Part shown: in pieces, positions 1 to 64,000 of the stretch
Numbering within the stretch: the stretch's first letter is position 1
Layout: each line of letters starts with the position of its first letter
Virus record (IMG/VR): IMGVR_UViG_3300018080_000123
Coordinates: 1 to 64,000 of that record
DNA from: a virus
Length of the DNA: 64,000 nt
Reading direction: 5' to 3' (one strand)
Notes under the pieces: generated by a model
Database searches by the model: none
The model's input: the letters and a program-made list of their open reading frames with translations, nothing else
What the model was told of the DNA's origin: nothing
Translations under genes and position numbers: made by a program

Positions 1-3000
1 CCCGTAGCTATAGCATAATTATTTGTAGCTCCTGTTATACCTCCGACATATAAGCCATATTTATTAATACCAGTATCTGCGCTACAAGAATCAACTCTCA
101 TAGCCGCATAATATGTAACTTCCACATCACCGACATCGGTAAACAGTGCCGCTTTGACCCTAACTCCCGCGTAACCGTTTGAATTTGTGTATGTATATGT
201 ATATCCGCTTCCAACATCAAACCTCATATCAACATGGACGCCATTGAATCCGTAAGCAGAAGTATCTGTCACATTAGCATTAACTTCTCGTTCAAAAAGA
301 AATCCACCAGCAGCAATTGATGAGCCTGAAACTGCTATATCTGACGATTCGTTAAGACCAACAGATAAGAGATGTTTTCCGCTAGCCGCACTTGAATCGC
401 TATATGTTTTTTGCGCACCAAGCATAAAATTGCCAAATCCAGACGGTACCCCTGTTGGGCTAGGTCCAACTAAAACCTTACCTTCAAAATAGTTGGTGGA
501 ATCACCTTCAACGTAAAGCTGATAATTATTAGTAGCCCCGCTCATACTCCCAATACGGAGGCCGTATTTATTTATACCAGTTACCACGGAATCAGAATGA
601 ATATAGATACCATGCATATTGGAAACAGCTAACGATCCGCCACCAGAAAGCGACACTTGAGGCACTCTAATTGCTGCCATTCCCGTTGAAGCAAGCAGCG
701 TGTATGTTTTCGTTGAAGCAACATCATAAATGCGAGAAAGATACATGTTTTGAATAGCGCCCAAACCACCAGCTGGCGCGTCAGTAACATCATCAGTAAT
801 TGTACGTTTAAATCTAGAATAAATAGAACAATTGCTTCCAGAAGTTAGAGCATTATTTGTGTTCAGTTCTAGATTTATAGTAGCGCCAATCTGAATTCCC
901 GAGGCGGTTCCACTATATGTTTTATGAACGGATAGCTTTTCTCCATCGCTAATAACTCCATTCAAATCCCCAACACGGACTGCTCCACCAAAATAGTTAT
1001 CGTTTCCTGCGTAAGATTGATAGATACCATAGTTATTTGTAGCTCCCCAGATCTGATCAATATACATTGCATATTTGTTTGTACCGGTATCGAGATGAGT
1101 GTTACTACTAATAACGAGATAAGCAAAATGATCAAAATCTACAGTCCCCGGCGTGCTATTATCATTAACGGGGGCCTGGATATTAATGGTACAGGGCATT
1201 GTCCCTGCAGTAGAGTTATTATTTGTAAGAGTAACCCCAGTTGGGACATTATATCTACTACGAAGTGCTAATACCCTGTCTCTTCCGGTATCTGTTTGAT
1301 TTGAAGTTATTGTTCTATAGTGTTCAAGACCTAATGTATCATGCGTACTTGAAACTGTTCCATTAATAGTACTATACCCGCGAATCATGGCAGCCGCGAA
1401 AGAACCGCCACCTGAATATGTTTCTGTAACGTAAAGTATTTCATTGCTTCCATAGGCACTGGTTGATCCAATTCTTACCGGACCTCCAATATAACTTGGA
1501 ATGGTTGTGCTGGAACTATAAATTTGCCAGTTATTGGTAGCTCCGCTTTGAGTTCCAACATAAATACCATATTTATTTGTTCCAGTATCCAACGAGGAGT
1601 CTTGAATACGAATTCCAGAAAAATCATTTATATCGAGAATTCCGCTACCATCATTTATCGGGCCATAAACAAATAGACCATTCCAACCATAAGCCCCAGT
1701 ACAGGAATAAGTTTGAGCAGACGCAATATTGAATCTACAGGCTGCAGCATTTGCCGCCCAATATCCGCCAGTATCGGTTACGCTGGCTGTTATATTTCTG
1801 CGAATTCGAGAATATATACCAGTATTTGAGTTTGCAGTATAGGCATTATCTGAATCAAAATAAGCCTGAATAGCAATAGCCCCGCTATTTACTCCTGTGG
1901 CAGAATCTCCAAAATTTCGAGAAGCGCTAATTATATTATTAACAAGAATCGTTGGGGTATTTATACCAACATAAAATGAACCAGCATGATAACTTGGATT
2001 AGTATTTGAAAGATAAATGCTATAGTCCCCTGTCGGATAGGTGTCAGAGACTAAAACATTATATGTTGAACCAGACCATACGTTCGGCAACCTAATAGCA
2101 GTCTTTCTATTTCCAGTCGCCACTGTACAATTCGGGAAGTAGATTCCATTGTAATTGTCGATTGACAATGTTCCAGGAGATGCTGTAGTCCCGCTCACAA
2201 CCAACTTCGAAAACACCGAACTTGAATACGTTTTTCCTGATGAAACGTAAAATATGTCCTCAAGGACCATAACACCAGCGTGACTAAAACCACCACTTTG
2301 AGTATCTGTAACATCGTCTGCTACTATGCGATCTTTTCTTATGTAAGCCGCAAAAGCAGAACCAGAGGTAAGATTATCGTCTGTTTGGAGTTTTGTATAT
2401 ACAGCTAGCCCTAGATTAGTATCGCCAGGAGTTCCGTTATAATCTCGCCTAACTCCAAGCTTTTCTGAACCAGAAAGAACCTGAGAGGAGATTCCAACTC
2501 GCAAAGTACCTTCTATGTAACTGTTTTTTATAGTTTCTAGATAAATCCCGTAATCTCCAACAAACGAAGGACTATCTGCAATAAAGGCGTTATTTGTACC
2601 GCCAGTTTGCATTACACCGCCATAGGAAATCTTATTAGTTATTGAACTACCGGCGCCCTTCGATCTATCAGCAGCCCAAAACTGTGCTAAGTAGGGCGTT
2701 GTAAAAGCGGCAGCCTCAGTTGTTATGTTTGAAAGAACACCAACCACTCTAACTGTGGCATTTGATGTAGCTTCCATCTCAGTCGCGATGCCGCCCTGAC
2801 TTGTTCCACCAAGAGGGTTTGCAGAACCTGTTCTTAGAATATAATTTGCCGATGCAGCACCGCCAACCCCCATTCTTGCTGCGAATTCTGAAGGATTGGT
2901 TGTCGAAAGATTAATCCCGTAATCGCCAGTGAATGCTATATTGTCTGCTAAGAAAGCATTATTAACGCCTGAAGTTTGCGGAACGCCAGCATAAGCAATC

Positions 3001-6000
3001 TGTCGCGTAATAGTTGATGCCGCGCCCTTACCTGGATTATAGGCATAAAACCTAGCAAATACCGGGCAAGTAAACGCTACATTATTCGTAGTAGAGTTGA
3101 CAGCGACCCCGTAAAAACTTGCTATAGCAGAAGAATTAGCAATCGTATCTACCCGGATTCCCCGTTGGTTTGTTTCTGTTGTTGAGGTATTTGTTACAAG
3201 TAATACTGCATTAATATTTGGGCTACCATCGCCAATCGCACAGCGCTTAGACCTATCAAAAGTCATAACAGGTGTGCTTAAGCTTACAGAGCCAATACAA
3301 AATTTAAGTTGATCCGAATCTTGAAAATCTTGTCCGATAATCCAACTATTACTCGGTCTACTAAATCTTATAGCAGAATAAGCAGCGCTTGATCCAGCCC
3401 CGCTAATTGATACAACTGCTTTACTATCTGCTGTATTAGAATTATTTACAACATTAAGAAAAACTGTTCCAGCATCTTCAGTTCGAGATACTGTAAAATC
3501 TCCGGCCGTATTAAAATAGCCAGAAAGTTGGGTCGTCTGTTTGAACTCAATATAATCTGGTTTAGATCCATGGGTAGGTCCATACATCCAGATATTTCCA
3601 CCGCTAGCAGATCCCGTTCCAGATGCTATTTTCAAAATACCATCGCTTGATTCACAATAAATAATCGAATCGCCAGTAGAAGACATCCCCAAACGCATCC
3701 AACGCTGGGTGGCTGATCCGCTAAAAATAGCAACTTCATATCCGCCGCCTGCAATACCTAAATAATCAGCACCGGCTCTATAAAGCCCAGTATCTGGATC
3801 AGAAGCAAATGTTATAGACGGGGCCGCAGCCGAACCATTAGGGAACTGCATAGGGCCAGCTAAATAACTTGGATTAGTTGTAGCAAGATAGATACCCCAG
3901 TCTCCTGTAAACGAAAGACTGTCTGTTAAGAGGGCATTATTAACGCCCTGAGTAGGCATCACTCCATAAAAAGCCACATCTCTTGTTATTGTGCTAGCCG
4001 CTCCTTTAGTCTTATTATAACTAGCAAATCCAACTCTAGAAGAACAAGTAAAAGAAGCATCTGCTGTTCCATGCGTGGCTACAAATCCAATAGAAGAAGT
4101 TGTGGCAGCAGAAGTAGCATTGTGTTCGACTCTCACACCTTCTTGGATAACTCCTGAAAGCGGATTGGCTTGACCAATACGAAGAATATTCGATGAGCCG
4201 TAAGTTCCGCCTAACCCAACTGTACCTGCGACTCGAAGCCAATTAGATGTCCCGCCAATATCAATGCTTCCAGCAAAATAACTCGGAGCTGTTCCTTCAG
4301 AATAAATTTGATAATTATTGGCAGCCCCCGATTGAGCTCCAATCCTTAGCCCTGTTTTTGTAGTCCCAGTATTTAATGAACTAGACTCAATACAAATTAA
4401 TGCATAATTAGTAACCGCTAGTGTTCCAGTTCCAACTAGACTTGGAGTCCCGGCATTAATTGACGAACTCCACGAAGATGAATTATTTGTATATGTTACT
4501 CCAACTGGGACTGTATAAGCTATTCCAGCACTGTGAAGCGTTCGATGATTCCCGGTATCCGCAATATCAGTTGTTATGGTTCGATATAGATTAAAACGCC
4601 CTCCACTGCGACTCCCTGCTAAAACTTCATCTGTTCCCCAAAGAGCTCTTGCCTCTAAAGCAGCGTAGTAATGCCCTGCGTCTCCAGATGGCATTACTTT
4701 ATAAACTAAAAGAGCAGCATTATCTTCGTAAAGCGGAACTGTAGTTCCAATTCTTACTGAATCTGCAAAATAACTAGGACTTGTTCCCGAACTATAAAGT
4801 TGCCAATTATTTGTAGCTCCGGTTTGAGCACCAATATAGATACCGTACTTATTTGTACCTGTATCTACCGAATCGTCATTAATGGCAATTTTTCTGTAAT
4901 CAGTATAATCAATTGCCCCGCCCCCAGCGATATTCATAGCCTCAACCCAAATATCACTCAAAATGCCAGAAGCATTTGTTACAGTTTGGCCTGCAGCGAC
5001 CGAAAACGTTTTACCAACATCAATACCGCGAATTGTATTCGTATCGGTGACTGAAGTCGTGATGGTTCTTCCACCCTTAACTTCCAATCCGACTTGACCG
5101 CTGCCAATATTAGAATCTGCAGTTTGTTCAGTTTTAATATCGACGCCATAAGCATGGCCATTCCCACTCCACAAACCGTAAACTTTCAACGGCCACCCAT
5201 CGGTAGCCGCGTCCGGAACAATTCCGATTCCCATTCCATATGGGACATAAACATGGTAATCATTTTGAAGCTTTAAAGCAGTTCCAGCCGATCCTGCATT
5301 ATAAGTCTGAAGTAGCATATGAGAGCTATTATCGGCTCCATCGCGAACAACTTGAATGGCCCCAACATTAACCTCTGCGCCAGGAATGTCGGCATCTTCA
5401 AATGTAAAGTTGATTGATCCGCCAAATCCATCGGCCATATTACCGGAGCATCTCGCTCTAGCTTCAAGAACGCGATAAACTCCAGTCGTCGCCGAACCAA
5501 CCATTTCCGCAAGAAGAGCCATATCGGTTCCACCTTCAACGTGAAGACGCGCGCTGTCGGCCGCTGCAGAGGTATTCCCAATTTTTACATTCTTATTGGC
5601 ATCAATAAGCTTTAGATAGGTTGTATTACCAACATTAACTTCAACCTCGCTCGGCTGCGATCCGTGAGCATCTCCGTATAAACGAAACTGTCCGCCTGCA
5701 GCTGATCCAGTATCTCCCGTAATAACTAATCTTCCGGTACTGATTCCGTGAAAAATAGATACGCTAGATGCGGCTGGCATCCCCGATCCAACCTGAATTG
5801 AATTTCCAATCACCAATGCAGTGCTATCTAGACGCGGAACAGTTAAAGTTCCTTCATCGTCTAAGCGCATCAATTGGGTCCCATCTGGAGAATTCAATGT
5901 AGTCGAATTGGTTTTCCAAATGAAATCTGCAACGGTAGAATTGTTTCCATAATCAGAAATAAAATATACCGAAGCTGTTCCTTCACTAGCAATAGCAAAC

Positions 6001-7160
6001 TGCTCATCATACGCCCTAATATGAGCAGTCATTGTATTATCAGTAATCTGAAGATCAGATCCTTCGTCGCTACTAACAACCTTTAACGGGGCATCTCCGG
6101 CCGACGTTATTACCATTCCCAATGCGGTTAAAATTGCAATATTGGGGTCTTTTATTAATTTTCCAGTAACTCCATCAAATACTGGAATTGAATTGTCTAC
6201 TGAAACTGCCGGGCCTTGCACGTCTCCTGCCGCTGAAGTATCAATTGAAACCCACGCTCCATTCAAATATAATAGAAGAGCATGATCTCCTGTATTATCA
6301 TAGTAGAGATCTCCATTAGTAGGAACCCCCGGAGCTGCTCCCTGAGGAGTTAACGAAAGATATGTTCCGACAGTTACATTTCCTGTAGTGAGGACTTGAT
6401 CTCCAAATCTTACCTTCCCTGTATTAGTATAAATCGCGTAATTATTTGTTCCGCCTGCAATTGTTCCAACATAAAGCCCATATTTATTGGTAACGCCTAC
6501 GACCGAATTTGCTTTAATATAAGCCGCGGCGGCATGAGAGATAGCTAAACTACCAGAGCCGGCATTTTCAATTCCATTAAGAACTAAATCGACCACACCC
6601 ATAGTCCCGTCACTATGAGTATAAGTAACCACTCCTCCATCTGGATCTAAAACGGATTTTAACTCTAAAGCTGTTAAAATTCCGGCAGTGTCTTCAGTGC
6701 TGGTAGATACTTTACGTCTAATTTCAGAGTAAATTGTAGATTGATTTACTGTATTGGCTGAATCTGAATCAAGCAATAGTTTGGCGCCAATAGTTGTATC
6801 TACTGATCCAGCTGTTGCTTCGTTGTAAGCAGTTAGTTTTTCGCTATTTCCTTTTACTGTGGTAGTCAAGCCAATTCGTAAAGCATTTCCTCCTGAATTG
6901 GTCGGAGCGACGCCAATACCAATATTTCCCGATTCAAGATTAACTACAAGAATATTATCAACTTTAGTGGAATCATCGTCTTTAACGGAATACAATTTAT
7001 AGTTTCCGCCAGATACGACTTCGCGAATCGTTTTTTTATCAAGCGCGCCACTTAGATCTTTTATTGTGCGCAAAGGATCTGCGACACTAGTCTGAGTAAT
7101 ATTCCGTTGGACCAGTAAGTCTCTTTCTACGGTCTGATCGCCTTTAAGCTTTCTAGGCAT
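1..7160 (-). CDS. Giant modular tail fiber / adhesin, C-terminus outside window
   Basis: One uninterrupted frame reads from an ATG at 7160 (preceded by a TAGGAG ribosome site) to the left edge, giving at least 2386 residues; I spot-checked the frame near 7.1, 4.0 and 0.1 kb. The first 20 residues carry a KGDxTVxRDLLVQRN segment that resembles the start of the protein at 7559..8194. The rest is built of modules of roughly 160 residues. One class contains a 'NKYGxYVGxxxGATNNYxIY' unit, seen near 20-90, 520-590, 1030-1095, 1525-1590, 4313-4375, 4800-4865 and 6430-6500. A second class contains 'GDYGIYLSTTNPSYxAG', near 2010-2050, 2530-2560, 2900-2940 and 3880-3910. Such GIY/NNY repeats are typical of long fibrous phage or environmental surface proteins that often end in an S74 intramolecular chaperone; that end is not in view. 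It is the last gene after the baseplate block, so a host-contact fiber is likely. Confidence 0.85.
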   Translation of the reverse strand, partial: MPRKLKGDQTVERDLLVQRNITQTSVADPLRTIKDLSGALDKKTIREVVSGGNYKLYSVKDDDSTKVDNILVVNLESGNIGIGVAPTNSGGNALRIGLTTTVKGNSEKLTAYNEATAGSVDTTIGAKLLLDSDSANTVNQSTIYSEIRRKVSTSTEDTAGILTALELKSVLDPDGGVVTYTHSDGTMGVVDLVLNGIENAGSGSLAISHAAAAYIKANSVVGVTNKYGLYVGTIAGGTNNYAIYTNTGKVRFGDQVLTTGNVTVGTYLSLTPQGAAPGVPTNGDLYYDNTGDHALLLYLNGAWVSIDTSAAGDVQGPAVSVDNSIPVFDGVTGKLIKDPNIAILTALGMVITSAGDAPLKVVSSDEGSDLQITDNTMTAHIRAYDEQFAIASEGTASVYFISDYGNNSTVADFIWKTNSTTLNSPDGTQLMRLDDEGTLTVPRLDSTALVIGNSIQVGSGMPAASSVSIFHGISTGRLVITGDTGSAAGGQFRLYGDAHGSQPSEVEVNVGNTTYLKLIDANKNVKIGNTSAAADSARLHVEGGTDMALLAEMVGSATTGVYRVLEARARCSGNMADGFGGSINFTFEDADIPGAEVNVGAIQVVRDGADNSSHMLLQTYNAGSAGTALKLQNDYHVYVPYGMGIGIVPDAATDGWPLKVYGLWSGNGHAYGVDIKTEQTADSNIGSGQVGLEVKGGRTITTSVTDTNTIRGIDVGKTFSVAAGQTVTNASGILSDIWVEAMNIAGGGAIDYTDYRKIAINDDSVDTGTNKYGIYIGAQTGATNNWQLYSSGTSPSYFADSVRIGTTVPLYEDNAALLVYKVMPSGDAGHYYAALEARALWGTDEVLAGSRSGGRFNLYRTITTDIADTGNHRTLHSAGIAYTVPVGVTYTNNSSSWSSSINAGTPSLVGTGTLAVTNYALICIESSSLNTGTTKTGLRIGAQSGAANNYQIYSEGTAPSYFAGSIDIGGTSNWLRVAGTVGLGGTYGSSNILRIGQANPLSGVIQEGVRVEHNATSAATTSSIGFVATHGTADASFTCSSRVGFASYNKTKGAASTITRDVAFYGVMPTQGVNNALLTDSLSFTGDWGIYLATTNPSYLAGPMQFPNGSAAAPSITFASDPDTGLYRAGADYLGIAGGGYEVAIFSGSATQRWMRLGMSSTGDSIIYCESSDGILKIASGTGSASGGNIWMYGPTHGSKPDYIEFKQTTQLSGYFNTAGDFTVSRTEDAGTVFLNVVNNSNTADSKAVVSISGAGSSAAYSAIRFSRPSNSWIIGQDFQDSDQLKFCIGSVSLSTPVMTFDRSKRCAIGDGSPNINAVLLVTNTSTTETNQRGIRVDTIANSSAIASFYGVAVNSTTNNVAFTCPVFARFYAYNPGKGAASTITRQIAYAGVPQTSGVNNAFLADNIAFTGDYGINLSTTNPSEFAARMGVGGAASANYILRTGSANPLGGTSQGGIATEMEATSNATVRVVGVLSNITTEAAAFTTPYLAQFWAADRSKGAGSSITNKISYGGVMQTGGTNNAFIADSPSFVGDYGIYLETIKNSYIEGTLRVGISSQVLSGSEKLGVRRDYNGTPGDTNLGLAVYTKLQTDDNLTSGSAFAAYIRKDRIVADDVTDTQSGGFSHAGVMVLEDIFYVSSGKTYSSSVFSKLVVSGTTASPGTLSIDNYNGIYFPNCTVATGNRKTAIRLPNVWSGSTYNVLVSDTYPTGDYSIYLSNTNPSYHAGSFYVGINTPTILVNNIISASRNFGDSATGVNSGAIAIQAYFDSDNAYTANSNTGIYSRIRRNITASVTDTGGYWAANAAACRFNIASAQTYSCTGAYGWNGLFVYGPINDGSGILDINDFSGIRIQDSSLDTGTNKYGIYVGTQSGATNNWQIYSSSTTIPSYIGGPVRIGSTSAYGSNEILYVTETYSGGGSFAAAMIRGYSTINGTVSSTHDTLGLEHYRTITSNQTDTGRDRVLALRSRYNVPTGVTLTNNNSTAGTMPCTINIQAPVNDNSTPGTVDFDHFAYLVISSNTHLDTGTNKYAMYIDQIWGATNNYGIYQSYAGNDNYFGGAVRVGDLNGVISDGEKLSVHKTYSGTASGIQIGATINLELNTNNALTSGSNCSIYSRFKRTITDDVTDAPAGGLGAIQNMYLSRIYDVASTKTYTLLASTGMAAIRVPQVSLSGGGSLAVSNMHGIYIHSDSVVTGINKYGLRIGSMSGATNNYQLYVEGDSTNYFEGKVLVGPSPTGVPSGFGNFMLGAQKTYSDSSAASGKHLLSVGLNESSDIAVSGSSIAAGGFLFEREVNANVTDTSAYGFNGVHVDMRFDVGSGYTYTYTNSNGYAGVRVKAALFTDVGDVEVTYYAAMRVDSCSADTGINKYGLYVGGITGATNNYAIAT

Positions 7161-7186
7161 TCTAGGCTCCTAATATATACAAATCG

Positions 7187-7480
7187 TTACTTTACTTCTT
7201 CTAATGATTTTAGTATTGCAGCAGGCTGATCAAAGGTTCCATCGCTATTCTCAAGATATTTAATTGTAAGCTCAATCTTATATTTTTTATCAAGATCAAG
7301 TTTAGAAAGATCAACAAGCTCTTTTTTTACAACAAAATGTCTGATATCATCAATGGTTTGCTCGTCATTGTTCTTATAGGGGCTATTCCACTCAAGAACT
7401 TCAATATCGGTTTTATCCCTATTAACACGAATGACCGCTCTTTGATCAAAACTATACGTTTCTAGTGTATCTTTTTTCAT
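7187..7480 (-). CDS. Hypothetical protein, 97 aa
   Basis: Charged, soluble protein with no signal peptide or membrane segment and no family that I recognise. It starts at an ATG behind AGGAG. It lies between the 211-residue fiber-like protein and the giant fiber, only 27 nt ahead of the latter, so it may be a small structural or chaperone partner of the giant fiber. Its central part (IEVLEW...QTIDDIRHFVV) looks like ordered alpha/beta sequence. The function is unknown. Confidence 0.75.
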   Translation of the reverse strand: MKKDTLETYSFDQRAVIRVNRDKTDIEVLEWNSPYKNNDEQTIDDIRHFVVKKELVDLSKLDLDKKYKIELTIKYLENSDGTFDQPAAILKSLEEVK

Positions 7481-7516
7481 TTTATTTCTCCTTTTGTTTT
7501 ATTTTACTAATAGAGC

Positions 7517-7543
7517 GTTGGGCTAGCGTTAAGCTAGCCCAAC
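7517..7543 (-). other. Perfect 11-bp hairpin between fiber genes
   Basis: GTTGGGCTAGC and its exact reverse complement GCTAGCCCAAC flank a 5-nt loop. On the minus-strand transcript no U-run follows, so this is not a classic intrinsic terminator. It could be an RNA-stabilising or processing stem that sets relative levels of the upstream 211-aa and downstream genes. Confidence 0.7.
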
Positions 7544-7558
7544 ACCTACTATTATCAA

Positions 7559-8194
7559 TTACACAAGGACAATTTTGCCCGCAAATCGAAGATCAGGATC
7601 CTCGGTAGTGCGAAAAGCAGCATCGCCCGAAGCATTAATGCTAAGCTGATCAACGTCAACAATCAGATCATTACCGCCCGACGTCTCAAAAATCTGAACA
7701 ATCGGATCGGCTCCACGACTATGAGACGCATTAGTCACTGTAATGGTATAGTAACCACCAGCGGCTGCGCCCCAACTCGCACCAGCATCAAACGTTGATG
7801 TATAGCGCGTAGCAACGAGAGATAGATCATCTTCAAGGAAGTTCACATACCACTCCCCAGCAGCATCTGAATTATCAACACATGTAAAAGAATAAGCTTT
7901 TCCAACCGCAACGGTTTTCAATGCACCAGCTTGATCATCTTTAACATTGAGACTATCAGTTGAGCCAAAGTTCTGAATAATGACCATCCAGCCTTCACTG
8001 AGCGTAGTCGCATCAGGAAGGGTAACAGTTTGCTCTCCGAGGTCGTCAGTTGTAAGCCTTTGCCACTTGTGCGAATGAAGGTCCAAAATTCGCTCTGCAT
8101 CTAGTGCGGCAGGCTGAATAAGGCCTTCATTAACTCTGCGATCAGCATCAAGAGTTCTTTTAACCCTAAGATCGCCTTTTACTTCTTTCGCCAT
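7559..8194 (-). CDS. Fiber-like structural protein, 211 aa
   Basis: The N-terminus (KGDLRVKRTLDADRRVNEG) resembles the first residues of the giant fiber, suggesting a common attachment or coiled segment. The middle (about residues 45-110) reads like the 'HKWQRLTTDD...TVTLPDATTLSEGWMVIIQNFG' domain found in phage fibers that tile the particle surface. The C-terminus ends in PDLRFAGKIVLV, matching the end of each repeat in the neighbour at 8270..8989. I infer a virion fiber or fiber adaptor at the baseplate; no enzymatic motif is visible. The ATG lies behind AAGGGAG. Confidence 0.75.
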   Translation of the reverse strand: MAKEVKGDLRVKRTLDADRRVNEGLIQPAALDAERILDLHSHKWQRLTTDDLGEQTVTLPDATTLSEGWMVIIQNFGSTDSLNVKDDQAGALKTVAVGKAYSFTCVDNSDAAGEWYVNFLEDDLSLVATRYTSTFDAGASWGAAAGGYYTITVTNASHSRGADPIVQIFETSGGNDLIVDVDQLSINASGDAAFRTTEDPDLRFAGKIVLV

Positions 8195-8232
8195 TTACAC
8201 ATCTCCCTTTCATTAATGAACAGTTAGACTAA

Positions 8233-8257
8233 CTTATATTGAACGTTACAATATAAG
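8233..8257 (-). other. 9-bp hairpin between fiber genes
   Basis: CTTATATTG and CAATATAAG form a perfect 9-bp stem with a 7-nt loop, next to a second small inverted repeat AGTTAG-A-CTAACT. On the minus strand no U-run follows. With the stem at 7517-7543 this makes two intercistronic hairpins in consecutive gaps of the fiber block. Confidence 0.6.
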
Positions 8258-8269
8258 CACTTATTTATT

Positions 8270-8989
8270 TTATTGTACGCGTAAAATATTTGCATGTCCC
8301 GCAAACCTTAAATCGGGGACAGACGGTACAATAATTCGAAGGTTATTATTATCATACTTTAATTTTGTAATAATAACCTGCTGTCCAGTATCGTCATATA
8401 CCTCACAAACGATGTTACTGGAACCAGCGTTGTGAGGAAAATTTACATAATAAGTAGCTCCATCAAGAACCCATGAAGTAGTCGAATTAAAATTAAATAC
8501 TTGTCCGGGAACATTAGGATCGTCAGCTTGTACAACAACAATCAAACCAGAAAACCGCGTATCGGGGACCGCAGTTACTTCAATCCGAATAGTGTTCCCA
8601 TCAATAACAGTTTTAGCGTCTACATTAACTTCCTCATTAAAATTATCATAAACTGTACAAAACACTTGAGTGGAGCCCAAATTGTGTTGAAAATCTATAT
8701 AATAAATATCCCCACTTAGCGTCCAATTAGTAGTCCCATTAAAACTAGAAGAATATCCATCAGGAGTTGCAAGAGCTCCGCCCTGAAGAACTCCATTGAC
8801 AGCTGTAACTAAGCCATTTAAATTATCAACTTTTAACTCTTGCTGAACTTCAACTTGCCCAGTGGCATTGTGAACTCGAATAAGCTCAACCCCGCCAGCC
8901 GTAATAATAGTATCTCCTGAAGGATACTCTTGATAAATTAAAGTTTTCTTAAGTTTAGATGATTGTTTATCGCCTAACTTTAGAGCCAT
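8270..8989 (-). CDS. Tail fiber protein with duplicated C-terminal domain
   Basis: 239 residues. After an N-terminal region, two tandem copies of a domain of about 70 residues are evident: 'FNGTTNWTLSGDIYYIDFQH' is echoed by 'FNSTTSWVLDGATYYVNFPH', each followed by N-x-GS, a VxVYDD-like strand and a close at 'VPDxRFxGxxxV'. This W-x-(I/V)-x-HN-x-G layout is known from phage fiber tip domains. The two copies differ at many positions, so the duplication is old. The neighbouring 211-aa protein shares the PDLRFAG end. A virion fiber or receptor-contact role is inferred from position and fold-like features only. Confidence 0.8.
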   Translation of the reverse strand: MALKLGDKQSSKLKKTLIYQEYPSGDTIITAGGVELIRVHNATGQVEVQQELKVDNLNGLVTAVNGVLQGGALATPDGYSSSFNGTTNWTLSGDIYYIDFQHNLGSTQVFCTVYDNFNEEVNVDAKTVIDGNTIRIEVTAVPDTRFSGLIVVVQADDPNVPGQVFNFNSTTSWVLDGATYYVNFPHNAGSSNIVCEVYDDTGQQVIITKLKYDNNNLRIIVPSVPDLRFAGHANILRVQ

Positions 8990-8993
8990 TTTT

Positions 8994-10091
8994 TTATCCT
9001 ATGAGTCGATCGATTATAATAATATCGCTTCCATCTCGCTTCACAACAATATATCGATTATCCTGATCGACATATGAACTGCTTGCAACAGTTTGAAAAA
9101 CGATATTTGTTGTTTGAGTCGGGTCAATATCGATAAATGCAATCTCTCCGGCCCCAATTGATAGCGGACTCCCTGCTGCTAAAATTGTATTAACAAAAGC
9201 AACCCCTGTAATGTCAATAGTGAAATCAGAGGTCCATGTCATATCAGATCCATCCCAAGCGATAGTTCCGCCTCCACGTAAAAACAACTCTCTTCCCAAT
9301 TGGCTAATCGAAGTAGGAGTGGGATCAGTCCACGAAACGCCGACCGCACTTCCAAACTTGATTACTTTCAATTCAGTCATGACAGCATCGGCCCAATCCT
9401 TGAACGACTGAATTTGCTTGTCTCCTTTAAGAATTTCACTGCCATCGGGCGCTAAATCGCTGTTAGGTTCTCCTCTACTCGTCCAAGGAAACTCATAATC
9501 TTCATCGTAAGGTTCTCCGGGAACAAGTCTAAAAAACAAATTTCTACTATCAATGGCTGAAGTAATGCTTCCGGCGGCTACGGCGACCTTATAGAGGGGA
9601 ACTTTTGTCCCGCCACTAAATCCTGTCGTATTAACAGTAATCGTAGCAACAATATTTTCAACCGTATCGATAATCTGAGTATAGTCCGCTCCCTCTCCGG
9701 CATTTGCATTTGGATCTCTGAATGTCCTCGTTGCTGGGACTGCGGGCTCTCTTGAGATATCTAATTCAATGTAATTTGTTTGCCCATCGGTTAAAGTAAT
9801 TTCTTCAGCTGCAACTAAAGACGACCCAACATAAAAACTAGGGCCAGAAGAATCTGTATGAAGAATGGTAGACTCTTCCATTTTTATATAAACAGGAGAA
9901 GCAGTTGGAGTCCTTTGTGTTAATGCCGCATCATCAAAAATTTCAAACCCATTAATTATAGCGGTAGAGCTAGTAAAAATCCTTCGAAACATTTGATTGA
10001 AATCATCACAAACAAACGTCTCTATATTATCATAATCTGTCTTGTCTAATCGTTCTTGAGGTCTTATTCTTGTTTTTTGCAGAACGGCCAT
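8994..10091 (-). CDS. Baseplate-attached fiber protein, 365 aa
   Basis: The N-terminal half (IRPQERLDKTDYDNIETFV...) looks like a baseplate-binding domain: it follows directly on the baseplate genes and resembles phage proteins that list position and 'FRDPNANAGEG' loops. The C-terminus (about residues 255-365) ends in 'SSYVDQDNRYIVVKRDGSD', which matches the C-terminus of the protein at 31046..31900 (FVDQQGRYIMAKRLEDE), so the two share a terminal module. No catalytic motif is seen. The first gene behind the AT-box promoter at 10.12 kb, it probably starts the fiber transcription unit. Confidence 0.8.
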   Translation of the reverse strand: MAVLQKTRIRPQERLDKTDYDNIETFVCDDFNQMFRRIFTSSTAIINGFEIFDDAALTQRTPTASPVYIKMEESTILHTDSSGPSFYVGSSLVAAEEITLTDGQTNYIELDISREPAVPATRTFRDPNANAGEGADYTQIIDTVENIVATITVNTTGFSGGTKVPLYKVAVAAGSITSAIDSRNLFFRLVPGEPYDEDYEFPWTSRGEPNSDLAPDGSEILKGDKQIQSFKDWADAVMTELKVIKFGSAVGVSWTDPTPTSISQLGRELFLRGGGTIAWDGSDMTWTSDFTIDITGVAFVNTILAAGSPLSIGAGEIAFIDIDPTQTTNIVFQTVASSSYVDQDNRYIVVKRDGSDIIIIDRLIG

Positions 10092-10122
10092 TTTTCCTCC
10101 AACTACATCAATACATTATAAT

Positions 10123-10154
10123 ATTATATTATATTTGTGTGGTCGTTTTAAATT
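10123..10154 (-). promoter_or_regulatory. Putative phage late promoter (AT box plus TATAAT)
   Basis: On the minus strand AATTTAAA is followed after exactly 18 nt by TATAAT, the same spacing as at 33.15 kb and 61.5 kb. It sits in the gap after the 569-aa baseplate gene and before the 365-aa fiber gene, with a GGAGG ribosome site downstream. The repeated arrangement, not either half alone, is the evidence. Confidence 0.6.
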
Positions 10155-10155
10155 A

Positions 10156-11865
10156 TTAATCTCGACAAAGATTAAACAAATACTCTGGGGTATTAATAAT
10201 AAACCTTATGACAACTCCCGCTGCTTTAATTTGTCTAATCAACGTTTGAGCGACTAGTCTGGCCTCTTGAGGGTCAACCATATATACTGGCTTGTCAATC
10301 CCACTTGAGCGAGGAATGTGAGGTGTCAAATCAGGGTCTAACAAATTAATTGTATCCCCGGCAGTATGATCGTATTGAAAAATATGTCCTGGATCAATTA
10401 ACAAGCTTGAATTAGTTGGCCTTCCGCGGTATGCAATTGGACCCTCTTCATTTGCTCTGCCAAAATTAAACACCAGATACCCGCTAGCATCAGGAATATC
10501 ACTGGAATCATCGGCCACAATAATCGGATAAATGTTCCCTGTTGTAATTGCTTGATTCAAAATTGTCTTTTCTCTTTGAACTGTATAAGGAGAATCTGCA
10601 GGGTCATATACAAATGACCCAATCCAGTTTTCGTAGAAAACAACAAATCCGTTTTTCCCGGTCGCTATAGACACTCTCGACAGATCAACAGCAGCTCCAA
10701 ATTGCAAAATAACGTTATTAATTCCAGTCGTATGAGATTGAATGGTGAATTCCTCTGTATTCTGCGAAAAGGTTTTACCTACATATACATCAGCGACAAC
10801 TTGATTATCAAAATCGCACGTGACGGTTTTTCCCACGTTATCTACAGCAGTAACGATTCCGTTGTCAGAATGAAAAAAATGGCTATTAGCTAAACCAATA
10901 GCAGGAGCTAAATCTGGAATTATTACAACGATTTCTCTGTTATTTACCTCATAAATAACCGTCGGAGATGGCAAATCAGATATTAGTTTTTCGCCAGTTT
11001 CAAATTGTAAGATTATATTAGCCGATCCGCCAGTAACACTAATAGATCCCGCCGCGCCGGGAGTATCGGTTCTCAGATTCAATTGAGGGACATTAGTTTC
11101 ACTATTCACTACGTCGGCTACAACAACTTCGCTTTGATCATTTATTAGCTCTATAAGCTCATCGACCGTTGCCGCGGAAGTATCGCTGAAATACGTGGGA
11201 TCAAAATCTAAGATAATACCTCGTTCTGCATCGCAATCTAATTCTAACACTTTAGAAGTATACACAACTCCTACACCGGAAGCCGCGCTTCCTCTATACT
11301 TAGTAGCCAAAGACAAGGTATTATTATCAATAATTCTAATTACTTTGACAAAGAAACTATTATCGTCTGTTGACAGTTTAATATACTGTCCTACGGTAAT
11401 CTCGGCTATAAAAAAAGTCCCAGCTCCAATAATAGTATTGGAGTCGTTAACAAAAGAAACCGTCCCCGTCAAAGGAATCGAAGTTCCAAAATTATAAGGC
11501 TCGGAGGTTTGAGCAGTTATGTTCGCCCTCGAAAATAAAGGACCCCAAAAAATATCAAGCAGCTTATACATTGTCACTAAGACCTGCTTAGGATCAAAAC
11601 TCATAACAGGAACTAGCTGTCTAAATTGGTCGTCAGATAAATTAGCTGCTAAAGGCTTACTAACACCAACATTTGATCCTAATGCTGTTAGATATTTATC
11701 GCTTGCCAAATTAACAAAAATCTGATTTTTTGCTTCTTCAATTTGCAAAACTAAATTTTCGTTTTCTTGAGCCCAAGCTTCAACTAGGCCTCGAACGAAA
11801 GACCCCTGGATCCTGGTCGGGTACATATTAGGAATAGTTTTAATATAGCGATCTAATTTACTCAT
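10156..11865 (-). CDS. Baseplate-proximal tail protein, 569 aa
   Basis: The N-terminus (LDRYIKTIPNMYPTRIQGSF, then AWAQENENLVLQI..., YLTALGSNVGV) follows the pattern of tail protein I / YmfQ-type baseplate proteins that sit next to baseplate J: a helical segment followed by an 'A-x-G-x-x-L-x-x-LG' region. Residues about 230-285 contain a module 'AATVDELIELIN...SISVTGGSANIILQF' that also occurs several times in the adjacent baseplate J protein. It is longer than the usual family members, the extra length being beta-rich inserts. It lies 1 nt after the baseplate J stop, consistent with co-assembly in the wedge. Confidence 0.75.
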   Translation of the reverse strand: MSKLDRYIKTIPNMYPTRIQGSFVRGLVEAWAQENENLVLQIEEAKNQIFVNLASDKYLTALGSNVGVSKPLAANLSDDQFRQLVPVMSFDPKQVLVTMYKLLDIFWGPLFSRANITAQTSEPYNFGTSIPLTGTVSFVNDSNTIIGAGTFFIAEITVGQYIKLSTDDNSFFVKVIRIIDNNTLSLATKYRGSAASGVGVVYTSKVLELDCDAERGIILDFDPTYFSDTSAATVDELIELINDQSEVVVADVVNSETNVPQLNLRTDTPGAAGSISVTGGSANIILQFETGEKLISDLPSPTVIYEVNNREIVVIIPDLAPAIGLANSHFFHSDNGIVTAVDNVGKTVTCDFDNQVVADVYVGKTFSQNTEEFTIQSHTTGINNVILQFGAAVDLSRVSIATGKNGFVVFYENWIGSFVYDPADSPYTVQREKTILNQAITTGNIYPIIVADDSSDIPDASGYLVFNFGRANEEGPIAYRGRPTNSSLLIDPGHIFQYDHTAGDTINLLDPDLTPHIPRSSGIDKPVYMVDPQEARLVAQTLIRQIKAAGVVIRFIINTPEYLFNLCRD

Positions 11866-11866
11866 T

Positions 11867-14800
11867 TTATCCTACAACTATGTCTGTATCTCTAATTCTC
11901 GGAACCTCATTATCTGCAATAACAATGTTCGAACTAGGAGTAGAAATCTCGACATCCGTGACGCCCTCTACAGAAATAATTCGACACGACAACTCCTGTA
12001 CAATTACGTCTTCTCCGACTCCCAGTCCGTTAATATATTGTGAAATAGCATTCTTAATATCTTCTTGAATTGTTGTTAATGTTATTCCCTCTGCCAAAGT
12101 AACGTTGACTTCAACAGAAACTTGCTTAACTGTAGGAGGCAAAACTTCGATTTGAATTCCCGCTGCTTTAACTCCGGGAAAAGTTATCGGATCCGAACCT
12201 AGTCCATCGACTGTTCTTTGGACTCTTCGCAGGAGTCCGGTATAATATTTATATCCATCTAGCCCTCTGACTTCATTGGTTTGAAACTGAAGCTTATCGT
12301 TCGCATCTTCACCTGTCACTTGAACACTTCCGCTTTCACCGGTAATTGTCGAGCTAATTTGAACCCTACTTGTCCCAATTAATTCGACATTTGAACGAAG
12401 AGCCATTGTTGTTACAAAACTATTATTAAGATATCTAACGACATTTTCAGCAGTAATTGGAACAACAATAAACGTGTCTCCTATTGCGAGACCAAAAGGG
12501 GCCGCTACTGTTAAGCTAATCCGACCATTTCCAGTAACCGGATTATAGCTATTTACTGTCGTAATATGTCCGGCACTTGCTCCTGTTTTAATAACAACTC
12601 TGTATCCTAGAATCTCATTACTCTCGGTAAATTTTGATCCAAAAGCGTCCCCAGTTACACTAATATCGGCATCAAAAACACTTGGACTTACAACGTTTCT
12701 AATCGTTCCATCTACATTCATTGTAATTGTATAAACAGCATCTCCGTCCATAACAACAATCAACTCATCTCCCTCATCAAAAATAAAATTCTCAGTTGTA
12801 GAAATTACTGCGGCCGTGTGAGACTCTAAGCTCTGAACCCACTCTCCAATCGGAAACCCAAGTGAAGGAGCGGTAGATACAGTAATTTCAATACTCCCGG
12901 AGGAAGTAAGATTGTTTGTTCTTATAAGAACTTTTCCATTGCTTAACGCAAAAGCCGTCGCCCCGCCGATATCTTCGTTGATAACTTCAGCCACCTCAGC
13001 GGCTGTCGCTTGTGCAATATTAGCAAAATCAGCTGTATTAAATGTTGCAACTTGACCGCCGCCGCCATCAATTTCGACTGTAATTGCTTCTCCATTAGAT
13101 AGATTGTATGGCTCGGCAAATGCAGTAACTAAAAATCCTCTTGTCTGATTAGATCCAGCTGTATACTGATCTCCAACAGAGGCTGGCGTTTCAAGTTCAA
13201 TTTGTCCATTAAATCTATTTAACGTGTAATCTTTACTCGATCCAATAACGGCGTTTGTATCAAAACCAAACTCGACGTTAGCCACTCCGCCTGTTACCTG
13301 AATACTTGAAATAGCACTATTTTCTAAATTAGATCTAAGAGTAATTCTCAAATCTTCAGAGGTTACTATAGCAGTTACTCCAGCTAAATCTTCGTTTAAA
13401 ACAGCAACAACCTCTTCGGCAGTCGCGGCATTAATATTGGCAAAATCAACAGTATTAAAAGTCGCGGTTTGAATATTAGCGGCTTTACCATCAACAATTA
13501 CTGTTAGGGTATCCCCATTATTCAAATTATACAATTGAGGGTTTGCGCACTCAATAGAAGCTGTTGTTCCGTCTTTATTTAACAAACTAATTGAAAGTCC
13601 ATCAAACTTATATAGCCTCAAAGACTCATTTAATCCGGTTGGAAAATTCAATTTGTCTGATGCATTAGCTGTCCCGCCAGTAACTTGAATTGACTCGTTT
13701 TCTTGAGCTTTTGCTCTAATAGTAACTTTTGTTCCATTCTCAGAAGTTCTCGCTTCAATCAATGTAGCATTATCATTAATCGACTCGACCACTTCTTCTG
13801 CTGTAGCAATTCCAGGATTAGCAAAATTATCCGAACTGAAAGTAACTATTTCTTCTACCCCGTTAGCCTCATAGATAAGAGTTTCGTTAGCGATTCCTAA
13901 CGAATAAGACTCCGAATTAATTGTCTCAACCTGTGCTTTAATAACAGGGGGAGTGTCTAGCTGTAAAAATTCTTCTCCGCCAGTGGCAGAATTTAAAATT
14001 ATCTCTCTTCCTTGGCCAGCAAACGAAGGCTCAAATCCTGTTCCATCGTCAATATATAAAAAAGCTAAATCATTTAACGTAGTCGAATCAACAAAATTTG
14101 CAGACACAACGCGCTTGTTCTCGTCGGGATCGGTAATACCTACTATTGTTGATATAATCGACTGAGCCGTTCCGCGGCTTAAGCCTTGAATATGAGCTCT
14201 AATTCTATCTCTTAGTTGTTCGTCTGTTTCTTCATCTGCTCCATTAGTAAATGTTTCTGGATTTGTAACCTCAGCTCCTTCAAATGGCAACGAATCAAAC
14301 TCATTGATAGCCCCAATTGGAGCGTTTCCATCCGCGCCGGGAGAAAGAGCTGTCACTAAAACATTTTCAACCTCTTCTTCGCCATCAAGAATCGTTTCCT
14401 CATTATTTACCGAATATAGGACTTCCTCATTAATATCGCTTGCGGGAATCTTAACGGTTGTCCCAGCGGGAATTGCCCTATCCCCGCCCTGCGATAAAAT
14501 AACCGACTCTTCGGTTCCATGATCATTTGAAAGACCTGCGGATAGATAGATTGTCCAATAGCTAACAAAATTTTCTTTTCCATTACTTCCTAGAGCAGTA
14601 TTAACAGGAACTGTCTCAACGTTGTCGGTTCCACGACCGATAATTACTGACCAGGTTCCAGATGTTGGAAAGCTTGTTGCATCGTCGACGTATATTTTTA
14701 TTCCTCCAGTAACAGGGCCCGGCAAGTTGTCATAAATATTAGTTTCAATTTTTACAATATTGCTATCGCTAATTGTAACTAAGCCAGAAGCCGATTGAGC

Positions 14801-15049
14801 GGCAATTCTTCCTTCTAGTCCATACTCGATTGCTCTATTAACTAAATCATCTCCCGCAGTAGTGTTAAGATTGTAGTTTCTAATAATCTGAAGCATGTCG
14901 TAATTTTCTTGAAATGCTTCTTGCGCTGCAGCTTCGAGCAAAGTTCGAATAACCGAAGCCCTATTAATATCGTTAACTGGGGTTTCAGCAAGCATTTTAG
15001 CTATCATATCGGCTAATATTTGCTGTCTCGATCTAAGATTGAATGCCAT
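11867..15049 (-). CDS. Baseplate J-like wedge protein (T4 gp6-type)
   Basis: Residues 1-100 match the baseplate J N-terminal pattern: RSRQQILADMI, then SVIRTLLEAAAQEA, a tyrosine-rich helix and 'TTAGDDLVNRAIEYGLEGR'. The C-terminus (about 975-1060: KQVSVEVNVTLAEG..., KNAISQYINGLGVGEDV, 'VEGVTDVEISTP') is the typical baseplate J end. At 1060 residues it is two to three times the usual length. The excess is a central array of at least four related modules, each with 'F-x(3)-F-A-N-x(3)-ATAxEVxxxIN' and ending 'SIxVTGGxANxxLxF', reminiscent of flagellin hook-IN repeats. Baseplate J proteins form the wedge ring that links the hub to the fibers. Confidence 0.9.
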   Translation of the reverse strand: MAFNLRSRQQILADMIAKMLAETPVNDINRASVIRTLLEAAAQEAFQENYDMLQIIRNYNLNTTAGDDLVNRAIEYGLEGRIAAQSASGLVTISDSNIVKIETNIYDNLPGPVTGGIKIYVDDATSFPTSGTWSVIIGRGTDNVETVPVNTALGSNGKENFVSYWTIYLSAGLSNDHGTEESVILSQGGDRAIPAGTTVKIPASDINEEVLYSVNNEETILDGEEEVENVLVTALSPGADGNAPIGAINEFDSLPFEGAEVTNPETFTNGADEETDEQLRDRIRAHIQGLSRGTAQSIISTIVGITDPDENKRVVSANFVDSTTLNDLAFLYIDDGTGFEPSFAGQGREIILNSATGGEEFLQLDTPPVIKAQVETINSESYSLGIANETLIYEANGVEEIVTFSSDNFANPGIATAEEVVESINDNATLIEARTSENGTKVTIRAKAQENESIQVTGGTANASDKLNFPTGLNESLRLYKFDGLSISLLNKDGTTASIECANPQLYNLNNGDTLTVIVDGKAANIQTATFNTVDFANINAATAEEVVAVLNEDLAGVTAIVTSEDLRITLRSNLENSAISSIQVTGGVANVEFGFDTNAVIGSSKDYTLNRFNGQIELETPASVGDQYTAGSNQTRGFLVTAFAEPYNLSNGEAITVEIDGGGGQVATFNTADFANIAQATAAEVAEVINEDIGGATAFALSNGKVLIRTNNLTSSGSIEITVSTAPSLGFPIGEWVQSLESHTAAVISTTENFIFDEGDELIVVMDGDAVYTITMNVDGTIRNVVSPSVFDADISVTGDAFGSKFTESNEILGYRVVIKTGASAGHITTVNSYNPVTGNGRISLTVAAPFGLAIGDTFIVVPITAENVVRYLNNSFVTTMALRSNVELIGTSRVQISSTITGESGSVQVTGEDANDKLQFQTNEVRGLDGYKYYTGLLRRVQRTVDGLGSDPITFPGVKAAGIQIEVLPPTVKQVSVEVNVTLAEGITLTTIQEDIKNAISQYINGLGVGEDVIVQELSCRIISVEGVTDVEISTPSSNIVIADNEVPRIRDTDIVVG

Positions 15050-15060
15050 TATTTACATCC

Positions 15061-17103
15061 TTATAAAGGTAATGTTACCGGAACGGGCTGCTGTATCCAT
15101 TTTATTTTTAAATCTACTTCCATTTTCACCGTATTGCCCTCAATATTAACGGAAAGATTAGTGATTCGCTCAAATCTTGAATCTTTTAATATTGCCTCTC
15201 TAATTTGATCTGCTACGTTCTCAACGGTGGTCATTTTCTCGCCAACGGCTAATCCAATTCCAATATCAGTATGATACTTCAAATCCCCTCTTTCAAGAGT
15301 AAGGTTAATTATAACTGCTTGTCCGGCATTATCGGCTCCTGCAACTAGCTTAAAATCTCCCTTGTTAGAAAATTCAAGATCAAAATTCTTATCAAGTTTA
15401 ATATCAACACCAAGATTTTTTTCTGCAGCTGTCAGCGCGGCCGTAATAGGATAATCCTTAGTAACAGGAATATCAAAATCAACAGCTTGTTCAGCTTGCG
15501 GAAGAAGCAGCTTATCTCCAGGTTGCTTAATCCTCGGATCGGTGGGTGCGTCTTGGATATAAGGCGGTTTCAAATTATTAAGCACCGCGATATCTATCCA
15601 CTTTTCAGGATCATTAAAATATTGAGAAGCAATATCTTCTAGGGTTGTATCAAAAGGAATTGTTATTTCTTCAACGGACCCGGGGATAACAACAGGAATT
15701 CTCTTATTAAATACAGTATTAATTTGATTAATGTTTTCTTCAAGCGTATTTCTAAACGGCAAATTAGTAGATACCATGTAATCAAGAGCTTTATCAATAG
15801 TATCAAAAGCGCCTAAAACGTCAGATTCGCTATCAGAAGGCCTTCTTCCTTCTCCCGGAGTAAATGTTTGGAGTCGATTAGTAAATGCATTATAATCTTC
15901 ATTCCCTAAGCCAAACGCTTCGCTTGCATTGTCATAAATTCTTTGATTTTCTTCCTTTAAGGTCTCGTAAAACTCTCTTGAAGAATTTTTAACGCTACTA
16001 ACTTCTTCATTAAACTCGCGCTTTTCGTCGTCATTTAAAAAATCTAAGGTAACTTGTTCCGCTGCTTCAGGAGGAAGAAAATCATTGGTATATTTCTTTG
16101 TTGCTTCTCTTTTAATATTTTTAGGAATAGCTACTTCTCTAAACGCCGGATTTCCTTCTCTTTTTAAACTTGCAATCAGGTTATAATAAGCAGCCTTAGA
16201 CCCCGCCGTAAGCTTATTTGCAAGCGAACTTGGCATATCATAGATACTATAAATTGCTCCGATCAAAGCTTTCGTAGCTAAGGTTGCTTTTCTTAATGGC
16301 TCTAAAAATGTCTGAGCGATGTTTCCCTCAATGTTTCTTAAAATAGCCTGATTCTTTAACATCACTCCCCTGGCAATTGTAAGCTTCTCATTTACCTCAC
16401 TAATTACATTGTCAAAGTCTTGAAACATTCCAGGCAGCGGATCGGCTATTGTTTGCTCTGCTTCGACTGCTCCAAGAACGCGCATTTGAATTGTATAGTC
16501 ATATAAAAAACCTCTAGAAGCGGATCTTTTCAAAGAAAATGATTCCGGCTCAACAATAAAAACTTCGTTGTCTTTTCTATTAATGAATAAGAGCCTCAAC
16601 TCTAATTTGTTTTTCTTTTCCTCAGCATATGCTCTAAAATAATTTCTTAGCTCTTGAAAATGCTCATATCCTGTTCTCAAATCAGATCGACCGGCAATAA
16701 CCTTACCGCTACTCTGAGCTCCTCCAACTCCTTTAAAGGGATGAAGGCCAGTCGTTCCAGAAATTATTAAGGTTTTAAAAATAATTCCATTATGTTCGAC
16801 AACTATTCCGCCCTGTGTCGGGGTAATTAAAATAGAAAATTGTTCATCTTGTTGCAAATCTGACGGATTAATATGTAACTTAAACTCAGAATATCCCTCG
16901 GCCGCTGACTCAGGCTTTAAAGGCCTATTGTTGTTAATGACCTTGAAGCTATATGGAAGACTAAGTTTCCAGTTTTTACCCTTAATAGTGTTCGTTATAA
17001 GAGAGAGATCTGGATATAGAGCTCCCCTTTTACCCGCAGCTTCTCCTGTGAAGAAGTCCACTGTATTCTGAACCTGTTTGATAATTTCGCCAATTCCAGC
17101 CAT
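15061..17103 (-). CDS. Baseplate protein: LysM-type and gp25-like domains fused
   Basis: 680 residues with three parts. The N-terminal 230 residues resemble XkdP/gp53-type tail proteins (SFKVINNNRPLKPESAAEG, then a strand-rich region with 'GFLYDYTIQMRVLG'). A helical linker follows. Residues about 475-545 form a LysM-like domain ('ITIPFDTTLEDIASQYFNDP', 'WIDIAVLNNLKPPYI', 'PGDKLLLP'). The C-terminal 130 residues look like the gp25/GPW wedge domain ('LVAGADNAGQAVIINLTLER', then GxGLAVGEK). In most phages these are separate genes, so this is a fusion of hub-proximal and wedge functions. It lies directly before baseplate J in transcription order. Confidence 0.8.
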   Translation of the reverse strand: MAGIGEIIKQVQNTVDFFTGEAAGKRGALYPDLSLITNTIKGKNWKLSLPYSFKVINNNRPLKPESAAEGYSEFKLHINPSDLQQDEQFSILITPTQGGIVVEHNGIIFKTLIISGTTGLHPFKGVGGAQSSGKVIAGRSDLRTGYEHFQELRNYFRAYAEEKKNKLELRLLFINRKDNEVFIVEPESFSLKRSASRGFLYDYTIQMRVLGAVEAEQTIADPLPGMFQDFDNVISEVNEKLTIARGVMLKNQAILRNIEGNIAQTFLEPLRKATLATKALIGAIYSIYDMPSSLANKLTAGSKAAYYNLIASLKREGNPAFREVAIPKNIKREATKKYTNDFLPPEAAEQVTLDFLNDDEKREFNEEVSSVKNSSREFYETLKEENQRIYDNASEAFGLGNEDYNAFTNRLQTFTPGEGRRPSDSESDVLGAFDTIDKALDYMVSTNLPFRNTLEENINQINTVFNKRIPVVIPGSVEEITIPFDTTLEDIASQYFNDPEKWIDIAVLNNLKPPYIQDAPTDPRIKQPGDKLLLPQAEQAVDFDIPVTKDYPITAALTAAEKNLGVDIKLDKNFDLEFSNKGDFKLVAGADNAGQAVIINLTLERGDLKYHTDIGIGLAVGEKMTTVENVADQIREAILKDSRFERITNLSVNIEGNTVKMEVDLKIKWIQQPVPVTLPL

Positions 17104-17107
17104 TATA

Positions 17108-17299
17108 TTACCCTGTTATTCCTCCAGTTTGAGGCCCGCTATGTTCGACTGTCACTTCTGCGTTAGCGATTAAATGATCAATAATTGCCTTTGAAATTGC
17201 CTGCCAAATCGCCAGAACCTGCGGAGTCTCGGCTCCGCCCGTAACGCTCTTTATTGCGTCAACAATTTCTTGCCCTAGCTGATCTTTATTCATTGCCAT
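17108..17299 (-). CDS. Small tail protein, 63 aa
   Basis: Short helical protein (QLGQEIVDAIKSVTG, then VLAIWQAISKAIIDHLIANA) ending in a Gly/Thr-rich tail. Small proteins of this composition sit between the spike and the wedge genes in many contractile-tail phages, but I cannot name the family with certainty. It is packed 3-4 nt from both neighbours, so it belongs to the baseplate operon. Confidence 0.75.
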   Translation of the reverse strand: MAMNKDQLGQEIVDAIKSVTGGAETPQVLAIWQAISKAIIDHLIANAEVTVEHSGPQTGGITG

Positions 17300-17302
17300 G
17301 TT

Positions 17303-18394
17303 TTATCCCCCAGCCTTTATTTTATTGTAGCCCGCTACATGAGGGGCCATCAAAAATGGATCATAGCTTCCTGTAGTAACGATGTCTTTCCCGTTCCCTT
17401 GAATTTCAACATTACTACTTGCATCAATCGTAACCTTCCCACCGCTATTAAGATCGACATCTCCCGAAACATTAATTTGCCATTTTTGACCTATTGTCTC
17501 AGTTACATCTTTTTGATAATTGTTAGTAACAGTATCTTTTACAGTCTCTGTATGTGTTCCTTCGACGGTTGTTTGCTTATTTCCGCCAACGGTCGTTGTT
17601 TCGTCTGTTCCAACCGTATTAATCTGCTTTTCGCCAGATATGTTTTTGACATCTTTATTTGCGTTAACTTCAATGGTCTTATTAGGAATATCAAGCTGAA
17701 TAAAAGCTTCTGGATTCTCAATTCGGATTGTCTCGCTAACTCTATCAATTAAGATTTTTTGATTCTTATTATCAGTAACAAATACCTTTCCATCTTTGTC
17801 AATCTTAATCTCTGTAGGAGCCGTGCCAGATCGTACTGGAGTATGAGGGGTTTTTGGGTTTCTCTTGCCGCCAAAATAAGTAATGATCAACTCACCATCA
17901 TCATTAATTTTCCACCGGAGACCATTAAATTCCCCCACCAAAGTTTCACCATCGCTAACTGCTGGTTTTTCAACAAGATTTCCCGGATGAGGATAGGCTC
18001 CCAGAATTACAGCCGAATTGTAGTGACCGCTAATAAACCCAACAATTACATACGAGTTATCAAAGTTTTGAGCGGCTTCTGTAGCGCTCATTTTCCCGCC
18101 CGTTAGGTTGGTCGTTCTTTTATTGTAAACCCATTCACAAAAATTATTGATTCCGCCAAATGAATTTAGCGACACTACATTACTTAATCTTTCTCCTTCT
18201 CTGCTTCCGCCCTCAATAAGGACATTATACTCGGTTCCAAATCCATAAACATTTCTAGAATCCGTTTTTGGAATAACGTCCGTGACGACTGCTTTATAGA
18301 TTTCAAAATTATTAAAAACTCTCGAATTGCCAGACCTACGCGCTGCTGGAGTATTAGAGCTGATAATTGTTCCATCTACCATTCTTCTCGTCAT
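17303..18394 (-). CDS. Baseplate central spike protein (gpV / gp5 C-terminal type)
   Basis: The N-terminal 160 residues look like an OB-fold spike base ('SYVIVGFISGHYNSAVILGA' and 'YPHPGN' are typical). From about residue 190 the chain becomes a repetitive beta-helix: 'TDNKNQKILIDRVSETIRI', then short repeats 'TVGGNKQTTVEGTHTETVKD', as in gp5 and VgrG needles. I start at the ATG at 18394, which has GGAG 5 nt upstream just after the previous stop; a TTG seven codons earlier lacks a site. The trimer would form the membrane-puncturing tip beneath the hub. No lysozyme domain is inserted, unlike T4 gp5. Confidence 0.85.
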   Translation of the reverse strand: MTRRMVDGTIISSNTPAARRSGNSRVFNNFEIYKAVVTDVIPKTDSRNVYGFGTEYNVLIEGGSREGERLSNVVSLNSFGGINNFCEWVYNKRTTNLTGGKMSATEAAQNFDNSYVIVGFISGHYNSAVILGAYPHPGNLVEKPAVSDGETLVGEFNGLRWKINDDGELIITYFGGKRNPKTPHTPVRSGTAPTEIKIDKDGKVFVTDNKNQKILIDRVSETIRIENPEAFIQLDIPNKTIEVNANKDVKNISGEKQINTVGTDETTTVGGNKQTTVEGTHTETVKDTVTNNYQKDVTETIGQKWQINVSGDVDLNSGGKVTIDASSNVEIQGNGKDIVTTGSYDPFLMAPHVAGYNKIKAGG

Positions 18395-18407
18395 CGTCTC
18401 TCCGCAA

Positions 18408-19862
18408 TTACGCAAAAGTCGGACCGCTTGGAAAATCCCCTAGCAGCTCAAGTTCGTCAACAAATTGACCGTTTGATTTAATTCCATGCGTTACTTCTAG
18501 CGAAGTGAATATTGGCTGTAAATAGCTCCACTGAATGGAAATACTTTCCACCATATACAATCGCTCTCTATCTTTTAGCTCAACCATCTCGCCTATCTGA
18601 AAATTGGACATGTTCGCAACGACTATTGTCCCGTTCTCATATCTGTAATAATCGTGCCAATAATTGGCCATTCTCTCTGACCATTTGATAATATTATTCC
18701 ACTCTACAAAAGAAGATGTGCTTTCTTTAGTGACGGCAAATTCGGTATTTCTATCAATCATATTCAGACCATATCTTCTTATGGAATCAATATTTGTTAG
18801 AGGTAATCCCTTTTTACCAGCAGCATTTAAAAAATTAATACCAGTTAAATTGCTTGTTGACGATCTAACTAAGGTATAGTTATATCTTTCGTGATCGCTA
18901 AAACCAAGATCGTCTGATATAATGTTAAGCTCAGGAATAGAAACTCTTTGATCTTTCGGAGTCAGCTTTTTCAACTCATCGTTGGTCATAGGAATTCGTC
19001 TAAAAATCAATGTTGGAGCCATTCCTAAATTTTCTTTTCTCAAATCAATGAATATCTCATTCTGAATGGGATTAGAAGCCTGAGTTAACACACTCCAAAC
19101 ATTCCCGCTAGTAATTCTACTTACATCTCTAAAAATACTATATCCTTCAATATCTTTTCCAATCTTCTGACGCAATATGTCAAAAAACGCCGTTGTAGAT
19201 CCTTTCTTTCTCGTTTCCCCTTTTAAAGCATTAAACACTCGCGGCGGAAGAAGTAATTGAAACAATGACTGAGTATTTGTTTCTGAGTCAACGGTGGCGT
19301 CTTTATATTTACCGCCAAAGAAAACGTTAAAATATTCCTTGACAAAATCTACCGGAGATCCTTCTAGTTTGAATCCGCTAGCTGTTAGTGCTAATTCTTG
19401 TATTCTTCTATCATGAAATGGAGCGAAATACATCTGCGTCTTTTCTAATATCTTTCCAATTCCTCTTCCAGCGATTATCAAAACACGAGTAACGGCTCCA
19501 TTTTCCATGACCTGTTTACTCACAGAAACTCTATCTATGCTTCCAACCAGCTTAAGCCCTCTGTTTGTAGAATAATCAATATTTTCAGCTTTATCTAAAT
19601 AGATCATAATCCAGTCGCCAGGTCTAACTTTAGCCACACTATCATTCGGTTTCATTTCTATAGTAAAAGTAGCGGCTGGATCGTTCTTAGTTCGAGTAAT
19701 ACTACACGAAGTTATTCCTTTTTCAACATCTATTTCTACCGTATCTAACAGCTCACTGTCGTTCATTTCTCTTTCATTAAACTTATTTTCCAGAATCTGA
19801 TTCGCGAAAGAAAAAATTCTTACAGCGCATTCCGTTCTTGTATTTTCTAAAATATTTGGCAT
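18408..19862 (-). CDS. Baseplate hub protein (gp27 / XkdQ / gpD type)
   Basis: 484 residues between the tape measure and the spike, the standard hub position. The N-terminal 150 residues are strand-rich with 'GITSCSITRTKNDPAATFTI' and 'VRPGDWIMIYLDKAEN', then 'LVGSIDRVSVSKQV', the recurring pattern of hub domains that bind the tube. The C-terminal region contains 'MIDRNTEFAVTKES', and 'VANMSNFQIGEMVELKDRER', a beta-barrel typical of the family. It should form the trimeric ring linking spike and tube. It starts directly at the stop of the tape measure (A of TAATG shared). Confidence 0.8.
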   Translation of the reverse strand: MPNILENTRTECAVRIFSFANQILENKFNEREMNDSELLDTVEIDVEKGITSCSITRTKNDPAATFTIEMKPNDSVAKVRPGDWIMIYLDKAENIDYSTNRGLKLVGSIDRVSVSKQVMENGAVTRVLIIAGRGIGKILEKTQMYFAPFHDRRIQELALTASGFKLEGSPVDFVKEYFNVFFGGKYKDATVDSETNTQSLFQLLLPPRVFNALKGETRKKGSTTAFFDILRQKIGKDIEGYSIFRDVSRITSGNVWSVLTQASNPIQNEIFIDLRKENLGMAPTLIFRRIPMTNDELKKLTPKDQRVSIPELNIISDDLGFSDHERYNYTLVRSSTSNLTGINFLNAAGKKGLPLTNIDSIRRYGLNMIDRNTEFAVTKESTSSFVEWNNIIKWSERMANYWHDYYRYENGTIVVANMSNFQIGEMVELKDRERLYMVESISIQWSYLQPIFTSLEVTHGIKSNGQFVDELELLGDFPSGPTFA

Positions 19863-21979
19863 TACCCATTATTCCCTGCGGGCCTATCTATATTAAAAGC
19901 AGGATTACGAGCATCCATACCGCCTTTAGGAAGAGCAGCTTTTATCTGTCTTATTTGTTCTCTAAGCGTAGAGATAGTTTCTTTTTGACTTTCACTAAGC
20001 TCTTTATTGTTATTTATAATATCAGCTATCCCTTCTCGTAAAGGAGCAGTAACTTTTTCGAATACAGTAGCTAAATTAGCTTTAGCGGCTTCATATTCTT
20101 TAGAAGCAGCGGTTCTCTCTTCTTTAGTCAGCTCTCTTCCACGACCTCTAGCATGCCATTCGTGGGTAGCTAAAGCTCCAACTCTTGCTTTTTGTGTTTT
20201 ACGCCAAGCTTGCTGAAACTCTCCAGCGCCAGTCTCGCCTAATGTTTCCGCTTCTTCAACTGTTAGAGCTTGATCTTTTTCTAGCTTTCTCCTAGCGGTA
20301 GCAAGGGTCATCTGGGTCATTTTATCTTCAGCTTCCTGAGCAACGGCTCCAATCTCTCCCATAAACGGAAGCTTACCTAACAGCTTTACCATAGTCCAGA
20401 TCCCCTTATTGATCATCACAGTAAGAGGAACCATTGCATCGCCGAGATCCAATTTCAATTCTTCTAACATTGCCTCTTGAACTTTTACTTGCCCATCTAT
20501 AGACTCAACGATATCGCCTGTAGTCTTTTTGTTCTTCTCCATTTCATCTTTAATTTTTTGCTGCAGATCTTTCGACTCTTGAGCTTCCGGATTCTTAACC
20601 ATCGCTCTTACTAGCTGGTCGGCAAGACTCATACTAACGCCTAAGGTTTCTTGCATCCTAATTGCGCCCATTCTTGTTCGCTGTTCTCTCTCTTCGGGAT
20701 TTGCAGATCTAATCTGCTCTAAAGACATTCCGCCAGCGCCAGCTTCTGTAATGGTTCTTAAAAACTGATTTCCTAAGCCTACCGCTGTTCTACCTTTTTC
20801 ACCAGGAACTGCTTCTCCAAATCCAAATCTTTGCCTCCACAACAAATCGGCCATTGACTTGCTTCCGGCCCCTGGCATTCTTTTCAACGCTCTTAAAGCT
20901 AACATTTGATTCGGGCCGCTTGATGCAGTAAAAGCAGCAGTCATTCCTGTTAAAGCGGCAAATCCTCTTGCCGGAGTCTCCTTAAAAAATCCTGATTTTC
21001 TAGCTAAAGCTTCTACAATTCCAGTCGTTCCGGCAATATTAGCGGACCCCGACTGAGCCATTGCAGAAGTAGCTTGAGCCGTCATCTGTAAAAAATTTAA
21101 AGCTCTTGATTTATCAAAGCCTTGAGCAGTAGCTCTAGCGTATATCTCTTCCATTTGTCTTGCAATCTGTTGCCCTCTTAAACCCTGTTGTCGAAAGGCA
21201 CCCCCTATTTGCATAGTTTCGCCGAGCTCCATTCCTGTCCCGCGGGCAAACTGAGCAAATCTCCCCATGGTTCCCGCTCTACCTAATTCGGGTCCCATAG
21301 TTCTTAAGCCCTGAGCCGCAGCCGCTAGTGTCTCCTGAGCTCCAAATCCCTGCCCTATCCCCGCTTCTCTGAGACCCTCTAATCCTCTCCTACTTGTAGG
21401 TCCGCCCAAACCCATAATTTGCATATTCTGACCGGCGATTCCTCTCCTCGGGCCACCAAGCATACTTGCGCCAGCATACAAAGCTAAGGGAATTGCAGCA
21501 ATTGCTCCCGCAACCCCTAACTTAGTCAGCAACCCCATTCCAGCTCCACCGCCCATCCCGCCACCGGCCCCAAGCCTTGCTATTCCTCCCATTCCAGAAG
21601 TCATTTTCTGTAACATACCAGAAAATTGTTTTCCTTTTTCCGCTACTTCCCAGGTCTGGATCTCTTTGCCAATCTGTCTAGCAAACCTTTTAGTGACAAT
21701 CAAATGTTTATTAAGCTTATCAATTTCTTGAGGAGATTTTGCAGTTTTCAAGCTCGCAGCCAACTCGTCGATAGCTTTCTTTGTAGCTTGCTGCATCGTT
21801 TTAAGATTGCCGATTACCTCAGTACTCTTCGTTTTGAAGATATCAAGAGATTCGGTTTTAAGATTAACACCAAGTTCCTTCCGACTAAAAGCTTCTAGCT
21901 TGTCAGATAGACCTTTGAACTTAGTTTCAAAATCTTTAAAATCGCCTTTTATTAGTAATGTATGTTCGCTTCTAGGCAT
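19862..21979 (-). CDS. Tape measure protein
   Basis: 705 residues, mostly helical, with Gly-rich hydrophobic segments around residues 130-180 (GGIARLGAGGGMGGGAGMG, then LLTKLGVAGAIAAIPLALY), the expected membrane-active region of tape measures. Charged helices flank it and the tail is rich in Glu/Lys coiled coil. The position after two overlapping small genes (tail chaperones) and before the hub supports the call. At about 1.5 angstrom per residue, the family rule would give a tail of roughly 100 nm; that is inference. The start overlaps the previous stop. Confidence 0.85.
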   Translation of the reverse strand: MPRSEHTLLIKGDFKDFETKFKGLSDKLEAFSRKELGVNLKTESLDIFKTKSTEVIGNLKTMQQATKKAIDELAASLKTAKSPQEIDKLNKHLIVTKRFARQIGKEIQTWEVAEKGKQFSGMLQKMTSGMGGIARLGAGGGMGGGAGMGLLTKLGVAGAIAAIPLALYAGASMLGGPRRGIAGQNMQIMGLGGPTSRRGLEGLREAGIGQGFGAQETLAAAAQGLRTMGPELGRAGTMGRFAQFARGTGMELGETMQIGGAFRQQGLRGQQIARQMEEIYARATAQGFDKSRALNFLQMTAQATSAMAQSGSANIAGTTGIVEALARKSGFFKETPARGFAALTGMTAAFTASSGPNQMLALRALKRMPGAGSKSMADLLWRQRFGFGEAVPGEKGRTAVGLGNQFLRTITEAGAGGMSLEQIRSANPEEREQRTRMGAIRMQETLGVSMSLADQLVRAMVKNPEAQESKDLQQKIKDEMEKNKKTTGDIVESIDGQVKVQEAMLEELKLDLGDAMVPLTVMINKGIWTMVKLLGKLPFMGEIGAVAQEAEDKMTQMTLATARRKLEKDQALTVEEAETLGETGAGEFQQAWRKTQKARVGALATHEWHARGRGRELTKEERTAASKEYEAAKANLATVFEKVTAPLREGIADIINNNKELSESQKETISTLREQIRQIKAALPKGGMDARNPAFNIDRPAGNNG

Positions 21980-22365
21980 TATTCACCGAGCACATCAAAT
22001 TTCTCTTCAAATCCTATCTTTTGTTCATCTCGAGAAGAGTTGAGAGTTTTACTATTGTTGTATTCCTCTTCTCCCATTTGTTTTCTGAACCAATCTTCGT
22101 CTGATTTTCTTATCCCCTCACGAATCTCATAGTCTTTAGTTTCTTCTCCATCTTCATTCCTAAAGGTATCTTTGAAGTACATAATAAGGAGCTCTTCAAA
22201 GGTTTTTTCTAATAAGAGGGGATGATTGTCGGGTAAATTAAACTTATCACTCCACCAATCTTTTAAAAATTCTTCCAGCTCTTCAAGAGTAGCAGGATCT
22301 TTTTTGACTTTGTTATATGCTATTCGTTTAAGATTTTGGAAGCTTATCTTGACTTTCTTCTCCAT
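21979..22365 (-). CDS. Tail assembly chaperone, second reading frame
   Basis: 128 residues, acidic and helical. It overlaps the end of the preceding gene by 38 nt in a different frame and ends at the tape measure start. This is the layout of tail chaperone pairs (lambda G/GT, T4-like equivalents). It can start on its own, as GGAG lies 8 nt before the ATG. A fusion would need a +1 or -2 shift inside 22328-22365. Both forms would act on the tape measure before tube assembly. Confidence 0.75.
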   Translation of the reverse strand: MEKKVKISFQNLKRIAYNKVKKDPATLEELEEFLKDWWSDKFNLPDNHPLLLEKTFEELLIMYFKDTFRNEDGEETKDYEIREGIRKSDEDWFRKQMGEEEYNNSKTLNSSRDEQKIGFEEKFDVLGE

Positions 22366-22729
22366 AAATCTTCTCCGCCCACTCTTTTTCGAACTTCAAT
22401 GTTTCCTTATACACCTCTTCGACTACATTCAAATCATGTAGGTTGTACCCATGGTCGGTTTCTTCCCACCAAACAGGACATTTTTGGATAGTGTATCTTA
22501 GAATTGAAATCATTGAATGGAACAGCTGGATGTTAGGATCGAGATTTGCTAAATCTCCATCAAGTCTTGTGCGCATAACCTGAGCTTTGGCTCTATCGCC
22601 AATACTAGGCTTACGATAAGTAAAATCCCCTTTATACATCTGGTTGGTCGTCTCGCCAATTACAGACAAATGAAAGGTGTGCTCCATAGAAGGGAGAGAA
22701 GTAGTCAGTTTTTTACTTGTATTGCTCAT
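22328..22729 (-). CDS. Tail assembly chaperone, first reading frame
   Basis: 133 residues: an N-terminal strand region (HTFHLSVIGETTNQMYKGDF) followed by helices ('PSIGDRAKAQVMRTRL', 'LFHSMISILRYTI', 'WWEETDHGYNLHDLNVVEEV'). The R-P-S-x-x-D-x-x-x-A opening is common among tail chaperones next to tape measures of contractile phages. It follows the tube gene after a 79-nt gap that holds two hairpins, which may lower its expression relative to the tube. Confidence 0.75.
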   Translation of the reverse strand: MSNTSKKLTTSLPSMEHTFHLSVIGETTNQMYKGDFTYRKPSIGDRAKAQVMRTRLDGDLANLDPNIQLFHSMISILRYTIQKCPVWWEETDHGYNLHDLNVVEEVYKETLKFEKEWAEKIYGEESQDKLPKS

Positions 22730-22755
22730 TATATTATCCTTTTATTTTAATTTTT

Positions 22756-22808
22756 GATGTAGACTTCCACCTTTTCTACATCCGCGAATCCAACCGCACA
22801 TAATGTGC
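22756..22808 (-). other. Two hairpins downstream of the tube gene
   Basis: GATGTAGA/TCTACATC (22756-22782) forms an 8-bp stem with an 11-nt loop, and GCACA-TAA-TGTGC (22796-22808) a 5-bp stem immediately after the tube coding region. On the minus strand the sequence after them is A-rich rather than U-rich, so partial termination or RNA protection is more likely than a strict terminator. This is a sensible place to separate the abundant tube and sheath from the rare chaperones. Confidence 0.5.
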
Positions 22809-23222
22809 TTATTGACCAGCTTCGTCAGAAGCTTTAATGCCAATAAAATTCCAAGTCTCGGTAAAAACGCCGCGAGCGTCAACCGTACCAGAACGAGTAG
22901 TCATTTTCACTCGCTCAATAAGAAGAAGCGTAGTTTCAGTTTGACTATCGATAATTTCAGCCGTGAGTTCAGGTTGCTGTAAAATCTCTGCTAACTTAGG
23001 TTGAATACCAAGATTAACAGCAGATTGATTAGCAATTCTAAACGTCGTACAACTAAAATCAACCGTATACCCTGTTTCAGCCTGCTCAATGGGTTCGATT
23101 CTATCTAAAACATCAATTGGCTGAAGAGTATGATTGATATTATAGTTGCAATTAGAGGCATAAACTACTTTCTCACCATTAATTTTGAAAATAGCTCTTG
23201 CACCAGTTGTAACAATTGACAT
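22809..23222 (-). CDS. Tail tube protein
   Basis: 137 residues, the usual size of a contractile-tail tube subunit (T4 gp19 / XkdM type). The N-terminus TTGARAIFKINGEKVVYASN and 'TVDFSCTTFRIANQSAVN' fit the tube beta-barrel with its hairpin. It follows the sheath gene after only 15 nt, the standard sheath-tube order. It is expected to stack as hexamers inside the sheath and to be made in large amount. Confidence 0.88.
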   Translation of the reverse strand: MSIVTTGARAIFKINGEKVVYASNCNYNINHTLQPIDVLDRIEPIEQAETGYTVDFSCTTFRIANQSAVNLGIQPKLAEILQQPELTAEIIDSQTETTLLLIERVKMTTRSGTVDARGVFTETWNFIGIKASDEAGQ

Positions 23223-23237
23223 TATACTCTCCTTTTA

Positions 23238-25412
23238 TTATGCTGATTGTCTAATGTTATCAAGCCTAATTGTCGCAAGAATAAAATCAATACCTTGCAC
23301 AGGCGTAATAGTTACGTCCACATAGGCCGTATTCCCGACCAAAGTAACTGTTAGAGCTTTATACCCTAACAAATCGTTGGTATCGTCGCCAACGATAATA
23401 TCTTCTCTCAAGTAACCAGTCATCCTAGCTTTCACCGCATTAGCAATACTCTCAGCGCTACCTGTTTTTGCTTTTGTCCCGATAAAGATATTCTCAAGAT
23501 ATCCTCTCAAATCGAAAGCAACATAAAACGCAGCTCCAAGAACCGACGGCCTGTTATAGACGAAATTATCATCTTTGGAGTATGTAGAATTGTGAACCAC
23601 AACCCTAATTCCACCAGAAGATGGTTTCTCGACAATTAACAACCCGTTATCGATTGCTTGATTAAACTGTTTGGCAGGATCAAACAGCTCCAAAGCGCTC
23701 GGAGTAACGCCTTGTTTCTTAAGATGTCTAATGCCAAAAGCATTAATATATTTGAAGGTCACCGGCTCTCCAATTTCCGCTCCCGCTTGCATTCCGGCCA
23801 CTAGACATGCAAGGATGTGCGGCTGTTTAAAAACCAGCTCTCCACTATTATCTACGACTTGAACATCTTGCATAGCAAGTGAAACAAGTTCACTATTCAA
23901 CGAAAGAGACTGAGACTTACACTCTTCAAATGCTCCGCGATATCCGACATATACCTGTCTCTCGCTTCGATTCTGAGTATTTCCCATCTTCTTAGCGTGA
24001 TTGAGTGCAGCAACTTGAACAGACTCAATATCATAAGACGAAGCTGCATCTGTAATCGTTGAATCTTCGACAATATCATCTGAAGCGTCTTGTGAAATCA
24101 AAGGAACCAACATATTGATTCTTTCTGATTCAAGAGCTGTAAATCCGGCAGAAAAATCAGAACTCGCCGAAGCTCCTCGAGCCCCGCCAGACAAAAACGT
24201 CTTACTGAGAACGTCTGGCAGGCCTTTAGAACTTGAAGGTTCAAGCTCTGTCAGCTGCGAACTTTGAGAAATAAACTGCTCAACAGCATATGAGTCAGCT
24301 TTAATTCTTCCAGGTTTATTAGCTCCAGACGCGACCCCAATTGCGCTTACCCTATCAAGAACCGATGGCGAAAGTCCGCCATTAATCCCTGAAGGAATAG
24401 AAGCACTGTAATCGGCCTGCGCATTAATGAAAGAAGCTAAATCATTCAACGTAGAATAATCAGATAGATCGAGAGATAGTGAAGCCGGACCGCCAACGGC
24501 AACAGTCGTGAGTTGCGTCGCACTAATTGTCAAAGAACAAGTAGTTGCATCGCATCCAATTTCCATGAAAATGTCTCCACCAAGAGGTCCGGTTGAATCA
24601 TCTGTGTTCTCTTGCGTTCCGTCCGACTGCCTTTCAATAAGCATAGATCGATTCGGCTCTTGTGAAGGAACGGATAGTCCAGCTGAAAGATTAAACAGCG
24701 GATCGGAGCTAACAATCTCAAAACTTCTTCCAGCTCCAAGCTTATGAGCGCTTGCATCTGCGTCTTGAGAGATAATCAGCTTATCTCCATCATTTGTTGC
24801 GGTCAAAGTTGGAGGAACAGTCCAATTTGCATCGTTATTAAAATCAGCAAGAAGCGCAGCTATATCAGCCATGTTCCCGCTAACCGTATAAACGTTGACT
24901 GCTCCGCCATTTTCTCTCACTGTAATCTGAGCGCCTGACTCGTCTCCAGTGAAAACAATACTCGAACTAGATTGAGTTGTAGCCTCAACAACTGACAAAT
25001 CTTGCTCAATGGTAGCGCTAATTAAGTTCCCTTCAGCTCCATATGAAGCAGCTTTCAGATCTCCAAAACTATCGGCAAGCGTCAAAGATGCTTGAAGAGA
25101 AGCGTTGGTCTTAAAAACTTTAAGCCTATTGGCGCCATTAGCAACTCGTCCATCATTTGATGGATTAACAAGCGCTAGAGCAGCGTCAACAATAGGTCCG
25201 CTTCCATAATATGCGATCAGATCAGGTAGCTGAGTGCTATCCCACTCTGTCACGCCATCAACTGATCCTGGAGCGCCTCTCAGAGACTCTCCAACAATCC
25301 CGACGATTCCGACAGCAACGGAGGGCAAACCGCCATCAAGCTGAACCTTGAGCGCACTATACGCTCCGGGCTTCCTTAGCGAGGCTCCATTAAAATTCCT
25401 AATTATGGCCAT
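23238..25412 (-). CDS. Contractile tail sheath protein
   Basis: 724 residues. The C-terminal 330 residues show the sheath signature: 'FTALESERINMLVPLISQDA', 'VGYRGAFEECKSQSLSLNSE', 'FKYINAFGIRHLKKQGVTP', 'GIRVVVHNSTYSKDDNFVYN' and a final 'FILATIRLDNIRQSA' strand that would exchange with neighbours. The N-terminus (IRNFNGASLRKPGAYSALKV) is the other linker arm. Residues about 140-330 hold extra beta-rich insert domains, making it longer than the T4 (659) or P2 (396) sheaths. Its presence is the main argument for a myovirus. Confidence 0.92.
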   Translation of the reverse strand: MAIIRNFNGASLRKPGAYSALKVQLDGGLPSVAVGIVGIVGESLRGAPGSVDGVTEWDSTQLPDLIAYYGSGPIVDAALALVNPSNDGRVANGANRLKVFKTNASLQASLTLADSFGDLKAASYGAEGNLISATIEQDLSVVEATTQSSSSIVFTGDESGAQITVRENGGAVNVYTVSGNMADIAALLADFNNDANWTVPPTLTATNDGDKLIISQDADASAHKLGAGRSFEIVSSDPLFNLSAGLSVPSQEPNRSMLIERQSDGTQENTDDSTGPLGGDIFMEIGCDATTCSLTISATQLTTVAVGGPASLSLDLSDYSTLNDLASFINAQADYSASIPSGINGGLSPSVLDRVSAIGVASGANKPGRIKADSYAVEQFISQSSQLTELEPSSSKGLPDVLSKTFLSGGARGASASSDFSAGFTALESERINMLVPLISQDASDDIVEDSTITDAASSYDIESVQVAALNHAKKMGNTQNRSERQVYVGYRGAFEECKSQSLSLNSELVSLAMQDVQVVDNSGELVFKQPHILACLVAGMQAGAEIGEPVTFKYINAFGIRHLKKQGVTPSALELFDPAKQFNQAIDNGLLIVEKPSSGGIRVVVHNSTYSKDDNFVYNRPSVLGAAFYVAFDLRGYLENIFIGTKAKTGSAESIANAVKARMTGYLREDIIVGDDTNDLLGYKALTVTLVGNTAYVDVTITPVQGIDFILATIRLDNIRQSA

Positions 25413-25434
25413 GGTTAATCTCCTTTTTATCGCC

Positions 25435-25665
25435 TTAATACTTGTTCAATATCTCAATAAAATCCTCTAGCGAGGCTTTCAAAGATGGCATTCTTTTCGC
25501 GACAAATACTTTTACTGATTCTTTGTCCCACAAACTAGCTAAGGGACTTTGTAATTTAAAAATTCTAAAAGCTTTATCGAACCCTATTACTTCCGCGGCC
25601 TCATCGCGCTTTGGCTCATCTTTCATCACCTTCTCCTTTGTATTTTTTCTTTTTTTCTTTTTCAT
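25435..25665 (-). CDS. Small basic protein before the sheath, 76 aa
   Basis: Starts with a very lysine-rich stretch (MKKKKRKNTKEKVMKDEPKR), then a compact helical domain with 'FRIFKLQSPLASLW' and 'FVAKRMPSLKASLEDFIEIL'. AAGGA precedes the ATG. I know no family. Its place between the terminator-like 321-aa protein and the sheath suggests a small virion or assembly protein. Confidence 0.7.
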   Translation of the reverse strand: MKKKKRKNTKEKVMKDEPKRDEAAEVIGFDKAFRIFKLQSPLASLWDKESVKVFVAKRMPSLKASLEDFIEILNKY

Positions 25666-25674
25666 ATTTGGTCC

Positions 25675-26640
25675 TTAATTTTCTAAATCTGGGTCTTCTA
25701 ATGTTCTTACTGTCATCTCGTCTTCATTCTCTCTCGGAATTTTATCAGGTCTGCGCTGCGTCCTGACAACTGATTCAACAGTATCAACGAGGGTGACCAA
25801 TCCCGTCTCGTATTTATGGTAAACTAACGCTTTAAGCGTTATAAATCTAGTATAAATATTTGACGGTATCTTACTAACATCAAATCCAAAATCAGAAGCA
25901 TCCAAGGCCGTTATTCTTAATCCCCGAGTAAAAAGATCGTCTTTCCTAGATAGCAAAATGTATTTAACAATATTATACAGCCATTTGGTCTGAAGAGCGT
26001 TCTCGGTATGAATCCCAACCATAACATTTTCTCTATCAGGAATTGTCTGCTCTTCTCTCCTCTGAAAATTAGTTTGAGAAATAATTGTGCATCCCACTAA
26101 ATTAAGAGTCAAATCTTTTTCAACGCCAAATTTTTTATTTCCACTTTCATTAGTAATCGCGCCCTTAATTTCATACTGATTTCCAGAGCCATCTTTAAAT
26201 ATATGCCCTCTTCTTATTGGCGCTAAATTAGGATCCGCAGTTGATACATCAATAATTCCTGTTACCGAGTTATAACTATCACAATCAAAAGAGCTTACAA
26301 ACTCTGTAGGAGCAGCTGCATAATCGTGATTTTCACCAAAATCCCCTAACACCGCATGTTGCTCGTCTTCCGATGCATCCATCAAATGAATTGAAATGCA
26401 AGGCGTTTTGGTATCTACTTGAGCAAATGAATGAACAACATGAATAGTATCTTGAACTCCCACCATTGTCGAAATCGAATCAATTTCACCTTGGCCATAT
26501 TTTACCGACAAATGAGAAGCTAAAAGCTCTGAAAACACATCTGGGACTTGATCATCACTAGTGGCAAGTTTATTTTTCATATCCACAAGCCCGTCGCGGA
26601 TAATCGATTCAATAACCAGATCTGTAAAAATGAAACCCAT
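25675..26640 (-). CDS. Tail terminator / neck protein candidate, 321 aa
   Basis: The N-terminus (FIFTDLVIESIIRDGLVDMK) and the C-terminal helix-strand block ('ALQTKWLYNIVKYILLSRKD', 'ITALDASDFGF', 'RFITLKALVYHKYE') fit a tail terminator or tail completion protein of contractile phages, which sits just before the sheath. A central insert (about residues 110-190) is strand-rich. No catalytic motif is seen. It overlaps the preceding gene by its start codon, within the neck block. I am fairly sure of the position-based role, less of the family. Confidence 0.6.
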   Translation of the reverse strand: MGFIFTDLVIESIIRDGLVDMKNKLATSDDQVPDVFSELLASHLSVKYGQGEIDSISTMVGVQDTIHVVHSFAQVDTKTPCISIHLMDASEDEQHAVLGDFGENHDYAAAPTEFVSSFDCDSYNSVTGIIDVSTADPNLAPIRRGHIFKDGSGNQYEIKGAITNESGNKKFGVEKDLTLNLVGCTIISQTNFQRREEQTIPDRENVMVGIHTENALQTKWLYNIVKYILLSRKDDLFTRGLRITALDASDFGFDVSKIPSNIYTRFITLKALVYHKYETGLVTLVDTVESVVRTQRRPDKIPRENEDEMTVRTLEDPDLEN

Positions 26641-27353
26641 TATTCAAATATCGCTTTTAGTATTTTGTCTACTTGTTTTTCCAAATAATCTTCAACCTCG
26701 GGAAATAAATGAGCTCCGCCATATCCAGGATGAATCCACTTACTCGGATCACTATTGTCGCTCACTCTTCTAAATGTCATATAAAAGCTCTGTGTTTTCT
26801 CTTTATACCTTTTCTGTACTTTAACCAGCCCCTGCAATCTCTCAATCCCTGTTTCTTTTACCGCAGCAACAATTCCCTCTAATGGCCTTCCGGTTGTTTT
26901 ATCCTTAAAAATCTTTTGCATCTTGTTGGCCGAAATTACTTCTTGTAGTTGCTCCCTCAACCCCGGAGCCATGATCGCTTGCTTTGATTTCGGTCTGTAT
27001 GTTTGAGGGACTGTATTATATCGAGTTCCTTTTTCTGTCGTTTTAGCATTTGGTCCTTTTAACAAACCAGGCTTCATATCAAATGTTGAGAAGCCGTCTT
27101 CTATGTGTCCCATCGTATCATCTAAATAGATAATGTATGAATCAGGGCCAATTTGTTCCCAATGCAAAGCGTTTATGTAGTCATCTCGGGTTGTTTTTAA
27201 CTTATCTTGCGCTCTCCTTACTAATTCATTATATGTCGCGGTTGCAGTTTGCTTTAATGCGCTTTGAAGTTGTTTTATCGCCGTTTTCGCTGCAAACCGT
27301 AAATCTATTCCAAGTTCCTTTGCCTTGCTATCTATACTAATATTCTTACCCAT
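26640..27353 (-). CDS. Tail completion protein, HK97 gp10-like
   Basis: 237 residues. The pattern 'AKTAIKQLQSALKQTATATY', 'IGPDSYIIYLDDTMGHIEDG' and the end 'FRRVSDNSDPSKWIHPGYGG' followed by a helix 'LFPEVEDYLEKQVDKIL' is characteristic of gp10-type minor tail proteins, which help close the head-tail interface. It lies between the connector and the terminator-like gene, the expected place. It is somewhat longer than the typical 130-180 residues. Confidence 0.7.
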   Translation of the reverse strand: MGKNISIDSKAKELGIDLRFAAKTAIKQLQSALKQTATATYNELVRRAQDKLKTTRDDYINALHWEQIGPDSYIIYLDDTMGHIEDGFSTFDMKPGLLKGPNAKTTEKGTRYNTVPQTYRPKSKQAIMAPGLREQLQEVISANKMQKIFKDKTTGRPLEGIVAAVKETGIERLQGLVKVQKRYKEKTQSFYMTFRRVSDNSDPSKWIHPGYGGAHLFPEVEDYLEKQVDKILKAIFE

Positions 27354-28126
27354 TATGGATTCTGTTCGTTAATAATCTTGTTAGGTGTTAGTAAGTTTTC
27401 GTCTAAATCTTTTCTCTCAATCAAAAAATCTCTCTTACAATTCCATTGCTGCGGTAGCTCGATCGGCTCTTTATGATCTCTTTTAGCTCCAAGCTGTGAG
27501 AACCTATTAATATGAACTGCATTTACTGCTCTAAACGTTACTGGATAATTGTAATGTAGTGTATAAATCTTTCCTTTGTCCGGCCTGCGAACTTCAATCC
27601 ATTGGATATTTCCATTTACGCCAACTTGAAAATCTGTATCCTGATAATATCTAACTCCATCTATGTCAATTAAAACATTAACAGAATGTGCGGGGTATTT
27701 CAAATTATCAATATCCCCATCTTGACGTTGAACTAGTTCAATCATTGGAGTCGTAAAGTCCATTAGTTCAATTTTAGCCCAGTAAAAAACTTCAACCCCT
27801 GTTGGAAAGGTCATTACAACTCCTTGTTCGTCCCAAGCTCCTTCTACATTAAACTGTTTCGTTAGATCCTGATTTCCAACAAATGCCCATGTTTCAACTG
27901 GTTCAAGGTCAATAAATCCGTCTTTTGTTTTACAAATCGAACAATTAATCTCATGCTCAGCGGAATCAATACTTTTCCTATTTGGACACAATACTGTGCG
28001 ATATACTCTAACCCGCACCCCTTGATCCTCAATCATCTGATTTACTTTAGCAGGATTAAGCGAAATAGTATTAAATTTAGGATCAAAGGATTTTGTTTTT
28101 GGTATTTTTTTATTAATTACGGCCAT
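27353..28126 (-). CDS. Neck / head-tail joining protein candidate
   Basis: 257 residues. Residues 38-65 contain 'VLCPNRKSIDSAEHEINCSI' ending in C-x2-C, suggesting a bound metal. The rest is beta-rich ('ELMDFTTPMIELVQRQDGD', 'SVNVLIDIDGVRYYQDTDFQ'). Similar proteins in large contractile phages lie between connector and sheath genes, but I cannot name the family. Shine-Dalgarno AAAGG with a TAATG overlap to the previous gene. Confidence 0.6.
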   Translation of the reverse strand: MAVINKKIPKTKSFDPKFNTISLNPAKVNQMIEDQGVRVRVYRTVLCPNRKSIDSAEHEINCSICKTKDGFIDLEPVETWAFVGNQDLTKQFNVEGAWDEQGVVMTFPTGVEVFYWAKIELMDFTTPMIELVQRQDGDIDNLKYPAHSVNVLIDIDGVRYYQDTDFQVGVNGNIQWIEVRRPDKGKIYTLHYNYPVTFRAVNAVHINRFSQLGAKRDHKEPIELPQQWNCKRDFLIERKDLDENLLTPNKIINEQNP

Positions 28127-29625
28127 TACGACCTTTCTTTCATCCCATCCATTTTGCCCGCTTTACCATCCCGACCCATTCCGCCACTTCCTTCGTTCTC
28201 AATCTTACTTTGCTCGGTTGAAGAACCAGCATCTGGAGAGGGAGCTGAAGAAGTTTTTTGCTGAATTTCGCTCACTCCACCATTCCCCGCTTCTCCATTC
28301 TCCGAACGCTCAGGGGTAATATCCGATTTCTTCTGAGTAGAGGGTTGAGGTTGCATCATAGCATTTAAACGTGAGGCAAATTGCTGTATTTCGTCGTTTC
28401 CACCTCTGGCATCACTCATATGATAGCTTCCATCAGGATCCATCTTTGGCATTTGAGACGCAAAAGAATCCTGCGTCCCCGGATTATTGCTCTGAATTTT
28501 TTCGTTCTCGCCGCTTCCATCTACACTCGGCTCATCTCCTGTATTAGGGCTGGCATTTAGTCCGGACTTCTCCATGTTCTCTTCACGCATCTGAATTCTA
28601 TATAGTCCGATATTCTCACTAGCCTTGTAAAAATCCTTTGACTCAACCAAAGCCCCGCTCTTATTCATTTCAGGCATTGTATCGTCAAGTTTATTGGCTT
28701 TTACTTTCAAGAGGGCAAAAGTCTTTGGAAACAAATCACCAAGGGTTTCTCTCCAAGAAGTATTGGTTTCTTTAAAAGACTTCTTCAGCTGCTTCATTCC
28801 CTCAATCCCGTATTTCCCTTTCAAAATTGAGAAGGCGCGACGACTGGCTTGCTCTTTCTTCTCAGACTTACAAAAATCTTTAATCATTCGCCTAAAAGCC
28901 TTTTTACCTTTCATAATCTTTTCATCGGTATCGAGAGACTCTGGGAGTCCATACTCTTCCTGATAATGCGTAAAGCTCTTTTTAACGGTTTTTTGGCCTT
29001 GTAATCTCTTCTGAAAAGCTTCTCGTCTATTTTCTGGCAGCTTGCTAATTAATTCACTAATATTAGAAGCGCTTTTGATCTCTTTAACGGTATGCCCGGA
29101 TTTCTTCAACTCTTCATAAAGATCTTTAACCAACGACTTCCTGCCCTTTTCGTTATTACGATTCATAATCGCTCCCTTACTTTTATGAACATTGATTGTA
29201 ATATTAATATCTCCCTTTGACGACGGCACCACAATATTCTCCGCCTCAACGGGTTGCGGAGCTTCGGTGTCTTCGCCCCTCTCCTCTAGCTCTGGGAGAG
29301 AAGCAATCGATGCAGGCTCAATATACTCTTTAACCTCGAGCATTTTAACAATCTCGGGAAGAGTTTTTTTATCAAACTTCAGCGGAATTTCGCCTGTATC
29401 GCTCACTTCACTTTTAACAAAACTTCCGCTATATACTCCGTCATCGTCTTTTCTTAAACTTAAAACCCCTGAGGGTAGATCGACATCTTTAAAATCGTTT
29501 ACCTTCATTCCTCTTGTCTTCATCCACATATAGAATTTGTACTTCTCTGGGATTGACATTGAAGACAGAGTATGAGAACTGATATCGGTAACCGAAGTTG
29601 ATGTTTCATGTGGAACAAATGGCAT
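28126..29625 (-). CDS. Hypothetical structural protein with disordered C-terminus
   Basis: 499 residues. The first 100 look globular (KYKFYMWMKTRGMKVNDFKD, then DDGVYSGSFVKSE). Residues about 170-280 are basic and helical ('FRRMIKDFCKSEKKEQASRR', 'ILKGKYGIEGMKQLKKSF'). From about 350 the chain is low-complexity, rich in Ser, Gly, Asn, Gln and Asp, with repeats of 'GSGENE', 'GNGGVS' and 'GMGRDGK'. It lies between two head-tail connector genes, so a head-proximal role is possible. No family recognised. Confidence 0.65.
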   Translation of the reverse strand: MPFVPHETSTSVTDISSHTLSSMSIPEKYKFYMWMKTRGMKVNDFKDVDLPSGVLSLRKDDDGVYSGSFVKSEVSDTGEIPLKFDKKTLPEIVKMLEVKEYIEPASIASLPELEERGEDTEAPQPVEAENIVVPSSKGDINITINVHKSKGAIMNRNNEKGRKSLVKDLYEELKKSGHTVKEIKSASNISELISKLPENRREAFQKRLQGQKTVKKSFTHYQEEYGLPESLDTDEKIMKGKKAFRRMIKDFCKSEKKEQASRRAFSILKGKYGIEGMKQLKKSFKETNTSWRETLGDLFPKTFALLKVKANKLDDTMPEMNKSGALVESKDFYKASENIGLYRIQMREENMEKSGLNASPNTGDEPSVDGSGENEKIQSNNPGTQDSFASQMPKMDPDGSYHMSDARGGNDEIQQFASRLNAMMQPQPSTQKKSDITPERSENGEAGNGGVSEIQQKTSSAPSPDAGSSTEQSKIENEGSGGMGRDGKAGKMDGMKERS

Positions 29626-30455
29626 TAGATCACGTCTATCCTTATTCCTTTGTAATTATCTTTAGCTTTCTGGAGTAGCCCTGGCTTCTTTCCGCCGCCA
29701 CCGCCAAATCCGCCACCGCTTCCGCCATAAAGCTGACTCTCGTACTGAATAATACGAGCGCCATATCCAGCGTTAGTGGCGGACGATGTAGTCGCAATGC
29801 TTTGACTTAACCCATCTAACCCAATAGACTGAGATGCAATTCCCGCCCCTGTAATTAAGTCTCCAGCAATATTCAGAACATCGATTGCAGCCCTCAATCC
29901 AATAATATTATTTAACAAAACAGGAATTTTGTCAAGCTCAAATCCCGCCGTATACTCAATCTGTAGCATCTGCGGAATCAACCTTCTTTGAAGGGCTAAA
30001 TGCGGAAGAAGAACCCCCGTGTTCGTTAATACGAGCGGAACTGATCCGCTATCGGGAACAAGTCTCAAAATTCCCGTATCCTCCTCAACCCTAAACCAAC
30101 TCACTGGATATTCAATCAAATCTTGATGAGTTGGAAACTTTACTTTCACCGACTCAACGGAAAGTACCGGATAAACATCAAGCCTAATAAAATTCCAATT
30201 CCAATAAGTATCAACATTCCGATAGTCGTGCCACTCTTGATTTTCATTCGCTTCGCTAAACACAAGCGGGCGAATAGGAATATCTAACTCTTCCTCTAGC
30301 CAACCAACTGCGTTATTGATAAGCTCAGAAAGAGTCTGGTTTGATAACTCTTTTCCATCGTCGTCTTTGGTATTAACGCCGTGAAGATACCTTCTCTTCA
30401 AAACAGACGGCGTAATTAAAGCTTCGGTTCTCGATGTAAAGTTTCTATTTGACAT
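29625..30455 (-). CDS. Head-tail connector protein
   Basis: 276 residues. 'SELINNAVGWLEEELDIPIR', 'WNWNFIRLDVYPVLSVESVK' and 'QMLQIEYTAGFELDKIPVLL' match the arrangement of gp6-type (HK97) or gp15-type connectors: a helix bundle, a strand pair with Y-P-x-L-S-V-E-x-V, and an (I/V)xYxAGF strand. The C-terminus is a Gly-rich segment (GGSGGGFGGGGGKKP). It should form the ring under the portal. It begins the tail module after the lysis genes. Confidence 0.75.
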   Translation of the reverse strand: MSNRNFTSRTEALITPSVLKRRYLHGVNTKDDDGKELSNQTLSELINNAVGWLEEELDIPIRPLVFSEANENQEWHDYRNVDTYWNWNFIRLDVYPVLSVESVKVKFPTHQDLIEYPVSWFRVEEDTGILRLVPDSGSVPLVLTNTGVLLPHLALQRRLIPQMLQIEYTAGFELDKIPVLLNNIIGLRAAIDVLNIAGDLITGAGIASQSIGLDGLSQSIATTSSATNAGYGARIIQYESQLYGGSGGGFGGGGGKKPGLLQKAKDNYKGIRIDVI

Positions 30456-30663
30456 CTAACTCTCTTAAATGTTTAACAATATCGCCCTCTAATTTTTCCA
30501 TCTCGCTTTTAAGTCTCATATGCTCAAGCTTTAGGCGACTTAACTCACACTCTTTTTCAAATATTGCCGTTTCTACTTGAAGAATTTTTTTATCTAACTC
30601 AGTAAACAGTCTCTGATTCTTTTTAGCTTTTTTTTCTTCAAACCCCGTGACTTTCCGCTTCAT
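30445..30663 (-). CDS. Small coiled-coil protein, 72 aa
   Basis: Almost entirely charged heptad-like helix (FTELDKKILQVETAIFEKE, then LSRLKLEHMRLKSEMEKLE). It overlaps the connector start by 11 nt and begins on the stop of the 124-aa gene. It may be an assembly chaperone or a coiled-coil connector of the adhesin genes. Function unknown. Confidence 0.7.
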   Translation of the reverse strand: MKRKVTGFEEKKAKKNQRLFTELDKKILQVETAIFEKECELSRLKLEHMRLKSEMEKLEGDIVKHLRELDVK

Positions 30664-31037
30664 TAGAAAGACCTAACCTTTGACAGCAGCTTCATCTTGT
30701 TAATTCCTCTGGCTATTCTCGTTTGACCGGCATCAACAATTGTGACGAGAATATTTCCGCTAATCAATTCGGCAGTTTCGGCTGCAGTAAGGGCAGCAAT
30801 AATAACACTTCTATGAGTAGTGTTGATCGTCGCTGCTTTAGTCAAATTTGTATTATCCTTTTTTCGTAAAACGATACTTACTGTGGCGGTCAACGGAATC
30901 AAGTAAACACTGTTTGATAACTCATCAAAAATTTGAAGCTTAATTATTCTATCTTCATCGGCAAAAAACTCGAACTCATTAACCTCTTGAAATCGAGCTG
31001 CATTCAGTTCATTAAGCACTTTTACTTCTAATGACAT
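30663..31037 (-). CDS. Upper-baseplate-like protein, 124 aa
   Basis: Its single domain ('EVNEFEFFADEDRIIKLQIF', 'SVYLIPLTATVSIVLRKKD', 'LISGNILVTIVDAGQTRIAR') is paralogous to the N-terminal domain of the next protein (31046..31900), which has 'GDKVFRAQILEEVSGVPYHI' and 'SVAATVKLTFPG'. The layout recalls BppU N-terminal domains of phage baseplates. It probably caps or spaces the fiber carried by its longer neighbour. Confidence 0.65.
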   Translation of the reverse strand: MSLEVKVLNELNAARFQEVNEFEFFADEDRIIKLQIFDELSNSVYLIPLTATVSIVLRKKDNTNLTKAATINTTHRSVIIAALTAAETAELISGNILVTIVDAGQTRIARGINKMKLLSKVRSF

Positions 31038-31045
31038 TATACACC

Positions 31046-31900
31046 TTACACAAGCATATCATAGATTGTTATTTCGTCTTCTAGACGCTTTGCCATGATA
31101 TATCGACCCTGCTGATCAACAAAACTAGATTCATCAACAACCGTTACCGCAATTGTTTGAGATGTAGTAAGACTAACATCAATGTAAGCTACTTGATCAT
31201 TAGCACTAAAAACAATTGGGGAGCTTACAGTATAATCAATTGTATTAATAACAGTTGTCCCAGGAATATGAATTTCTATATCTTTATCAAAAATTAACTG
31301 CCCTGTCGATAGATCCCAAGTAAATGCCGCTTCTGTAGTCAGAGTCAGGTTTGATTGCTCAATAGGATTAGAAATAGCGGCAATTTTTGTTTTCTCTTGG
31401 CCCCCGACGGTTTCCTTTGTAATCTGAATTCCTGCCCCAGCTAACAACTCATCTAACAAAAATCCAGCAACAGGATCTGTTCCGCTTGTTTTAACAGTCT
31501 CTCCCCCTGCTCCCGTTCCAGAAGGCTGCTGACCTGAGGCCTCTGTATAGGTTAGTTTTCTCACCGCTCCGCCATAGTAAGCAATCGTCGTTCCGAACCC
31601 CTCTGTAATCTGAACTTGAACTCCACCTGTGGTAATGAAAGGTAGAGTGTCTCCAGGGATCGTTACTTCAACAAGACTTCTGTTACCTAGAATAGCCCCG
31701 TCAAGAACTATGTTTTCTTCGGCGCCGGGAAAAGTAAGCTTAACGGTAGCCGCGACACTAATGTGATACGGGACCCCACTAACTTCTTCAAGAATCTGAG
31801 CTCGAAAAACTTTATCTCCCTCGCTCCCATAGAAGGAGAATGTGCTGATATCAATGATCTCGTCGCTATATCCGTCTATAACATTGAATATCAGACTCAT
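31046..31900 (-). CDS. Upper-baseplate-like fiber protein, 284 aa
   Basis: Residues 1-125 are a BppU-like domain shared with the 124-aa neighbour. A Gly/Thr linker follows (TEASGQQPSGTGAGGETVKT). The C-terminal region ends 'SSFVDQQGRYIMAKRLEDE', matching the C-terminus of the 365-aa fiber at 8994..10091. The two fibers are thus built from different N-terminal adaptors and one common tip, evidence of module shuffling. Confidence 0.7.
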   Translation of the reverse strand: MSLIFNVIDGYSDEIIDISTFSFYGSEGDKVFRAQILEEVSGVPYHISVAATVKLTFPGAEENIVLDGAILGNRSLVEVTIPGDTLPFITTGGVQVQITEGFGTTIAYYGGAVRKLTYTEASGQQPSGTGAGGETVKTSGTDPVAGFLLDELLAGAGIQITKETVGGQEKTKIAAISNPIEQSNLTLTTEAAFTWDLSTGQLIFDKDIEIHIPGTTVINTIDYTVSSPIVFSANDQVAYIDVSLTTSQTIAVTVVDESSFVDQQGRYIMAKRLEDEITIYDMLV

Positions 31901-32392
31901 CTAATACTCCCACCTTCTATCTCTATCGACTCTTGTATCAATATGAACCCACGTCGAAGCAACGCCAACCGCTCTCACCCCTTCTGAACGGGCGATATCT
32001 TCTAAATCAGATCCCGAAAGCCCAATTATTTTAAAATCGACCGCTCTAACTTTTCCGCTTTCGTCGGGAACGTGCTTACTATTTGGATGTCCGCCGATTT
32101 TTTTATTGTGTTTTTTACATCTCTTTCCTGATGTAATGGTTATTTTTGTGTCCTTACCAAACTGACAGCTAATCTTTTTTCTAATAGCTTCTAACCATTT
32201 GATAATTTGACCGTCCACCACAGCAGGAGGGCAACTGCCACAGCTACAATTAAACTCTTTGCGTCTAAAATGAGCAGAGAGCTTATCGCCTGGGCCCAAA
32301 GGGGCTTCTTTTTTCTTTTTTTCATCTAAAAGAACCACTTTAGGGCCCCTAGAATCAGAGCTCCCAAAGAGACGGCTAAACCAATTGCCCAT
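31901..32392 (-). CDS. Endolysin, peptidase M15 family
   Basis: 163 residues. The zinc site of M15A peptidases is complete: SKH (His107), AVDF (Asp119) and WVHID (His150, with Asp152). The fold also shows 'ITSGKRCKKHNKKIGG' before the first ligand. These enzymes cut peptide cross-bridges or stems of peptidoglycan. An N-terminal 35 residues and a C-S-C-x2-C cluster at 49-54 precede the core. No signal peptide is present; release would depend on the holin-like gene just upstream, which it overlaps by 67 nt. Confidence 0.85.
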   Translation of the reverse strand: MGNWFSRLFGSSDSRGPKVVLLDEKKKKEAPLGPGDKLSAHFRRKEFNCSCGSCPPAVVDGQIIKWLEAIRKKISCQFGKDTKITITSGKRCKKHNKKIGGHPNSKHVPDESGKVRAVDFKIIGLSGSDLEDIARSEGVRAVGVASTWVHIDTRVDRDRRWEY

Positions 32393-32733
32393 TTTAGGTA
32401 ACCTTTGTAGTCTTTCAATGTTTTAGATTCTACCTTTTCTGCTGTTTGCATCAAGGCAATATCTTTTTCGTTTTGTCCAATTCTCTTATCTTGTTCGTCG
32501 TCTTTTTTATTAAATCGTTCAAACTGTTGATTAACAGTTGCGACTAACATTTGAACACTAGACTCAATTCTAGGGATAGCTCCGTTTTGTTTGGCGAGAC
32601 TAATACGAATCCCATCGACTTTCTCGCCAAGATCTACTTGAGCTAGTTTTAAGTCTCCAGTTGTTTGCTGAAGGGTTGTAATTTCTTGTTTTAAGAGTTG
32701 AAATTCGATGGTCCGCTCTTTATCTTCGGGCAC
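32326..32733 (-). CDS. Holin-like protein with coiled coil and C-terminal membrane helix
   Basis: 135 residues: an extended coiled-coil region (about 10-105) and one membrane helix at the end (LKWAIGLAVSLGALILGALK). This resembles XhlA/gp-type lysis proteins, which work next to an endolysin. The following M15 gene starts inside it. The topology with one C-terminal helix may mark a tail-anchored holin accessory; whether it is the pore-former itself is unknown. Confidence 0.7.
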   Translation of the reverse strand: MPEDKERTIEFQLLKQEITTLQQTTGDLKLAQVDLGEKVDGIRISLAKQNGAIPRIESSVQMLVATVNQQFERFNKKDDEQDKRIGQNEKDIALMQTAEKVESKTLKDYKGYLKWAIGLAVSLGALILGALKWFF

Positions 32734-32778
32734 TGGGCTCTCCTCCTAGAAAAAATTAAAGCACAAGGCTTTAAAGTT

Positions 32779-33093
32779 TTATGCTCTGAAAATCACAAAT
32801 GAGAGCACAGCGTCATTATTCGTCACACCCGCTGGCGTAATTTTCAAATTTCCAGCCTCGCACTCGGCAAGAATAAGCCCAACCGGGGCTCCTGTGTCGT
32901 CGCTAACGAGAGAAACGATAGCGATATCGCCGGCTGCAATGCCTTCAATCGCTACGTTTGTCGGGGAAGCCGCAAGAACAACCCGACCGACGGCGAGAGG
33001 GGCAAGCTTCTCTTCAATTTTATCTTCTTTCTTCAGGGGAACCGCCGCGCGAACGTACTTCACCTGTTTATCGCTAAGTCTTTTGTTTGCCAT
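32779..33093 (-). CDS. Capsid decoration-like protein, 104 aa
   Basis: Ala/Val/Gly-rich with 'PLAVGRVVLAASPTNVAIEG', 'IAAGDIAIVSLVSDDTG' and 'GNLKITPAGVTNNDAVLSFV', a pattern typical of small head-decorating or surface proteins with a beta-tulip-like fold. It has its own promoter of the AT-box type right upstream, consistent with high late expression. No enzymatic feature. Its place between the lysis and fiber blocks, far from the capsid gene, is unusual for a decoration protein. Confidence 0.55.
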   Translation of the reverse strand: MANKRLSDKQVKYVRAAVPLKKEDKIEEKLAPLAVGRVVLAASPTNVAIEGIAAGDIAIVSLVSDDTGAPVGLILAECEAGNLKITPAGVTNNDAVLSFVIFRA

Positions 33094-33145
33094 TGCTAAC
33101 TCCTTTTACATGTAAAATTGATTAATTATGGGTATATACCTTACA

Positions 33146-33183
33146 ATTATAGTATCTTTTTATGTACAATTTAAATTAAATTG
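33146..33183 (-). promoter_or_regulatory. Putative phage late promoter (AT box plus ATACTATAATT)
   Basis: On the minus strand CAATTTAATTTAAA is followed after 14 nt by ATACTATAATT, identical in both blocks and in spacing to the site at 61.5 kb. It lies across the end of the preceding gene and 53 nt ahead of the decoration-like gene. Confidence 0.7.
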
Positions 33184-33691
33184 ATTTGACAATTTTGTCA
33201 AAACACTCGCTATTTTTGACCCATTCATGCAACTCTATGGGTGTCATAGATTCTTTGTCTAACCCCTTAAGGACAACATCTGCTGTCTCGCGCAATAATT
33301 CCTGAGCAAGCTCTGTACAAATGAGTTCATTTCTCGACCCCAGTGGGTTTTTAATTGTAATTCCTATCTTCTTAAACACAATCTTAATAGCAAAACCAAG
33401 AACTTCGAGATAGTCATATGGTTTATGTCCATATTTATCTATCAGCTTGTCAAGAGCTGCGTCTCCGCCTTCTGGTTTATATCTGTAGCGATATATCGTG
33501 TCGTATCTTTTGATAAAATATTGCCACCAATCAGGCTCGACTCCAAAACACGACGCTTCTACCATCCACTCATGCTCAGGCTCACTATAACGAATAGCTA
33601 CGTGAGATACTTTTTCACAGCCCCTTTTCGAGCTAAACAACATGATAGCCTTAGATATTAGCGATTTTCCCTCGCAAAAGATAATTTCCAT
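33176..33691 (-). CDS. Permuted NlpC/P60-like peptidase (YiiX/C92 type)
   Basis: 171 residues. The permuted papain-like arrangement has His30 in 'VSHVAIRY' before the catalytic Cys125 in 'NELICTELAQELL', with an acidic 'MVEAS' strand between. This is typical of C92-type proteins, where the His precedes the Cys. The family cuts amide or ester bonds, often in peptidoglycan or in lipid. It lies between fibers and lysis genes, suggesting cell-wall degradation during entry or exit; the substrate is inference. No signal peptide. Confidence 0.75.
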   Translation of the reverse strand: MEIIFCEGKSLISKAIMLFSSKRGCEKVSHVAIRYSEPEHEWMVEASCFGVEPDWWQYFIKRYDTIYRYRYKPEGGDAALDKLIDKYGHKPYDYLEVLGFAIKIVFKKIGITIKNPLGSRNELICTELAQELLRETADVVLKGLDKESMTPIELHEWVKNSECFDKIVKSI

Positions 33692-34479
33692 TATGACACT
33701 ATTTTATTCCTAAATGTTTCGAGAACAACCATAATATCGTGGCTATCTCCAGCTCCATGTTTTATAATAACGCGCATTTTATTTGAGTGATATGTCTCAC
33801 TATATGACAAAAATGTAGATGCTCTTCCGTCAGCTGTAACTTGATCTCCTGGATCAATGTACGACATATTAACCCCGCCAATCATAGGAATGGATCCCCC
33901 ACTAGATGCCGGGATATCAGGAGCGGCAGTCACCCAAACACGGATGTCGCCTGAAGGAGTACTCTTCTGACGACACGAGCCGCCAATAATTTCATAGTCA
34001 TATGGTGGTTCAAAATCTACTATAGTCTTAACAGCATTTCCTTCATTTTCCTCACTTGTGATTTCATCGTCGCTCGAATCATATAATTTTAAAGTAACTC
34101 CGCTACGATCAGTCCCATCGTCTAGCTTACTATACACACTATCAAGATCCGAAGTAGTAAATTCAATAGGAATAAGATTATAAATCCAACCCAAATTTGA
34201 TGCTTTTATTCTACTAATCCGGGCGCCATCAATATCGGTTGGACCCAACAAATAGTTAACTGTTCCCTTTAGCCAATCAACTCCACTATTGACATCTAAA
34301 TCGCTATCTCCATCGTTAACGACTAAATCTTCGCTGCCGATATCTGAAACAACTGTACTATCTGCTCCCCATTGAAGATCTTCTCCTACTTGAAGCTGAT
34401 AGAAATCATTATTTTGAATTGTGACTCCACACCACGTTCCTTCTGCGCCGGACTTATTGTATATCTTAATTACTCTCAT
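33691..34479 (-). CDS. Modular fiber protein with VVNDG N-terminal domain
   Basis: Start taken at the ATG at 34479, which shares ATGA with the previous stop; a CTG upstream is less likely. Residues 1-85 hold the adaptor domain also seen at 35153..35869 and 35871..36614: a 'GVTIQNNDFYQLQVGEDLQW' strand, then LVVNDGxxDL and a helix with W-L-K. The rest is strand-rich with a final 'VTADGRASTFLSYSETYHSN' region. Probably one of several alternative adhesins. Confidence 0.7.
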   Translation of the reverse strand: MRVIKIYNKSGAEGTWCGVTIQNNDFYQLQVGEDLQWGADSTVVSDIGSEDLVVNDGDSDLDVNSGVDWLKGTVNYLLGPTDIDGARISRIKASNLGWIYNLIPIEFTTSDLDSVYSKLDDGTDRSGVTLKLYDSSDDEITSEENEGNAVKTIVDFEPPYDYEIIGGSCRQKSTPSGDIRVWVTAAPDIPASSGGSIPMIGGVNMSYIDPGDQVTADGRASTFLSYSETYHSNKMRVIIKHGAGDSHDIMVVLETFRNKIVS

Positions 34480-35153
34480 GTTGCAGCCTTTCTCAGCCAA
34501 ACAAGAACCTTCGAATCATTTGGCTTATCGTTCCCTGTTGCTGTAACTTTTGCAGACAATCCATATCCCTGCCCGATTGTAACGGAAAATTGAGGACTAA
34601 CATACGTCTTACTTGAGATTGACGGCGAGGTATAAATCAATGTTTCATTCCCTCCCGTAATTGGATCGTATTTATAGAGCTTAATTACAACATCATCTGG
34701 AACAATCTTGTTTGAGAATGTAATTTTTCGAATCTCCATATTATAACCCATAACTTCTGGCGATTGATTTGATGGAAGATTATCAAATGTATTCATAAAA
34801 GCGTCTGTTGTGGTTCCAGATCGTCCAAACCCAAGAGTATCAAGATCGGCCTCATAGGCCTCCTCAAAAACAACATCTACATTTATTGATCCGTCTTCGT
34901 TATCGGTTACAATTACTCCATTATTAAAATTAATTGTCTCCGTACTAACATTAACAGATTCTCCGCTTTTTTTGGTTTCAACAGTCCCTAGAACAATCCA
35001 ACGGCTCTTAGTCTGAGACCACACTTTGAATTTATTGTCGGCAGAATCAATACAAAAATATCCATGTGCCGGACTCTCTGGCAAAGGTTGAGGGACAACA
35101 ATATTGTTTCTCCCTTCTATAACTACCCTATCGCCTTTGAATCTAAATCCCAT
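34476..35153 (-). CDS. Modular fiber protein, alternative N-terminus
   Basis: 225 residues. It lacks the VVNDG adaptor and begins with a fold containing 'KFKVWSQTKSRWIVLGTVET'. Its C-terminal 120 residues ('LDTLGFGRSGTTTDAFMNTF', ending 'GYGLSAKVTATGNDKPNDSK') align with the C-terminus of 35871..36614 ('GWGLYVKAINVGNPKPSDLN'). So it combines a different head with a shared tip. Confidence 0.7.
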   Translation of the reverse strand: MGFRFKGDRVVIEGRNNIVVPQPLPESPAHGYFCIDSADNKFKVWSQTKSRWIVLGTVETKKSGESVNVSTETINFNNGVIVTDNEDGSINVDVVFEEAYEADLDTLGFGRSGTTTDAFMNTFDNLPSNQSPEVMGYNMEIRKITFSNKIVPDDVVIKLYKYDPITGGNETLIYTSPSISSKTYVSPQFSVTIGQGYGLSAKVTATGNDKPNDSKVLVWLRKAAT

Positions 35154-35869
35154 TAGTCAATAACTCTCTGCCAATATTTATTGTAAATAGATACAATGAT
35201 AGGATCATTGGTTGGATTATCATAGCCTTCTTCATTTGCAATTCTTTCTAGTCCCATGAAAATATATTTTTCATCATTGGCGAATAGAGATACAGGGAGA
35301 GTAATTTCGTAAGAAAATATTCTAAATGGATCTGTCGTAACCGGCACAGGTCCGACATCAAAATTTAGATCAGATGTATTCAAATATTTATCTTCATTTC
35401 CATTAGATGTAAGAAGATGGATTCTATAAGATGCATACTTATTTGGTTGATCATTGTCTATACAAAAATGTGCTACAATTACATAATAGTCTCCAATTAT
35501 ATTTTCCGCTTTTGATCTAAGATAGCCCTTATCCCCAATTTGTACTTTATAGCCCATTGTGGCGCCATTTAATTCCACTACTTCCGGGCTCTTCGTTCCA
35601 ACACCAGGTACTATATCCATCCGGGTATGCATCTTTACAATTTTACGTTGTAGATAGCCACTTCCAACGTTTGGACTTAAGTCTTCTATCCCATCGTTAA
35701 CTATTAATTTTGGAGGATCGCTGGTAATGTCACTTAAGGTTTTCTGGTAAGTGGAAAATCCAACTCTCTCTTGGTCTGATTGAATGGTATAATACTCTCC
35801 CGGCTCAATTACGATACCAAACCAAACATCAGTTACTTCTTGATTATTTTTTAGCTTGATTATTTCCAT
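35153..35869 (-). CDS. Modular fiber protein with VVNDG-type adaptor
   Basis: 238 residues. The N-terminal domain has 'GIVIEPGEYYTIQSDQERVG' and 'LIVNDGIEDLSPNVG', related to the neighbours. The C-terminal part is its own type ('YYVIVAHFCIDNDQPNKYAS', 'ITLPVSLFANDEKYIFMGLE'), a jelly-roll-like strand pattern. Adjacent genes touch at both ends, so the cassette is co-translated. Confidence 0.7.
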   Translation of the reverse strand: MEIIKLKNNQEVTDVWFGIVIEPGEYYTIQSDQERVGFSTYQKTLSDITSDPPKLIVNDGIEDLSPNVGSGYLQRKIVKMHTRMDIVPGVGTKSPEVVELNGATMGYKVQIGDKGYLRSKAENIIGDYYVIVAHFCIDNDQPNKYASYRIHLLTSNGNEDKYLNTSDLNFDVGPVPVTTDPFRIFSYEITLPVSLFANDEKYIFMGLERIANEEGYDNPTNDPIIVSIYNKYWQRVID

Positions 35870-35870
35870 A

Positions 35871-36614
35871 CTATCTTTGTCTTGTCCAAACTAAAACATT
35901 TAAATCACTAGGTTTTGGATTTCCAACATTGATTGCCTTTACATAAAGTCCCCAACCCTTATCGACGGAGACTGCTAAATCCGTCGTAGTATATCCTGAG
36001 TAACCTGTAAAGTTTCCATTAGCTATGCTAAAAGTCTCAGAATAAATCATCGTCCGGACTGAGTGATTAGAATCTGCCTTCCATAGCTCTAAAGTAAAAG
36101 GAGCGGCAAGAGCTGAAACTGAAACAGAAAACCCACGAAAAATAATATTGTACTTTAACGTGTCAGGAGAATCATAACTAACAATATTATTTAAAGTTAA
36201 GAGATAAGTATTATTCGAAGTGCTTCCTTGCCTAGCATATTGAAATTTATCTAAATCATTATCAAATGCTCCCGACTTCGCATATTCAATTGCCTCTTGA
36301 ACAGTGTCTTTGTCGTTAGGAAACCCATTTGCTCTCCTATCGTCGGTCCAAAATCTGACGTTCCACGCCTCATCTGGATGTTTCAAAAACTTAATCGCTT
36401 CGTAAACATTAAGATTTTCGTGCCCGTCATTAACTACGAGGCTCCCGGCTGTAATCAAAGTATCAATTTGAGAGGCTGGAGTTTTATCAACTCCCGAGGC
36501 CCACAACGAGTAATTTTCTGGATCAATAGTGATCGTTTCTCCGGCCTGGATTAATATCCCCGTATGAACGATACTAATGTTTCCCCCAGTAGTGTTTGTA
36601 ATAATCTTAGGCAT
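35871..36614 (-). CDS. Modular fiber protein with VVNDG adaptor
   Basis: 247 residues. 'GILIQAGETITIDPENYSLW' and 'GSLVVNDGHENLNVYEAIKF' form the shared adaptor; the tip region from about residue 115 matches the 225-aa neighbour. This gene thus bridges the two families and is the best evidence for exchange of tips between adaptors. Start ATG shares its A with the stop of the preceding gene (TAATG). Confidence 0.7.
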   Translation of the reverse strand: MPKIITNTTGGNISIVHTGILIQAGETITIDPENYSLWASGVDKTPASQIDTLITAGSLVVNDGHENLNVYEAIKFLKHPDEAWNVRFWTDDRRANGFPNDKDTVQEAIEYAKSGAFDNDLDKFQYARQGSTSNNTYLLTLNNIVSYDSPDTLKYNIIFRGFSVSVSALAAPFTLELWKADSNHSVRTMIYSETFSIANGNFTGYSGYTTTDLAVSVDKGWGLYVKAINVGNPKPSDLNVLVWTRQR

Positions 36615-37483
36615 TATGGTCCAATCGATCCGCCCAGAATTAGCGACACAACCGGATTAGTTGCCTTATCGGACCCGGTTGCTGACGCTATATAAACTGC
36701 TAGCTCTTTCCCGCGCGTGACATTTATACCGGTAACAATAAAATTTCCACTTCTTTGAGTAACCATATTTACAGTAGTAAGAAGAGTATAAGTAGTCCCA
36801 TCGTGTTCATAAACTAAAACATCAAATGTGTTTGGTACTTCATTTGAAACTGAAATTTGTTCAAGCGTACCATTATAAAAAGGAAAAGTACGGCCGGTTC
36901 GATTAGACGGAACAGTGTCATTTAAAATCCACTGATTTCTAACCGTACCGCTCATACCCCATGTAAAGCCCGGACTAGCACTTAGTTTTAGTTCTGTTGC
37001 TAATTCTTCAATTGCATCCCGAACATTGGTTGATTCTAAATCGCTTATCGATTTTGTGAAAGAAAGACTCCTAGCATCTAAAACTTCCCAATTATTGTTA
37101 TCCTTGTGTTCTACTAAAATAAGAACGCCAGGATAAATTGTAACAATACTGCTTCCTAAATTATCTTGAATAATGATTTGCTCGGTGCCAGAATTTTTAA
37201 TCCAAATCTGTCTCCCACTCAAAGCATCGTCTGTAGCTATAAGACCACACGGCAACCTAACCGTAGCGGCTGTTGTTTGGTGAGTTTCAACTATACCGGG
37301 GATATTCTTAAGAAATTGAATAACTCTACTAACGTTAATTCGGCGATAAGTTCCTAGTTCAGGGGGTGTGTAGGCAGCGCCGGCGACGGCAGCAAAATCA
37401 GACTCTAAAATGTCTACGTAATTAAATGCCGCTCCGCCGAAGGCTTTGATAGTCTGTACAATCTCTTTTTCGCCTGCGGACAC
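36614..37483 (-). CDS. Modular fiber protein, first of the cassette
   Basis: 289 residues from a GTG behind GGTAGGGG. The first half (FNYVDILESDFAAVAGAAY, then 'YRRINVSRVIQFLKNIPG', 'SGRQIWIKNSGTEQIIIQD') looks like a fiber shaft or adaptor with a carbohydrate-like beta segment. The C-terminal 110 residues ('GMSGTVRNQWILNDTVPSNR', 'NVTRGKELAVYIASATGSDK') are a distant relative of the tips of the next genes. No enzymatic motif. Confidence 0.65.
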   Translation of the reverse strand: MSAGEKEIVQTIKAFGGAAFNYVDILESDFAAVAGAAYTPPELGTYRRINVSRVIQFLKNIPGIVETHQTTAATVRLPCGLIATDDALSGRQIWIKNSGTEQIIIQDNLGSSIVTIYPGVLILVEHKDNNNWEVLDARSLSFTKSISDLESTNVRDAIEELATELKLSASPGFTWGMSGTVRNQWILNDTVPSNRTGRTFPFYNGTLEQISVSNEVPNTFDVLVYEHDGTTYTLLTTVNMVTQRSGNFIVTGINVTRGKELAVYIASATGSDKATNPVVSLILGGSIGP

Positions 37484-37501
37484 TGCCTACCCCTACCTTG
37501 T

Positions 37502-37690
37502 TTATTCTAATCCAAGTTCCTTCAATAAAGCAGATTCCTCTTGTTCAAGATTTTTCAAAGACTCTTCTCTTTTCTTTTTCTCTTCAACAAGTCTCTTCAG
37601 CTCAACGATATCGGAACGTTTAGCTCTCTCTCTGCTACTAAGGTCTTGGATTTCGTTTTTTAGCTCTTTGAGCTTATCTCTAACGCCCAT
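37502..37690 (-). CDS. Small coiled-coil protein, 62 aa
   Basis: Continuous Lys/Glu heptad helix (LKELKNEIQDLSSRERAKRS, then VELKRLVEEKKKREESLKN). Similar in size and style to the coiled-coil protein at 30445..30663; both stand next to fiber genes. Possible fiber assembly chaperone or trimeriser. Function unknown. Confidence 0.65.
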   Translation of the reverse strand: MGVRDKLKELKNEIQDLSSRERAKRSDIVELKRLVEEKKKREESLKNLEQEESALLKELGLE

Positions 37691-37715
37691 TTTTATCTCC
37701 TAGACTTTAATAGTA

Positions 37716-38675
37716 TTAGTCGAGAGTACCAACAATCAGCATCACACCATTAAAAGCAGTTCCAAGGCCTGCCTTCAAGATAGTAATATTGCCGCTTGAA
37801 TCAAACTGAACTTCAGCGTCCACGATTTCGTCCGGAGTTTGATCGGTATTAACAATCTGAACAACGTACGAACCGGCGACAGTCAATCCGTGAGGACCAA
37901 TCTGCCCAGCTCCTGGAGCTCCAGTCTGTAAACAAGTAATTTCATTGTTTGTTCCAGCAGCCCAATCAGCCGCAGCAAACGGAATGCGCTTCATTGTAGC
38001 AGTAACTTCACCTGGAGTCGGAAGAACGTTAATCCTCCAAACACCGCCACTCACATGATGAAGTAAATAGTCACTAGTCGTCTCAATATCAAACGAAGCA
38101 GCTCCATTAATAGTCGAACTACTACTCAACGTAATTTTATTAGTTGAGCTAATATCCGAATTCTGAATAGAAAGATAGCAAAATCTACCATCGAGAGGAG
38201 CGCTACCTTGTGCAACATTTTCTGCTTCCATGTTATCGAGAGCTAAGGTTCTAGCTGCGCCCAATACTCCTGTTGAAACGAGAACGTGAGGAGCGTCAGT
38301 TTCCATAGCGCCATTTCCAGCTTTAAGAAGGATATCCTGAATATCAGTGTCGGGAGATCCATCAAACACAACGTCCACGCCTGCTTCATCAACAGGAGCC
38401 GGACTCACCACGATATCCGAAGTACTATTAACTACAGTAATAGTAAATGGACCCGGGTTTAGAATAGAATCCGTACTGAATTCTGCTCCCACAACTTGCA
38501 TCCAAGCAGGGAAAGTTCCGGCAGATAATGTAATTTTACCAGTCGCGTTAGTAAAAGTAACATCATTGGCTTGGCCCGAACTATCAAAGCTTTGGTTGTG
38601 GCCTTGAGTAATGTCCCAGTTTTCGCCGGAGAAACCAGCGCTTGCAAAGACATGTTCGTAATTAAGTTTAGCCAT
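37716..38675 (-). CDS. Fiber protein with PGAGQIGPH module
   Basis: 319 residues. Repeated strand segments through the first 230 residues, then a C-terminal domain with 'GAPGAGQIGPHGLTVAGSYV' and a final 'GLGTAFNGVMLIVG' strand. The same module, GIPGPGQIGPH with a PPAFNGKVII end, closes the 163-aa protein at 38856..39347. A virion fiber is likely; start behind AAGGAGAAT. Confidence 0.7.
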   Translation of the reverse strand: MAKLNYEHVFASAGFSGENWDITQGHNQSFDSSGQANDVTFTNATGKITLSAGTFPAWMQVVGAEFSTDSILNPGPFTITVVNSTSDIVVSPAPVDEAGVDVVFDGSPDTDIQDILLKAGNGAMETDAPHVLVSTGVLGAARTLALDNMEAENVAQGSAPLDGRFCYLSIQNSDISSTNKITLSSSSTINGAASFDIETTSDYLLHHVSGGVWRINVLPTPGEVTATMKRIPFAAADWAAGTNNEITCLQTGAPGAGQIGPHGLTVAGSYVVQIVNTDQTPDEIVDAEVQFDSSGNITILKAGLGTAFNGVMLIVGTLD

Positions 38676-38869
38676 TATTTATTCTCCTTTGTCGACAAAA
38701 TGTTTTCGACTTGCCTTAAGAACCCCTCCGGAACGTCCGTCTGTCTTAATGCATTGACAATTAAAAATAGTACTACTTCCAATTTTTCTATTCGCCTAAG
38801 CAACCTCTCCTTGTCGCCTAGATTAGTTTTGATCTCTGTTTTTTGTATTTTTTCATTATTCTGCATCAA
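38675..38869 (-). CDS. Small helical protein, 64 aa
   Basis: Helix-rich and charged (KERLLRRIEKLEVVLFLIVN, then 'FLRQVENILSTKENK'). It starts within the last codons of the 163-aa gene and ends at the start of the 319-aa fiber. It resembles the other small coiled-coil proteins next to fibers (30445, 37502). Unknown function. Confidence 0.6.
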   Translation of the reverse strand: MMQNNEKIQKTEIKTNLGDKERLLRRIEKLEVVLFLIVNALRQTDVPEGFLRQVENILSTKENK

Positions 38870-39347
38870 TGATTACCTTTCCATTAAATGCAGGAGGTAG
38901 CGAAGTTTTCCTCAGGTATATACTCTTTGTATTCCCATTAATTACGATAGAAGTAAAAACCTCTTTTCCTATATTTACCGCGATTTTCTTATAAACTTGG
39001 ACCTGAAAACAATTTGCTGCATCATATGTATGAGGTCCAATTTGCCCAGGACCAGGGATTCCTGTAGCAATAATCTCAATCTGATTATTCACCCAATCGC
39101 TTATAGCAAAATCGAGACAAACCTTCTCATTATGAAGAAACGGGTCATGATAATGACCACCCTGACATTCGTTCTGAGGATGATTGACGTTAAAGATAGT
39201 ATTGCCATCGTGTGCTTTGGCAATTAAATTATTTCCGATAGAGGCGGCTTTAGCTCCACCGTCTCTAACCCCGTGAAATATCTTTGAACGTCGACCCCAG
39301 AAAACGTCAAATGTAATAAGTTTTTTGACGAACTCTGTAAGTGTCAC
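38856..39347 (-). CDS. Small fiber-tip-like protein, 163 aa
   Basis: Starts at a GTG behind GTAGG. Residues 55-75 contain a His/Cys-rich stretch (VNHPQNECQGGHYHDPFLHN) that could bind a metal. The C-terminal 75 residues are the PGxGQIGPH module shared with the 319-aa fiber. It may be a short receptor-binding tip or accessory of that fiber. Confidence 0.65.
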   Translation of the reverse strand: MTLTEFVKKLITFDVFWGRRSKIFHGVRDGGAKAASIGNNLIAKAHDGNTIFNVNHPQNECQGGHYHDPFLHNEKVCLDFAISDWVNNQIEIIATGIPGPGQIGPHTYDAANCFQVQVYKKIAVNIGKEVFTSIVINGNTKSIYLRKTSLPPAFNGKVIIDAE

Positions 39348-39424
39348 TTAAACCTACCTTACTATACCCATTCTTCCGCATCCGATATTCCGCTTTACTC
39401 GCCCAATTCCGATGAACAGGTGGT

Positions 39425-39934
39425 TTAAATTAAATTGTAAATTAGAGGATCAGACTCTTCCGATTCTCCTTCCAAGTTTTGTACTTTCACTGTTAAACTA
39501 ACACTAGCCGGAGTCGAATATCCGGCTCCAGCTAAATCAATTGAAAACGAAAAAGCATTAACAGCAAGGGTCCCGGTTTCTTTCAATCTAGTTCCATCTG
39601 CATAAATGTAAACAACATCTCCATCGTCGTCTGTACAAGTTCCATTAACCGTAATTGTAGTAGCCGCATTTGGAGACGCGGGAACGGTTCCAGTAATAAC
39701 AGGCTTTGGCGGGACCCCTAAATCCTCATAAGTAACGGCGTCTGTTGTAGTGCGAGGAATAATACGCGTTAAAGTACAACAGTTTTCATCATACTTAAAT
39801 CTAGTGACATGAACACGGCGCTGCCCTAACTTTGCTAGATAGGAAAACTCGCGAATCTCAATCACGTTTAAGCAACTATCATAAATAAGCCGGGTTTTAG
39901 TTTTATCCGGCGCATCCTTTACTTTTTGGGGCAT
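39425..39934 (-). CDS. Protein with Ig-like domain, 169 aa
   Basis: The N-terminal 75 residues ('YDSCLNVIEIREFSYLAKLG', 'RFKYDENCCTLTRII') form a small domain with three cysteines. The C-terminal 90 residues ('PPKPVITGTVPASPNAATTI', 'GTCTDDDGDVVYIYADGTRL') resemble a bacterial Ig-like fold found on virion surfaces. It overlaps the DUF1617-like gene by its stop. Surface decoration or adhesion is the likely role. Confidence 0.65.
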   Translation of the reverse strand: MPQKVKDAPDKTKTRLIYDSCLNVIEIREFSYLAKLGQRRVHVTRFKYDENCCTLTRIIPRTTTDAVTYEDLGVPPKPVITGTVPASPNAATTITVNGTCTDDDGDVVYIYADGTRLKETGTLAVNAFSFSIDLAGAGYSTPASVSLTVKVQNLEGESEESDPLIYNLI

Positions 39935-40404
39935 TAGGCTTCAGCTACTTTCTTAGACTTTTCCTTCTTGGCTACGTTCTTTTTTTCTTTCTTCTCTTTT
40001 TTGAATTCTTCAAAAACTTCGTCAAGAAGAATCAATGTCTTTGTTGCAACCTTAACATCGCCAAGATCGTCAAGTTTAATTGTGTCATCAATCACAAACT
40101 CAATATTGAGAAGATCGTCAAGATCCTTTGCCAGAGCTTTTGTGGAGTCTGGCGTAAAGGTATACTGGCTATTCTCAATCTTTGGCTTCCCTTTTACTGC
40201 GCCCTTTTCTTCATCATCCTCTTCCCACTTAATGCAATGCTTCTCTAGAACCTGAGTTCGCGTACTGTGGAAAAGTTCCATTGATTTTCCCACCTGATCG
40301 AGGATCTTCTTCAATCGATAGGCGGTGCGAACTGGAACGTCCTTCTCGGACAGATCCTTGAGAGCAACCATAAAGTCGTCGGACGCAAATACTGCATTCT
40401 TCAT
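39934..40404 (-). CDS. DUF1617-like phage protein, 156 aa
   Basis: The pattern 'PVRTAYRLKKILDQVGKSME' then 'LFHSTRTQVLEKHCI', a 'FTPDSTKALAKDLDDLLNIE' helix and a 'VKVATKTLILLDEVFEEF' end resembles DUF1617-type phage proteins near tail fibers. The last 25 residues are a lysine-rich tail (KKEKKEKKNVAKKEKSKK). The function of the family is unknown. First gene behind the promoter-like element at 40.43 kb. Confidence 0.6.
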   Translation of the reverse strand: MKNAVFASDDFMVALKDLSEKDVPVRTAYRLKKILDQVGKSMELFHSTRTQVLEKHCIKWEEDDEEKGAVKGKPKIENSQYTFTPDSTKALAKDLDDLLNIEFVIDDTIKLDDLGDVKVATKTLILLDEVFEEFKKEKKEKKNVAKKEKSKKVAEA

Positions 40405-40427
40405 AATCTTACCTCCTTGGTAATTTT

Positions 40428-40437
40428 ATTATAGTAT
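40428..40437 (-). promoter_or_regulatory. Extended -10 like element, ATACTATAAT
   Basis: The minus strand reads ATACTATAAT, the same 10-mer as in the 33.1 and 61.5 kb promoters, 24 nt ahead of the DUF1617-like gene. The upstream AT box is not conserved (ATCATAAT in its place), so this is a weaker member of the family. Confidence 0.4.
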
Positions 40438-40452
40438 TATTTTATTATACAA

Positions 40453-40821
40453 TTATGATTCGCCATCTGTGTCTGAATCATAAATTATGTATTGAGCCGC
40501 TGCCTGAGCTCCATCAAAACGAATAAACCTATGATCGGGTCCCGTATTAATCACAAGGCTTTCTTTATCAAGGATCGCAATTCCATTTGTCATCCCCGTA
40601 GGAGCAGCCATTCCAATATCTCCAATTGCGACATAAATTGTCCCGCCAGATCCATTAGTAATACGAACAGGCATTCTTTTGCCTACTTCAATCTCAGTAG
40701 CTGGAACCGCACCAAGTGATCTAACCGCAAACCCTGCATCCATATTTCGCTGGTTAAAAGTACTATCTTCGAACTGTAGATTGGTAACAGTCCTTTCATT
40801 TCTAGCTCTTTTACTTCCCAT
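40453..40821 (-). CDS. Small structural protein, 122 aa
   Basis: 'FNQRNMDAGFAVRSLGAVPA', 'VRITNGSGGTIYVAIGDIGM' and 'ITNGSGGTIYVAIG' give a beta-rich fold with hints of a head-fiber or decoration protein. The first 20 residues are basic (GSKRARNERTVTN). It ends the gene pair with the DUF5659-like protein, ahead of the fiber cassette. No known family. Confidence 0.6.
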   Translation of the reverse strand: MGSKRARNERTVTNLQFEDSTFNQRNMDAGFAVRSLGAVPATEIEVGKRMPVRITNGSGGTIYVAIGDIGMAAPTGMTNGIAILDKESLVINTGPDHRFIRFDGAQAAAQYIIYDSDTDGES

Positions 40822-41102
40822 TATTTGTTCCCTTTATTTTTCTTCAAGTCTTCTTCTTTGTTCTCTCTGCGAAGCTTCTCAATCTCCGCTCGATAAAAGA
40901 ACCCCAGATCTCTATACTTCTTAAAGTCAGAGAATCTGAAGCTAATCTCTAGATCCCGACCGGTACCTTTTTCGTCATCAAAAACAAAATAAACTTTCGA
41001 TTTGTTGTTTTTCCCCATTCCCCATTCAGCGCATAGATACTTAAGCCCCTCCATTTCCAAGTAGGGACATAGAGCAAGATTGTCGGTCTTAAATTGCTTC
41101 AT
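40821..41102 (-). CDS. DUF5659-like protein, 93 aa
   Basis: The arrangement 'FKTDNLALCPYLEMEGLKYL', 'KVYFVFDDEKGTGRDLEISF' and 'YRDLGFFYRAEIEKLRREN' is that of small DUF5659-type proteins: an N-terminal K-T-x-D-L-x-L motif, a central F-V-F-D strand and a helix with Y-R-x-E-I. The role of the family is not known. The C-terminus is Lys/Glu-rich. It follows a promoter-like element at 41.24 kb with a 134-nt leader. Confidence 0.6.
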   Translation of the reverse strand: MKQFKTDNLALCPYLEMEGLKYLCAEWGMGKNNKSKVYFVFDDEKGTGRDLEISFRFSDFKKYRDLGFFYRAEIEKLRRENKEEDLKKNKGNK

Positions 41103-41236
41103 AAACTTTTTCCTTTTTTTTATTGTTGTATCAATTCGTCAACGCCAACTTTAACTGCGTTGCTGTTTTGGCTCAAGGAAGATTACAATCTCAATGTTGT
41201 AAGATCCTGACGAGTTGAACACCGTACACGATTAAT

Positions 41237-41267
41237 ATTATACCGGATTCTGCAAAATAATTAAATT
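41237..41267 (-). promoter_or_regulatory. Putative promoter in the 41.1-41.27 kb gap
   Basis: TATAAT at 41242-41237 on the minus strand is preceded by AATTTAAT after 17 nt, close to the AATTTAAA-18 nt-TATAAT layout of the other phage promoters. The gap down to 41103 holds only two short open frames (23 and 18 codons, in different frames, GTG and TTG starts) that I do not call as genes. Confidence 0.45.
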
Positions 41268-41457
41268 ATTTGGTGAAGGTTACGTCTTTTAACTTTGATT
41301 GTTTGGATTCTTTTTTCTCCTTCTTTTTCTGACGAGCTTCCCACTCCCACTTACAATATTTCTTGTCAACATATTCCGACGCTTCTTCATAGGTGTCAAA
41401 CTGAGTATCAACCCACTTACCTTCTTTGTCCTTCTCTCGGACATAACATTTTGACAT
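41266..41457 (-). CDS. Small hypothetical protein, 63 aa
   Basis: 'YVREKDKEGKWVDTQFDTYE' then 'EASEYVDKKYCKWEWEARQK' gives a small alpha/beta domain followed by a Lys-rich tail. It could contact nucleic acid or a partner protein. It starts 1 nt after the next gene's stop in transcription. No family recognised. Confidence 0.65.
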   Translation of the reverse strand: MSKCYVREKDKEGKWVDTQFDTYEEASEYVDKKYCKWEWEARQKKKEKKESKQSKLKDVTFTK

Positions 41458-41763
41458 TTAGTACTCCCAGATAAGAAACGGGATAGATAACCCGATGCCT
41501 CCTGAGTTAGCTAAGATATCATAGGGATCTGCTTGAGGATCTTTAATGTATTCCTTTGCCAATCCCAATCCCATAGTGACCATACTACTTCCTATTATAC
41601 ACTCATTCTTGCTTAATTTCAATTGGTTTTTGCAGACTACATAAAGAACATGATTAATGGCGAAAGACCCGCCGATATGATAAAGCTTATCTTCATTGTC
41701 AAAAGAATAAACATTTGACCCTAGTATCAAAAACAACAAAACAACGATAACTTGTCTAATCAC
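41458..41763 (-). CDS. Secreted YfiM/DUF2279-like protein, 101 aa
   Basis: I start at the GTG at 41763, whose G is shared with the previous stop (TAGTG). It then has a signal peptide (MIRQVIVVLLFLILGSNVYS). The mature part reads 'DNEDKLYHIGGSFAINHVLY' ... 'GLGLAKEYIKDPQADPYDI' and 'LANSGGIGLSI', the D-K-x-x-H-x-x-G and K-E-x-x-D pattern of YfiM/DUF2279-type envelope proteins. In phages such proteins may alter the host envelope; that is inference. Confidence 0.65.
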   Translation of the reverse strand: MIRQVIVVLLFLILGSNVYSFDNEDKLYHIGGSFAINHVLYVVCKNQLKLSKNECIIGSSMVTMGLGLAKEYIKDPQADPYDILANSGGIGLSIPFLIWEY

Positions 41764-42344
41764 TAGTCCCACCATGATCTGGAATATTTAGCAAACAATT
41801 TGCCAAAAATCTCTAAATCTCTTGACATAATCTTTTCTTCCATGTCTGCGCACTCAAACATCTCTTTTCTTTCTTGCTCTTCGTCTTCTGGAGTTTTGAC
41901 ATTTTCTCTTTCCATAGTCATTCGTCTGCAATTATTTTTCAAGACTGGGCCAAATGTTGTCTTAAAGCTTCCCCATTTTCTATCATGTCGGTCCCAAATT
42001 CTATCATGATATTCCCACCTGTGACTCATTCGATGCATAATCTTAATACAAATTCTAAGAGCTTGAAGGACGTCTTTTTCATGTTCTGCGCTTCCATTTT
42101 CGAGAGCATAAAACATTCGCTTCATTTTGAATTCCATTAACTCAAACAAGAAATCGGCATCCCAATCCTCGCCCTTCCAGATTACTGAGAAATAAGAGAG
42201 CATCTTTTTAATTGTGTAGCAGAAATGCCATACCCGGCTGTAGGGGTTATGAATAACATCAAACCAATCTGATAGGTAGATTCGATTCCATATCGATGGT
42301 TTCGTTTCATCTTGATCTTTAAGTGCTTTCATTAGTGTTCTCAC
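41763..42344 (-). CDS. Hypothetical phage protein, 193 aa, Trp/His-rich
   Basis: Starts at a GTG with GGAG 8 nt upstream. Residues 15-45 carry 'IWNRIYLSDWFDVIHNPYSR' and 'VWHFCYTIKKMLSYF'; the middle has 'HRMSHRWEYHDRIWDRHDRK'. These Trp, His and Asp clusters recur in conserved uncharacterised proteins of large phages. No signal peptide. Function unknown. Confidence 0.7.
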   Translation of the reverse strand: MRTLMKALKDQDETKPSIWNRIYLSDWFDVIHNPYSRVWHFCYTIKKMLSYFSVIWKGEDWDADFLFELMEFKMKRMFYALENGSAEHEKDVLQALRICIKIMHRMSHRWEYHDRIWDRHDRKWGSFKTTFGPVLKNNCRRMTMERENVKTPEDEEQERKEMFECADMEEKIMSRDLEIFGKLFAKYSRSWWD

Positions 42345-42347
42345 ATC

Positions 42348-43115
42348 TTACTCCAGTATCATTTTAATCGCATTGGGAGTTCGATTAGGCTTCCCATCTT
42401 CATAGTAAATGGTTTCGCCTAATCCAAGTTCGCTCTTTGCTCTTTCAATATCAAAAATACTTAACTCGTATTCTCCGCTAGGATTATAGATTCCTTTTCC
42501 GTACATTATGTCAAACTTATTCTCAGTGTGTTGGAGATTCATGCAATGACCAAGTTCATGCATCATCAAAGCTCTAAGATAATCGTTTCCTTTGTCAACG
42601 TAATACGTTCTCGAGCCATCTTCGTTAGTCAGCGGAACGCCAAACTCATATTTCTTAACTCTGATATCGCACCTAATCTTTGCTCCACACCCCTTCCACC
42701 AACACGCATCCCCTGCAGCCTTCTCATCTAGCTCATCTCCTAGCCAGTGAATTGTATTGATATAGTCATCGGTATCGTAGGGAGTATCAGATCGGCCATC
42801 GTATTTAAACACTTCTACGCCAAGAGCTCTATTCCACTCCTCCATTGCTTCTTTAATGTATTGGATTCTTTCTTGCGGGAAATCGCTGTGGACATAAAAC
42901 TTGGCCGGAAATTCATCCTTTCCGCAACCACTAACCTCTTCTCCGCAACCAACCATAATCACAATCAAATAAATAACAACTAACAATAAGATGAATCTCA
43001 CAAGAATCTTCAGCCAAATATTTTGAGTCACTCGCTCTCTAAACGAAAGATGAGGTTTCCTCAAATCTGGGAACTTAATTATCTTTGTTGGCGTCCTTCT
43101 TTTTTGCTTTTTCAC
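42348..43115 (-). CDS. Membrane-anchored matrixin-like metalloprotease
   Basis: 255 residues from a GTG. A basic N-terminus is followed by a membrane helix at 36-55 and a Cys57 that may be lipidated (VGC context, weak lipobox). The catalytic region has HELGH at 186-190 with His196, giving HELGHCMNLQH, and a Met-turn at IMY (204). This is the metzincin motif HExxHxx(G/N)xxH, here with Asn where Gly is usual. 'PAKFYVHSDFPQERIQYIKE' and 'EEWNRALGVEVF' resemble the start of matrixin domains. It would act outside the membrane on host envelope proteins. A matrixin in a phage accessory region is uncommon. Confidence 0.75.
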   Translation of the reverse strand: MKKQKRRTPTKIIKFPDLRKPHLSFRERVTQNIWLKILVRFILLLVVIYLIVIMVGCGEEVSGCGKDEFPAKFYVHSDFPQERIQYIKEAMEEWNRALGVEVFKYDGRSDTPYDTDDYINTIHWLGDELDEKAAGDACWWKGCGAKIRCDIRVKKYEFGVPLTNEDGSRTYYVDKGNDYLRALMMHELGHCMNLQHTENKFDIMYGKGIYNPSGEYELSIFDIERAKSELGLGETIYYEDGKPNRTPNAIKMILE

Positions 43116-43329
43116 AAACGCACCTTTTAGTCCCGGTCATCAGATTAATGTTTACTTCTCCCGTAAACACAAACCCTGTCCGCTCCATTCCTTTGAAGCG
43201 ACAGAGTTGGTTACACGCTGACATCATCTCTTCATAATTAAGACAAATATCGCCAACATCTGCCTTTACTACATTCATTATACAGAGAAACAATAGAGCT
43301 CCCAGCGCTATTAAAACATATCTAATCAT
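43075..43329 (-). CDS. Small secreted Cys-rich protein, 84 aa
   Basis: Signal peptide (MIRYVLIALGALLFLCIMN, cut near VKA) followed by a domain with five cysteines: 'ICLNYEEMMSACNQLCRFKG' and CVC near the end. The spacing suggests two disulfides or a metal site. The last 41 nt overlap the start of the metalloprotease gene, so the two may be translated together. Unknown function; possibly an inhibitor or partner of that protease (speculative). Confidence 0.65.
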   Translation of the reverse strand: MIRYVLIALGALLFLCIMNVVKADVGDICLNYEEMMSACNQLCRFKGMERTGFVFTGEVNINLMTGTKRCVCEKAKKKDANKDN

Positions 43330-43553
43330 TTTTCCCTCACAGTATGTTCAAAAATTGAGACGCAGCATAGGTCTCCTTCAATATCAGAAGCCCCTTTTTT
43401 TGTGAAATCAAGAACTACGGTTTCTTTACGAGGATGCTCTTTGCTCATTTTCCGACGTATTCGTTCGGCCGCCTCGCGGGCCGCTTTAAGTGTTTTATAA
43501 AAAAGCTCATGGCAATCCCAATCATTTAAAACACCATAGATTTTCATTTCCAA
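43326..43553 (-). CDS. Small hypothetical protein, 75 aa
   Basis: 'KIYGVLNDWDCHELFYKTLK', then 'AAREAAERIRRKMSKEHPRK' and a strand 'GDLCCVSIFEHTVREK'. Likely a soluble alpha/beta protein. It sits between the zinc-ribbon protein and the secreted Cys-rich protein with 4-10 nt overlaps. No family. Confidence 0.6.
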   Translation of the reverse strand: MEMKIYGVLNDWDCHELFYKTLKAAREAAERIRRKMSKEHPRKETVVLDFTKKGASDIEGDLCCVSIFEHTVREK

Positions 43554-43726
43554 TACTCCACGTCGCCCTTATTTTTAGGCATTCTGTGATCGCACTTCTC
43601 GAACCACCAAAGAGACTTCCAATTCTTAGCCTCTTTGACTATAACCATATCCCCATCGCATTTAGGACACTTCTTGCGAGGGCGTCCTTTCTCTTGCTTT
43701 TGTTGTGTTGGTTTCCAAGCTGCCAT
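43544..43726 (-). CDS. Small zinc-ribbon protein, 60 aa
   Basis: CPKC at about residue 20 with a later Cys and His ('EKCDHRM') forms a probable zinc site. The basic N-terminus (KPTQQKQEKGRPRKK) suggests nucleic acid binding. Start behind GGAGGAATA. Similar small zinc proteins recur through the accessory region. Confidence 0.65.
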   Translation of the reverse strand: MAAWKPTQQKQEKGRPRKKCPKCDGDMVIVKEAKNWKSLWWFEKCDHRMPKNKGDVEYWK

Positions 43727-44268
43727 TATTCCTCCAGCATATCGCGATTAATGACACGTGTTATCACGCCATTGTTCGTTTGAAACACTTGTAGGTTAAT
43801 CGCTAACAATTCATCGTCGTTAAACGAAATTACGACCTCATATCGATAAGTCCGGGTTGCTGTAGTCGATAGGCTCGATCCTGTATCACTATCACAATTT
43901 CCACTTGCAAGAGCAACAGTGGTTCCGTAAAGCAGAACATCATTATGAATATTAATCGAACTCCCATTCAGCAAAAGAGAACAAATTGAGCCATCAGGAT
44001 TTAATGTCTCATAGCGCGCGGTAACGCTATACATTTCTTCATGATTGACGTTGACGATAACATAGCCAGAAAATGGCAAATAATACTCACCAACAAATTC
44101 AGGAAGAGTTGGAACTTCGGCAACAACTGTTTCTCCTGACTCGCCCTTATCGCCTTGCTCTCCCTGCGGCCCATTATTGGTAACCGTCTCGACTACCTTC
44201 TCGCTTCCGCAGCTAATCAAAAATAAACCAATCAAAACTAACGCAATTCCAAGTAATGTCTTCCTCAT
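43726..44268 (-). CDS. Lipoprotein with collagen-like segment
   Basis: 180 residues. Signal peptide II with lipobox LISC at about 17-20 (LLGIALVLIGLFLISCGSEK). A short Gly-X-Y stretch follows (GPQGEQGDKGESG), then a beta-rich domain of about 140 residues with two cysteines. A phage-encoded outer-envelope lipoprotein most often serves superinfection exclusion or masks a receptor; here that is inference. It implies a host with lipoprotein sorting. Confidence 0.75.
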   Translation of the reverse strand: MRKTLLGIALVLIGLFLISCGSEKVVETVTNNGPQGEQGDKGESGETVVAEVPTLPEFVGEYYLPFSGYVIVNVNHEEMYSVTARYETLNPDGSICSLLLNGSSINIHNDVLLYGTTVALASGNCDSDTGSSLSTTATRTYRYEVVISFNDDELLAINLQVFQTNNGVITRVINRDMLEE

Positions 44269-44290
44269 TGTCCTCTCCTCCTTAAAAAGG

Positions 44291-44391
44291 GCGCTGGGGG
44301 TCTGGTTAGCTGCTAGCTACTCTGAGCTTTATACCCTGTGCACTTACCGGGTCTAGAACCCGGGTTGGGCGAGCCAGCCTCGCCCCAGCGC
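44291..44391 (-). other. GC-rich structured intergenic element
   Basis: GCGCTGGGG at 44291-44299 pairs with CCCCAGCGC at 44383-44391. Inside lie two hairpins: 44367-44373 with 44379-44385 (7 bp, loop CCAGC) and 44347-44352 with 44358-44363 (loop CTAGA plus one pair). The 180-nt gap (44269-44449) has no convincing gene. Read on the minus strand one hairpin loop is TTCTAGA, anticodon-like (CTA), but the cloverleaf does not close. It may be an ncRNA or a regulatory leader of the lipoprotein gene. Confidence 0.4.
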
Positions 44392-44449
44392 TATGTCTTG
44401 TACATTACTCCCGACGGAGCGGCTTTTATAATACCCACTTGGGGCGAAT

Positions 44450-44947
44450 TTACCCCTCTATTATACATTTCAATGTTTCATACTCCACGGGTTCATAATC
44501 CCAAACTTCTACTGAAACGTTGATCAGCTTCTTATCTTTTTCTATTTTCCAAAGACCATGAACATGGCCGTGGATCAACCAATCGTCTTTTAGCAAAGTG
44601 ACTTTAATAGCTGGATCATGAGCAAGATAAATATTGTCAACTTTTAAACTAGTATGTACACTCACAAACCCGGCCTCAACATAGGCAAAAGGTTTCAGTT
44701 TATCGTGATTGCCGAGAACTAAATGCTTATCTCCATTTAGTCTTCTAATAAAAGATCCGATATGTTCGGCATTTGTTCCCCAGGCAAAATCTCCCAAATG
44801 ATAAACTGTATCGTCTATTCCCACAATTGTATTCCAAACAGCTACCATTTTCTCATTCATTTGAGAGGAATTCTTAAAGGGACGGTTGGTGTGTCTAATA
44901 ATATTGGTATGCGAGAAGTGATGATCGGATGTAAAGAAAACAGACAC
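44450..44947 (-). CDS. Metallophosphoesterase, 165 aa
   Basis: All calcineurin-like motifs are present: D-x-H at 8-10 (SDHHFSH), GD at 52-53, GNHDK at 79-83, His110, and GHVHG at 127-131. The size fits the small phage-type phosphoesterases. They hydrolyse phosphodiesters, often cyclic nucleotides or RNA 2',3'-cyclic ends; the substrate here is not visible. It is the last gene of a four-gene group bounded by two structured elements (44.3 and 45.9 kb). Confidence 0.88.
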   Translation of the reverse strand: MSVFFTSDHHFSHTNIIRHTNRPFKNSSQMNEKMVAVWNTIVGIDDTVYHLGDFAWGTNAEHIGSFIRRLNGDKHLVLGNHDKLKPFAYVEAGFVSVHTSLKVDNIYLAHDPAIKVTLLKDDWLIHGHVHGLWKIEKDKKLINVSVEVWDYEPVEYETLKCIIEG

Positions 44948-45237
44948 TACTTAACCTCCTTTACCTCAAACTTACGACAATACTCATTCTGACCGCTCGC
45001 CTTGTAGTACTCTTTCAGCATTGTATAGATATAGTACGCCTTGCAGTAGTCCCACCTGTACTCTGCTCCATCGGTTTTGATTGAAAGGCCATTTCCATTG
45101 TCGTGAAGCTTCCCGCAAGCACCGCCAGGCTTAGTCCAGCTCTTATCAAATTCAGAGTATTTCATATTTGCGTTATGATCATCGCACTCTACCTCATAAA
45201 GGCCACCCTCCTGAGGAACAAGTAGAAACTTTTTCAT
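44947..45237 (-). CDS. Hypothetical protein, 96 aa
   Basis: 'LLVPQEGGLYEVECDDHNAN' then 'KPGGACGKLHDNGNGLSIKT' and 'YYIYTMLKEYYKASG'. Three or four cysteines and a compact alpha/beta outline. Shares a junction with the phosphoesterase (stop and start adjacent). No family recognised. Confidence 0.65.
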   Translation of the reverse strand: MKKFLLVPQEGGLYEVECDDHNANMKYSEFDKSWTKPGGACGKLHDNGNGLSIKTDGAEYRWDYCKAYYIYTMLKEYYKASGQNEYCRKFEVKEVK

Positions 45238-45238
45238 A

Positions 45239-45526
45239 TCACTCCTCCCAATTCATCGGGGCATTGCTTTCGCACTCAAAAGCATAATCCATAGATTTCG
45301 GACAATCATCATCAAAACAGCAAACGACTTCCCGATAGGTCCCGAAATCATGAGAAAAGCTTTTCACCACAAGCTTGGCATTTTCAGGTTCTGGACCAAG
45401 CTTCTTACGAATTAGATCGATAAACCGACGACATTCCTGGCGAGATTTCATCTCGTAATCTTCATCTCCAAGCTGAGCACACAGCTCGTCCCCTGGAGCA
45501 GGTCCTATCTCAACAAAATCTTTCAT
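45239..45526 (-). CDS. Conserved phage hypothetical protein, 95 aa
   Basis: 'IGPAPGDELCAQLGDEDYEM' and 'ECRRFIDLIRKKLGPEPENA', then 'SFSHDFGTYREVVCCFDDDC'. I recognise this pattern from uncharacterised proteins of many large phages, always small and soluble. Cys-rich, possibly metal-binding. The ribosome site is GGAGGAGG. Function unknown. Confidence 0.7.
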   Translation of the reverse strand: MKDFVEIGPAPGDELCAQLGDEDYEMKSRQECRRFIDLIRKKLGPEPENAKLVVKSFSHDFGTYREVVCCFDDDCPKSMDYAFECESNAPMNWEE

Positions 45527-45560
45527 ATATCCTCCTCCTCTATCTTAATTATATCCTATC

Positions 45561-45863
45561 TCAAGAGAAAGATCCAGCTAAAAGTACATAGATTACAAAG
45601 CTGTTCCACAGTATAATCGCCCCATGCAAAACCCCAAGGATTCCAAGAGCGTAGACAGCTTTAGGGTAGTATTTGGCCGTTAGTCCTAAAATTGCTACTA
45701 CCCAGCAAAATAATAGTAACAAAGCCCAATCAACCCCTATTAGCCTCATCAGATAATTCGCTATTGGATTGGCCTCGCTCCCACCCATGCCTAGCGCAAT
45801 TCGCGTTAAATACACATCAAGAAACTTAAGCATTATGTTGAGAGCTAATAGTTGTTTGATCAT
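45561..45863 (-). CDS. DUF5658-like membrane protein, 100 aa
   Basis: Three hydrophobic segments (near 1-20, 42-65 and 70-97). The motif 'LDVYLTRIALGMGGSEANPI' is the hallmark of DUF5658-like membrane proteins with N-P at the second helix. A holin-type role cannot be excluded, but the lysis genes lie elsewhere. It is the first gene after the structured RNA at 45882-46009. Confidence 0.65.
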   Translation of the reverse strand: MIKQLLALNIMLKFLDVYLTRIALGMGGSEANPIANYLMRLIGVDWALLLLFCWVVAILGLTAKYYPKAVYALGILGVLHGAIILWNSFVIYVLLAGSFS

Positions 45864-45881
45864 TCCCTTTCCTTTTTCTGT

Positions 45882-46009
45882 GTACTCGGCCCGATGGACG
45901 TGTTAGGACGGCCATCGGGTGGACGTATTCGCAGAGGCCATAGAGAGTGGCGGTTTTCTATGGCTTACCCTAACACCTAACCGTCCGATCCGCCTACAGA
46001 CCCGAGCAC
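45882..46009 (-). ncRNA. Structured RNA candidate with two possible pseudoknots
   Basis: The 169-nt gap between the PRPP synthetase and the DUF5658-like gene has no gene but a closed multi-stem design. Outer stem: 45882-45889 with 46002-46009 (8 bp; the only mismatch on the plus strand becomes a G-U pair in minus-strand RNA). Hairpin 1: 45890-45897/45912-45919, perfect 8 bp. Hairpin 2: 45937-45944/45957-45964, perfect 8 bp. Loop 1 (45900-45907) pairs with 45969-45976 (8 bp), or its 3' half (45906-45911) with 45981-45986 (6 bp), so two states are possible. Loop 2 (45949-45953) pairs with 45990-45994 (5 bp). I know no RNA family that fits. It could be a free ncRNA or a leader of the gene at 45863. 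Confidence 0.55.
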
Positions 46010-46032
46010 TATATTTGAGCACACGCCTCCGC

Positions 46033-47001
46033 TTATTTATAGTCATACAAATCACCTATTGATGTATCGGTATGGACACACGAAATCGCCTGAGCAAGAA
46101 GTCTAGCTACCGATATAATCTGAATCTTATCAGAGTTTTCGATTCGTTCTTCAAGCTTAATTGTATCGGTTATAATTAATTCTGTTAATGATTCGGACCG
46201 TTCTATTCTATCCATTGTCCATCCGGAAAGTACCGGATGGGTAACTGCTGCCCTTACATCTTCCGCTCCTTTTTCTTTCAACACGTCGGCCGCTAAAAGC
46301 AGCGTTCCGGCCGTATCACACATATCATCAAGAATAAAAATATCTCTTCCCTTCACATCTCCAATAATCTCCATCGTCTCAATTTTATTATGCTCATTCC
46401 GCCTCTTACTCATCACCGCCAAAGGGACACCTAAATGTTTAGCAAATATGTGAGCCCTCCCCGCGCCTCCAGCATCTGGCGAAACAATTGTAAGCTTATC
46501 GTCCCATGAATAGCGCTCTTCAATGTATTGAACAAATAATGGGCCGGCTAAAAGATGATCAACTGGAATGTTGAAGAAACCTTGGATTTGCGGTGAATGA
46601 AGATCAATAGTAATCACTCGATCTGCTCCTGAAACCGTGATCAGATCTGCTACTAATTTAGCTGTGATAGCTGTTCGAGGGGAAGTCTTGCGATCTTGTC
46701 TTGCATACCCGAAGTAAGGAATTACAGCCGTCACTCTACCAGCTGAAGCTCTCTTTAGGGCATCGATTATGATTAGAAGCTCCATTAAGGTTTCATTGGC
46801 AGGCGAGCTAGTGGATTGAACAACGAACACATCCTCTCCTCTCACGCTTTCCTCTACCTTTACAAATAACTCTTTGTCGTCGAAGCGCCTTCCCGACATC
46901 TGGCCCAGAGTAACGCAACGACTAAGCAAAACGCTCAAATCCACAACTACACCGCTAGCAAGACTCATGGAAGCAGTTCCACAGAAAACTTTGATACCCA
47001 T
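46033..47001 (-). CDS. prs: Ribose-phosphate pyrophosphokinase (PRPP synthetase)
   Basis: 322 residues, the usual length. Family motifs are intact: 'VIPYFGYARQDRKTSPR' (95-111), 'ITIDLHSPQIQGFFNIP' (130-146), 'VSPDAGGAGRA' (173-183) and the PRPP-binding loop 'ILDDMCDTAGTL' (223-234). It makes PRPP from ribose 5-phosphate and ATP, feeding nucleotide and NAD synthesis. Phages that carry prs often pair it with a nicotinamide phosphoribosyltransferase for NAD salvage; no such gene is in this window. Its neighbour in the operon is a radical SAM enzyme. Confidence 0.92.
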   Translation of the reverse strand: MGIKVFCGTASMSLASGVVVDLSVLLSRCVTLGQMSGRRFDDKELFVKVEESVRGEDVFVVQSTSSPANETLMELLIIIDALKRASAGRVTAVIPYFGYARQDRKTSPRTAITAKLVADLITVSGADRVITIDLHSPQIQGFFNIPVDHLLAGPLFVQYIEERYSWDDKLTIVSPDAGGAGRAHIFAKHLGVPLAVMSKRRNEHNKIETMEIIGDVKGRDIFILDDMCDTAGTLLLAADVLKEKGAEDVRAAVTHPVLSGWTMDRIERSESLTELIITDTIKLEERIENSDKIQIISVARLLAQAISCVHTDTSIGDLYDYK

Positions 47002-47010
47002 TTCTTCTCC

Positions 47011-47835
47011 TCAAAAAATAATACTTGCCGGAGTATCCCAGCTTGTATACATATGTCCATCTTCAGCAAAAATCAAGCTTCGGATATCATTTGTTCTATT
47101 ACAGCTTTGCATACACGTGTCAATATGCATCACCGAAATTCCTTCGTAATCATAGACGCGCCCGCCATGGACCATCTCGCGCACCAAATCAAGACCTGCC
47201 TCATTCATTTGCTCTACATATTTATAATACAAGCTTTGTGGGGCAAATTTTTCAATCCACCCTCTAGTCCCCCAACCTCCCGACATACGTTGAGGACACA
47301 TAATTCGTCGCAACGAGAATTGTCTAACCTTTGTTCGCTTACACTCCTCAATCATTCTTTGAAAAGTATCCTGAGCATTAAGAATGCTCGTTACATTCAT
47401 CGCCACTCTAACTGTTATTCCTTCCTTATCGAGATAGTCAAACAACTTCTCGAACTTCTGAAAGTCATTCATACAATCAAACGAGAAAGCAACAACATTG
47501 AACTTGAGGTCGCTAAACTGCGTAAGAAATTTAACATCATTCTCCTCGAATCGATTCAAGAGACGAAGTCCGTTTGTTTGGACTTCGAGAGGAAAATCGT
47601 TGAACTGAGTGGTAAAATAGAACAAATCATCCCAGTTCATAAAAGGCTCGCCCTTGCCAGTAATCAAAACACACGCCACACCGGCAAGCTTAGCCATCAT
47701 ACGAACCTTACGAATATTTACGCCCATACGATAGATGTTAGGCGTAACTTCTGGAGTCATATTACTTACGCAATATGCACACTTCTTATCACATCCCTTA
47801 TTCGGCAGACAAATCGTCAGACTTTGCGCCTTCAT
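47011..47835 (-). CDS. Radical SAM enzyme
   Basis: 274 residues. The [4Fe-4S] motif is C-x3-C-x2-C at Cys15, Cys19 and Cys22 (NKGCDKKCAYC). 'LITGKGEPFMNWDD' (58-70) gives the GGE-like SAM-binding strand, and 'PLEVQTNGLRLLNRF' follows. A later cluster 'IDTCMQSCNRTND' could hold an auxiliary cluster or substrate. The family is not obvious: the spacing excludes QueE-type CX14C. With PRPP synthetase beside it, a nucleotide or cofactor substrate is a reasonable guess. Confidence 0.8.
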   Translation of the reverse strand: MKAQSLTICLPNKGCDKKCAYCVSNMTPEVTPNIYRMGVNIRKVRMMAKLAGVACVLITGKGEPFMNWDDLFYFTTQFNDFPLEVQTNGLRLLNRFEENDVKFLTQFSDLKFNVVAFSFDCMNDFQKFEKLFDYLDKEGITVRVAMNVTSILNAQDTFQRMIEECKRTKVRQFSLRRIMCPQRMSGGWGTRGWIEKFAPQSLYYKYVEQMNEAGLDLVREMVHGGRVYDYEGISVMHIDTCMQSCNRTNDIRSLIFAEDGHMYTSWDTPASIIF

Positions 47836-48313
47836 TTTTCTCCTCCTCGATAACAGTATCAGTCAATAGATCAAGCTTAACGATCCGAATCTTATTCATA
47901 TCTTTGGCCCCATATCGCGTATAATCTCTTCCTCCGTCAATCATTGCTTCGTTTGGGCACCCACAAGTGTGATAATGGTGTCGGCAGACGCTATATAATA
48001 CCACATCACACTCCAAACAATGAATAGCATTCTGATAGCGATATTTTTCCATTTCATCTTTATCCATTCCGCCTACAACTAGATGTCCAGGAGCATCCTC
48101 ATCTAGTCCAATAAAAGTGTACGGATACTCCATGAACAAGAGCATGTAATCTTTATGATTCTTCTCACGATTAGGATTCGCATTATGATAAACAGCAACA
48201 GGTCTATCCCAATTACGAACGCTGAATTCATTGATGAAGGTCAAGTCCCCTTCAAACTTCTCATAGACCTTTTTGTGATTAAAACCATACCAGTCTATCT
48301 TCTTAACTTTCAC
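47798..48313 (-). CDS. Zinc-binding protein, DUF7695-like C-terminus
   Basis: 171 residues from a GTG behind GAGGAA. Residues 95-135 hold 'CLECDVVLYSVCRHHYHTCG', then CPNEAMIDGGRDYTRYG, the C-x2-C ... H-x-C-x-C ... IDGGxDYxR layout of small phage proteins of DUF7695 type. Here it is extended by an N-terminal domain of 90 residues ('KKVYEKFEGDLTFINEFSV', 'YPYTFIGLDEDAPGHL'). Probably structural zinc. Function unknown. Overlaps the radical SAM gene by 38 nt. Confidence 0.65.
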   Translation of the reverse strand: MKVKKIDWYGFNHKKVYEKFEGDLTFINEFSVRNWDRPVAVYHNANPNREKNHKDYMLLFMEYPYTFIGLDEDAPGHLVVGGMDKDEMEKYRYQNAIHCLECDVVLYSVCRHHYHTCGCPNEAMIDGGRDYTRYGAKDMNKIRIVKLDLLTDTVIEEEKNEGAKSDDLSAE

Positions 48314-48621
48314 CAGCGTTCCTCCTCATATTTGTTAATTTCCTCAAGCTTATATTTCTCCTTCAACCACTCTTCAACCAGCTCTTTGAGAGTAAACAGC
48401 TCGCTAAAGGCCTGGACAATCTTGCGGGCCTTTTCAACAACATCTCTTTGATTATTTTTCAGCTCATTGATCTGTAGCTCAAGGCGTCCAATTTTGGCAT
48501 CTTTATTCTTAACCTGACGCTCGAGTGTGATAAGCTGCTTCTTTACATCTTTTTTAAGCTGGGCTTCAATCTCGGCATATGTTTCGGCCGGAACCGATAC
48601 CTTGACTGTCTTAGCCTTCAT
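48310..48621 (-). CDS. Coiled-coil protein, 103 aa
   Basis: I start at the ATG at 48621 with GGAGGGGGAG upstream; an earlier ATG lacks a site. The protein begins with a short strand (AKTVKVSVPAETYAEIEAQ) and then a long helix 'LKKDVKKQLITLERQVKNKD' up to residue 75. This could bind nucleic acid or act as a phage adaptor. No family. Confidence 0.65.
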   Translation of the reverse strand: MKAKTVKVSVPAETYAEIEAQLKKDVKKQLITLERQVKNKDAKIGRLELQINELKNNQRDVVEKARKIVQAFSELFTLKELVEEWLKEKYKLEEINKYEEERW

Positions 48622-48832
48622 TATTCTCCCCCTCCAAGTATCTACCATTTAAGGTTTCCTCCTGCTGTAAATCTTGTTCTGCTAATTGAAGAGCAGTTTC
48701 AAGCGCTTCCTCAGCTCGTGCCAAATATTCATCAACAACATCAAGAGGGCGTGCATAATCAACCTCAGCAATAACTTTCAGGTTTTCCTTAATCTTGGCT
48801 ACCCTTTTTTGATACCACTTGAGTTTTTTCAT
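48611..48832 (-). CDS. Small helical protein, 73 aa
   Basis: 'WYQKRVAKIKENLKVIAEVD' and 'EYLARAEEALETALQLAEQD' indicate two helices. The acidic tail 'QQEETLNGRYLEGENNEG' ends over the next start. GAGGAGG lies upstream. It overlaps the 103-aa gene by 11 nt. Function unknown. Confidence 0.65.
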   Translation of the reverse strand: MKKLKWYQKRVAKIKENLKVIAEVDYARPLDVVDEYLARAEEALETALQLAEQDLQQEETLNGRYLEGENNEG

Positions 48833-48914
48833 TTTTAAGCCCTCCTCGCCGGCCTAATATCTCGAATGGAAAATCTAAATCTATCATACCGACTCTGTGT
48901 TATTGACTTCTCAA

Positions 48915-48987
48915 CTCCGGGGATAGGATTCGAACCTATATATTTCTGATTAACAGTCAGACTCATTGCCAGTTATGATACCCCGGA
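48915..48987 (-). tRNA. tRNA-Asn (GTT)
   Basis: A clean cloverleaf: acceptor TCCGGGG/CCCCGGA, D-stem TCAT/ATGA with loop AACTGGCA, anticodon stem TCTGA/TCAGA with loop CTGTTAA (anticodon GTT, positions 48954-48952), a short variable region, and T-arm ATAGG-TTCGAAT-CCTAT. The discriminator is G and CCA is not encoded. The 3' end of the nuclease gene at 48950..49399 runs 38 nt into the tRNA gene. Confidence 0.95.
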
Positions 48988-49399
48988 ATTCAGAAGTCAA
49001 TTCATATTTTTCAGCCCAATTAATCCCCTTTTTTTGATTATTTTTAGGCTTGTTTATTCTCAAAAAAGCTCCATTAGCACTACAAGTTTTAACCGGAATA
49101 ACATAAATATTATCATTCTCTGGACAATATACTGCAAACAAATTGCAGCTATTTTTATAATCCATTTTCTTAGCTCTTTTTCCAGATCCAGAGAAATTAT
49201 AAGTATAAAAATGAATTACTCCTCTTTTTAATCGACCAGTCTTAATCTGAATCTTTAGTAATTTCCCCTCCATATCTGCGATTAGATCATACCTTTGATT
49301 ATCTCCGAATGGAATAGATACAGTTATTCCCAACTCAATAAATCTTGATATAACTTTGGCTTCAGAAATATCGCCAATCTGTTTTGTATTGTTCCTCAT
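48950..49399 (-). CDS. PD-(D/E)XK endonuclease (PF11645-like), ends inside tRNA-Asn
   Basis: 149 residues from the ATG at 49399, which shares ATGA with the previous stop (a GTG four codons earlier is possible). 'KQIGDISEAKVISRFIELGI' (Glu13), then RYDLIAD with Asp38 and 'LLKIQIKTGR' with Q51-x-K53 form the PD-(D/E)XK core with Gln in the last acidic place, as in the I-Ssp6803I-like family of homing endonucleases. 'YNFSGSGKRAKKMDYKNSC' follows the core. The last 12 codons lie inside tRNA-Asn. Homing enzymes of this type often lie next to tRNA genes; no intron is seen here. Confidence 0.8.
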   Translation of the reverse strand: MRNNTKQIGDISEAKVISRFIELGITVSIPFGDNQRYDLIADMEGKLLKIQIKTGRLKRGVIHFYTYNFSGSGKRAKKMDYKNSCNLFAVYCPENDNIYVIPVKTCSANGAFLRINKPKNNQKKGINWAEKYELTSEFRGIITGNESDC

Positions 49400-49602
49400 A
49401 ATATTAACCACTCGCCAGCACTCTCCTCCTTCTCTTCGTCCACCTCAATGCACTCAATTATACAAATTCCCCCTATGAACATATAACTGAGATCAACATC
49501 CCACGAGTTATCAACGGTCGTCCAATAATCATCTTCGCCGAAACGATATCGATATTTCTTCACACAACCCCATGTCGTTGGTACATCGCTCTCGCATCGA
49601 AT
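49396..49602 (-). CDS. Small protein, 68 codons, ATT start or A6 slippage
   Basis: An open frame of 68 codons ('ESDVPTTWGCVKKYRYRFGE', 'DDYWTTVDNSWDVDLSYMF') ends at 49396 in a TGA overlapping the nuclease ATG (ATGA). It has no ATG, GTG or TTG near its beginning. Either it starts at ATT 49602, 7 nt after GAGG, or at the GTG overlapping the previous stop (TAGTG), in which case the run of six A needs one base fewer, giving MRKKIRCES. Coding composition and tight packing make it likely real. Two or three cysteines. Confidence 0.6.
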   Translation of the reverse strand: MRCESDVPTTWGCVKKYRYRFGEDDYWTTVDNSWDVDLSYMFIGGICIIECIEVDEEKEESAGEWLIL

Positions 49603-49614
49603 CTTTTTTCCTCA

Positions 49615-49758
49615 CTAACGCCTACGGCGCCTATCTGGAATAAGCTGAATCAAGAATAAAAGACACGCTGCGATTCCTACGCCCATTTTGTCTCCAAAAC
49701 AATACCCGATAATCAAACCGAGAACGATAATTGCGACTCCAGTTGGATTCCAATTCAT
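49615..49758 (-). CDS. Small membrane protein, 47 aa
   Basis: ATG at 49758 with GAGGAGG upstream, overlapping the previous stop as ATGA. The protein has two short hydrophobic stretches, 'GVAIIVLGLIIGYCFG' and 'GVGIAACLLFLIQLIP', and ends in five arginines (DRRRRR). That end suggests an anchored protein with the C-terminus inside. Phage small membrane proteins can be holin-like or inhibitors; no evidence for either. Confidence 0.7.
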   Translation of the reverse strand: MNWNPTGVAIIVLGLIIGYCFGDKMGVGIAACLLFLIQLIPDRRRRR

Positions 49759-50033
49759 TTGTTTTCCTCCTCGTATTCAATTCTTGTACACCCAGCATTT
49801 GGCATACCGAAATCCTCCAACGGGCCAAACTCATTTTCCCCGAGCATATATCCTTCATAATACAGTTCTCCGTCATCGTCGAACATCTTGAACTTCCTAC
49901 CGCGGGCAGTTATATGATCGTCATCAAAAGGGCATCCATACGGTCCCGAAATTCCAACTGCGTTACAGTTAGTCTTCAGCGGAGCTTTTGAGTCCGCAAT
50001 ATGATCCTTTGTAATAACCCAACCGTATTCCAT
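49755..50033 (-). CDS. Conserved phage protein, 92 aa (ITKDHIAD family)
   Basis: I start at the ATG at 50033 behind GAGGAG. 'YGWVITKDHIADSKAPLKTN' and 'CNAVGISGPYGCPFDDDHIT', then KMFDDDGELYYEGYMLG and a 'FGPLEDFGMPNAGCTRIEYE' end match a common uncharacterised protein of large phages. Rich in Gly, Asp and Pro loops. Likely a small soluble domain; no catalytic motif. Function unknown. Confidence 0.75.
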   Translation of the reverse strand: MEYGWVITKDHIADSKAPLKTNCNAVGISGPYGCPFDDDHITARGRKFKMFDDDGELYYEGYMLGENEFGPLEDFGMPNAGCTRIEYEEENK

Positions 50034-50046
50034 CTTTATCTCCTCT

Positions 50047-50235
50047 TTACGCTGCAATTTGCTTTTCTGCAAACCGAGCTGCGTCCGCATAATTGGTAAA
50101 TGTTTTATACTCGCTCTCGATATGTCGATCAACTCTCACATAAAATGTGTGCTCGTTGAGCTTAAGAATCTGGACAAAATGACCGCGGGTGTTCTCGCCT
50201 CTCCAAACCTCTGACTGGTGATAGTTGTTTTTCAT
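50047..50235 (-). CDS. Small hypothetical protein, 62 aa
   Basis: 'VWRGENTRGHFVQILKLNEH' and 'TFYVRVDRHIESEYKTFTNY', then an Ala-rich helix 'ADAARFAEKQIAA'. A compact alpha/beta fold is likely. GGAGG precedes the ATG. Sits between the two named conserved proteins. No family recognised. Confidence 0.6.
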   Translation of the reverse strand: MKNNYHQSEVWRGENTRGHFVQILKLNEHTFYVRVDRHIESEYKTFTNYADAARFAEKQIAA

Positions 50236-50247
50236 AAATCCTCCTCA

Positions 50248-50604
50248 CTAATCAAGCGTGATCTCATCACGCGTTTTAAGCTGAAAATCCCAACCGCTCA
50301 ACACATACGTGTCCTCTTTCTCAACATCTTCGTTCACCTTGCTCCCGACTCGGTTACCACAAAACAGCGAGGTGAAATCCGATCCAACAATCACACCAGG
50401 CATCTCAACAAAAAAATCAGCCCCTGGTTTTTCCTGATAAACTGGATACCAGCCGGGCTGTACTTCAATGTTCGTGTACCACGCCGCTACCTCATAGTAG
50501 CGTGTAAAGACTGTTTCCTCATTCACGTGAAACCAGCCGATGCGCTTAAACTCAACCTCGACCGAATGACCGTCCCGAATAAGCTTGCGAGTGATTTTTT
50601 CCAT
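50248..50604 (-). CDS. Hypothetical protein, 118 aa
   Basis: Beta-rich and aromatic: 'HSVEVEFKRIGWFHVNEETV', 'YYEVAAWYTNIEVQPGWYPV' and 'PGADFFVEMPGVIVGSDFTS'. Starts after GGGGAGG. It is the first gene behind the sigma70-like promoter at 50.63 kb, so it may be expressed early. No family recognised. Confidence 0.65.
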   Translation of the reverse strand: MEKITRKLIRDGHSVEVEFKRIGWFHVNEETVFTRYYEVAAWYTNIEVQPGWYPVYQEKPGADFFVEMPGVIVGSDFTSLFCGNRVGSKVNEDVEKEDTYVLSGWDFQLKTRDEITLD

Positions 50605-50628
50605 TTGATGTCCTCCCCTCTTTCTTAT

Positions 50629-50657
50629 ATTATAGCTGATTTCGCAGAAAAAGGCAA
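50629..50657 (-). promoter_or_regulatory. sigma70-like promoter
   Basis: The minus strand has TTGCCT (50657-50652), 17 nt, then TATAAT (50634-50629). The -35 box matches 4 of 6 and the -10 box 6 of 6. It lies 25 nt ahead of the gene at 50248..50604 and differs from the AT-box promoters of the structural regions, so host-type or early transcription is likely. Confidence 0.65.
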
Positions 50658-50668
50658 GGACTTTTTTG

Positions 50669-50872
50669 TCAAGAATGAATATTTTTTGTGCGATCCTCTA
50701 ACACTGTGATTTCATTAGCTAATTCATCTCTACGTTCTTTGAGCTTAGCTTTGAATTGATCTGAGCTCTTATCTAGCTTAGCACAGCGTCTCGGTATATG
50801 ATTGGGATCATTGAAGAATTTACGAGCTCGCTCCAAAGCACTAACTCTACGTTTTTCTTGGTTTTTCTTCAT
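50669..50872 (-). CDS. Small basic helical protein, 67 aa
   Basis: 'KRRVSALERARKFFNDPNHI' and 'DQFKAKLKERRDELANEITV'. Charged helices without motifs. ATG shares ATGA with the stop of the gene upstream. Possibly nucleic acid binding. Unknown function. Confidence 0.65.
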   Translation of the reverse strand: MKKNQEKRRVSALERARKFFNDPNHIPRRCAKLDKSSDQFKAKLKERRDELANEITVLEDRTKNIHS

Positions 50873-51030
50873 TTCTCATCTCCCTCCTCATAGGTAATAA
50901 GAACCTTAACTTTACCTTGAAACTCGCCAGGGATATCGGGATTATCATCCCACATCTCGCTAATATCTCTTTCCATATCATAGATATCTTCAAAACCGTA
51001 ATATATTTTCTCAAAGAGAATCTTCTTCAT
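50869..51030 (-). CDS. Small acidic protein, 53 aa
   Basis: ATG at 51030 with GGAGAG upstream, overlapping the C39-like gene's stop by 4 nt. 'KILFEKIYYGFEDIYDMERD', then 'MWDDNPDIPGEFQGKVKVLI'. Acidic and soluble. It is too short to place; its packing between two overlaps (ATGA on both sides) supports it as a gene. Confidence 0.65.
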   Translation of the reverse strand: MKKILFEKIYYGFEDIYDMERDISEMWDDNPDIPGEFQGKVKVLITYEEGDEK

Positions 51031-51530
51031 GCTGCTTCTCTCCTCATTATCTTAAACCTGAGAAACCATGCTGACGGCGATTCCAATCGACGCTCTACTA
51101 CATAATGATGTTTGAGGATTTCCGCCATATCGCCCCAGCTTATCTTACTCTCAGCTCTTTTCTCTCCTCCATCTTTATTAACTACAGTATATTCCTTTTT
51201 AGCCGGATCATAATCAACGATCAGAAGATAGTGACTATTATCAAGAGGATCGAGTCTATATGACAAAACAATAATCCCGCCTTCTCTAAGATGATTGTTA
51301 ATATCGAGAATCCCAGGCCAATTTTTACGGGTAGTAGTCATGAGCTTAGACATGCTTCTAATGGCGCTAGTAAAATCATTCCAAGAACAACCGTTAGGAT
51401 AGGTGCATTTACAAAGTCTTTGAAAGCGTTTTAGATCTTTATAGGTATACTTAAATCCGGCCCACTTGAGCGCATTAATCAAAGCAACCGGCCCGCAACT
51501 GTAGGTGTCTTTTTGCTTAATATACCTCAT
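51027..51530 (-). CDS. C39-like cysteine protease domain protein
   Basis: 167 residues. 'RYIKQKDTYSCGPVALINAL' places Cys12 in the C39 motif (x-C-G-P-x-A-L-x-N-A-L), and 'LDNSHYLLIVDYDPAKKEYT' gives His100 and Asp108, with the later 'VVNKDGGEKRA' strand. This is the papain-like fold of peptidase C39 domains that process leader peptides or peptidoglycan-linked substrates. No transporter is attached. A stand-alone C39 domain in a phage may act on host peptides; that is inference. Confidence 0.75.
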   Translation of the reverse strand: MRYIKQKDTYSCGPVALINALKWAGFKYTYKDLKRFQRLCKCTYPNGCSWNDFTSAIRSMSKLMTTTRKNWPGILDINNHLREGGIIVLSYRLDPLDNSHYLLIVDYDPAKKEYTVVNKDGGEKRAESKISWGDMAEILKHHYVVERRLESPSAWFLRFKIMRREAA

Positions 51531-51747
51531 TATCTTTCCTCAGTTTTTCTAGTATTTTTTGTTTGGCCTTTTCATCAAATTTGGGCTTTGTACATTGATC
51601 TCTCATGAAGAGGCGATAGCACTCCGGACTGCAAAGGTGTAATATTCCCACCTGAGTTTTAAGATGCACAAATCCTTTAGGCAATGGCTTAAAAGATGTC
51701 ACCATTTTTTTACACCAATCGCATTCATACCCCTCGCCTTTAATCAT
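51517..51747 (-). CDS. Zinc-ribbon protein, 76 aa
   Basis: Start at the ATG at 51747 (ATGA overlap with the preceding stop). 'CDWCKKM' and, 28 residues later, 'LHLCSPECYRLFMRD' form a four-cysteine zinc site of the treble-clef or ribbon type. Likely DNA or RNA contact. No named family. Confidence 0.65.
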   Translation of the reverse strand: MIKGEGYECDWCKKMVTSFKPLPKGFVHLKTQVGILHLCSPECYRLFMRDQCTKPKFDEKAKQKILEKLRKDNEVY

Positions 51748-51998
51748 TTCTTTTCCCAATCTTCCCAGTTTTGGCCTAACATCTTCATTGCCTTCTTGCA
51801 AATATCTTGACCAGCCATTTGAGTATCTCTCCAGTTACCATTCCACATGGCATCGCACATTTCAGCTATCGCACGCCAAGAATAGTTATGCTCCATATAC
51901 ATCCTGCGAATCCAGTTAGCTTGCCGCCTTGTCATGTCTTCGAAGTTATCGTCCCACCTAGGCATTTTATTCAGGAACCTCGACCTTTTCATTCTCAT
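51744..51998 (-). CDS. HTH-like protein, 84 aa
   Basis: Start at the ATG at 51998 (TAATG overlap). 'MTRRQANWIRRMYMEHNYSW' and 'RAIAEMCDAMWNGNW' suggest a helix-turn-helix-like region of the Trp-rich type seen in small phage proteins. The rest is 'GQDICKKAMKMLGQ'. It could bind DNA. Confidence in the fold is limited. Confidence 0.6.
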   Translation of the reverse strand: MRMKRSRFLNKMPRWDDNFEDMTRRQANWIRRMYMEHNYSWRAIAEMCDAMWNGNWRDTQMAGQDICKKAMKMLGQNWEDWEKK

Positions 51999-52180
51999 TA
52001 CCACCCCTCGGTCCTCCGTTCCTCGTCCTCTCTCTCCTCTGAATGCTCTTGACAGCATTTCATTGAACAATAGTGGTATTGGCGCTTCTTGCCTCGGATT
52101 ACGATAGGCTTCATAATTTGTTCATAATCCAGAACTTTTCTACATTGATCGCAAATATTGCAGTATAGCTTTTCTACCAT
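51998..52180 (-). CDS. Zinc-finger protein, 60 aa
   Basis: ATG at 52180 with AGGGG upstream; a TTG 23 codons earlier lacks a site. 'YCNICDQCRKVLDYEQIM' and 'YHYCSMKCCQEHSEEREDEE' carry six cysteines. Small zinc protein, probably nucleic acid or protein binding. Unknown partner. Confidence 0.6.
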   Translation of the reverse strand: MVEKLYCNICDQCRKVLDYEQIMKPIVIRGKKRQYHYCSMKCCQEHSEEREDEERRTEGW

Positions 52181-52299
52181 GTCCCCTACTTTCTTTATAC
52201 AGCAACTGTCTCGTCCACGCCGTCTGTTTTTATATTTTTTACGGCTCAAGGATGGTCCGCTAAATTATTTTATATGCGGAAGACCCTGACAGACGATTG

Positions 52300-52527
52300 C
52301 TATTTTTTAATTTGATTCCAATTGAGACCTTTCTTAATAACACTAACCCCGCCAGTCCTTAGACAAATCCAAGTCGTTCGTCCACATTTGTTACAGTGGT
52401 AGACTGTATTGAATTTGTCACAAACGTAATTCCAATCCGACTCCCCACAGCCGCAAACCGTCCTATAATTATCCTGTTGTTCGGCTCTCCAGCTTTTGAT
52501 ATGCTGTTTAATTGTTGTGTTCTTCAT
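52300..52527 (-). CDS. Zinc-ribbon protein, 75 aa
   Basis: 'VCGCGESDWNYVCDKFNTVY' and 'HCNKCGRTTWICLRTGG' give C-x-C ... C-x2-C zinc ligands. GGATGGG precedes the ATG, which lies inside the DUF2384-like gene. This small zinc protein is the partner gene of the antitoxin-like protein (20 nt overlap). Confidence 0.65.
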   Translation of the reverse strand: MKNTTIKQHIKSWRAEQQDNYRTVCGCGESDWNYVCDKFNTVYHCNKCGRTTWICLRTGGVSVIKKGLNWNQIKK

Positions 52528-52735
52528 CCCATCCGCCTTCTGCTATTTGGTTGTCAATAAATTTGAACAGCTTTTCGTGCCTACCTATCTTGATCATATC
52601 GAGTGGGCTAATTCCTCCGAGAAGCGGGTTTGGCGTTTCGAACCAAAGTATGCCTTTTGCGTAACCGAGCACGCGCTCCACCTTCTTGTGGTATTTATTA
52701 ACGCGCCTTTGTAGCTCGTATGGATCTTCTTTCAT
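52508..52735 (-). CDS. DUF2384-like (Xre/MbcA/ParS) antitoxin domain protein
   Basis: 75 residues. 'FETPNPLLGGISPLDMIKIG' and 'RHEKLFKFIDNQIA' are the core of the toxin-binding domain of Xre/MbcA/ParS antitoxins (P-N-P-x-L-G-G-x-x-P-x-x-M-x-x-x-G-R). The Xre DNA-binding part is missing. No RES-type toxin is next to it. A stand-alone domain could neutralise a host toxin and block abortive infection; that is inference. Confidence 0.75.
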   Translation of the reverse strand: MKEDPYELQRRVNKYHKKVERVLGYAKGILWFETPNPLLGGISPLDMIKIGRHEKLFKFIDNQIAEGGWDEEHNN

Positions 52736-52759
52736 GATATTATCTATAGGTGTAAACGC

Positions 52760-53341
52760 CTATTCCTCCTCATTCTCTTCTAGGTCTTCTCGAGCCTTAA
52801 TATCCTCATCGCTATCCCCTTCTCTCGCATGTTCATTACAACTCACATAGAGCCATCCTTGGCCACGCAGGCTCCCATATTTACCGCATTCTTCGCACGT
52901 GTGATATGATACTCTCTCAGCGAGACTGATAAGACTATGAATTCTACTATTACAAGCCTGAGTATAGAAGCGCAAACCCCCAAATTTCTCTTTTACCTGA
53001 GTAACTTCAAATACTCCCGAATCTGACCACATAATCCAGCGAGCAATAGGCCCAAAGTCCGTTTTCCGATAAAGCCACTTTGGCTGATGTCTAAACATCA
53101 ACCTATTCCACTTCCGAGCAAACCAACTTTTCAAAAGAGCCCGCCTGATTTTAAGCCAGGTGTGCCCACAATTTCTCTTGAGCTCGTCCTCGATAGCCAA
53201 ACTGAGCATCCATAAGAGGTCAAACCAACCATCCCCACAACTGAAACCCCAACACATACAAGTCTGGCGCATGTCTTTGTAGTAGCCTCGATACAGGAGC
53301 GGAAAACGTTTAAGTAATTTTTTCGTATTCTCCTTATTCAT
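52760..53341 (-). CDS. Conserved phage protein with C-terminal zinc site, 193 aa
   Basis: 'CWGFSCGDGWFDLLWMLSLA', 'QVKEKFGGLRFYTQACNSRI' and 'TCEECGKYGSLRGQGWLYVS' are recurring features of an uncharacterised family in large phages. The last block has C-x2-C ... C ... H ligands. The acidic tail (REGDSDEDIKAREDLEENE) is long. Not annotated beyond conservation. Confidence 0.7.
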   Translation of the reverse strand: MNKENTKKLLKRFPLLYRGYYKDMRQTCMCWGFSCGDGWFDLLWMLSLAIEDELKRNCGHTWLKIRRALLKSWFARKWNRLMFRHQPKWLYRKTDFGPIARWIMWSDSGVFEVTQVKEKFGGLRFYTQACNSRIHSLISLAERVSYHTCEECGKYGSLRGQGWLYVSCNEHAREGDSDEDIKAREDLEENEEE

Positions 53342-53543
53342 ATTTAACCACCTCTCTACTATTGTTCCTTTTTAATAAATCATTTACATTAAGTTCAATT
53401 CTTATTTCAGGTTTAATCTCTTGACTGGGCTCTAAGTCGATATTTCTTATCGAATGATTGGTATTCTTCTTAGTGCTCAATATTCTGTCTTGTCCATAAA
53501 CCGGGCCAAACACAATCATAAATATTATAATCATCCAAATCAA
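53334..53543 (-). CDS. Small secreted protein, 69 aa, TTG start
   Basis: Starts at TTG 53543, which overlaps the previous stop (TTGA) and has GGAGG 7 nt upstream. A hydrophobic signal (MIWMIIIFMIVFGPVYG) is followed by a polar mature part. It could be an exported or outer-membrane-attached partner. No family. Confidence 0.6.
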   Translation of the reverse strand: MIWMIIIFMIVFGPVYGQDRILSTKKNTNHSIRNIDLEPSQEIKPEIRIELNVNDLLKRNNSREVVKYE

Positions 53544-53824
53544 TCTAAATCCTCCAGAAAACGATCTAAATTCTCCTGTTCTTGTTCAGATGTAAGATCT
53601 TTGAATCCGTGCTTTTTCCTAATCTTCTTGGCAGAAATCTTCTTAACCTTTCCTCTCTTAGGCTGCCAAGGCTCGGAGACCCTTGTTCCAGTACTATCAA
53701 CAAAAACCGGACCACATCCTTCACATAAAGCAGCCACTTTCTCTCCATCTTTGCACAGGCCGGTCAGATCCCCAAAATCTTGACCAAAAAGCTTGATTGA
53801 GCACTGTTTACAAAAATCTGCCAT
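53540..53824 (-). CDS. Conserved small phage protein with zinc site, 94 aa
   Basis: ATG at 53824, right after the previous stop. 'ADFCKQCSIKLFGQDFGDLT' and 'ALCEGCGPVFVDSTGTRVSE' hold two C-x2-C pairs. This MADFCKQCS family is common in large phages and uncharacterised. The tail is Lys-rich and then acidic. Confidence 0.7.
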   Translation of the reverse strand: MADFCKQCSIKLFGQDFGDLTGLCKDGEKVAALCEGCGPVFVDSTGTRVSEPWQPKRGKVKKISAKKIRKKHGFKDLTSEQEQENLDRFLEDLD

Positions 53825-53825
53825 T

Positions 53826-54053
53826 TTACCTTTCAATTGGAACAATATCTTGTCTCTCTGCTATAACAATCTCTTCTAGTGCATCCATTGCCTCATTTGC
53901 CTCATCTATCTTCCCGCGCACTCTCAGCGACTGAATAGTTGTTAAATATCGCTTTCTGAGTCGATCGTGGTGTTGCATAGCCTCTGTTCTAGTGTTGAAC
54001 TCCTTCTCGTCTACTCTTTCCTCGTTTGACTGCCTGACTAAAAAGTATTTCAT
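53826..54053 (-). CDS. Small helical protein, 75 aa
   Basis: 'YFLVRQSNEERVDEKEFNTR', 'EAMQHHDRLRKRYLTTIQSL' and 'IDEANEAMDALEEIVIAERQ' suggest a strand followed by two helices. ATGA overlap with the previous gene. No motif. Function unknown. Confidence 0.6.
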   Translation of the reverse strand: MKYFLVRQSNEERVDEKEFNTRTEAMQHHDRLRKRYLTTIQSLRVRGKIDEANEAMDALEEIVIAERQDIVPIER

Positions 54054-54172
54054 TTAACCCTCTTTGGCCATTTGCCTACCATACCTCCAAAAATGTATGG
54101 AGCAAATCGCCCTAAACTAATTTCCCAATATTCACAAAAATCCCAAATTTGCTTAAATACCCAACGAATCAT
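54050..54172 (-). CDS. Small protein, 40 aa
   Basis: ATG at 54172, inside the last codons of the HAD gene, and stop at 54050 sharing ATGA with the next. 'IRWVFKQIWDFCEYWEISLG' then 'RFAPYIFGGMVGKWPKRVK'. Aromatic and basic, amphipathic; similar short proteins occur in other phages. Could contact membranes or a protein partner. Confidence 0.65.
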   Translation of the reverse strand: MIRWVFKQIWDFCEYWEISLGRFAPYIFGGMVGKWPKRVK

Positions 54173-54725
54173 AATACTTCTTACCTGTAAAATATTCTAC
54201 AATTATGTGCACATCTCCAAGCTGAAGACCATGCAAGGGATTTGTTTTATGCAAATGATCCATGTACGGCTCCATATCGGAGTAGTCGTCTAAAATTACA
54301 AACTTTGATGGATGCCCATTCTTCTTAATCCATTCATCAATCTCTGCCCCTCTCTCATGACGAGGTTCTGATATCCTAGATGGACACAACGTAGGAGTTA
54401 CCCCTTTGATTCTCTTATAATAGTCTCCTTTGAGCCAATCTTTGAACATAGTTTGAAGCTCTTTTAAGTTCTTCCAATTGCGCCAGGCACTTGAAATAAC
54501 AATCACAACATCTGGACATTTTTTAAGAATTTGAATAAGGTTGCCGAGAGCAATTGGACAGGGACGTTGGTCCCAACTAGGAGGGATCGGATAATAAAGA
54601 TTTCGATACATTACCTCACTCTGATATGAGTTCAGCACCCCATCAATATCAAGAAAAAGAACCTGGCGGTACTTTGGAATACTTGAGGTAAATTTTGTAG
54701 ACTTGTTTGTATTTCTTTTTACCAT
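54153..54725 (-). CDS. HAD-family phosphatase domain protein (HAD_SAK-like)
   Basis: 190 residues. 'QVLFLDIDGVLNSYQSEV' holds the two catalytic Asp (26, 28); 'VVIVISSAWRNWKNLKELQ' is motif II and 'KFVILDDYSDMEPY' the acidic motif IV. 'CPIALGNLIQILKKC' matches the HAD_SAK family, linked to RNA repair or phosphate removal. It overlaps the previous gene by 77 nt, so the start may be later. Likely clears terminal phosphates or a nucleotide; exact substrate unknown. Confidence 0.8.
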   Translation of the reverse strand: MVKRNTNKSTKFTSSIPKYRQVLFLDIDGVLNSYQSEVMYRNLYYPIPPSWDQRPCPIALGNLIQILKKCPDVVIVISSAWRNWKNLKELQTMFKDWLKGDYYKRIKGVTPTLCPSRISEPRHERGAEIDEWIKKNGHPSKFVILDDYSDMEPYMDHLHKTNPLHGLQLGDVHIIVEYFTGKKYYDSLGI

Positions 54726-54918
54726 CGTAATCTAAATCCCAATAAAATGGGTCTCCATTTTTACTCATTTCAAACTCTAAACCCCAACATGTATACATAC
54801 ACTCTTTTGGACCAATCATTTGAGCCGCTTTCTCATGCTCCTCAAGGGAGTCATCTAAAATATAGCAACCTCTATAATTATACTTCTTGTATAGTTTTTC
54901 CCAAAACTCCCTACTCAC
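54649..54918 (-). CDS. Hypothetical protein, 89 aa
   Basis: Starts at GTG 54918 behind GAGGAG. 'NYRGCYILDDSLEEHEKAAQ', 'PKECMYTCWGLEFEMSKNGD', 'VYKIYLKYSKVPPGSFS'. Alpha/beta with three cysteines. Its end is overlapped by the HAD gene. No family. Confidence 0.6.
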   Translation of the reverse strand: MSREFWEKLYKKYNYRGCYILDDSLEEHEKAAQMIGPKECMYTCWGLEFEMSKNGDPFYWDLDYDGKKKYKQVYKIYLKYSKVPPGSFS

Positions 54919-55219
54919 TCCTTATCTCCTCTGCCTCTGCAACTAGCTTTTGTCTTCTTTCTTCAAGTTTTTTGACGAGTTCATTGGCCTGTCTAACATA
55001 ATCTTTTGCGTCTTTGATATCAATATCGCATTGCAAAATTTGACGCATTTTTATGGCATGCTCCTTATTAACTGCTCCTGGGGTATCTTTCACCAGACAT
55101 TCCTCGCATACCCAACACCTATAAACTTCCTCGCCCGTCATAAACTTATATGTTCGAAACCCACTTCTTCCTATCGTTATCTCTTCGTTACATGAGCTAC
55201 AAATAAAACCCACTTCCAT
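54911..55219 (-). CDS. Zinc protein with C-terminal helix, 102 aa
   Basis: First gene after the capsid module. 'FICSSCNEEITIGRSGFRTY' and 'YRCWVCEECLVKDTPGAVNK' form a four-cysteine zinc site. A long helix follows ('DYVRQANELVKKLEERRQ'). GGAGG precedes the ATG. May act in early regulation; no family. Confidence 0.65.
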   Translation of the reverse strand: MEVGFICSSCNEEITIGRSGFRTYKFMTGEEVYRCWVCEECLVKDTPGAVNKEHAIKMRQILQCDIDIKDAKDYVRQANELVKKLEERRQKLVAEAEEIRSE

Positions 55220-55236
55220 TTCTATCCTCCGTACTT

Positions 55237-55242
55237 ATTATA
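55237..55242 (-). promoter_or_regulatory. TATAAT element ahead of the accessory region
   Basis: TATAAT on the minus strand lies 3 nt after the hairpin stem and 18 nt before the ATG of the first accessory gene. The -35 region would fall inside the hairpin and is poor, so it is a weak candidate. A terminator followed by a promoter would make sense here. Confidence 0.35.
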
Positions 55243-55244
55243 CA

Positions 55245-55282
55245 GGGAAAGGGATTAGTCTTTTTACAACTAACCCCTTCCC
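55245..55282 (-). terminator. Terminator-like hairpin after the capsid gene
   Basis: GGGAAGGGGTTAGT (55282-55269) pairs with ACTAATCCCTTTCCC (55259-55245) around a 9-nt loop; one bulge and one G-U. No U-run follows on the minus strand, so it may need a factor, or it may be a processing stem. It closes the head module. Confidence 0.6.
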
Positions 55283-55314
55283 GTCTATATGAATCTGTAA
55301 TTAGATTCTAGATC

Positions 55315-56781
55315 TTATGAACGCCCAATGTTCTTCACGATACAATTCTTGCGAGGTGTATACATATGAAGAGCACCGTACATCAGCTGCATCCATCGAT
55401 AGTTCGTACCAAGCAATGCAAGGTCGATCTTCATCATGGTAAGAAGCTGTTTGAACGCAAAGTTGTCCTCGTTTACCTGCATGAGGTAAGCTTTGGACAA
55501 ACCAGGCATACTAGCGTTGAAGTCAATATCCAAATCACGGAAGTCACCGTCACCAGCGTGGAAGTTTGCAGGCTTCACGCGGCCGATAAACTCATGATTG
55601 CTCGACCCAGCCTTGGGTGAGCGGAAGATATTGAAATACTGAACACCACTCGGATTCGAACCCGGGAGAATATCCAGCACGACTTTGTCGCCAGCGGCCA
55701 CGGTAACTGCCTTAGCAGCGCTTGCCAACGTTTCACCGTCGGAATACACTGCTGAACACTTATACTCGTAAGCGCCAACGTCAACAGCCGCAAACTGAGA
55801 ACTACCAGAAGCCGGGCTGTTGTCGCCTGAGTTCGCATCCTGAAGGGTAGGGGCCGATTCAGCTGAAACGGCCGCAGCCAACGGAATACGACGAGGACGC
55901 TGGAACACGCCAGACTTAAGGTTGAAAGTACCAGAACCGGAAACGAACTGCTTCACAACGTAACCAGCTTTTCCTTCCATACCGAGCGTATTGATGCGCT
56001 CCTTGGCATAGAAAGCACGACTGAAGTCACTGTGGGCTTTCGTATCCATATACATATCCGTGCACATACCGAAATTGTTGGCCTGAACGAGGGCTGCCTC
56101 TTCGAGGATTTCCTCATCCAAAACCTCTCCACTCTGGAGATCATTTCGTTTGTCGAGGATGATGGTATCTGCGCCACTCAGCACATTGTAACCATCAAAG
56201 GCCTGAGCTTTAAACTCAGCCTGGCTCTCTTTGTCGCCAATCTGCTTATCAATACCGTCGAATTCGAGGCCATTGATTGAACTGTCGGCTGAAAAGAGGG
56301 CTCGCTCAAGCTGGGCCAGAATCCAAAGAGCACCATTCTTGATCTCTCTCTGAACGATCGGACCATGAGCTTGCCTAACCAGCATAACGTCGTGGTTAAT
56401 CTGTTTCTGAACGCCCATGTACTTGATCTGCACCACGTTTCGGTCATAACCGGAATCCGCAGTTGCTGGAGCCGAGGCCATTGTGAAAAATGGAGGAATC
56501 TGGGCGCCATAACTGTTGTTCGTATTCGCTTGTTCAACCGTGTTGTATGCAGGAGTCTTCGGAATATCATTCCAAAGAAGCAGGTGCTTTTGTTCGTGGG
56601 TCACCACTCGGAGGGTCTTATCCAAAGATTCGACCTGGAGAGCGGGAGCACCTGTAAAATCACCCGGAAGAGTATCCGAATAATTTTGGCTTGCAAAGCT
56701 GAGGGCTTTGCTGATTTCTTCAAGAAGCTGGGGAGCATCAGCTCCAAAACCAGTCAATGAAGAAGGATTGCTATTTTGCAT
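55315..56781 (-). CDS. Major capsid protein (HK97 fold)
   Basis: 488 residues. 'TPAYNTVEQANTNNSYGAQI', 'QIKYMGVQKQINHDVMLVRQ', 'EIKNGALWILAQLERALFSA' and 'NNFGMCTDMYMDTKAHSDF' follow the HK97 E-loop, spine helix and P-domain order of large-phage capsids. Residues about 325-425 insert a fibronectin/Ig-like beta domain ('VGAYEYKCSAVYSDGETLAS', 'FNIFRSPKAGSSNHEFIGRV'). The N-terminus has KAL...TLPGDFTGA...ESL, which recurs in the 277-aa protein two genes upstream. It should be the most abundant protein of the particle. Confidence 0.9.
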   Translation of the reverse strand: MQNSNPSSLTGFGADAPQLLEEISKALSFASQNYSDTLPGDFTGAPALQVESLDKTLRVVTHEQKHLLLWNDIPKTPAYNTVEQANTNNSYGAQIPPFFTMASAPATADSGYDRNVVQIKYMGVQKQINHDVMLVRQAHGPIVQREIKNGALWILAQLERALFSADSSINGLEFDGIDKQIGDKESQAEFKAQAFDGYNVLSGADTIILDKRNDLQSGEVLDEEILEEAALVQANNFGMCTDMYMDTKAHSDFSRAFYAKERINTLGMEGKAGYVVKQFVSGSGTFNLKSGVFQRPRRIPLAAAVSAESAPTLQDANSGDNSPASGSSQFAAVDVGAYEYKCSAVYSDGETLASAAKAVTVAAGDKVVLDILPGSNPSGVQYFNIFRSPKAGSSNHEFIGRVKPANFHAGDGDFRDLDIDFNASMPGLSKAYLMQVNEDNFAFKQLLTMMKIDLALLGTNYRWMQLMYGALHMYTPRKNCIVKNIGRS

Positions 56782-56796
56782 TGATTAATACTCCCT

Positions 56797-57417
56797 TTAC
56801 TTTAACTCTTTAATTGCCTGTTCAACAACTTCTCGATCCTTGGCATCAAGAATCTGAGACGTTGCCTCATAACCACTCAGTGAGGCGCCGGAAATCTTTC
56901 CAGCTTTCCAAAGCTCTTCCATTGTATCAAGAACCTGGGACTTAGAAATTTTCTTTGGTCCCTCATTCTCAGAAGCCGTATGAAATGACTTTTTAACTTC
57001 GTTCACCTTGTCAACCGACTGACGACCGGTCTTAGGAGCGCGAAGGGCTTTAGTCAACTCATTAACAGCTTCTCGGAGATCTTTGATTTCCTCTTGGACG
57101 ACGCTCTGAATCGACTTCTTGAATTCCTCTTCTTTCTTAGCCGACTCTTCTTTTGCCTTCTGCTCTTTTGCAGCTTTCAGCAACTGAAGATCTTCAGCTG
57201 TAATCTCGATGGATTCAGGAGTCTCTTCATCTTCTGAGCCTTCTTCTGACTTCTCAACCTGCTCATCGCCAGTCTCGTCATCAGTAGAATCGGCTTCAGC
57301 CACCTCTTCGTCCTTGAGGTACTCATCGATAAGATCATCGATGGACTTCTCAAGCTCTTCGTCAGTAACAGTTTCGCTGTCCTGCTCTTCAAGCTTGGTC
57401 TTCTCAAGATCAGACAT
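56797..57417 (-). CDS. Scaffold-like acidic coiled-coil protein
   Basis: 206 residues from the ATG at 57417 (GGAG 10 nt upstream; an earlier ATG is too close). First half very acidic ('VTDEELEKSIDDLIDEYLKD', 'GSEDEETPESIEITAEDLQ'), then a coiled coil and a basic C-terminal region with 'KKISKSQVLDTMEELWKAGK'. Position directly before the capsid gene and the acidic/helical make-up are typical of scaffold proteins of HK97-fold phages. It would be cut or released by the protease at maturation. Confidence 0.75.
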   Translation of the reverse strand: MSDLEKTKLEEQDSETVTDEELEKSIDDLIDEYLKDEEVAEADSTDDETGDEQVEKSEEGSEDEETPESIEITAEDLQLLKAAKEQKAKEESAKKEEEFKKSIQSVVQEEIKDLREAVNELTKALRAPKTGRQSVDKVNEVKKSFHTASENEGPKKISKSQVLDTMEELWKAGKISGASLSGYEATSQILDAKDREVVEQAIKELK

Positions 57418-57433
57418 TTTCACCATTCTCCTT

Positions 57434-58267
57434 TTATTGTTTGTTATCGGACTCAGATGTTGTATCTGAATCCCCCTGTAGAAGTTTCTTTTGCCACTTT
57501 TCCGTTGTAATCTCGATTATCGTTTGATAATCGGTTTCTGGAAACCTTTCTTTAACCTCCTTTAATATTGCTTTAAAGATTTGCTTACGTTTCTGTCTAG
57601 ATATGTCATCATTTGCACTAAGTAAATCACAGCCTTTAATTTTGTTTTTGCCTTTACCGGGCCCCATCCCACGCCCACTAGAGCCCTGAACTGAACCTTT
57701 TCCATCTCTCTGGAATACTAACTTCTTCTTCCCTTCTTTAGTTGTCTCTACCTCGAACTGTCTATTCTTATCTTTCGGATCTTTGACAACAATAGCACCC
57801 TTCTTAATCCCTTCCTTTTTAGCCTTATCTTCCATTGTCTTGAGACGAGTATAATAATCCGAAATTTCTGCTAAGTGATCTTTTGCAATTTCTTTAGCCT
57901 TGGTTTTATCCTTTGTATGCTCCATCTCAACTTTAATACCCATAGCTAACTGCTTTGGGTCAAAATCACTATCGGGCCTTCCAGCTGCCTTTCCTCCAGG
58001 GATTTTCTCAGCCTTGGCTAGATTTGATAAAAGCTTTTCGTCTTCTTTAATTACCTGCTCAACGTCCGACTTCTCTACATTTTCGCCCTTATGTTTCTGT
58101 TTGCGCTTTTTCTTCTTCTTTCTAGCAAGGCTCTCTGTTGTTGTTACCACAGCCCCACTCATGTCTCCTGGCAACGTATTGGCATAACTAGGACCGCCCG
58201 CACCAATAGTGAGCGCTTTTTTAAATACTCTAAGGAGCTGTTCTAGTTTTGTCTTTTCAATTTTCAT
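57434..58267 (-). CDS. Head-module protein with DUF5661-like domain
   Basis: 277 residues. Residues about 92-155 ('PGGKAAGRPDSDFDPKQLAM', 'GIKVEMEHTKDKTKAKEIAK', 'DHLAEISDYYTRLKTMEDKA') resemble DUF5661, a phage domain with a D-F-D-P ... E-H-T ... D-H-L pattern. The N-terminus repeats a capsid-like motif (KAL ... TLPGDMSGA ... ESL). The middle is Lys-rich and the C-terminal part helical. Likely packed in or on the head. Confidence 0.65.
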   Translation of the reverse strand: MKIEKTKLEQLLRVFKKALTIGAGGPSYANTLPGDMSGAVVTTTESLARKKKKKRKQKHKGENVEKSDVEQVIKEDEKLLSNLAKAEKIPGGKAAGRPDSDFDPKQLAMGIKVEMEHTKDKTKAKEIAKDHLAEISDYYTRLKTMEDKAKKEGIKKGAIVVKDPKDKNRQFEVETTKEGKKKLVFQRDGKGSVQGSSGRGMGPGKGKNKIKGCDLLSANDDISRQKRKQIFKAILKEVKERFPETDYQTIIEITTEKWQKKLLQGDSDTTSESDNKQ

Positions 58268-59484
58268 TAGTATTTAGATTTCATTTGCTCTTTTTCTGTT
58301 TTTTTTCCAATCTTAGCTACAAAAGCCTGATTGCGTTTCTCTTTTCGCTCTTTCATACGTTCCCCGAACTTCTTATCGGCCTCTTCTCCTTCTTTCCTTT
58401 TCGCTGTGACCTTACCTACGGCTGCTTGATTGCGTTTTTCTTTACGGGCTTTCATACGTTCGGCGAACTTCTTATCCCAATCTTCGCTCTCTTTTCGCTT
58501 TGAAGTAATCTTACCTAAAGCAGCCTGATTGCGAGACTCTTTTCCCGACTCATAAATTGGCTTACCGCTCTTTGTGCGACCAACAATTCTGCCACCTTTT
58601 GAGCCCTCTCCGCCAGCCTTCTTCAGTTTTGACTGTTTACGGGCTCTAAGCTCAGTCAACACCGCCCGCTTCGTGGTATCATCGAGCCCTCGAAGCACTT
58701 CATTTACTTTTGCTCCCGGGCTTATGATCTTATCAACAAGTTTACTAACGTCGCCATCTGTCTTCTTCATGCTCTTGCGATTTGTTGTTCCTCCAATCGA
58801 TGCCCGACATACTGCATAAGGATTAACGCCTGGGCTCTCCTTTTTAACCTCTTTTACACAACGCTTTTCTTTTGGCGTACAACCCTTATTGAGATACTTT
58901 CTTGCCACATTAAGGATCTTCTCAAGCTTATCTTTATCAATCTCAACATATTCATCTTCGCCATCGTCAGTTGATTTACGCATACATTTCTTTGCGTCTT
59001 TTTGACCTTCTTTCAAGAGTTTTTCTTTTCCATCTTTTCCTTCGCCCATAAAGCTCTTTTTATCTTTTGAAAGCTTTTTGTGCTCTTTCTCAATAGCCGA
59101 AACTCTATCACTTAATGAACGCATTTCCTTATGCTCTTTTTTCTCCTCGCCCTTCGACTCTCCTCCGTCTTTTTTCAATGGCATAAGCTTTGTCTCGCTT
59201 TCTTTTGTCGATGGCTTCTTAGGCTTCTGTTTCTTCGGCTCTAGCTCATCTGATCCGGCTTCTTCGGCAGCTTTCTTATGCCCAACCTGATCAGTAGCTC
59301 GGGAGTCGTGGGGGTGGTGTTCATAGCGAGGCTTTGAATTAATCTCATCAATGTTCTTCGGACGATCTCCTGGAATCATCGCTTTCTTCTCGTCCTCGTG
59401 CCAATAAACATAATTACCGGGTGTACCGGTTCGCTTGGCATATTTCAACTTAGACTGTGATTTATCTTTTTCTTTATCTGTCAT
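58267..59484 (-). CDS. Head-associated repeat protein, 405 aa
   Basis: The first half is Lys/Glu-rich and probably disordered. Residues 190-245 are a helical/Cys segment with KEKRCVKEVKKESPGVNPYA. A GRTKSGKPIY motif (around residue 305) recurs in the prohead protease. The C-terminus holds two near-identical 33-residue repeats ('RNQAALGKITSKRKESEDWD', 'RNQAAVGKVTAKRKEGEEAD') plus a third partial copy. The chain may be a head internal or processing substrate. No known family. Confidence 0.65.
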   Translation of the reverse strand: MTDKEKDKSQSKLKYAKRTGTPGNYVYWHEDEKKAMIPGDRPKNIDEINSKPRYEHHPHDSRATDQVGHKKAAEEAGSDELEPKKQKPKKPSTKESETKLMPLKKDGGESKGEEKKEHKEMRSLSDRVSAIEKEHKKLSKDKKSFMGEGKDGKEKLLKEGQKDAKKCMRKSTDDGEDEYVEIDKDKLEKILNVARKYLNKGCTPKEKRCVKEVKKESPGVNPYAVCRASIGGTTNRKSMKKTDGDVSKLVDKIISPGAKVNEVLRGLDDTTKRAVLTELRARKQSKLKKAGGEGSKGGRIVGRTKSGKPIYESGKESRNQAALGKITSKRKESEDWDKKFAERMKARKEKRNQAAVGKVTAKRKEGEEADKKFGERMKERKEKRNQAFVAKIGKKTEKEQMKSKY

Positions 59485-59501
59485 TGTTTAATCCTCTACG
59501 G

Positions 59502-61457
59502 CTATTTCTTTCTGGCTTTTTCAATTTCCGCCTTTTTTAAGCTATGCTTAGCGTCCCAACGCCTAAGAAATTCCTTCTCACTGATGTTATACTTTGTTGG
59601 GTTCTTTTTCTTTGCCTCTTGAAACATCTTAAGAGCAACGCCACGATTACTAGCTATTCTCCCAGGCCCGCGATCGGCAAATGCCTGTCTTTGGATAGCT
59701 CTTGCTGACGTCCCTGGACCGGGCTTACGGCCGCTTCCAGGGCCGCCCTTTTCAAAAAGCTTGGCTCGCTGTTTCTTTTTCTCCTGTTCTTTCTTCCAGC
59801 TTTCTCCGGCTCTATATTCAGAAATCTTTTGTTTAGATTCTATTGCTCTATCAACCTTCTTTCCTTGATCTCGCGCTTGATTAAAATGACTGGTAGCTTT
59901 AACATTTTTTCCTTCTGCGACTGCACTGTGGAAATCGGCTAGATGCTCGTGATATTTTGCTTTCTCTTTAGCAATCCCGCTACCAGAAACAGGAGCTCCT
60001 CCCTCAGTGCGACTTGGCTTAGATCTCTTCTCAGCTGCTTCTGCTTCCTTTCTGTGAGCGGCAGCAGCGTCTTTATGATCCTCTTTCGACCAATCATGAT
60101 GATAGCCTACTGTATACCCGCTGTGACCTTTACCGTGTGAGGAATAAATAGGTTTGCCCGACTTCGTTCTTCCTATTACTTTTCCGCCTCTGGAGCCTTC
60201 TCCTGCTGCTTTATCGAGAGCTTCCGAAATCGCTTCAACGATTACGCTTTTAATGAAATGCTTCCTATCTTCTTTACGCGTAACAATTTTGGGCTTGAAA
60301 TCTTCGCCAGGCTGGGCTTGATGATATTCAACGCGAGAAACATGTTCTTGATATGGAATGTGTAAGCTATTAACTGCTTCTTTAAAACGATTTAAGTGCC
60401 CGGGAGTATGAAATGAGTCTCCATGCTCACTAATTATCTTTCCATGCTCATCTAAAAGTTTTTGAATTTTCTTGTACGTCTCGTTAGCATGGCTTTCGAC
60501 AGCATCTCTACCTGGAGCATTATGTTCGCCCGCTCCTCGCTTTTTTCTTGGAGCCTTATCTTTTGCTCCCATGCGACGGGCCTTTTCGAGGACACTTAAA
60601 AGGGTCATTAAATTACTTTTTTTGACTCTTACTGCGCCCGGTGAAGGGGCGGAGGAGGCGACATCCCCTATCACCGGTTGACTAGCCACTGAAGGACTAG
60701 CCAGGGAAGAATCTTCATCTGTATATCCTAAAAGCTCGCCATCCTCCGACTTAGCAAGGGTTGGATTATCGTCGTAAGTAGAAAGCTCTACTGCTTCACT
60801 GTCCTTTTTCTTTTTCTTCTTTTCGCCATCCTGAATTTTATCTGCCTGACTTGCGCCTTCGGCCTGAATCTTTTCTACCTCACCCTCTCCCACACTTTCA
60901 AGAATACAGGCCTTATCAATTTCTTCAATAGTATCTGAGCACTCATTAACTTCAAACCTCTCAACAGATAAAGATTTGGCAATCTCTGCATAAGTGCTTG
61001 TATTGACTGGATCAAGTGTTAAGGCGACTTTCTCCACTCTCGCCCTTGCAATAACGCTCTTATCAATATCGTCTCGTTTAACAATCTTTCCCTCAATTGA
61101 CATTTGCACTCTGTTCTTATCTGCTTTCTTCAACGAGCGCATAATGTTATAGAAGGCCTGAGCGCGGGGTTGGTGCTTAAAAAGATAGCCCTCAACATAC
61201 AACCCGTTCATTGTGTTTTGGGCATAATCGATCTTACCGAGAACATTTTCTGGGCCCTTTTGATGGTCGTTATTAAAAAGTCCTTTTCCGTTTTTCAACG
61301 GACCAATATCGAGCCCCGACTGCTGAACCACTTCACCTTGTAAATCCTTATCACCTGTGGAAGCAATTCCTTTAATGCGCCATTCGTCTTCGTTCTCGCC
61401 TTTGGCGAGCTCGACGGGCACAAAAAATTTGAAGGTGTCTTGGTCGCTTTTCCCCAT
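59502..61457 (-). CDS. Prohead protease with long extension
   Basis: The first 170 residues follow the HK97-type (U35) prohead protease: 'DEWRIKGIASTGDKDLQGEV', 'GKGLFNNDHQKGPENVLGK' with the catalytic His65, 'KNRVQMSIEGKIVKRDDI' with Ser120, and 'VEKVALTLDPVNTSTYAEIA'. The rest, 480 residues, is unusual: coiled coil, a GRTKSGKPIY motif, a GKGHSGY ... H-rich part, and a basic tail 'KGGPGSGRKPGPGTSARA'. The protease would cleave the scaffold and the capsid N-terminus in the procapsid. First gene behind the AT-box promoter. Confidence 0.85.
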   Translation of the reverse strand: MGKSDQDTFKFFVPVELAKGENEDEWRIKGIASTGDKDLQGEVVQQSGLDIGPLKNGKGLFNNDHQKGPENVLGKIDYAQNTMNGLYVEGYLFKHQPRAQAFYNIMRSLKKADKNRVQMSIEGKIVKRDDIDKSVIARARVEKVALTLDPVNTSTYAEIAKSLSVERFEVNECSDTIEEIDKACILESVGEGEVEKIQAEGASQADKIQDGEKKKKKKDSEAVELSTYDDNPTLAKSEDGELLGYTDEDSSLASPSVASQPVIGDVASSAPSPGAVRVKKSNLMTLLSVLEKARRMGAKDKAPRKKRGAGEHNAPGRDAVESHANETYKKIQKLLDEHGKIISEHGDSFHTPGHLNRFKEAVNSLHIPYQEHVSRVEYHQAQPGEDFKPKIVTRKEDRKHFIKSVIVEAISEALDKAAGEGSRGGKVIGRTKSGKPIYSSHGKGHSGYTVGYHHDWSKEDHKDAAAAHRKEAEAAEKRSKPSRTEGGAPVSGSGIAKEKAKYHEHLADFHSAVAEGKNVKATSHFNQARDQGKKVDRAIESKQKISEYRAGESWKKEQEKKKQRAKLFEKGGPGSGRKPGPGTSARAIQRQAFADRGPGRIASNRGVALKMFQEAKKKNPTKYNISEKEFLRRWDAKHSLKKAEIEKARKK

Positions 61458-61503
61458 CGTTTCTCCAGATTTATGAACGGATTTGTAGAGTGGTCAATAT
61501 TTA

Positions 61504-61541
61504 ATTATAGTATAACATGGGGTATTTTTTAAATTAAATTG
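61504..61541 (-). promoter_or_regulatory. Putative phage late promoter for the head module
   Basis: Minus strand CAATTTAATTTAAA, 14 nt, ATACTATAATT. Both blocks and the spacing are identical to the site at 33.15 kb. The prohead protease ATG lies 46 nt downstream. This is the best-placed example of the family. Confidence 0.75.
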
Positions 61542-61547
61542 TGCAAA

Positions 61548-61880
61548 TTAGTTATCACCAAACTCGCCTAGCTCTTTCATAATCTTGACAATCTGTGTCC
61601 GGAAGTTCTTCTTTGCCTCTTCCTCACGCAAAGCAATATTGTTGATCGATGTTGCCGTCAACTTGGCCACCTCTTCCAATGTATGTTCTCTTCCATTGTC
61701 CAACATATATTTGAAGAAGCAATAGTTGGCCTTTCGATCATCCACATACCAAACACACTCATTCTTGGCACAAGGTAGGACATTAAACCGGCCTGATTTC
61801 ATCTTCTCAGCCTTCCGCCTTCCCATGCTACAAACCCGAGTAGGATACTTATCCAGTTTTCGAGGACATCTCTGATCCAT
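61548..61880 (-). CDS. Sigma-region-4-like HTH protein with Cys cluster
   Basis: 110 residues. The N-terminal half has five cysteines (5, 17, 37, 42, 54) that could bind zinc. Residues 64-97 ('REHTLEEVAKLTATSINNIA', 'LREEEAKKNFR') follow the sigma70 region 4 helix-turn-helix: H-T-L-x-E-V-A ... S-x-x-x-I ... R-E-x-x-A. A DNA-binding regulator or a minimal sigma-like factor is likely, and it stands right before the head-module promoter. Tandem 10-bp repeats lie upstream. Confidence 0.7.
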   Translation of the reverse strand: MDQRCPRKLDKYPTRVCSMGRRKAEKMKSGRFNVLPCAKNECVWYVDDRKANYCFFKYMLDNGREHTLEEVAKLTATSINNIALREEEAKKNFRTQIVKIMKELGEFGDN

Positions 61881-61925
61881 TTGACAAAACCTATAATTTG
61901 TCGGGAATTTATCTGGCCTATTTAT

Positions 61926-61957
61926 GACACATTAATAGACCACTAATGGCCACTAAT
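61926..61957 (-). promoter_or_regulatory. Tandem 10-bp repeats, operator candidate
   Basis: On the plus strand GACCACTAAT (61938-61947) is followed directly by GGCCACTAAT (61948-61957), with a third degenerate copy, GACACATTAAT, at 61926-61936. One-turn spacing suggests a cooperatively bound protein site. It lies about 46 nt ahead of the sigma-like gene start. Confidence 0.5.
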
Positions 61958-61965
61958 ATCAAGTA

Positions 61966-62238
61966 TTAATGACGGAGCCACCAAAATCTTTGCCCAGCTT
62001 CTTCATTTTGCATAACCCAGCGATCAAGAACATTTTCTCCATCACACTTCTCGCATACGAGAAAATTAATACAGCTTCTAGATACCGCATAAACCCAGCG
62101 CCAAACATCTCCTACCTCAAACCTATGACCACACATATAACATCGAAAACCATCTCCACTCTCTCTCGGTCCCCATTTTGCTTGAACATCTTTTTCTGTT
62201 GCAACTCTAGGCTTCTGATCTACAAAGCTAGTAGTCAT
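61966..62238 (-). CDS. Zinc-binding protein, 90 aa
   Basis: 'CYMCGHRFEVGDVWRWVYAV' and 'FLVCEKCDGENVLDRWVMQ' give two C-x2-C pairs. Aromatic and basic elsewhere. Likely zinc-ribbon, perhaps nucleic acid binding. No named family. Followed by the operator repeats. Confidence 0.65.
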   Translation of the reverse strand: MTTSFVDQKPRVATEKDVQAKWGPRESGDGFRCYMCGHRFEVGDVWRWVYAVSRSCINFLVCEKCDGENVLDRWVMQNEEAGQRFWWLRH

Positions 62239-62255
62239 TTTTATCTCCTGTATAG

Positions 62256-62522
62256 CTACTCTGCAGCTGACTCTTCTTTTTTCTTCTTCTGTATAACGGG
62301 GTTTTCTTCGTTATAAATAGGCAAACAAGTTCTACACATCCAATATCGTTTATCTCTCGTTTTCCTCGTCTTTCTAGGTTTCCCACATCCATCACATTTG
62401 ATATTGGCTATTGCACGTCTGCGATAGAATCTAATAAGCTCAAATGCTCCTTCTGCAGCTATTCCTGCAAAGAAGATTATCATAAACCATATGGTGTACT
62501 CTATCATAGATTCGGCCGGCAT
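62256..62522 (-). CDS. Membrane-anchored zinc-ribbon protein, 88 aa
   Basis: One membrane helix near residues 8-28 (YTIWFMIIFFAGIAAEGAFE) followed by a basic stretch and a zinc ribbon ('IKCDGCGKPRKTRKT', 'RYWMCRTCLPIYN'). The ribbon would face the cytoplasm. Unusual combination; role unknown. Confidence 0.65.
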   Translation of the reverse strand: MPAESMIEYTIWFMIIFFAGIAAEGAFELIRFYRRRAIANIKCDGCGKPRKTRKTRDKRYWMCRTCLPIYNEENPVIQKKKKEESAAE

Positions 62523-62524
62523 TT

Positions 62525-62797
62525 TTATTTCTTGTAATCCTCTAAGATATGGCCTTTCGTTGCCAGGTAATCTGCAAAACCTGGATCTATTTGTCCAAGC
62601 ACGTATACACTCCCTGACTCAGTTCGGGCTGTCAACCGCTCGGGGTCAAACTCTGTCACATTCGATGTAATGATTCGCTTTCCATTCTCAAAATTTGGAT
62701 TCCCATGAACCTCCCCTGCAAGAGCCCTTCGCCACTGCTCGGGGGCCTTGTACGGATCACCAATTGACACTACAAATGACCAATTCTCTAACTTCAT
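62525..62797 (-). CDS. Conserved phage hypothetical protein, 90 aa
   Basis: 'WSFVVSIGDPYKAPEQWRRA', 'LAGEVHGNPNFENGKRIITS' and 'SGSVYVLGQIDPGFADYL' fit a small uncharacterised phage family (G-x-V-x-G-x-P-x-F-x-x-G). Ribosome site GGAGGGG. Soluble. Function unknown. Confidence 0.7.
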   Translation of the reverse strand: MKLENWSFVVSIGDPYKAPEQWRRALAGEVHGNPNFENGKRIITSNVTEFDPERLTARTESGSVYVLGQIDPGFADYLATKGHILEDYKK

Positions 62798-62809
62798 CCT
62801 TTTCCCCTC

Positions 62810-63043
62810 CTAATACTTCTCCGGTAACGTGTCAAGCTCTGGGCTACAGCCACAGCACTGCGTATCCCCACTTAAGGCAAGATCTGTCTTTTCTGACAAA
62901 TTCCTGAGAAATTCAATCAACCCTTTCTTATTAAATTCCAGATCAGCGAGCTCTCCATTATTATAATGAGCTTTAACTAGCCCCTGTTCAATGGCCCAGT
63001 CCCAAATGTTCTGCCCTTCATCTTTTTTATACTTGTTTGTCAT
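62810..63043 (-). CDS. Small hypothetical protein, 77 aa
   Basis: Start at the ATG at 63043 with AAGGAG upstream. 'IWDWAIEQGLVKAHYNNGEL', 'LEFNKKGLIEFLRNLSEK' and a final C-C-x-C segment. Soluble, alpha-rich. Unknown role; 17-nt overlap with the gene upstream. Confidence 0.6.
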   Translation of the reverse strand: MTNKYKKDEGQNIWDWAIEQGLVKAHYNNGELADLEFNKKGLIEFLRNLSEKTDLALSGDTQCCGCSPELDTLPEKY

Positions 63044-63239
63044 CGTCTTTCTCCTTATCATCAAAAGACTCTTGATACGAAATATGAGCAACATGAACGC
63101 CTTCACTATAGAACGTTTTAACGCTTCCTATCACAGCTCCTTTTATCTCAAGAATTTCTACAATTGCCCGCTCCAGCCTATCTTCAAATCCAATATCGTG
63201 CTCATCTCTTACAACTTTAATTCTAAAAACGCGTGTCAT
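63027..63239 (-). CDS. Small hypothetical protein, 70 aa
   Basis: 'FRIKVVRDEHDIGFEDRLER', 'AIVEILEIKGAVIGSVKTFY' and an acidic tail. The fold looks ferredoxin-like (strand-helix-strand). GGAGAG upstream of the ATG. No motif. Confidence 0.6.
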   Translation of the reverse strand: MTRVFRIKVVRDEHDIGFEDRLERAIVEILEIKGAVIGSVKTFYSEGVHVAHISYQESFDDKEKDDDKQV

Positions 63240-63907
63240 TTTTCCACTCTCCTCTTATCGATCTTCTCTAAAATCTTACTTTTATCCTCGCAATATTTGT
63301 CCCAGTGTTTGTCACATAGACCTATCTTTCCAAGCTCCGGTACCATTACCCAACATTCCAGCTGCATCTTACAATACTTAACACTACACCTCAGATCTTT
63401 ATCTTCATAATCTTGAAAAAAGCCTTTTTGAGCAGTGCCAGCAAATTCTGCTTCAATGTTTTGCCTATACAATTCTGCCGCTCCCTCCAGCGCATATCCT
63501 CTTTCATATTTGTACTTTCCCTCGTATGCTCTCTCCATCAACTGTTCCCCAACCTTGTCAACATATCTCTCCGCTCTTAATCCAATTTGTTTTGCTACAT
63601 CATATGTCAAAGATCTGTTATGATACCGAGCAAACTTTCTATCTAACTTACACTGCCAGTGTCCAAGCTCATGGAACAGGTGATTTAAAAATCGCTCTAC
63701 ATTCGTAAAACGACCCTTAGAGTCTCTCATGCTAATTTTGATTTCTTTTGTCTCCAGATTGATCATAGCACCGCCGCATGTCGTCCAATCAAAGATCAAT
63801 CCCAGCCCGCTTCTCAAAGCGATATCGATTCCTTTAGCTACATCTGGATGTTTCAAAAATCTATTCACAATCCACCTTTGTGAATCCGCCCGTAAAACTA
63901 ATCGCAT
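63236..63907 (-). CDS. Metallopeptidase-like protein with HELGH motif
   Basis: 223 residues. 'FLNHLFHELGHWQCKLDRKF' gives HExxH at 79-83, and 'SLTYDVAKQIGLRAERYVDK' follows with a glutamate that may be the third ligand. The C-terminal 50 residues carry several cysteines ('CSVKYCKMQLECWVM', 'LCDKHWDKYC'). Similar HExxH proteins occur in large phages without known substrates. The start is uncertain: the ATG at 63907 lacks a good site, while a GTG at 63868 has AAAGG. No signal peptide. Confidence 0.7.
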   Translation of the reverse strand: MRLVLRADSQRWIVNRFLKHPDVAKGIDIALRSGLGLIFDWTTCGGAMINLETKEIKISMRDSKGRFTNVERFLNHLFHELGHWQCKLDRKFARYHNRSLTYDVAKQIGLRAERYVDKVGEQLMERAYEGKYKYERGYALEGAAELYRQNIEAEFAGTAQKGFFQDYEDKDLRCSVKYCKMQLECWVMVPELGKIGLCDKHWDKYCEDKSKILEKIDKRRVEK

Positions 63908-64000
63908 ATCCGAGGCGGCGATCTCTTTCTTTCCTTTTCCAGTTAACTCTCCTCACCTCTCCATATACTCTAAACGTGCTAGGTCCATACCAATTAGGAT
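63861..64000 (-). CDS. Partial gene at the right edge
   Basis: An open frame enters from the right edge and ends in TAG at 63861. It reads 'PNWYGPSTFRVYGEVRRVNW' then 'KRKERDRRLGYAISFTGGFT' and stops as KVDCE. The composition is coding-like, and a stop next to the GTG start at 63868 would give the usual short overlap. Only the C-terminal 46 codons are present. Product unknown. Confidence 0.45.
   Translation of the reverse strand, partial: PNWYGPSTFRVYGEVRRVNWKRKERDRRLGYAISFTGGFTKVDCE

Follow-up and report, generated by a model that had tools for sequence, protein, structure and literature searches.

The region considered here lies in a window of 64,000 nucleotides, positions 1 to 64,000 of IMG/VR record IMGVR_UViG_3300018080_000123, from the 113.6-kb genome of an uncultured tailed phage. 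The genome carries tail-sheath and baseplate genes, a SPO1-like capsid protein (about 31% identity to SPO1-group phages), and its own polymerase III alpha, chaperonin and 7-deazaguanine genes. On the minus strand of the window, a gene for PRPP synthetase (prs) is followed by an intergenic stretch and then by a gene for a DUF5658 membrane protein. The intergenic RNA has a GC content of 59%, compared with near 42% in the surrounding region. The genes and the parts of the fold are listed below, in the order of leftward reading; RNA position i is window 46033 - i, for i = 1-169, and L003 is the relative introduced further on.

46033-47001, minus strand: PRPP synthetase gene (prs), upstream of the RNA (NF002320, E 2e-125)
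45864-46032, minus strand: the whole constrained element, all intergenic DNA between the prs stop codon and the DUF5658 ATG (comparison with L003)
46017-46032, minus strand: 5' flank, invariant, with possible P0 and P1' strands
45882-46009, minus strand: P1, outer stem of 8 bp with one G-U (46009-46002/45889-45882), enclosing the core
45984-46000, minus strand: P2, short hairpin of 4 bp (46000-45997/45987-45984) whose loop carries the kissing strand (alignment folding)
45949-45994, minus strand: loop-2 pairing of the P2 loop with the P3 loop, 5 bp (45994-45990/45953-45949)
45900-45976, minus strand: long pseudoknot of 10 bp, linker 45976-45967 with P4 loop 45909-45900
45937-45964, minus strand: P3, 8 Watson-Crick bp (45964-45957/45944-45937), 12-nt loop
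45920-45936, minus strand: J3/4, 17-nt joining strand CUCUGCGAAUACGUCCA, invariant (0/17 changes)
45890-45919, minus strand: P4, 8 Watson-Crick bp (45919-45912/45897-45890), 14-nt loop
45873-45865, minus strand: Shine-Dalgarno-like AGGAAAGGG ahead of the DUF5658 gene
45863-45561, minus strand: DUF5658 membrane protein, downstream gene (PF18902, E 4e-6)
46032-46025 with 45938-45931, minus strand: P0, candidate alternative helix of 8 bp, present in both phages with no change
46023-46017 with 45887-45881, minus strand: P1', candidate alternative helix of 7 bp that excludes P1, present in both phages, its only change being G-U to G-C

Several other features of this genome deserve mention. A 7-deazaguanine cluster at genome positions 91496-94898 (L094:7496-10898) holds QueF, FolE2, a phosphoribosyltransferase-like protein and QueC, together with a weak DpdA-like transglycosylase match, and the radical SAM gene at window 47011-47835 is weakly QueE-like. 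As judged from these predicted proteins, the cluster and the radical SAM gene suggest modified DNA or tRNA. At the left end of the window, an open frame with repeats, at least 2386 codons long (3-7160, minus strand), runs past the window's end and adjoins tail genes; it is probably a giant tail or fibre protein.

An earlier note, made from this one sequence, had drawn an outer stem, two 8-bp hairpins (its hairpin 1 is P4 and its hairpin 2 is P3) and pairings of both hairpin loops, all in the minus-strand direction. These helices are all present at the minus-strand positions listed above. Measured against shuffles, the folding z-score is -2.7 for the minus strand, which thus folds better than its shuffles, and -0.9 for the plus strand, which does not. 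Two disjoint 8-bp Watson-Crick hairpins were obtained in 0 of 5000 dinucleotide shuffles, and an 8-bp partner for loop 1 within 68 nt upstream in 1.2% of shuffles. A 5-bp partner for loop 2, in contrast, arose in 75%, so that the loop-2 pairing rests on covariation and not on its mere presence. One sequence by itself thus argues for both hairpins and for the long loop pairing, but support for the loop-2 pairing had to come from elsewhere.

Such support is provided by a related phage. When viral contigs were searched with either protein, PRPP synthetase or DUF5658, two contigs came out on top both times. One is identical to the window at this locus; the other, L003 (IMGVR_UViG_3300018080_000170), is distinct, with protein identities of 92% for prs and 77% for DUF5658. 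The order prs-RNA-DUF5658 is retained in L003 despite changed neighbours on both sides: two genes are missing from those places, the radical SAM gene that precedes prs and the 45239-45526 gene that comes next after DUF5658. The latter is located elsewhere in L003 (L003:3073-3354, 63% identity), suggesting that small genes shift around a conserved prs-RNA-DUF5658 unit.

Because the helices had been drawn from one sequence, L003 constitutes an independent test of them. The alignment of the core is gapless and contains 16 changes over 128 nt, and the five helices drawn beforehand show 0 broken pairs and three double compensatory changes: one from C-G to U-A in P3, another of the same kind in the loop-2 pairing, and one from G-C to A-U in P4. 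Four one-sided changes all stay paired in L003 (wobble-compatible), including U-A to U-G in P4 and G-C to G-U in the loop-2 pairing. In P1, the mismatch that the earlier note had read as a G-U possible only in minus-strand RNA becomes G-C. The long pseudoknot, proposed as 8 bp (45976-45969 with 45907-45900), is kept and really extends to 10 bp by one G-U and one U-G; its 8 bp are identical in both phages, and the tenth pair goes from U-G to C-G. Read as plus-strand RNA, the window's P1 wobble and the L003 wobbles of P4 and the loop-2 pairing would turn into C-A mismatches, which fixes the strand as minus.

When the same mutations are placed at random, the probability of no break together with at least three double changes is about 1e-5, or 5e-6 if the 10-bp pseudoknot is used, and sliding the helix partners leaves 32-45% paired instead of 100%. 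That a GC-rich spacer folds in this way by chance might still be considered, given that only two distinct sequences make up the covariation depth and that background covarying helices occur. In the flanking coding DNA, too, isolated helices of 7-8 bp covary, most of them containing G-U pairs, and a two-sequence shuffle control was weak (69/500 and 30/500). We regard chance as very improbable in view of the pre-specified structure, with its 0 breaks and 3 compensations at P of about 1e-5, and of a noncoding constraint described below. Comparison of the two phages shows that selection keeps a predicted minus-strand pseudoknotted fold, with P1 around P3 and P4 and both loop pairings; three of its pre-specified helices carry double changes, and P2 adds further covariation.

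P2 undergoes a G-C to C-G double transversion in L003, plus U-G to C-G. We consider this hairpin likely and not shown, since it was found only after seeing L003 and since two registers fit, the second (45999-45996/45984-45981) suiting the L003 changes about equally well. As the P2 loop contains the 5' strand of the loop-2 pairing, that pairing would be a loop-loop kiss. From the alignment, the likely architecture has P2, P3 and P4 inside P1, with the P2 and P3 loops kissing and the P4 loop paired with the P2-P3 linker; P1-P2-P3-P4 would thus likely meet in a four-way junction, with two tertiary helices closing it. Two other nested helices of the single-sequence minimum-energy fold, 46001-45996/45991-45986 and 45986-45982/45925-45921, are lost in L003 and were rejected.

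Constraint is visible along the whole spacer. From stop codon to ATG, 17 of 169 positions differ between the window and L003, distributed as 0/23 in the 5' flank, 16/128 (12.5%) in the core and 1/18 in the 3' flank before the ATG. Of the fourfold sites, 44% are changed in prs and 61% in DUF5658, which places the noncoding constraint 3-5 fold below fourfold sites. On this comparison, selection on the putative intergenic RNA is clear.

Could this constraint reflect a small protein? A 39-codon minus-strand frame, from GTG 46022 to TAA 45903, is open in both phages without an indel, and GGAGG precedes its GTG, at a spacing of only 3 nt. Its codon changes, however, comprise 11 nonsynonymous and 1 synonymous, so coding does not account for the constraint; the flanking genes show the opposite (25 vs 105 and 22 vs 30), and the frame thus shows no synonymous excess. 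Most of the codon changes are instead compensatory or wobble pairs of the RNA. We therefore view a small protein as the least credible of the readings weighed here, in keeping with the original view of the region as not protein-coding.

The overlap of two possible loop-1 pairings had originally been interpreted as a two-state switch. The shorter of these (6 bp, 45986-45981) exists in the window and is broken in L003 by C to G at 45983, and the proposed switch loses support accordingly; what stands of the overall interpretation is a structured noncoding minus-strand RNA in which both hairpin loops pair. If the RNA does switch, P0 and P1', formed from the invariant 5' flank, would be likelier to provide the second state than the 6-bp loop pairing. 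P0 pairs the 5' flank with J3/4, and neither P0 nor P1' gains covariation support between the window and L003.

We found no close kin of this RNA among known families. Rfam 15 at gathering scores returned only a tRNA at 48915-48987 in the window, and relaxing the threshold to E 10 for the window and L003 regions yielded only chance miRNA, snoRNA and DicF matches outside the core. The leader motifs manA and wcaG are the nearest known kind. Both are cyanophage structured RNAs in likely 5' UTRs of metabolic genes, with function unproven, and manA adjoins nucleotide-synthesis genes, among others (PMC2864571). The present RNA differs in phage lineage and downstream gene and has no sequence or structure match to them, the Rfam scans giving no match to the manA (RF01745) or wcaG (RF01761) models. 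The same scans gave no match to purine, PRPP/ykkC or preQ1 riboswitch models, nor to known self-cleaving ribozyme models.

In topology only, the predicted fold recalls the purine riboswitch, with an outer stem and two hairpins with kissing loops (P1, P2, P3), but it has an extra hairpin whose loop pairs over 10 bp with the P2-P3 strand, and a very short P2. It likewise recalls, in topology only, the four-way junction and hairpin loop-joining strand pseudoknot of the SAM-I riboswitch, but pairs its P4 loop with J2/3, adds a loop-loop kiss and again lacks an Rfam match. These are resemblances and not membership.

Further relatives were sought widely. A pattern scan of viral contigs recovered only the two contigs already known, and a further scan gave 18 more matches, none homologous by model or by eye; bacterial and archaeal genomes yielded one chance repeat in a Chamaesiphon MAG. 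Scans with the capsid, polymerase, terminase and radical SAM proteins led to no further RNA homolog, nor did covariance searching of 83 loci and then of another 43 whole records. The RNA had no blastn match in phages and plasmids and no second copy in the 113.6-kb genome. Within the limits of these scans, L003 is the only distinct relative across the viral, genome, phage and plasmid collections.

Other stretches of the window that are well conserved relative to L003 (49406-49601 and 41486-41733) proved to be mostly or wholly open frames. A second noncoding stretch was also observed at 44269-44449 on the minus strand, where about 84 nt are nearly unchanged in L003. It carries a strong hairpin (GGGCGAG-GCUGG-CUCGCCC), a tRNA T-arm-like CCGGG-UUCUAGA-CCCGG, a long-range GCGCUGGGG/CCCCAGCGC stem, and a U run. 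Its sole hint in Rfam was a sub-threshold match to the tRNA-like mascRNA (E 1.2), and blastn found no match to it in phages.

Having characterized the fold, we considered what it may do. Our preferred reading, to which we assign a probability of about 0.5, is that of a phage-specific structured RNA at the leftward prs-DUF5658 junction, which would act in cis in that messenger. Leftward transcription would produce the RNA as the link between prs and DUF5658 in a message common to both genes. Sitting between the two cistrons, directly ahead of the ribosome site, it would set the translation, or the processing and decay, of the message's two halves. No minus-strand terminator was found at the locus, and promoter matches there were only at chance level, which fits read-through from prs.

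The main rival to cis action is a free, trans-acting phage noncoding RNA, processed from the prs message and acting during infection on targets or proteins of either host or phage. The domain is compact and self-contained, the single-stranded J3/4 is invariant, and there is no visible expression platform for the DUF5658 gene, all of which would suit a free RNA. The lack of an own promoter or terminator above chance argues against it, as does a constraint that covers both flanks, up to the start codon. On balance we think a free RNA unlikely, if well worth keeping in mind.

A narrower version of cis action is a metabolite-binding riboswitch for DUF5658, responding for example to PRPP, a purine nucleotide or a 7-deazaguanine. 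The junction with its loop kiss and pseudoknot resembles aptamers, alternative outer stems P1 and P1' exist, and the phage has prs and the 7-deazaguanine genes FolE2, QueC and QueF. We nevertheless find a riboswitch doubtful. No Rfam riboswitch matched even at E 10, and the locus offers neither form of expression platform: the terminator is absent, and with no conserved helix of at least 6 bp over the DUF5658 Shine-Dalgarno, the ribosome site is not hidden. Moreover, the P1/P1' exchange is without covariation, and DUF5658 is unmentioned in the literature searched. Nucleotide sensing is thinkable, the pointer to it being solely the adjoining prs, a gene that leftward transcription would cross before the RNA; the next gene after the RNA encodes the DUF5658 membrane protein.

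A self-cleaving ribozyme that would separate the prs and DUF5658 messages is a much less probable alternative. Small ribozymes typically have pseudoknots and invariant joining strands, and this RNA resembles them in these traits and in its size. It has no Rfam ribozyme match, however, and both of its loop partners lie upstream, inside the outer stem, an arrangement that to our knowledge none of the HDV-like, pistol, twister or hatchet ribozymes shares.

Setting these readings beside the cis-acting junction RNA that we favor, it is possible, though we hold this only tentatively, that the element represents a new natural class of functional RNA, be it a riboswitch, a ribozyme or a leader that binds protein, restricted to one lineage of uncultured phages. 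Such an RNA would have a four-way junction locked by a loop kiss and by a 10-bp loop-linker pseudoknot, and P0/P1', made by a competing 5' strand, as a switch. The case illustrates that one relative can provide a fair check of a fold proposed from just one sequence, and the small size of the RNA would make probing and reporter tests easy. The RNA has two pseudoknots and is supported by covariation, and it comes from a phage lineage distant from those in culture; should it prove to be a ribozyme, to sense a ligand or to serve as a control element, it would represent a new class of RNA.
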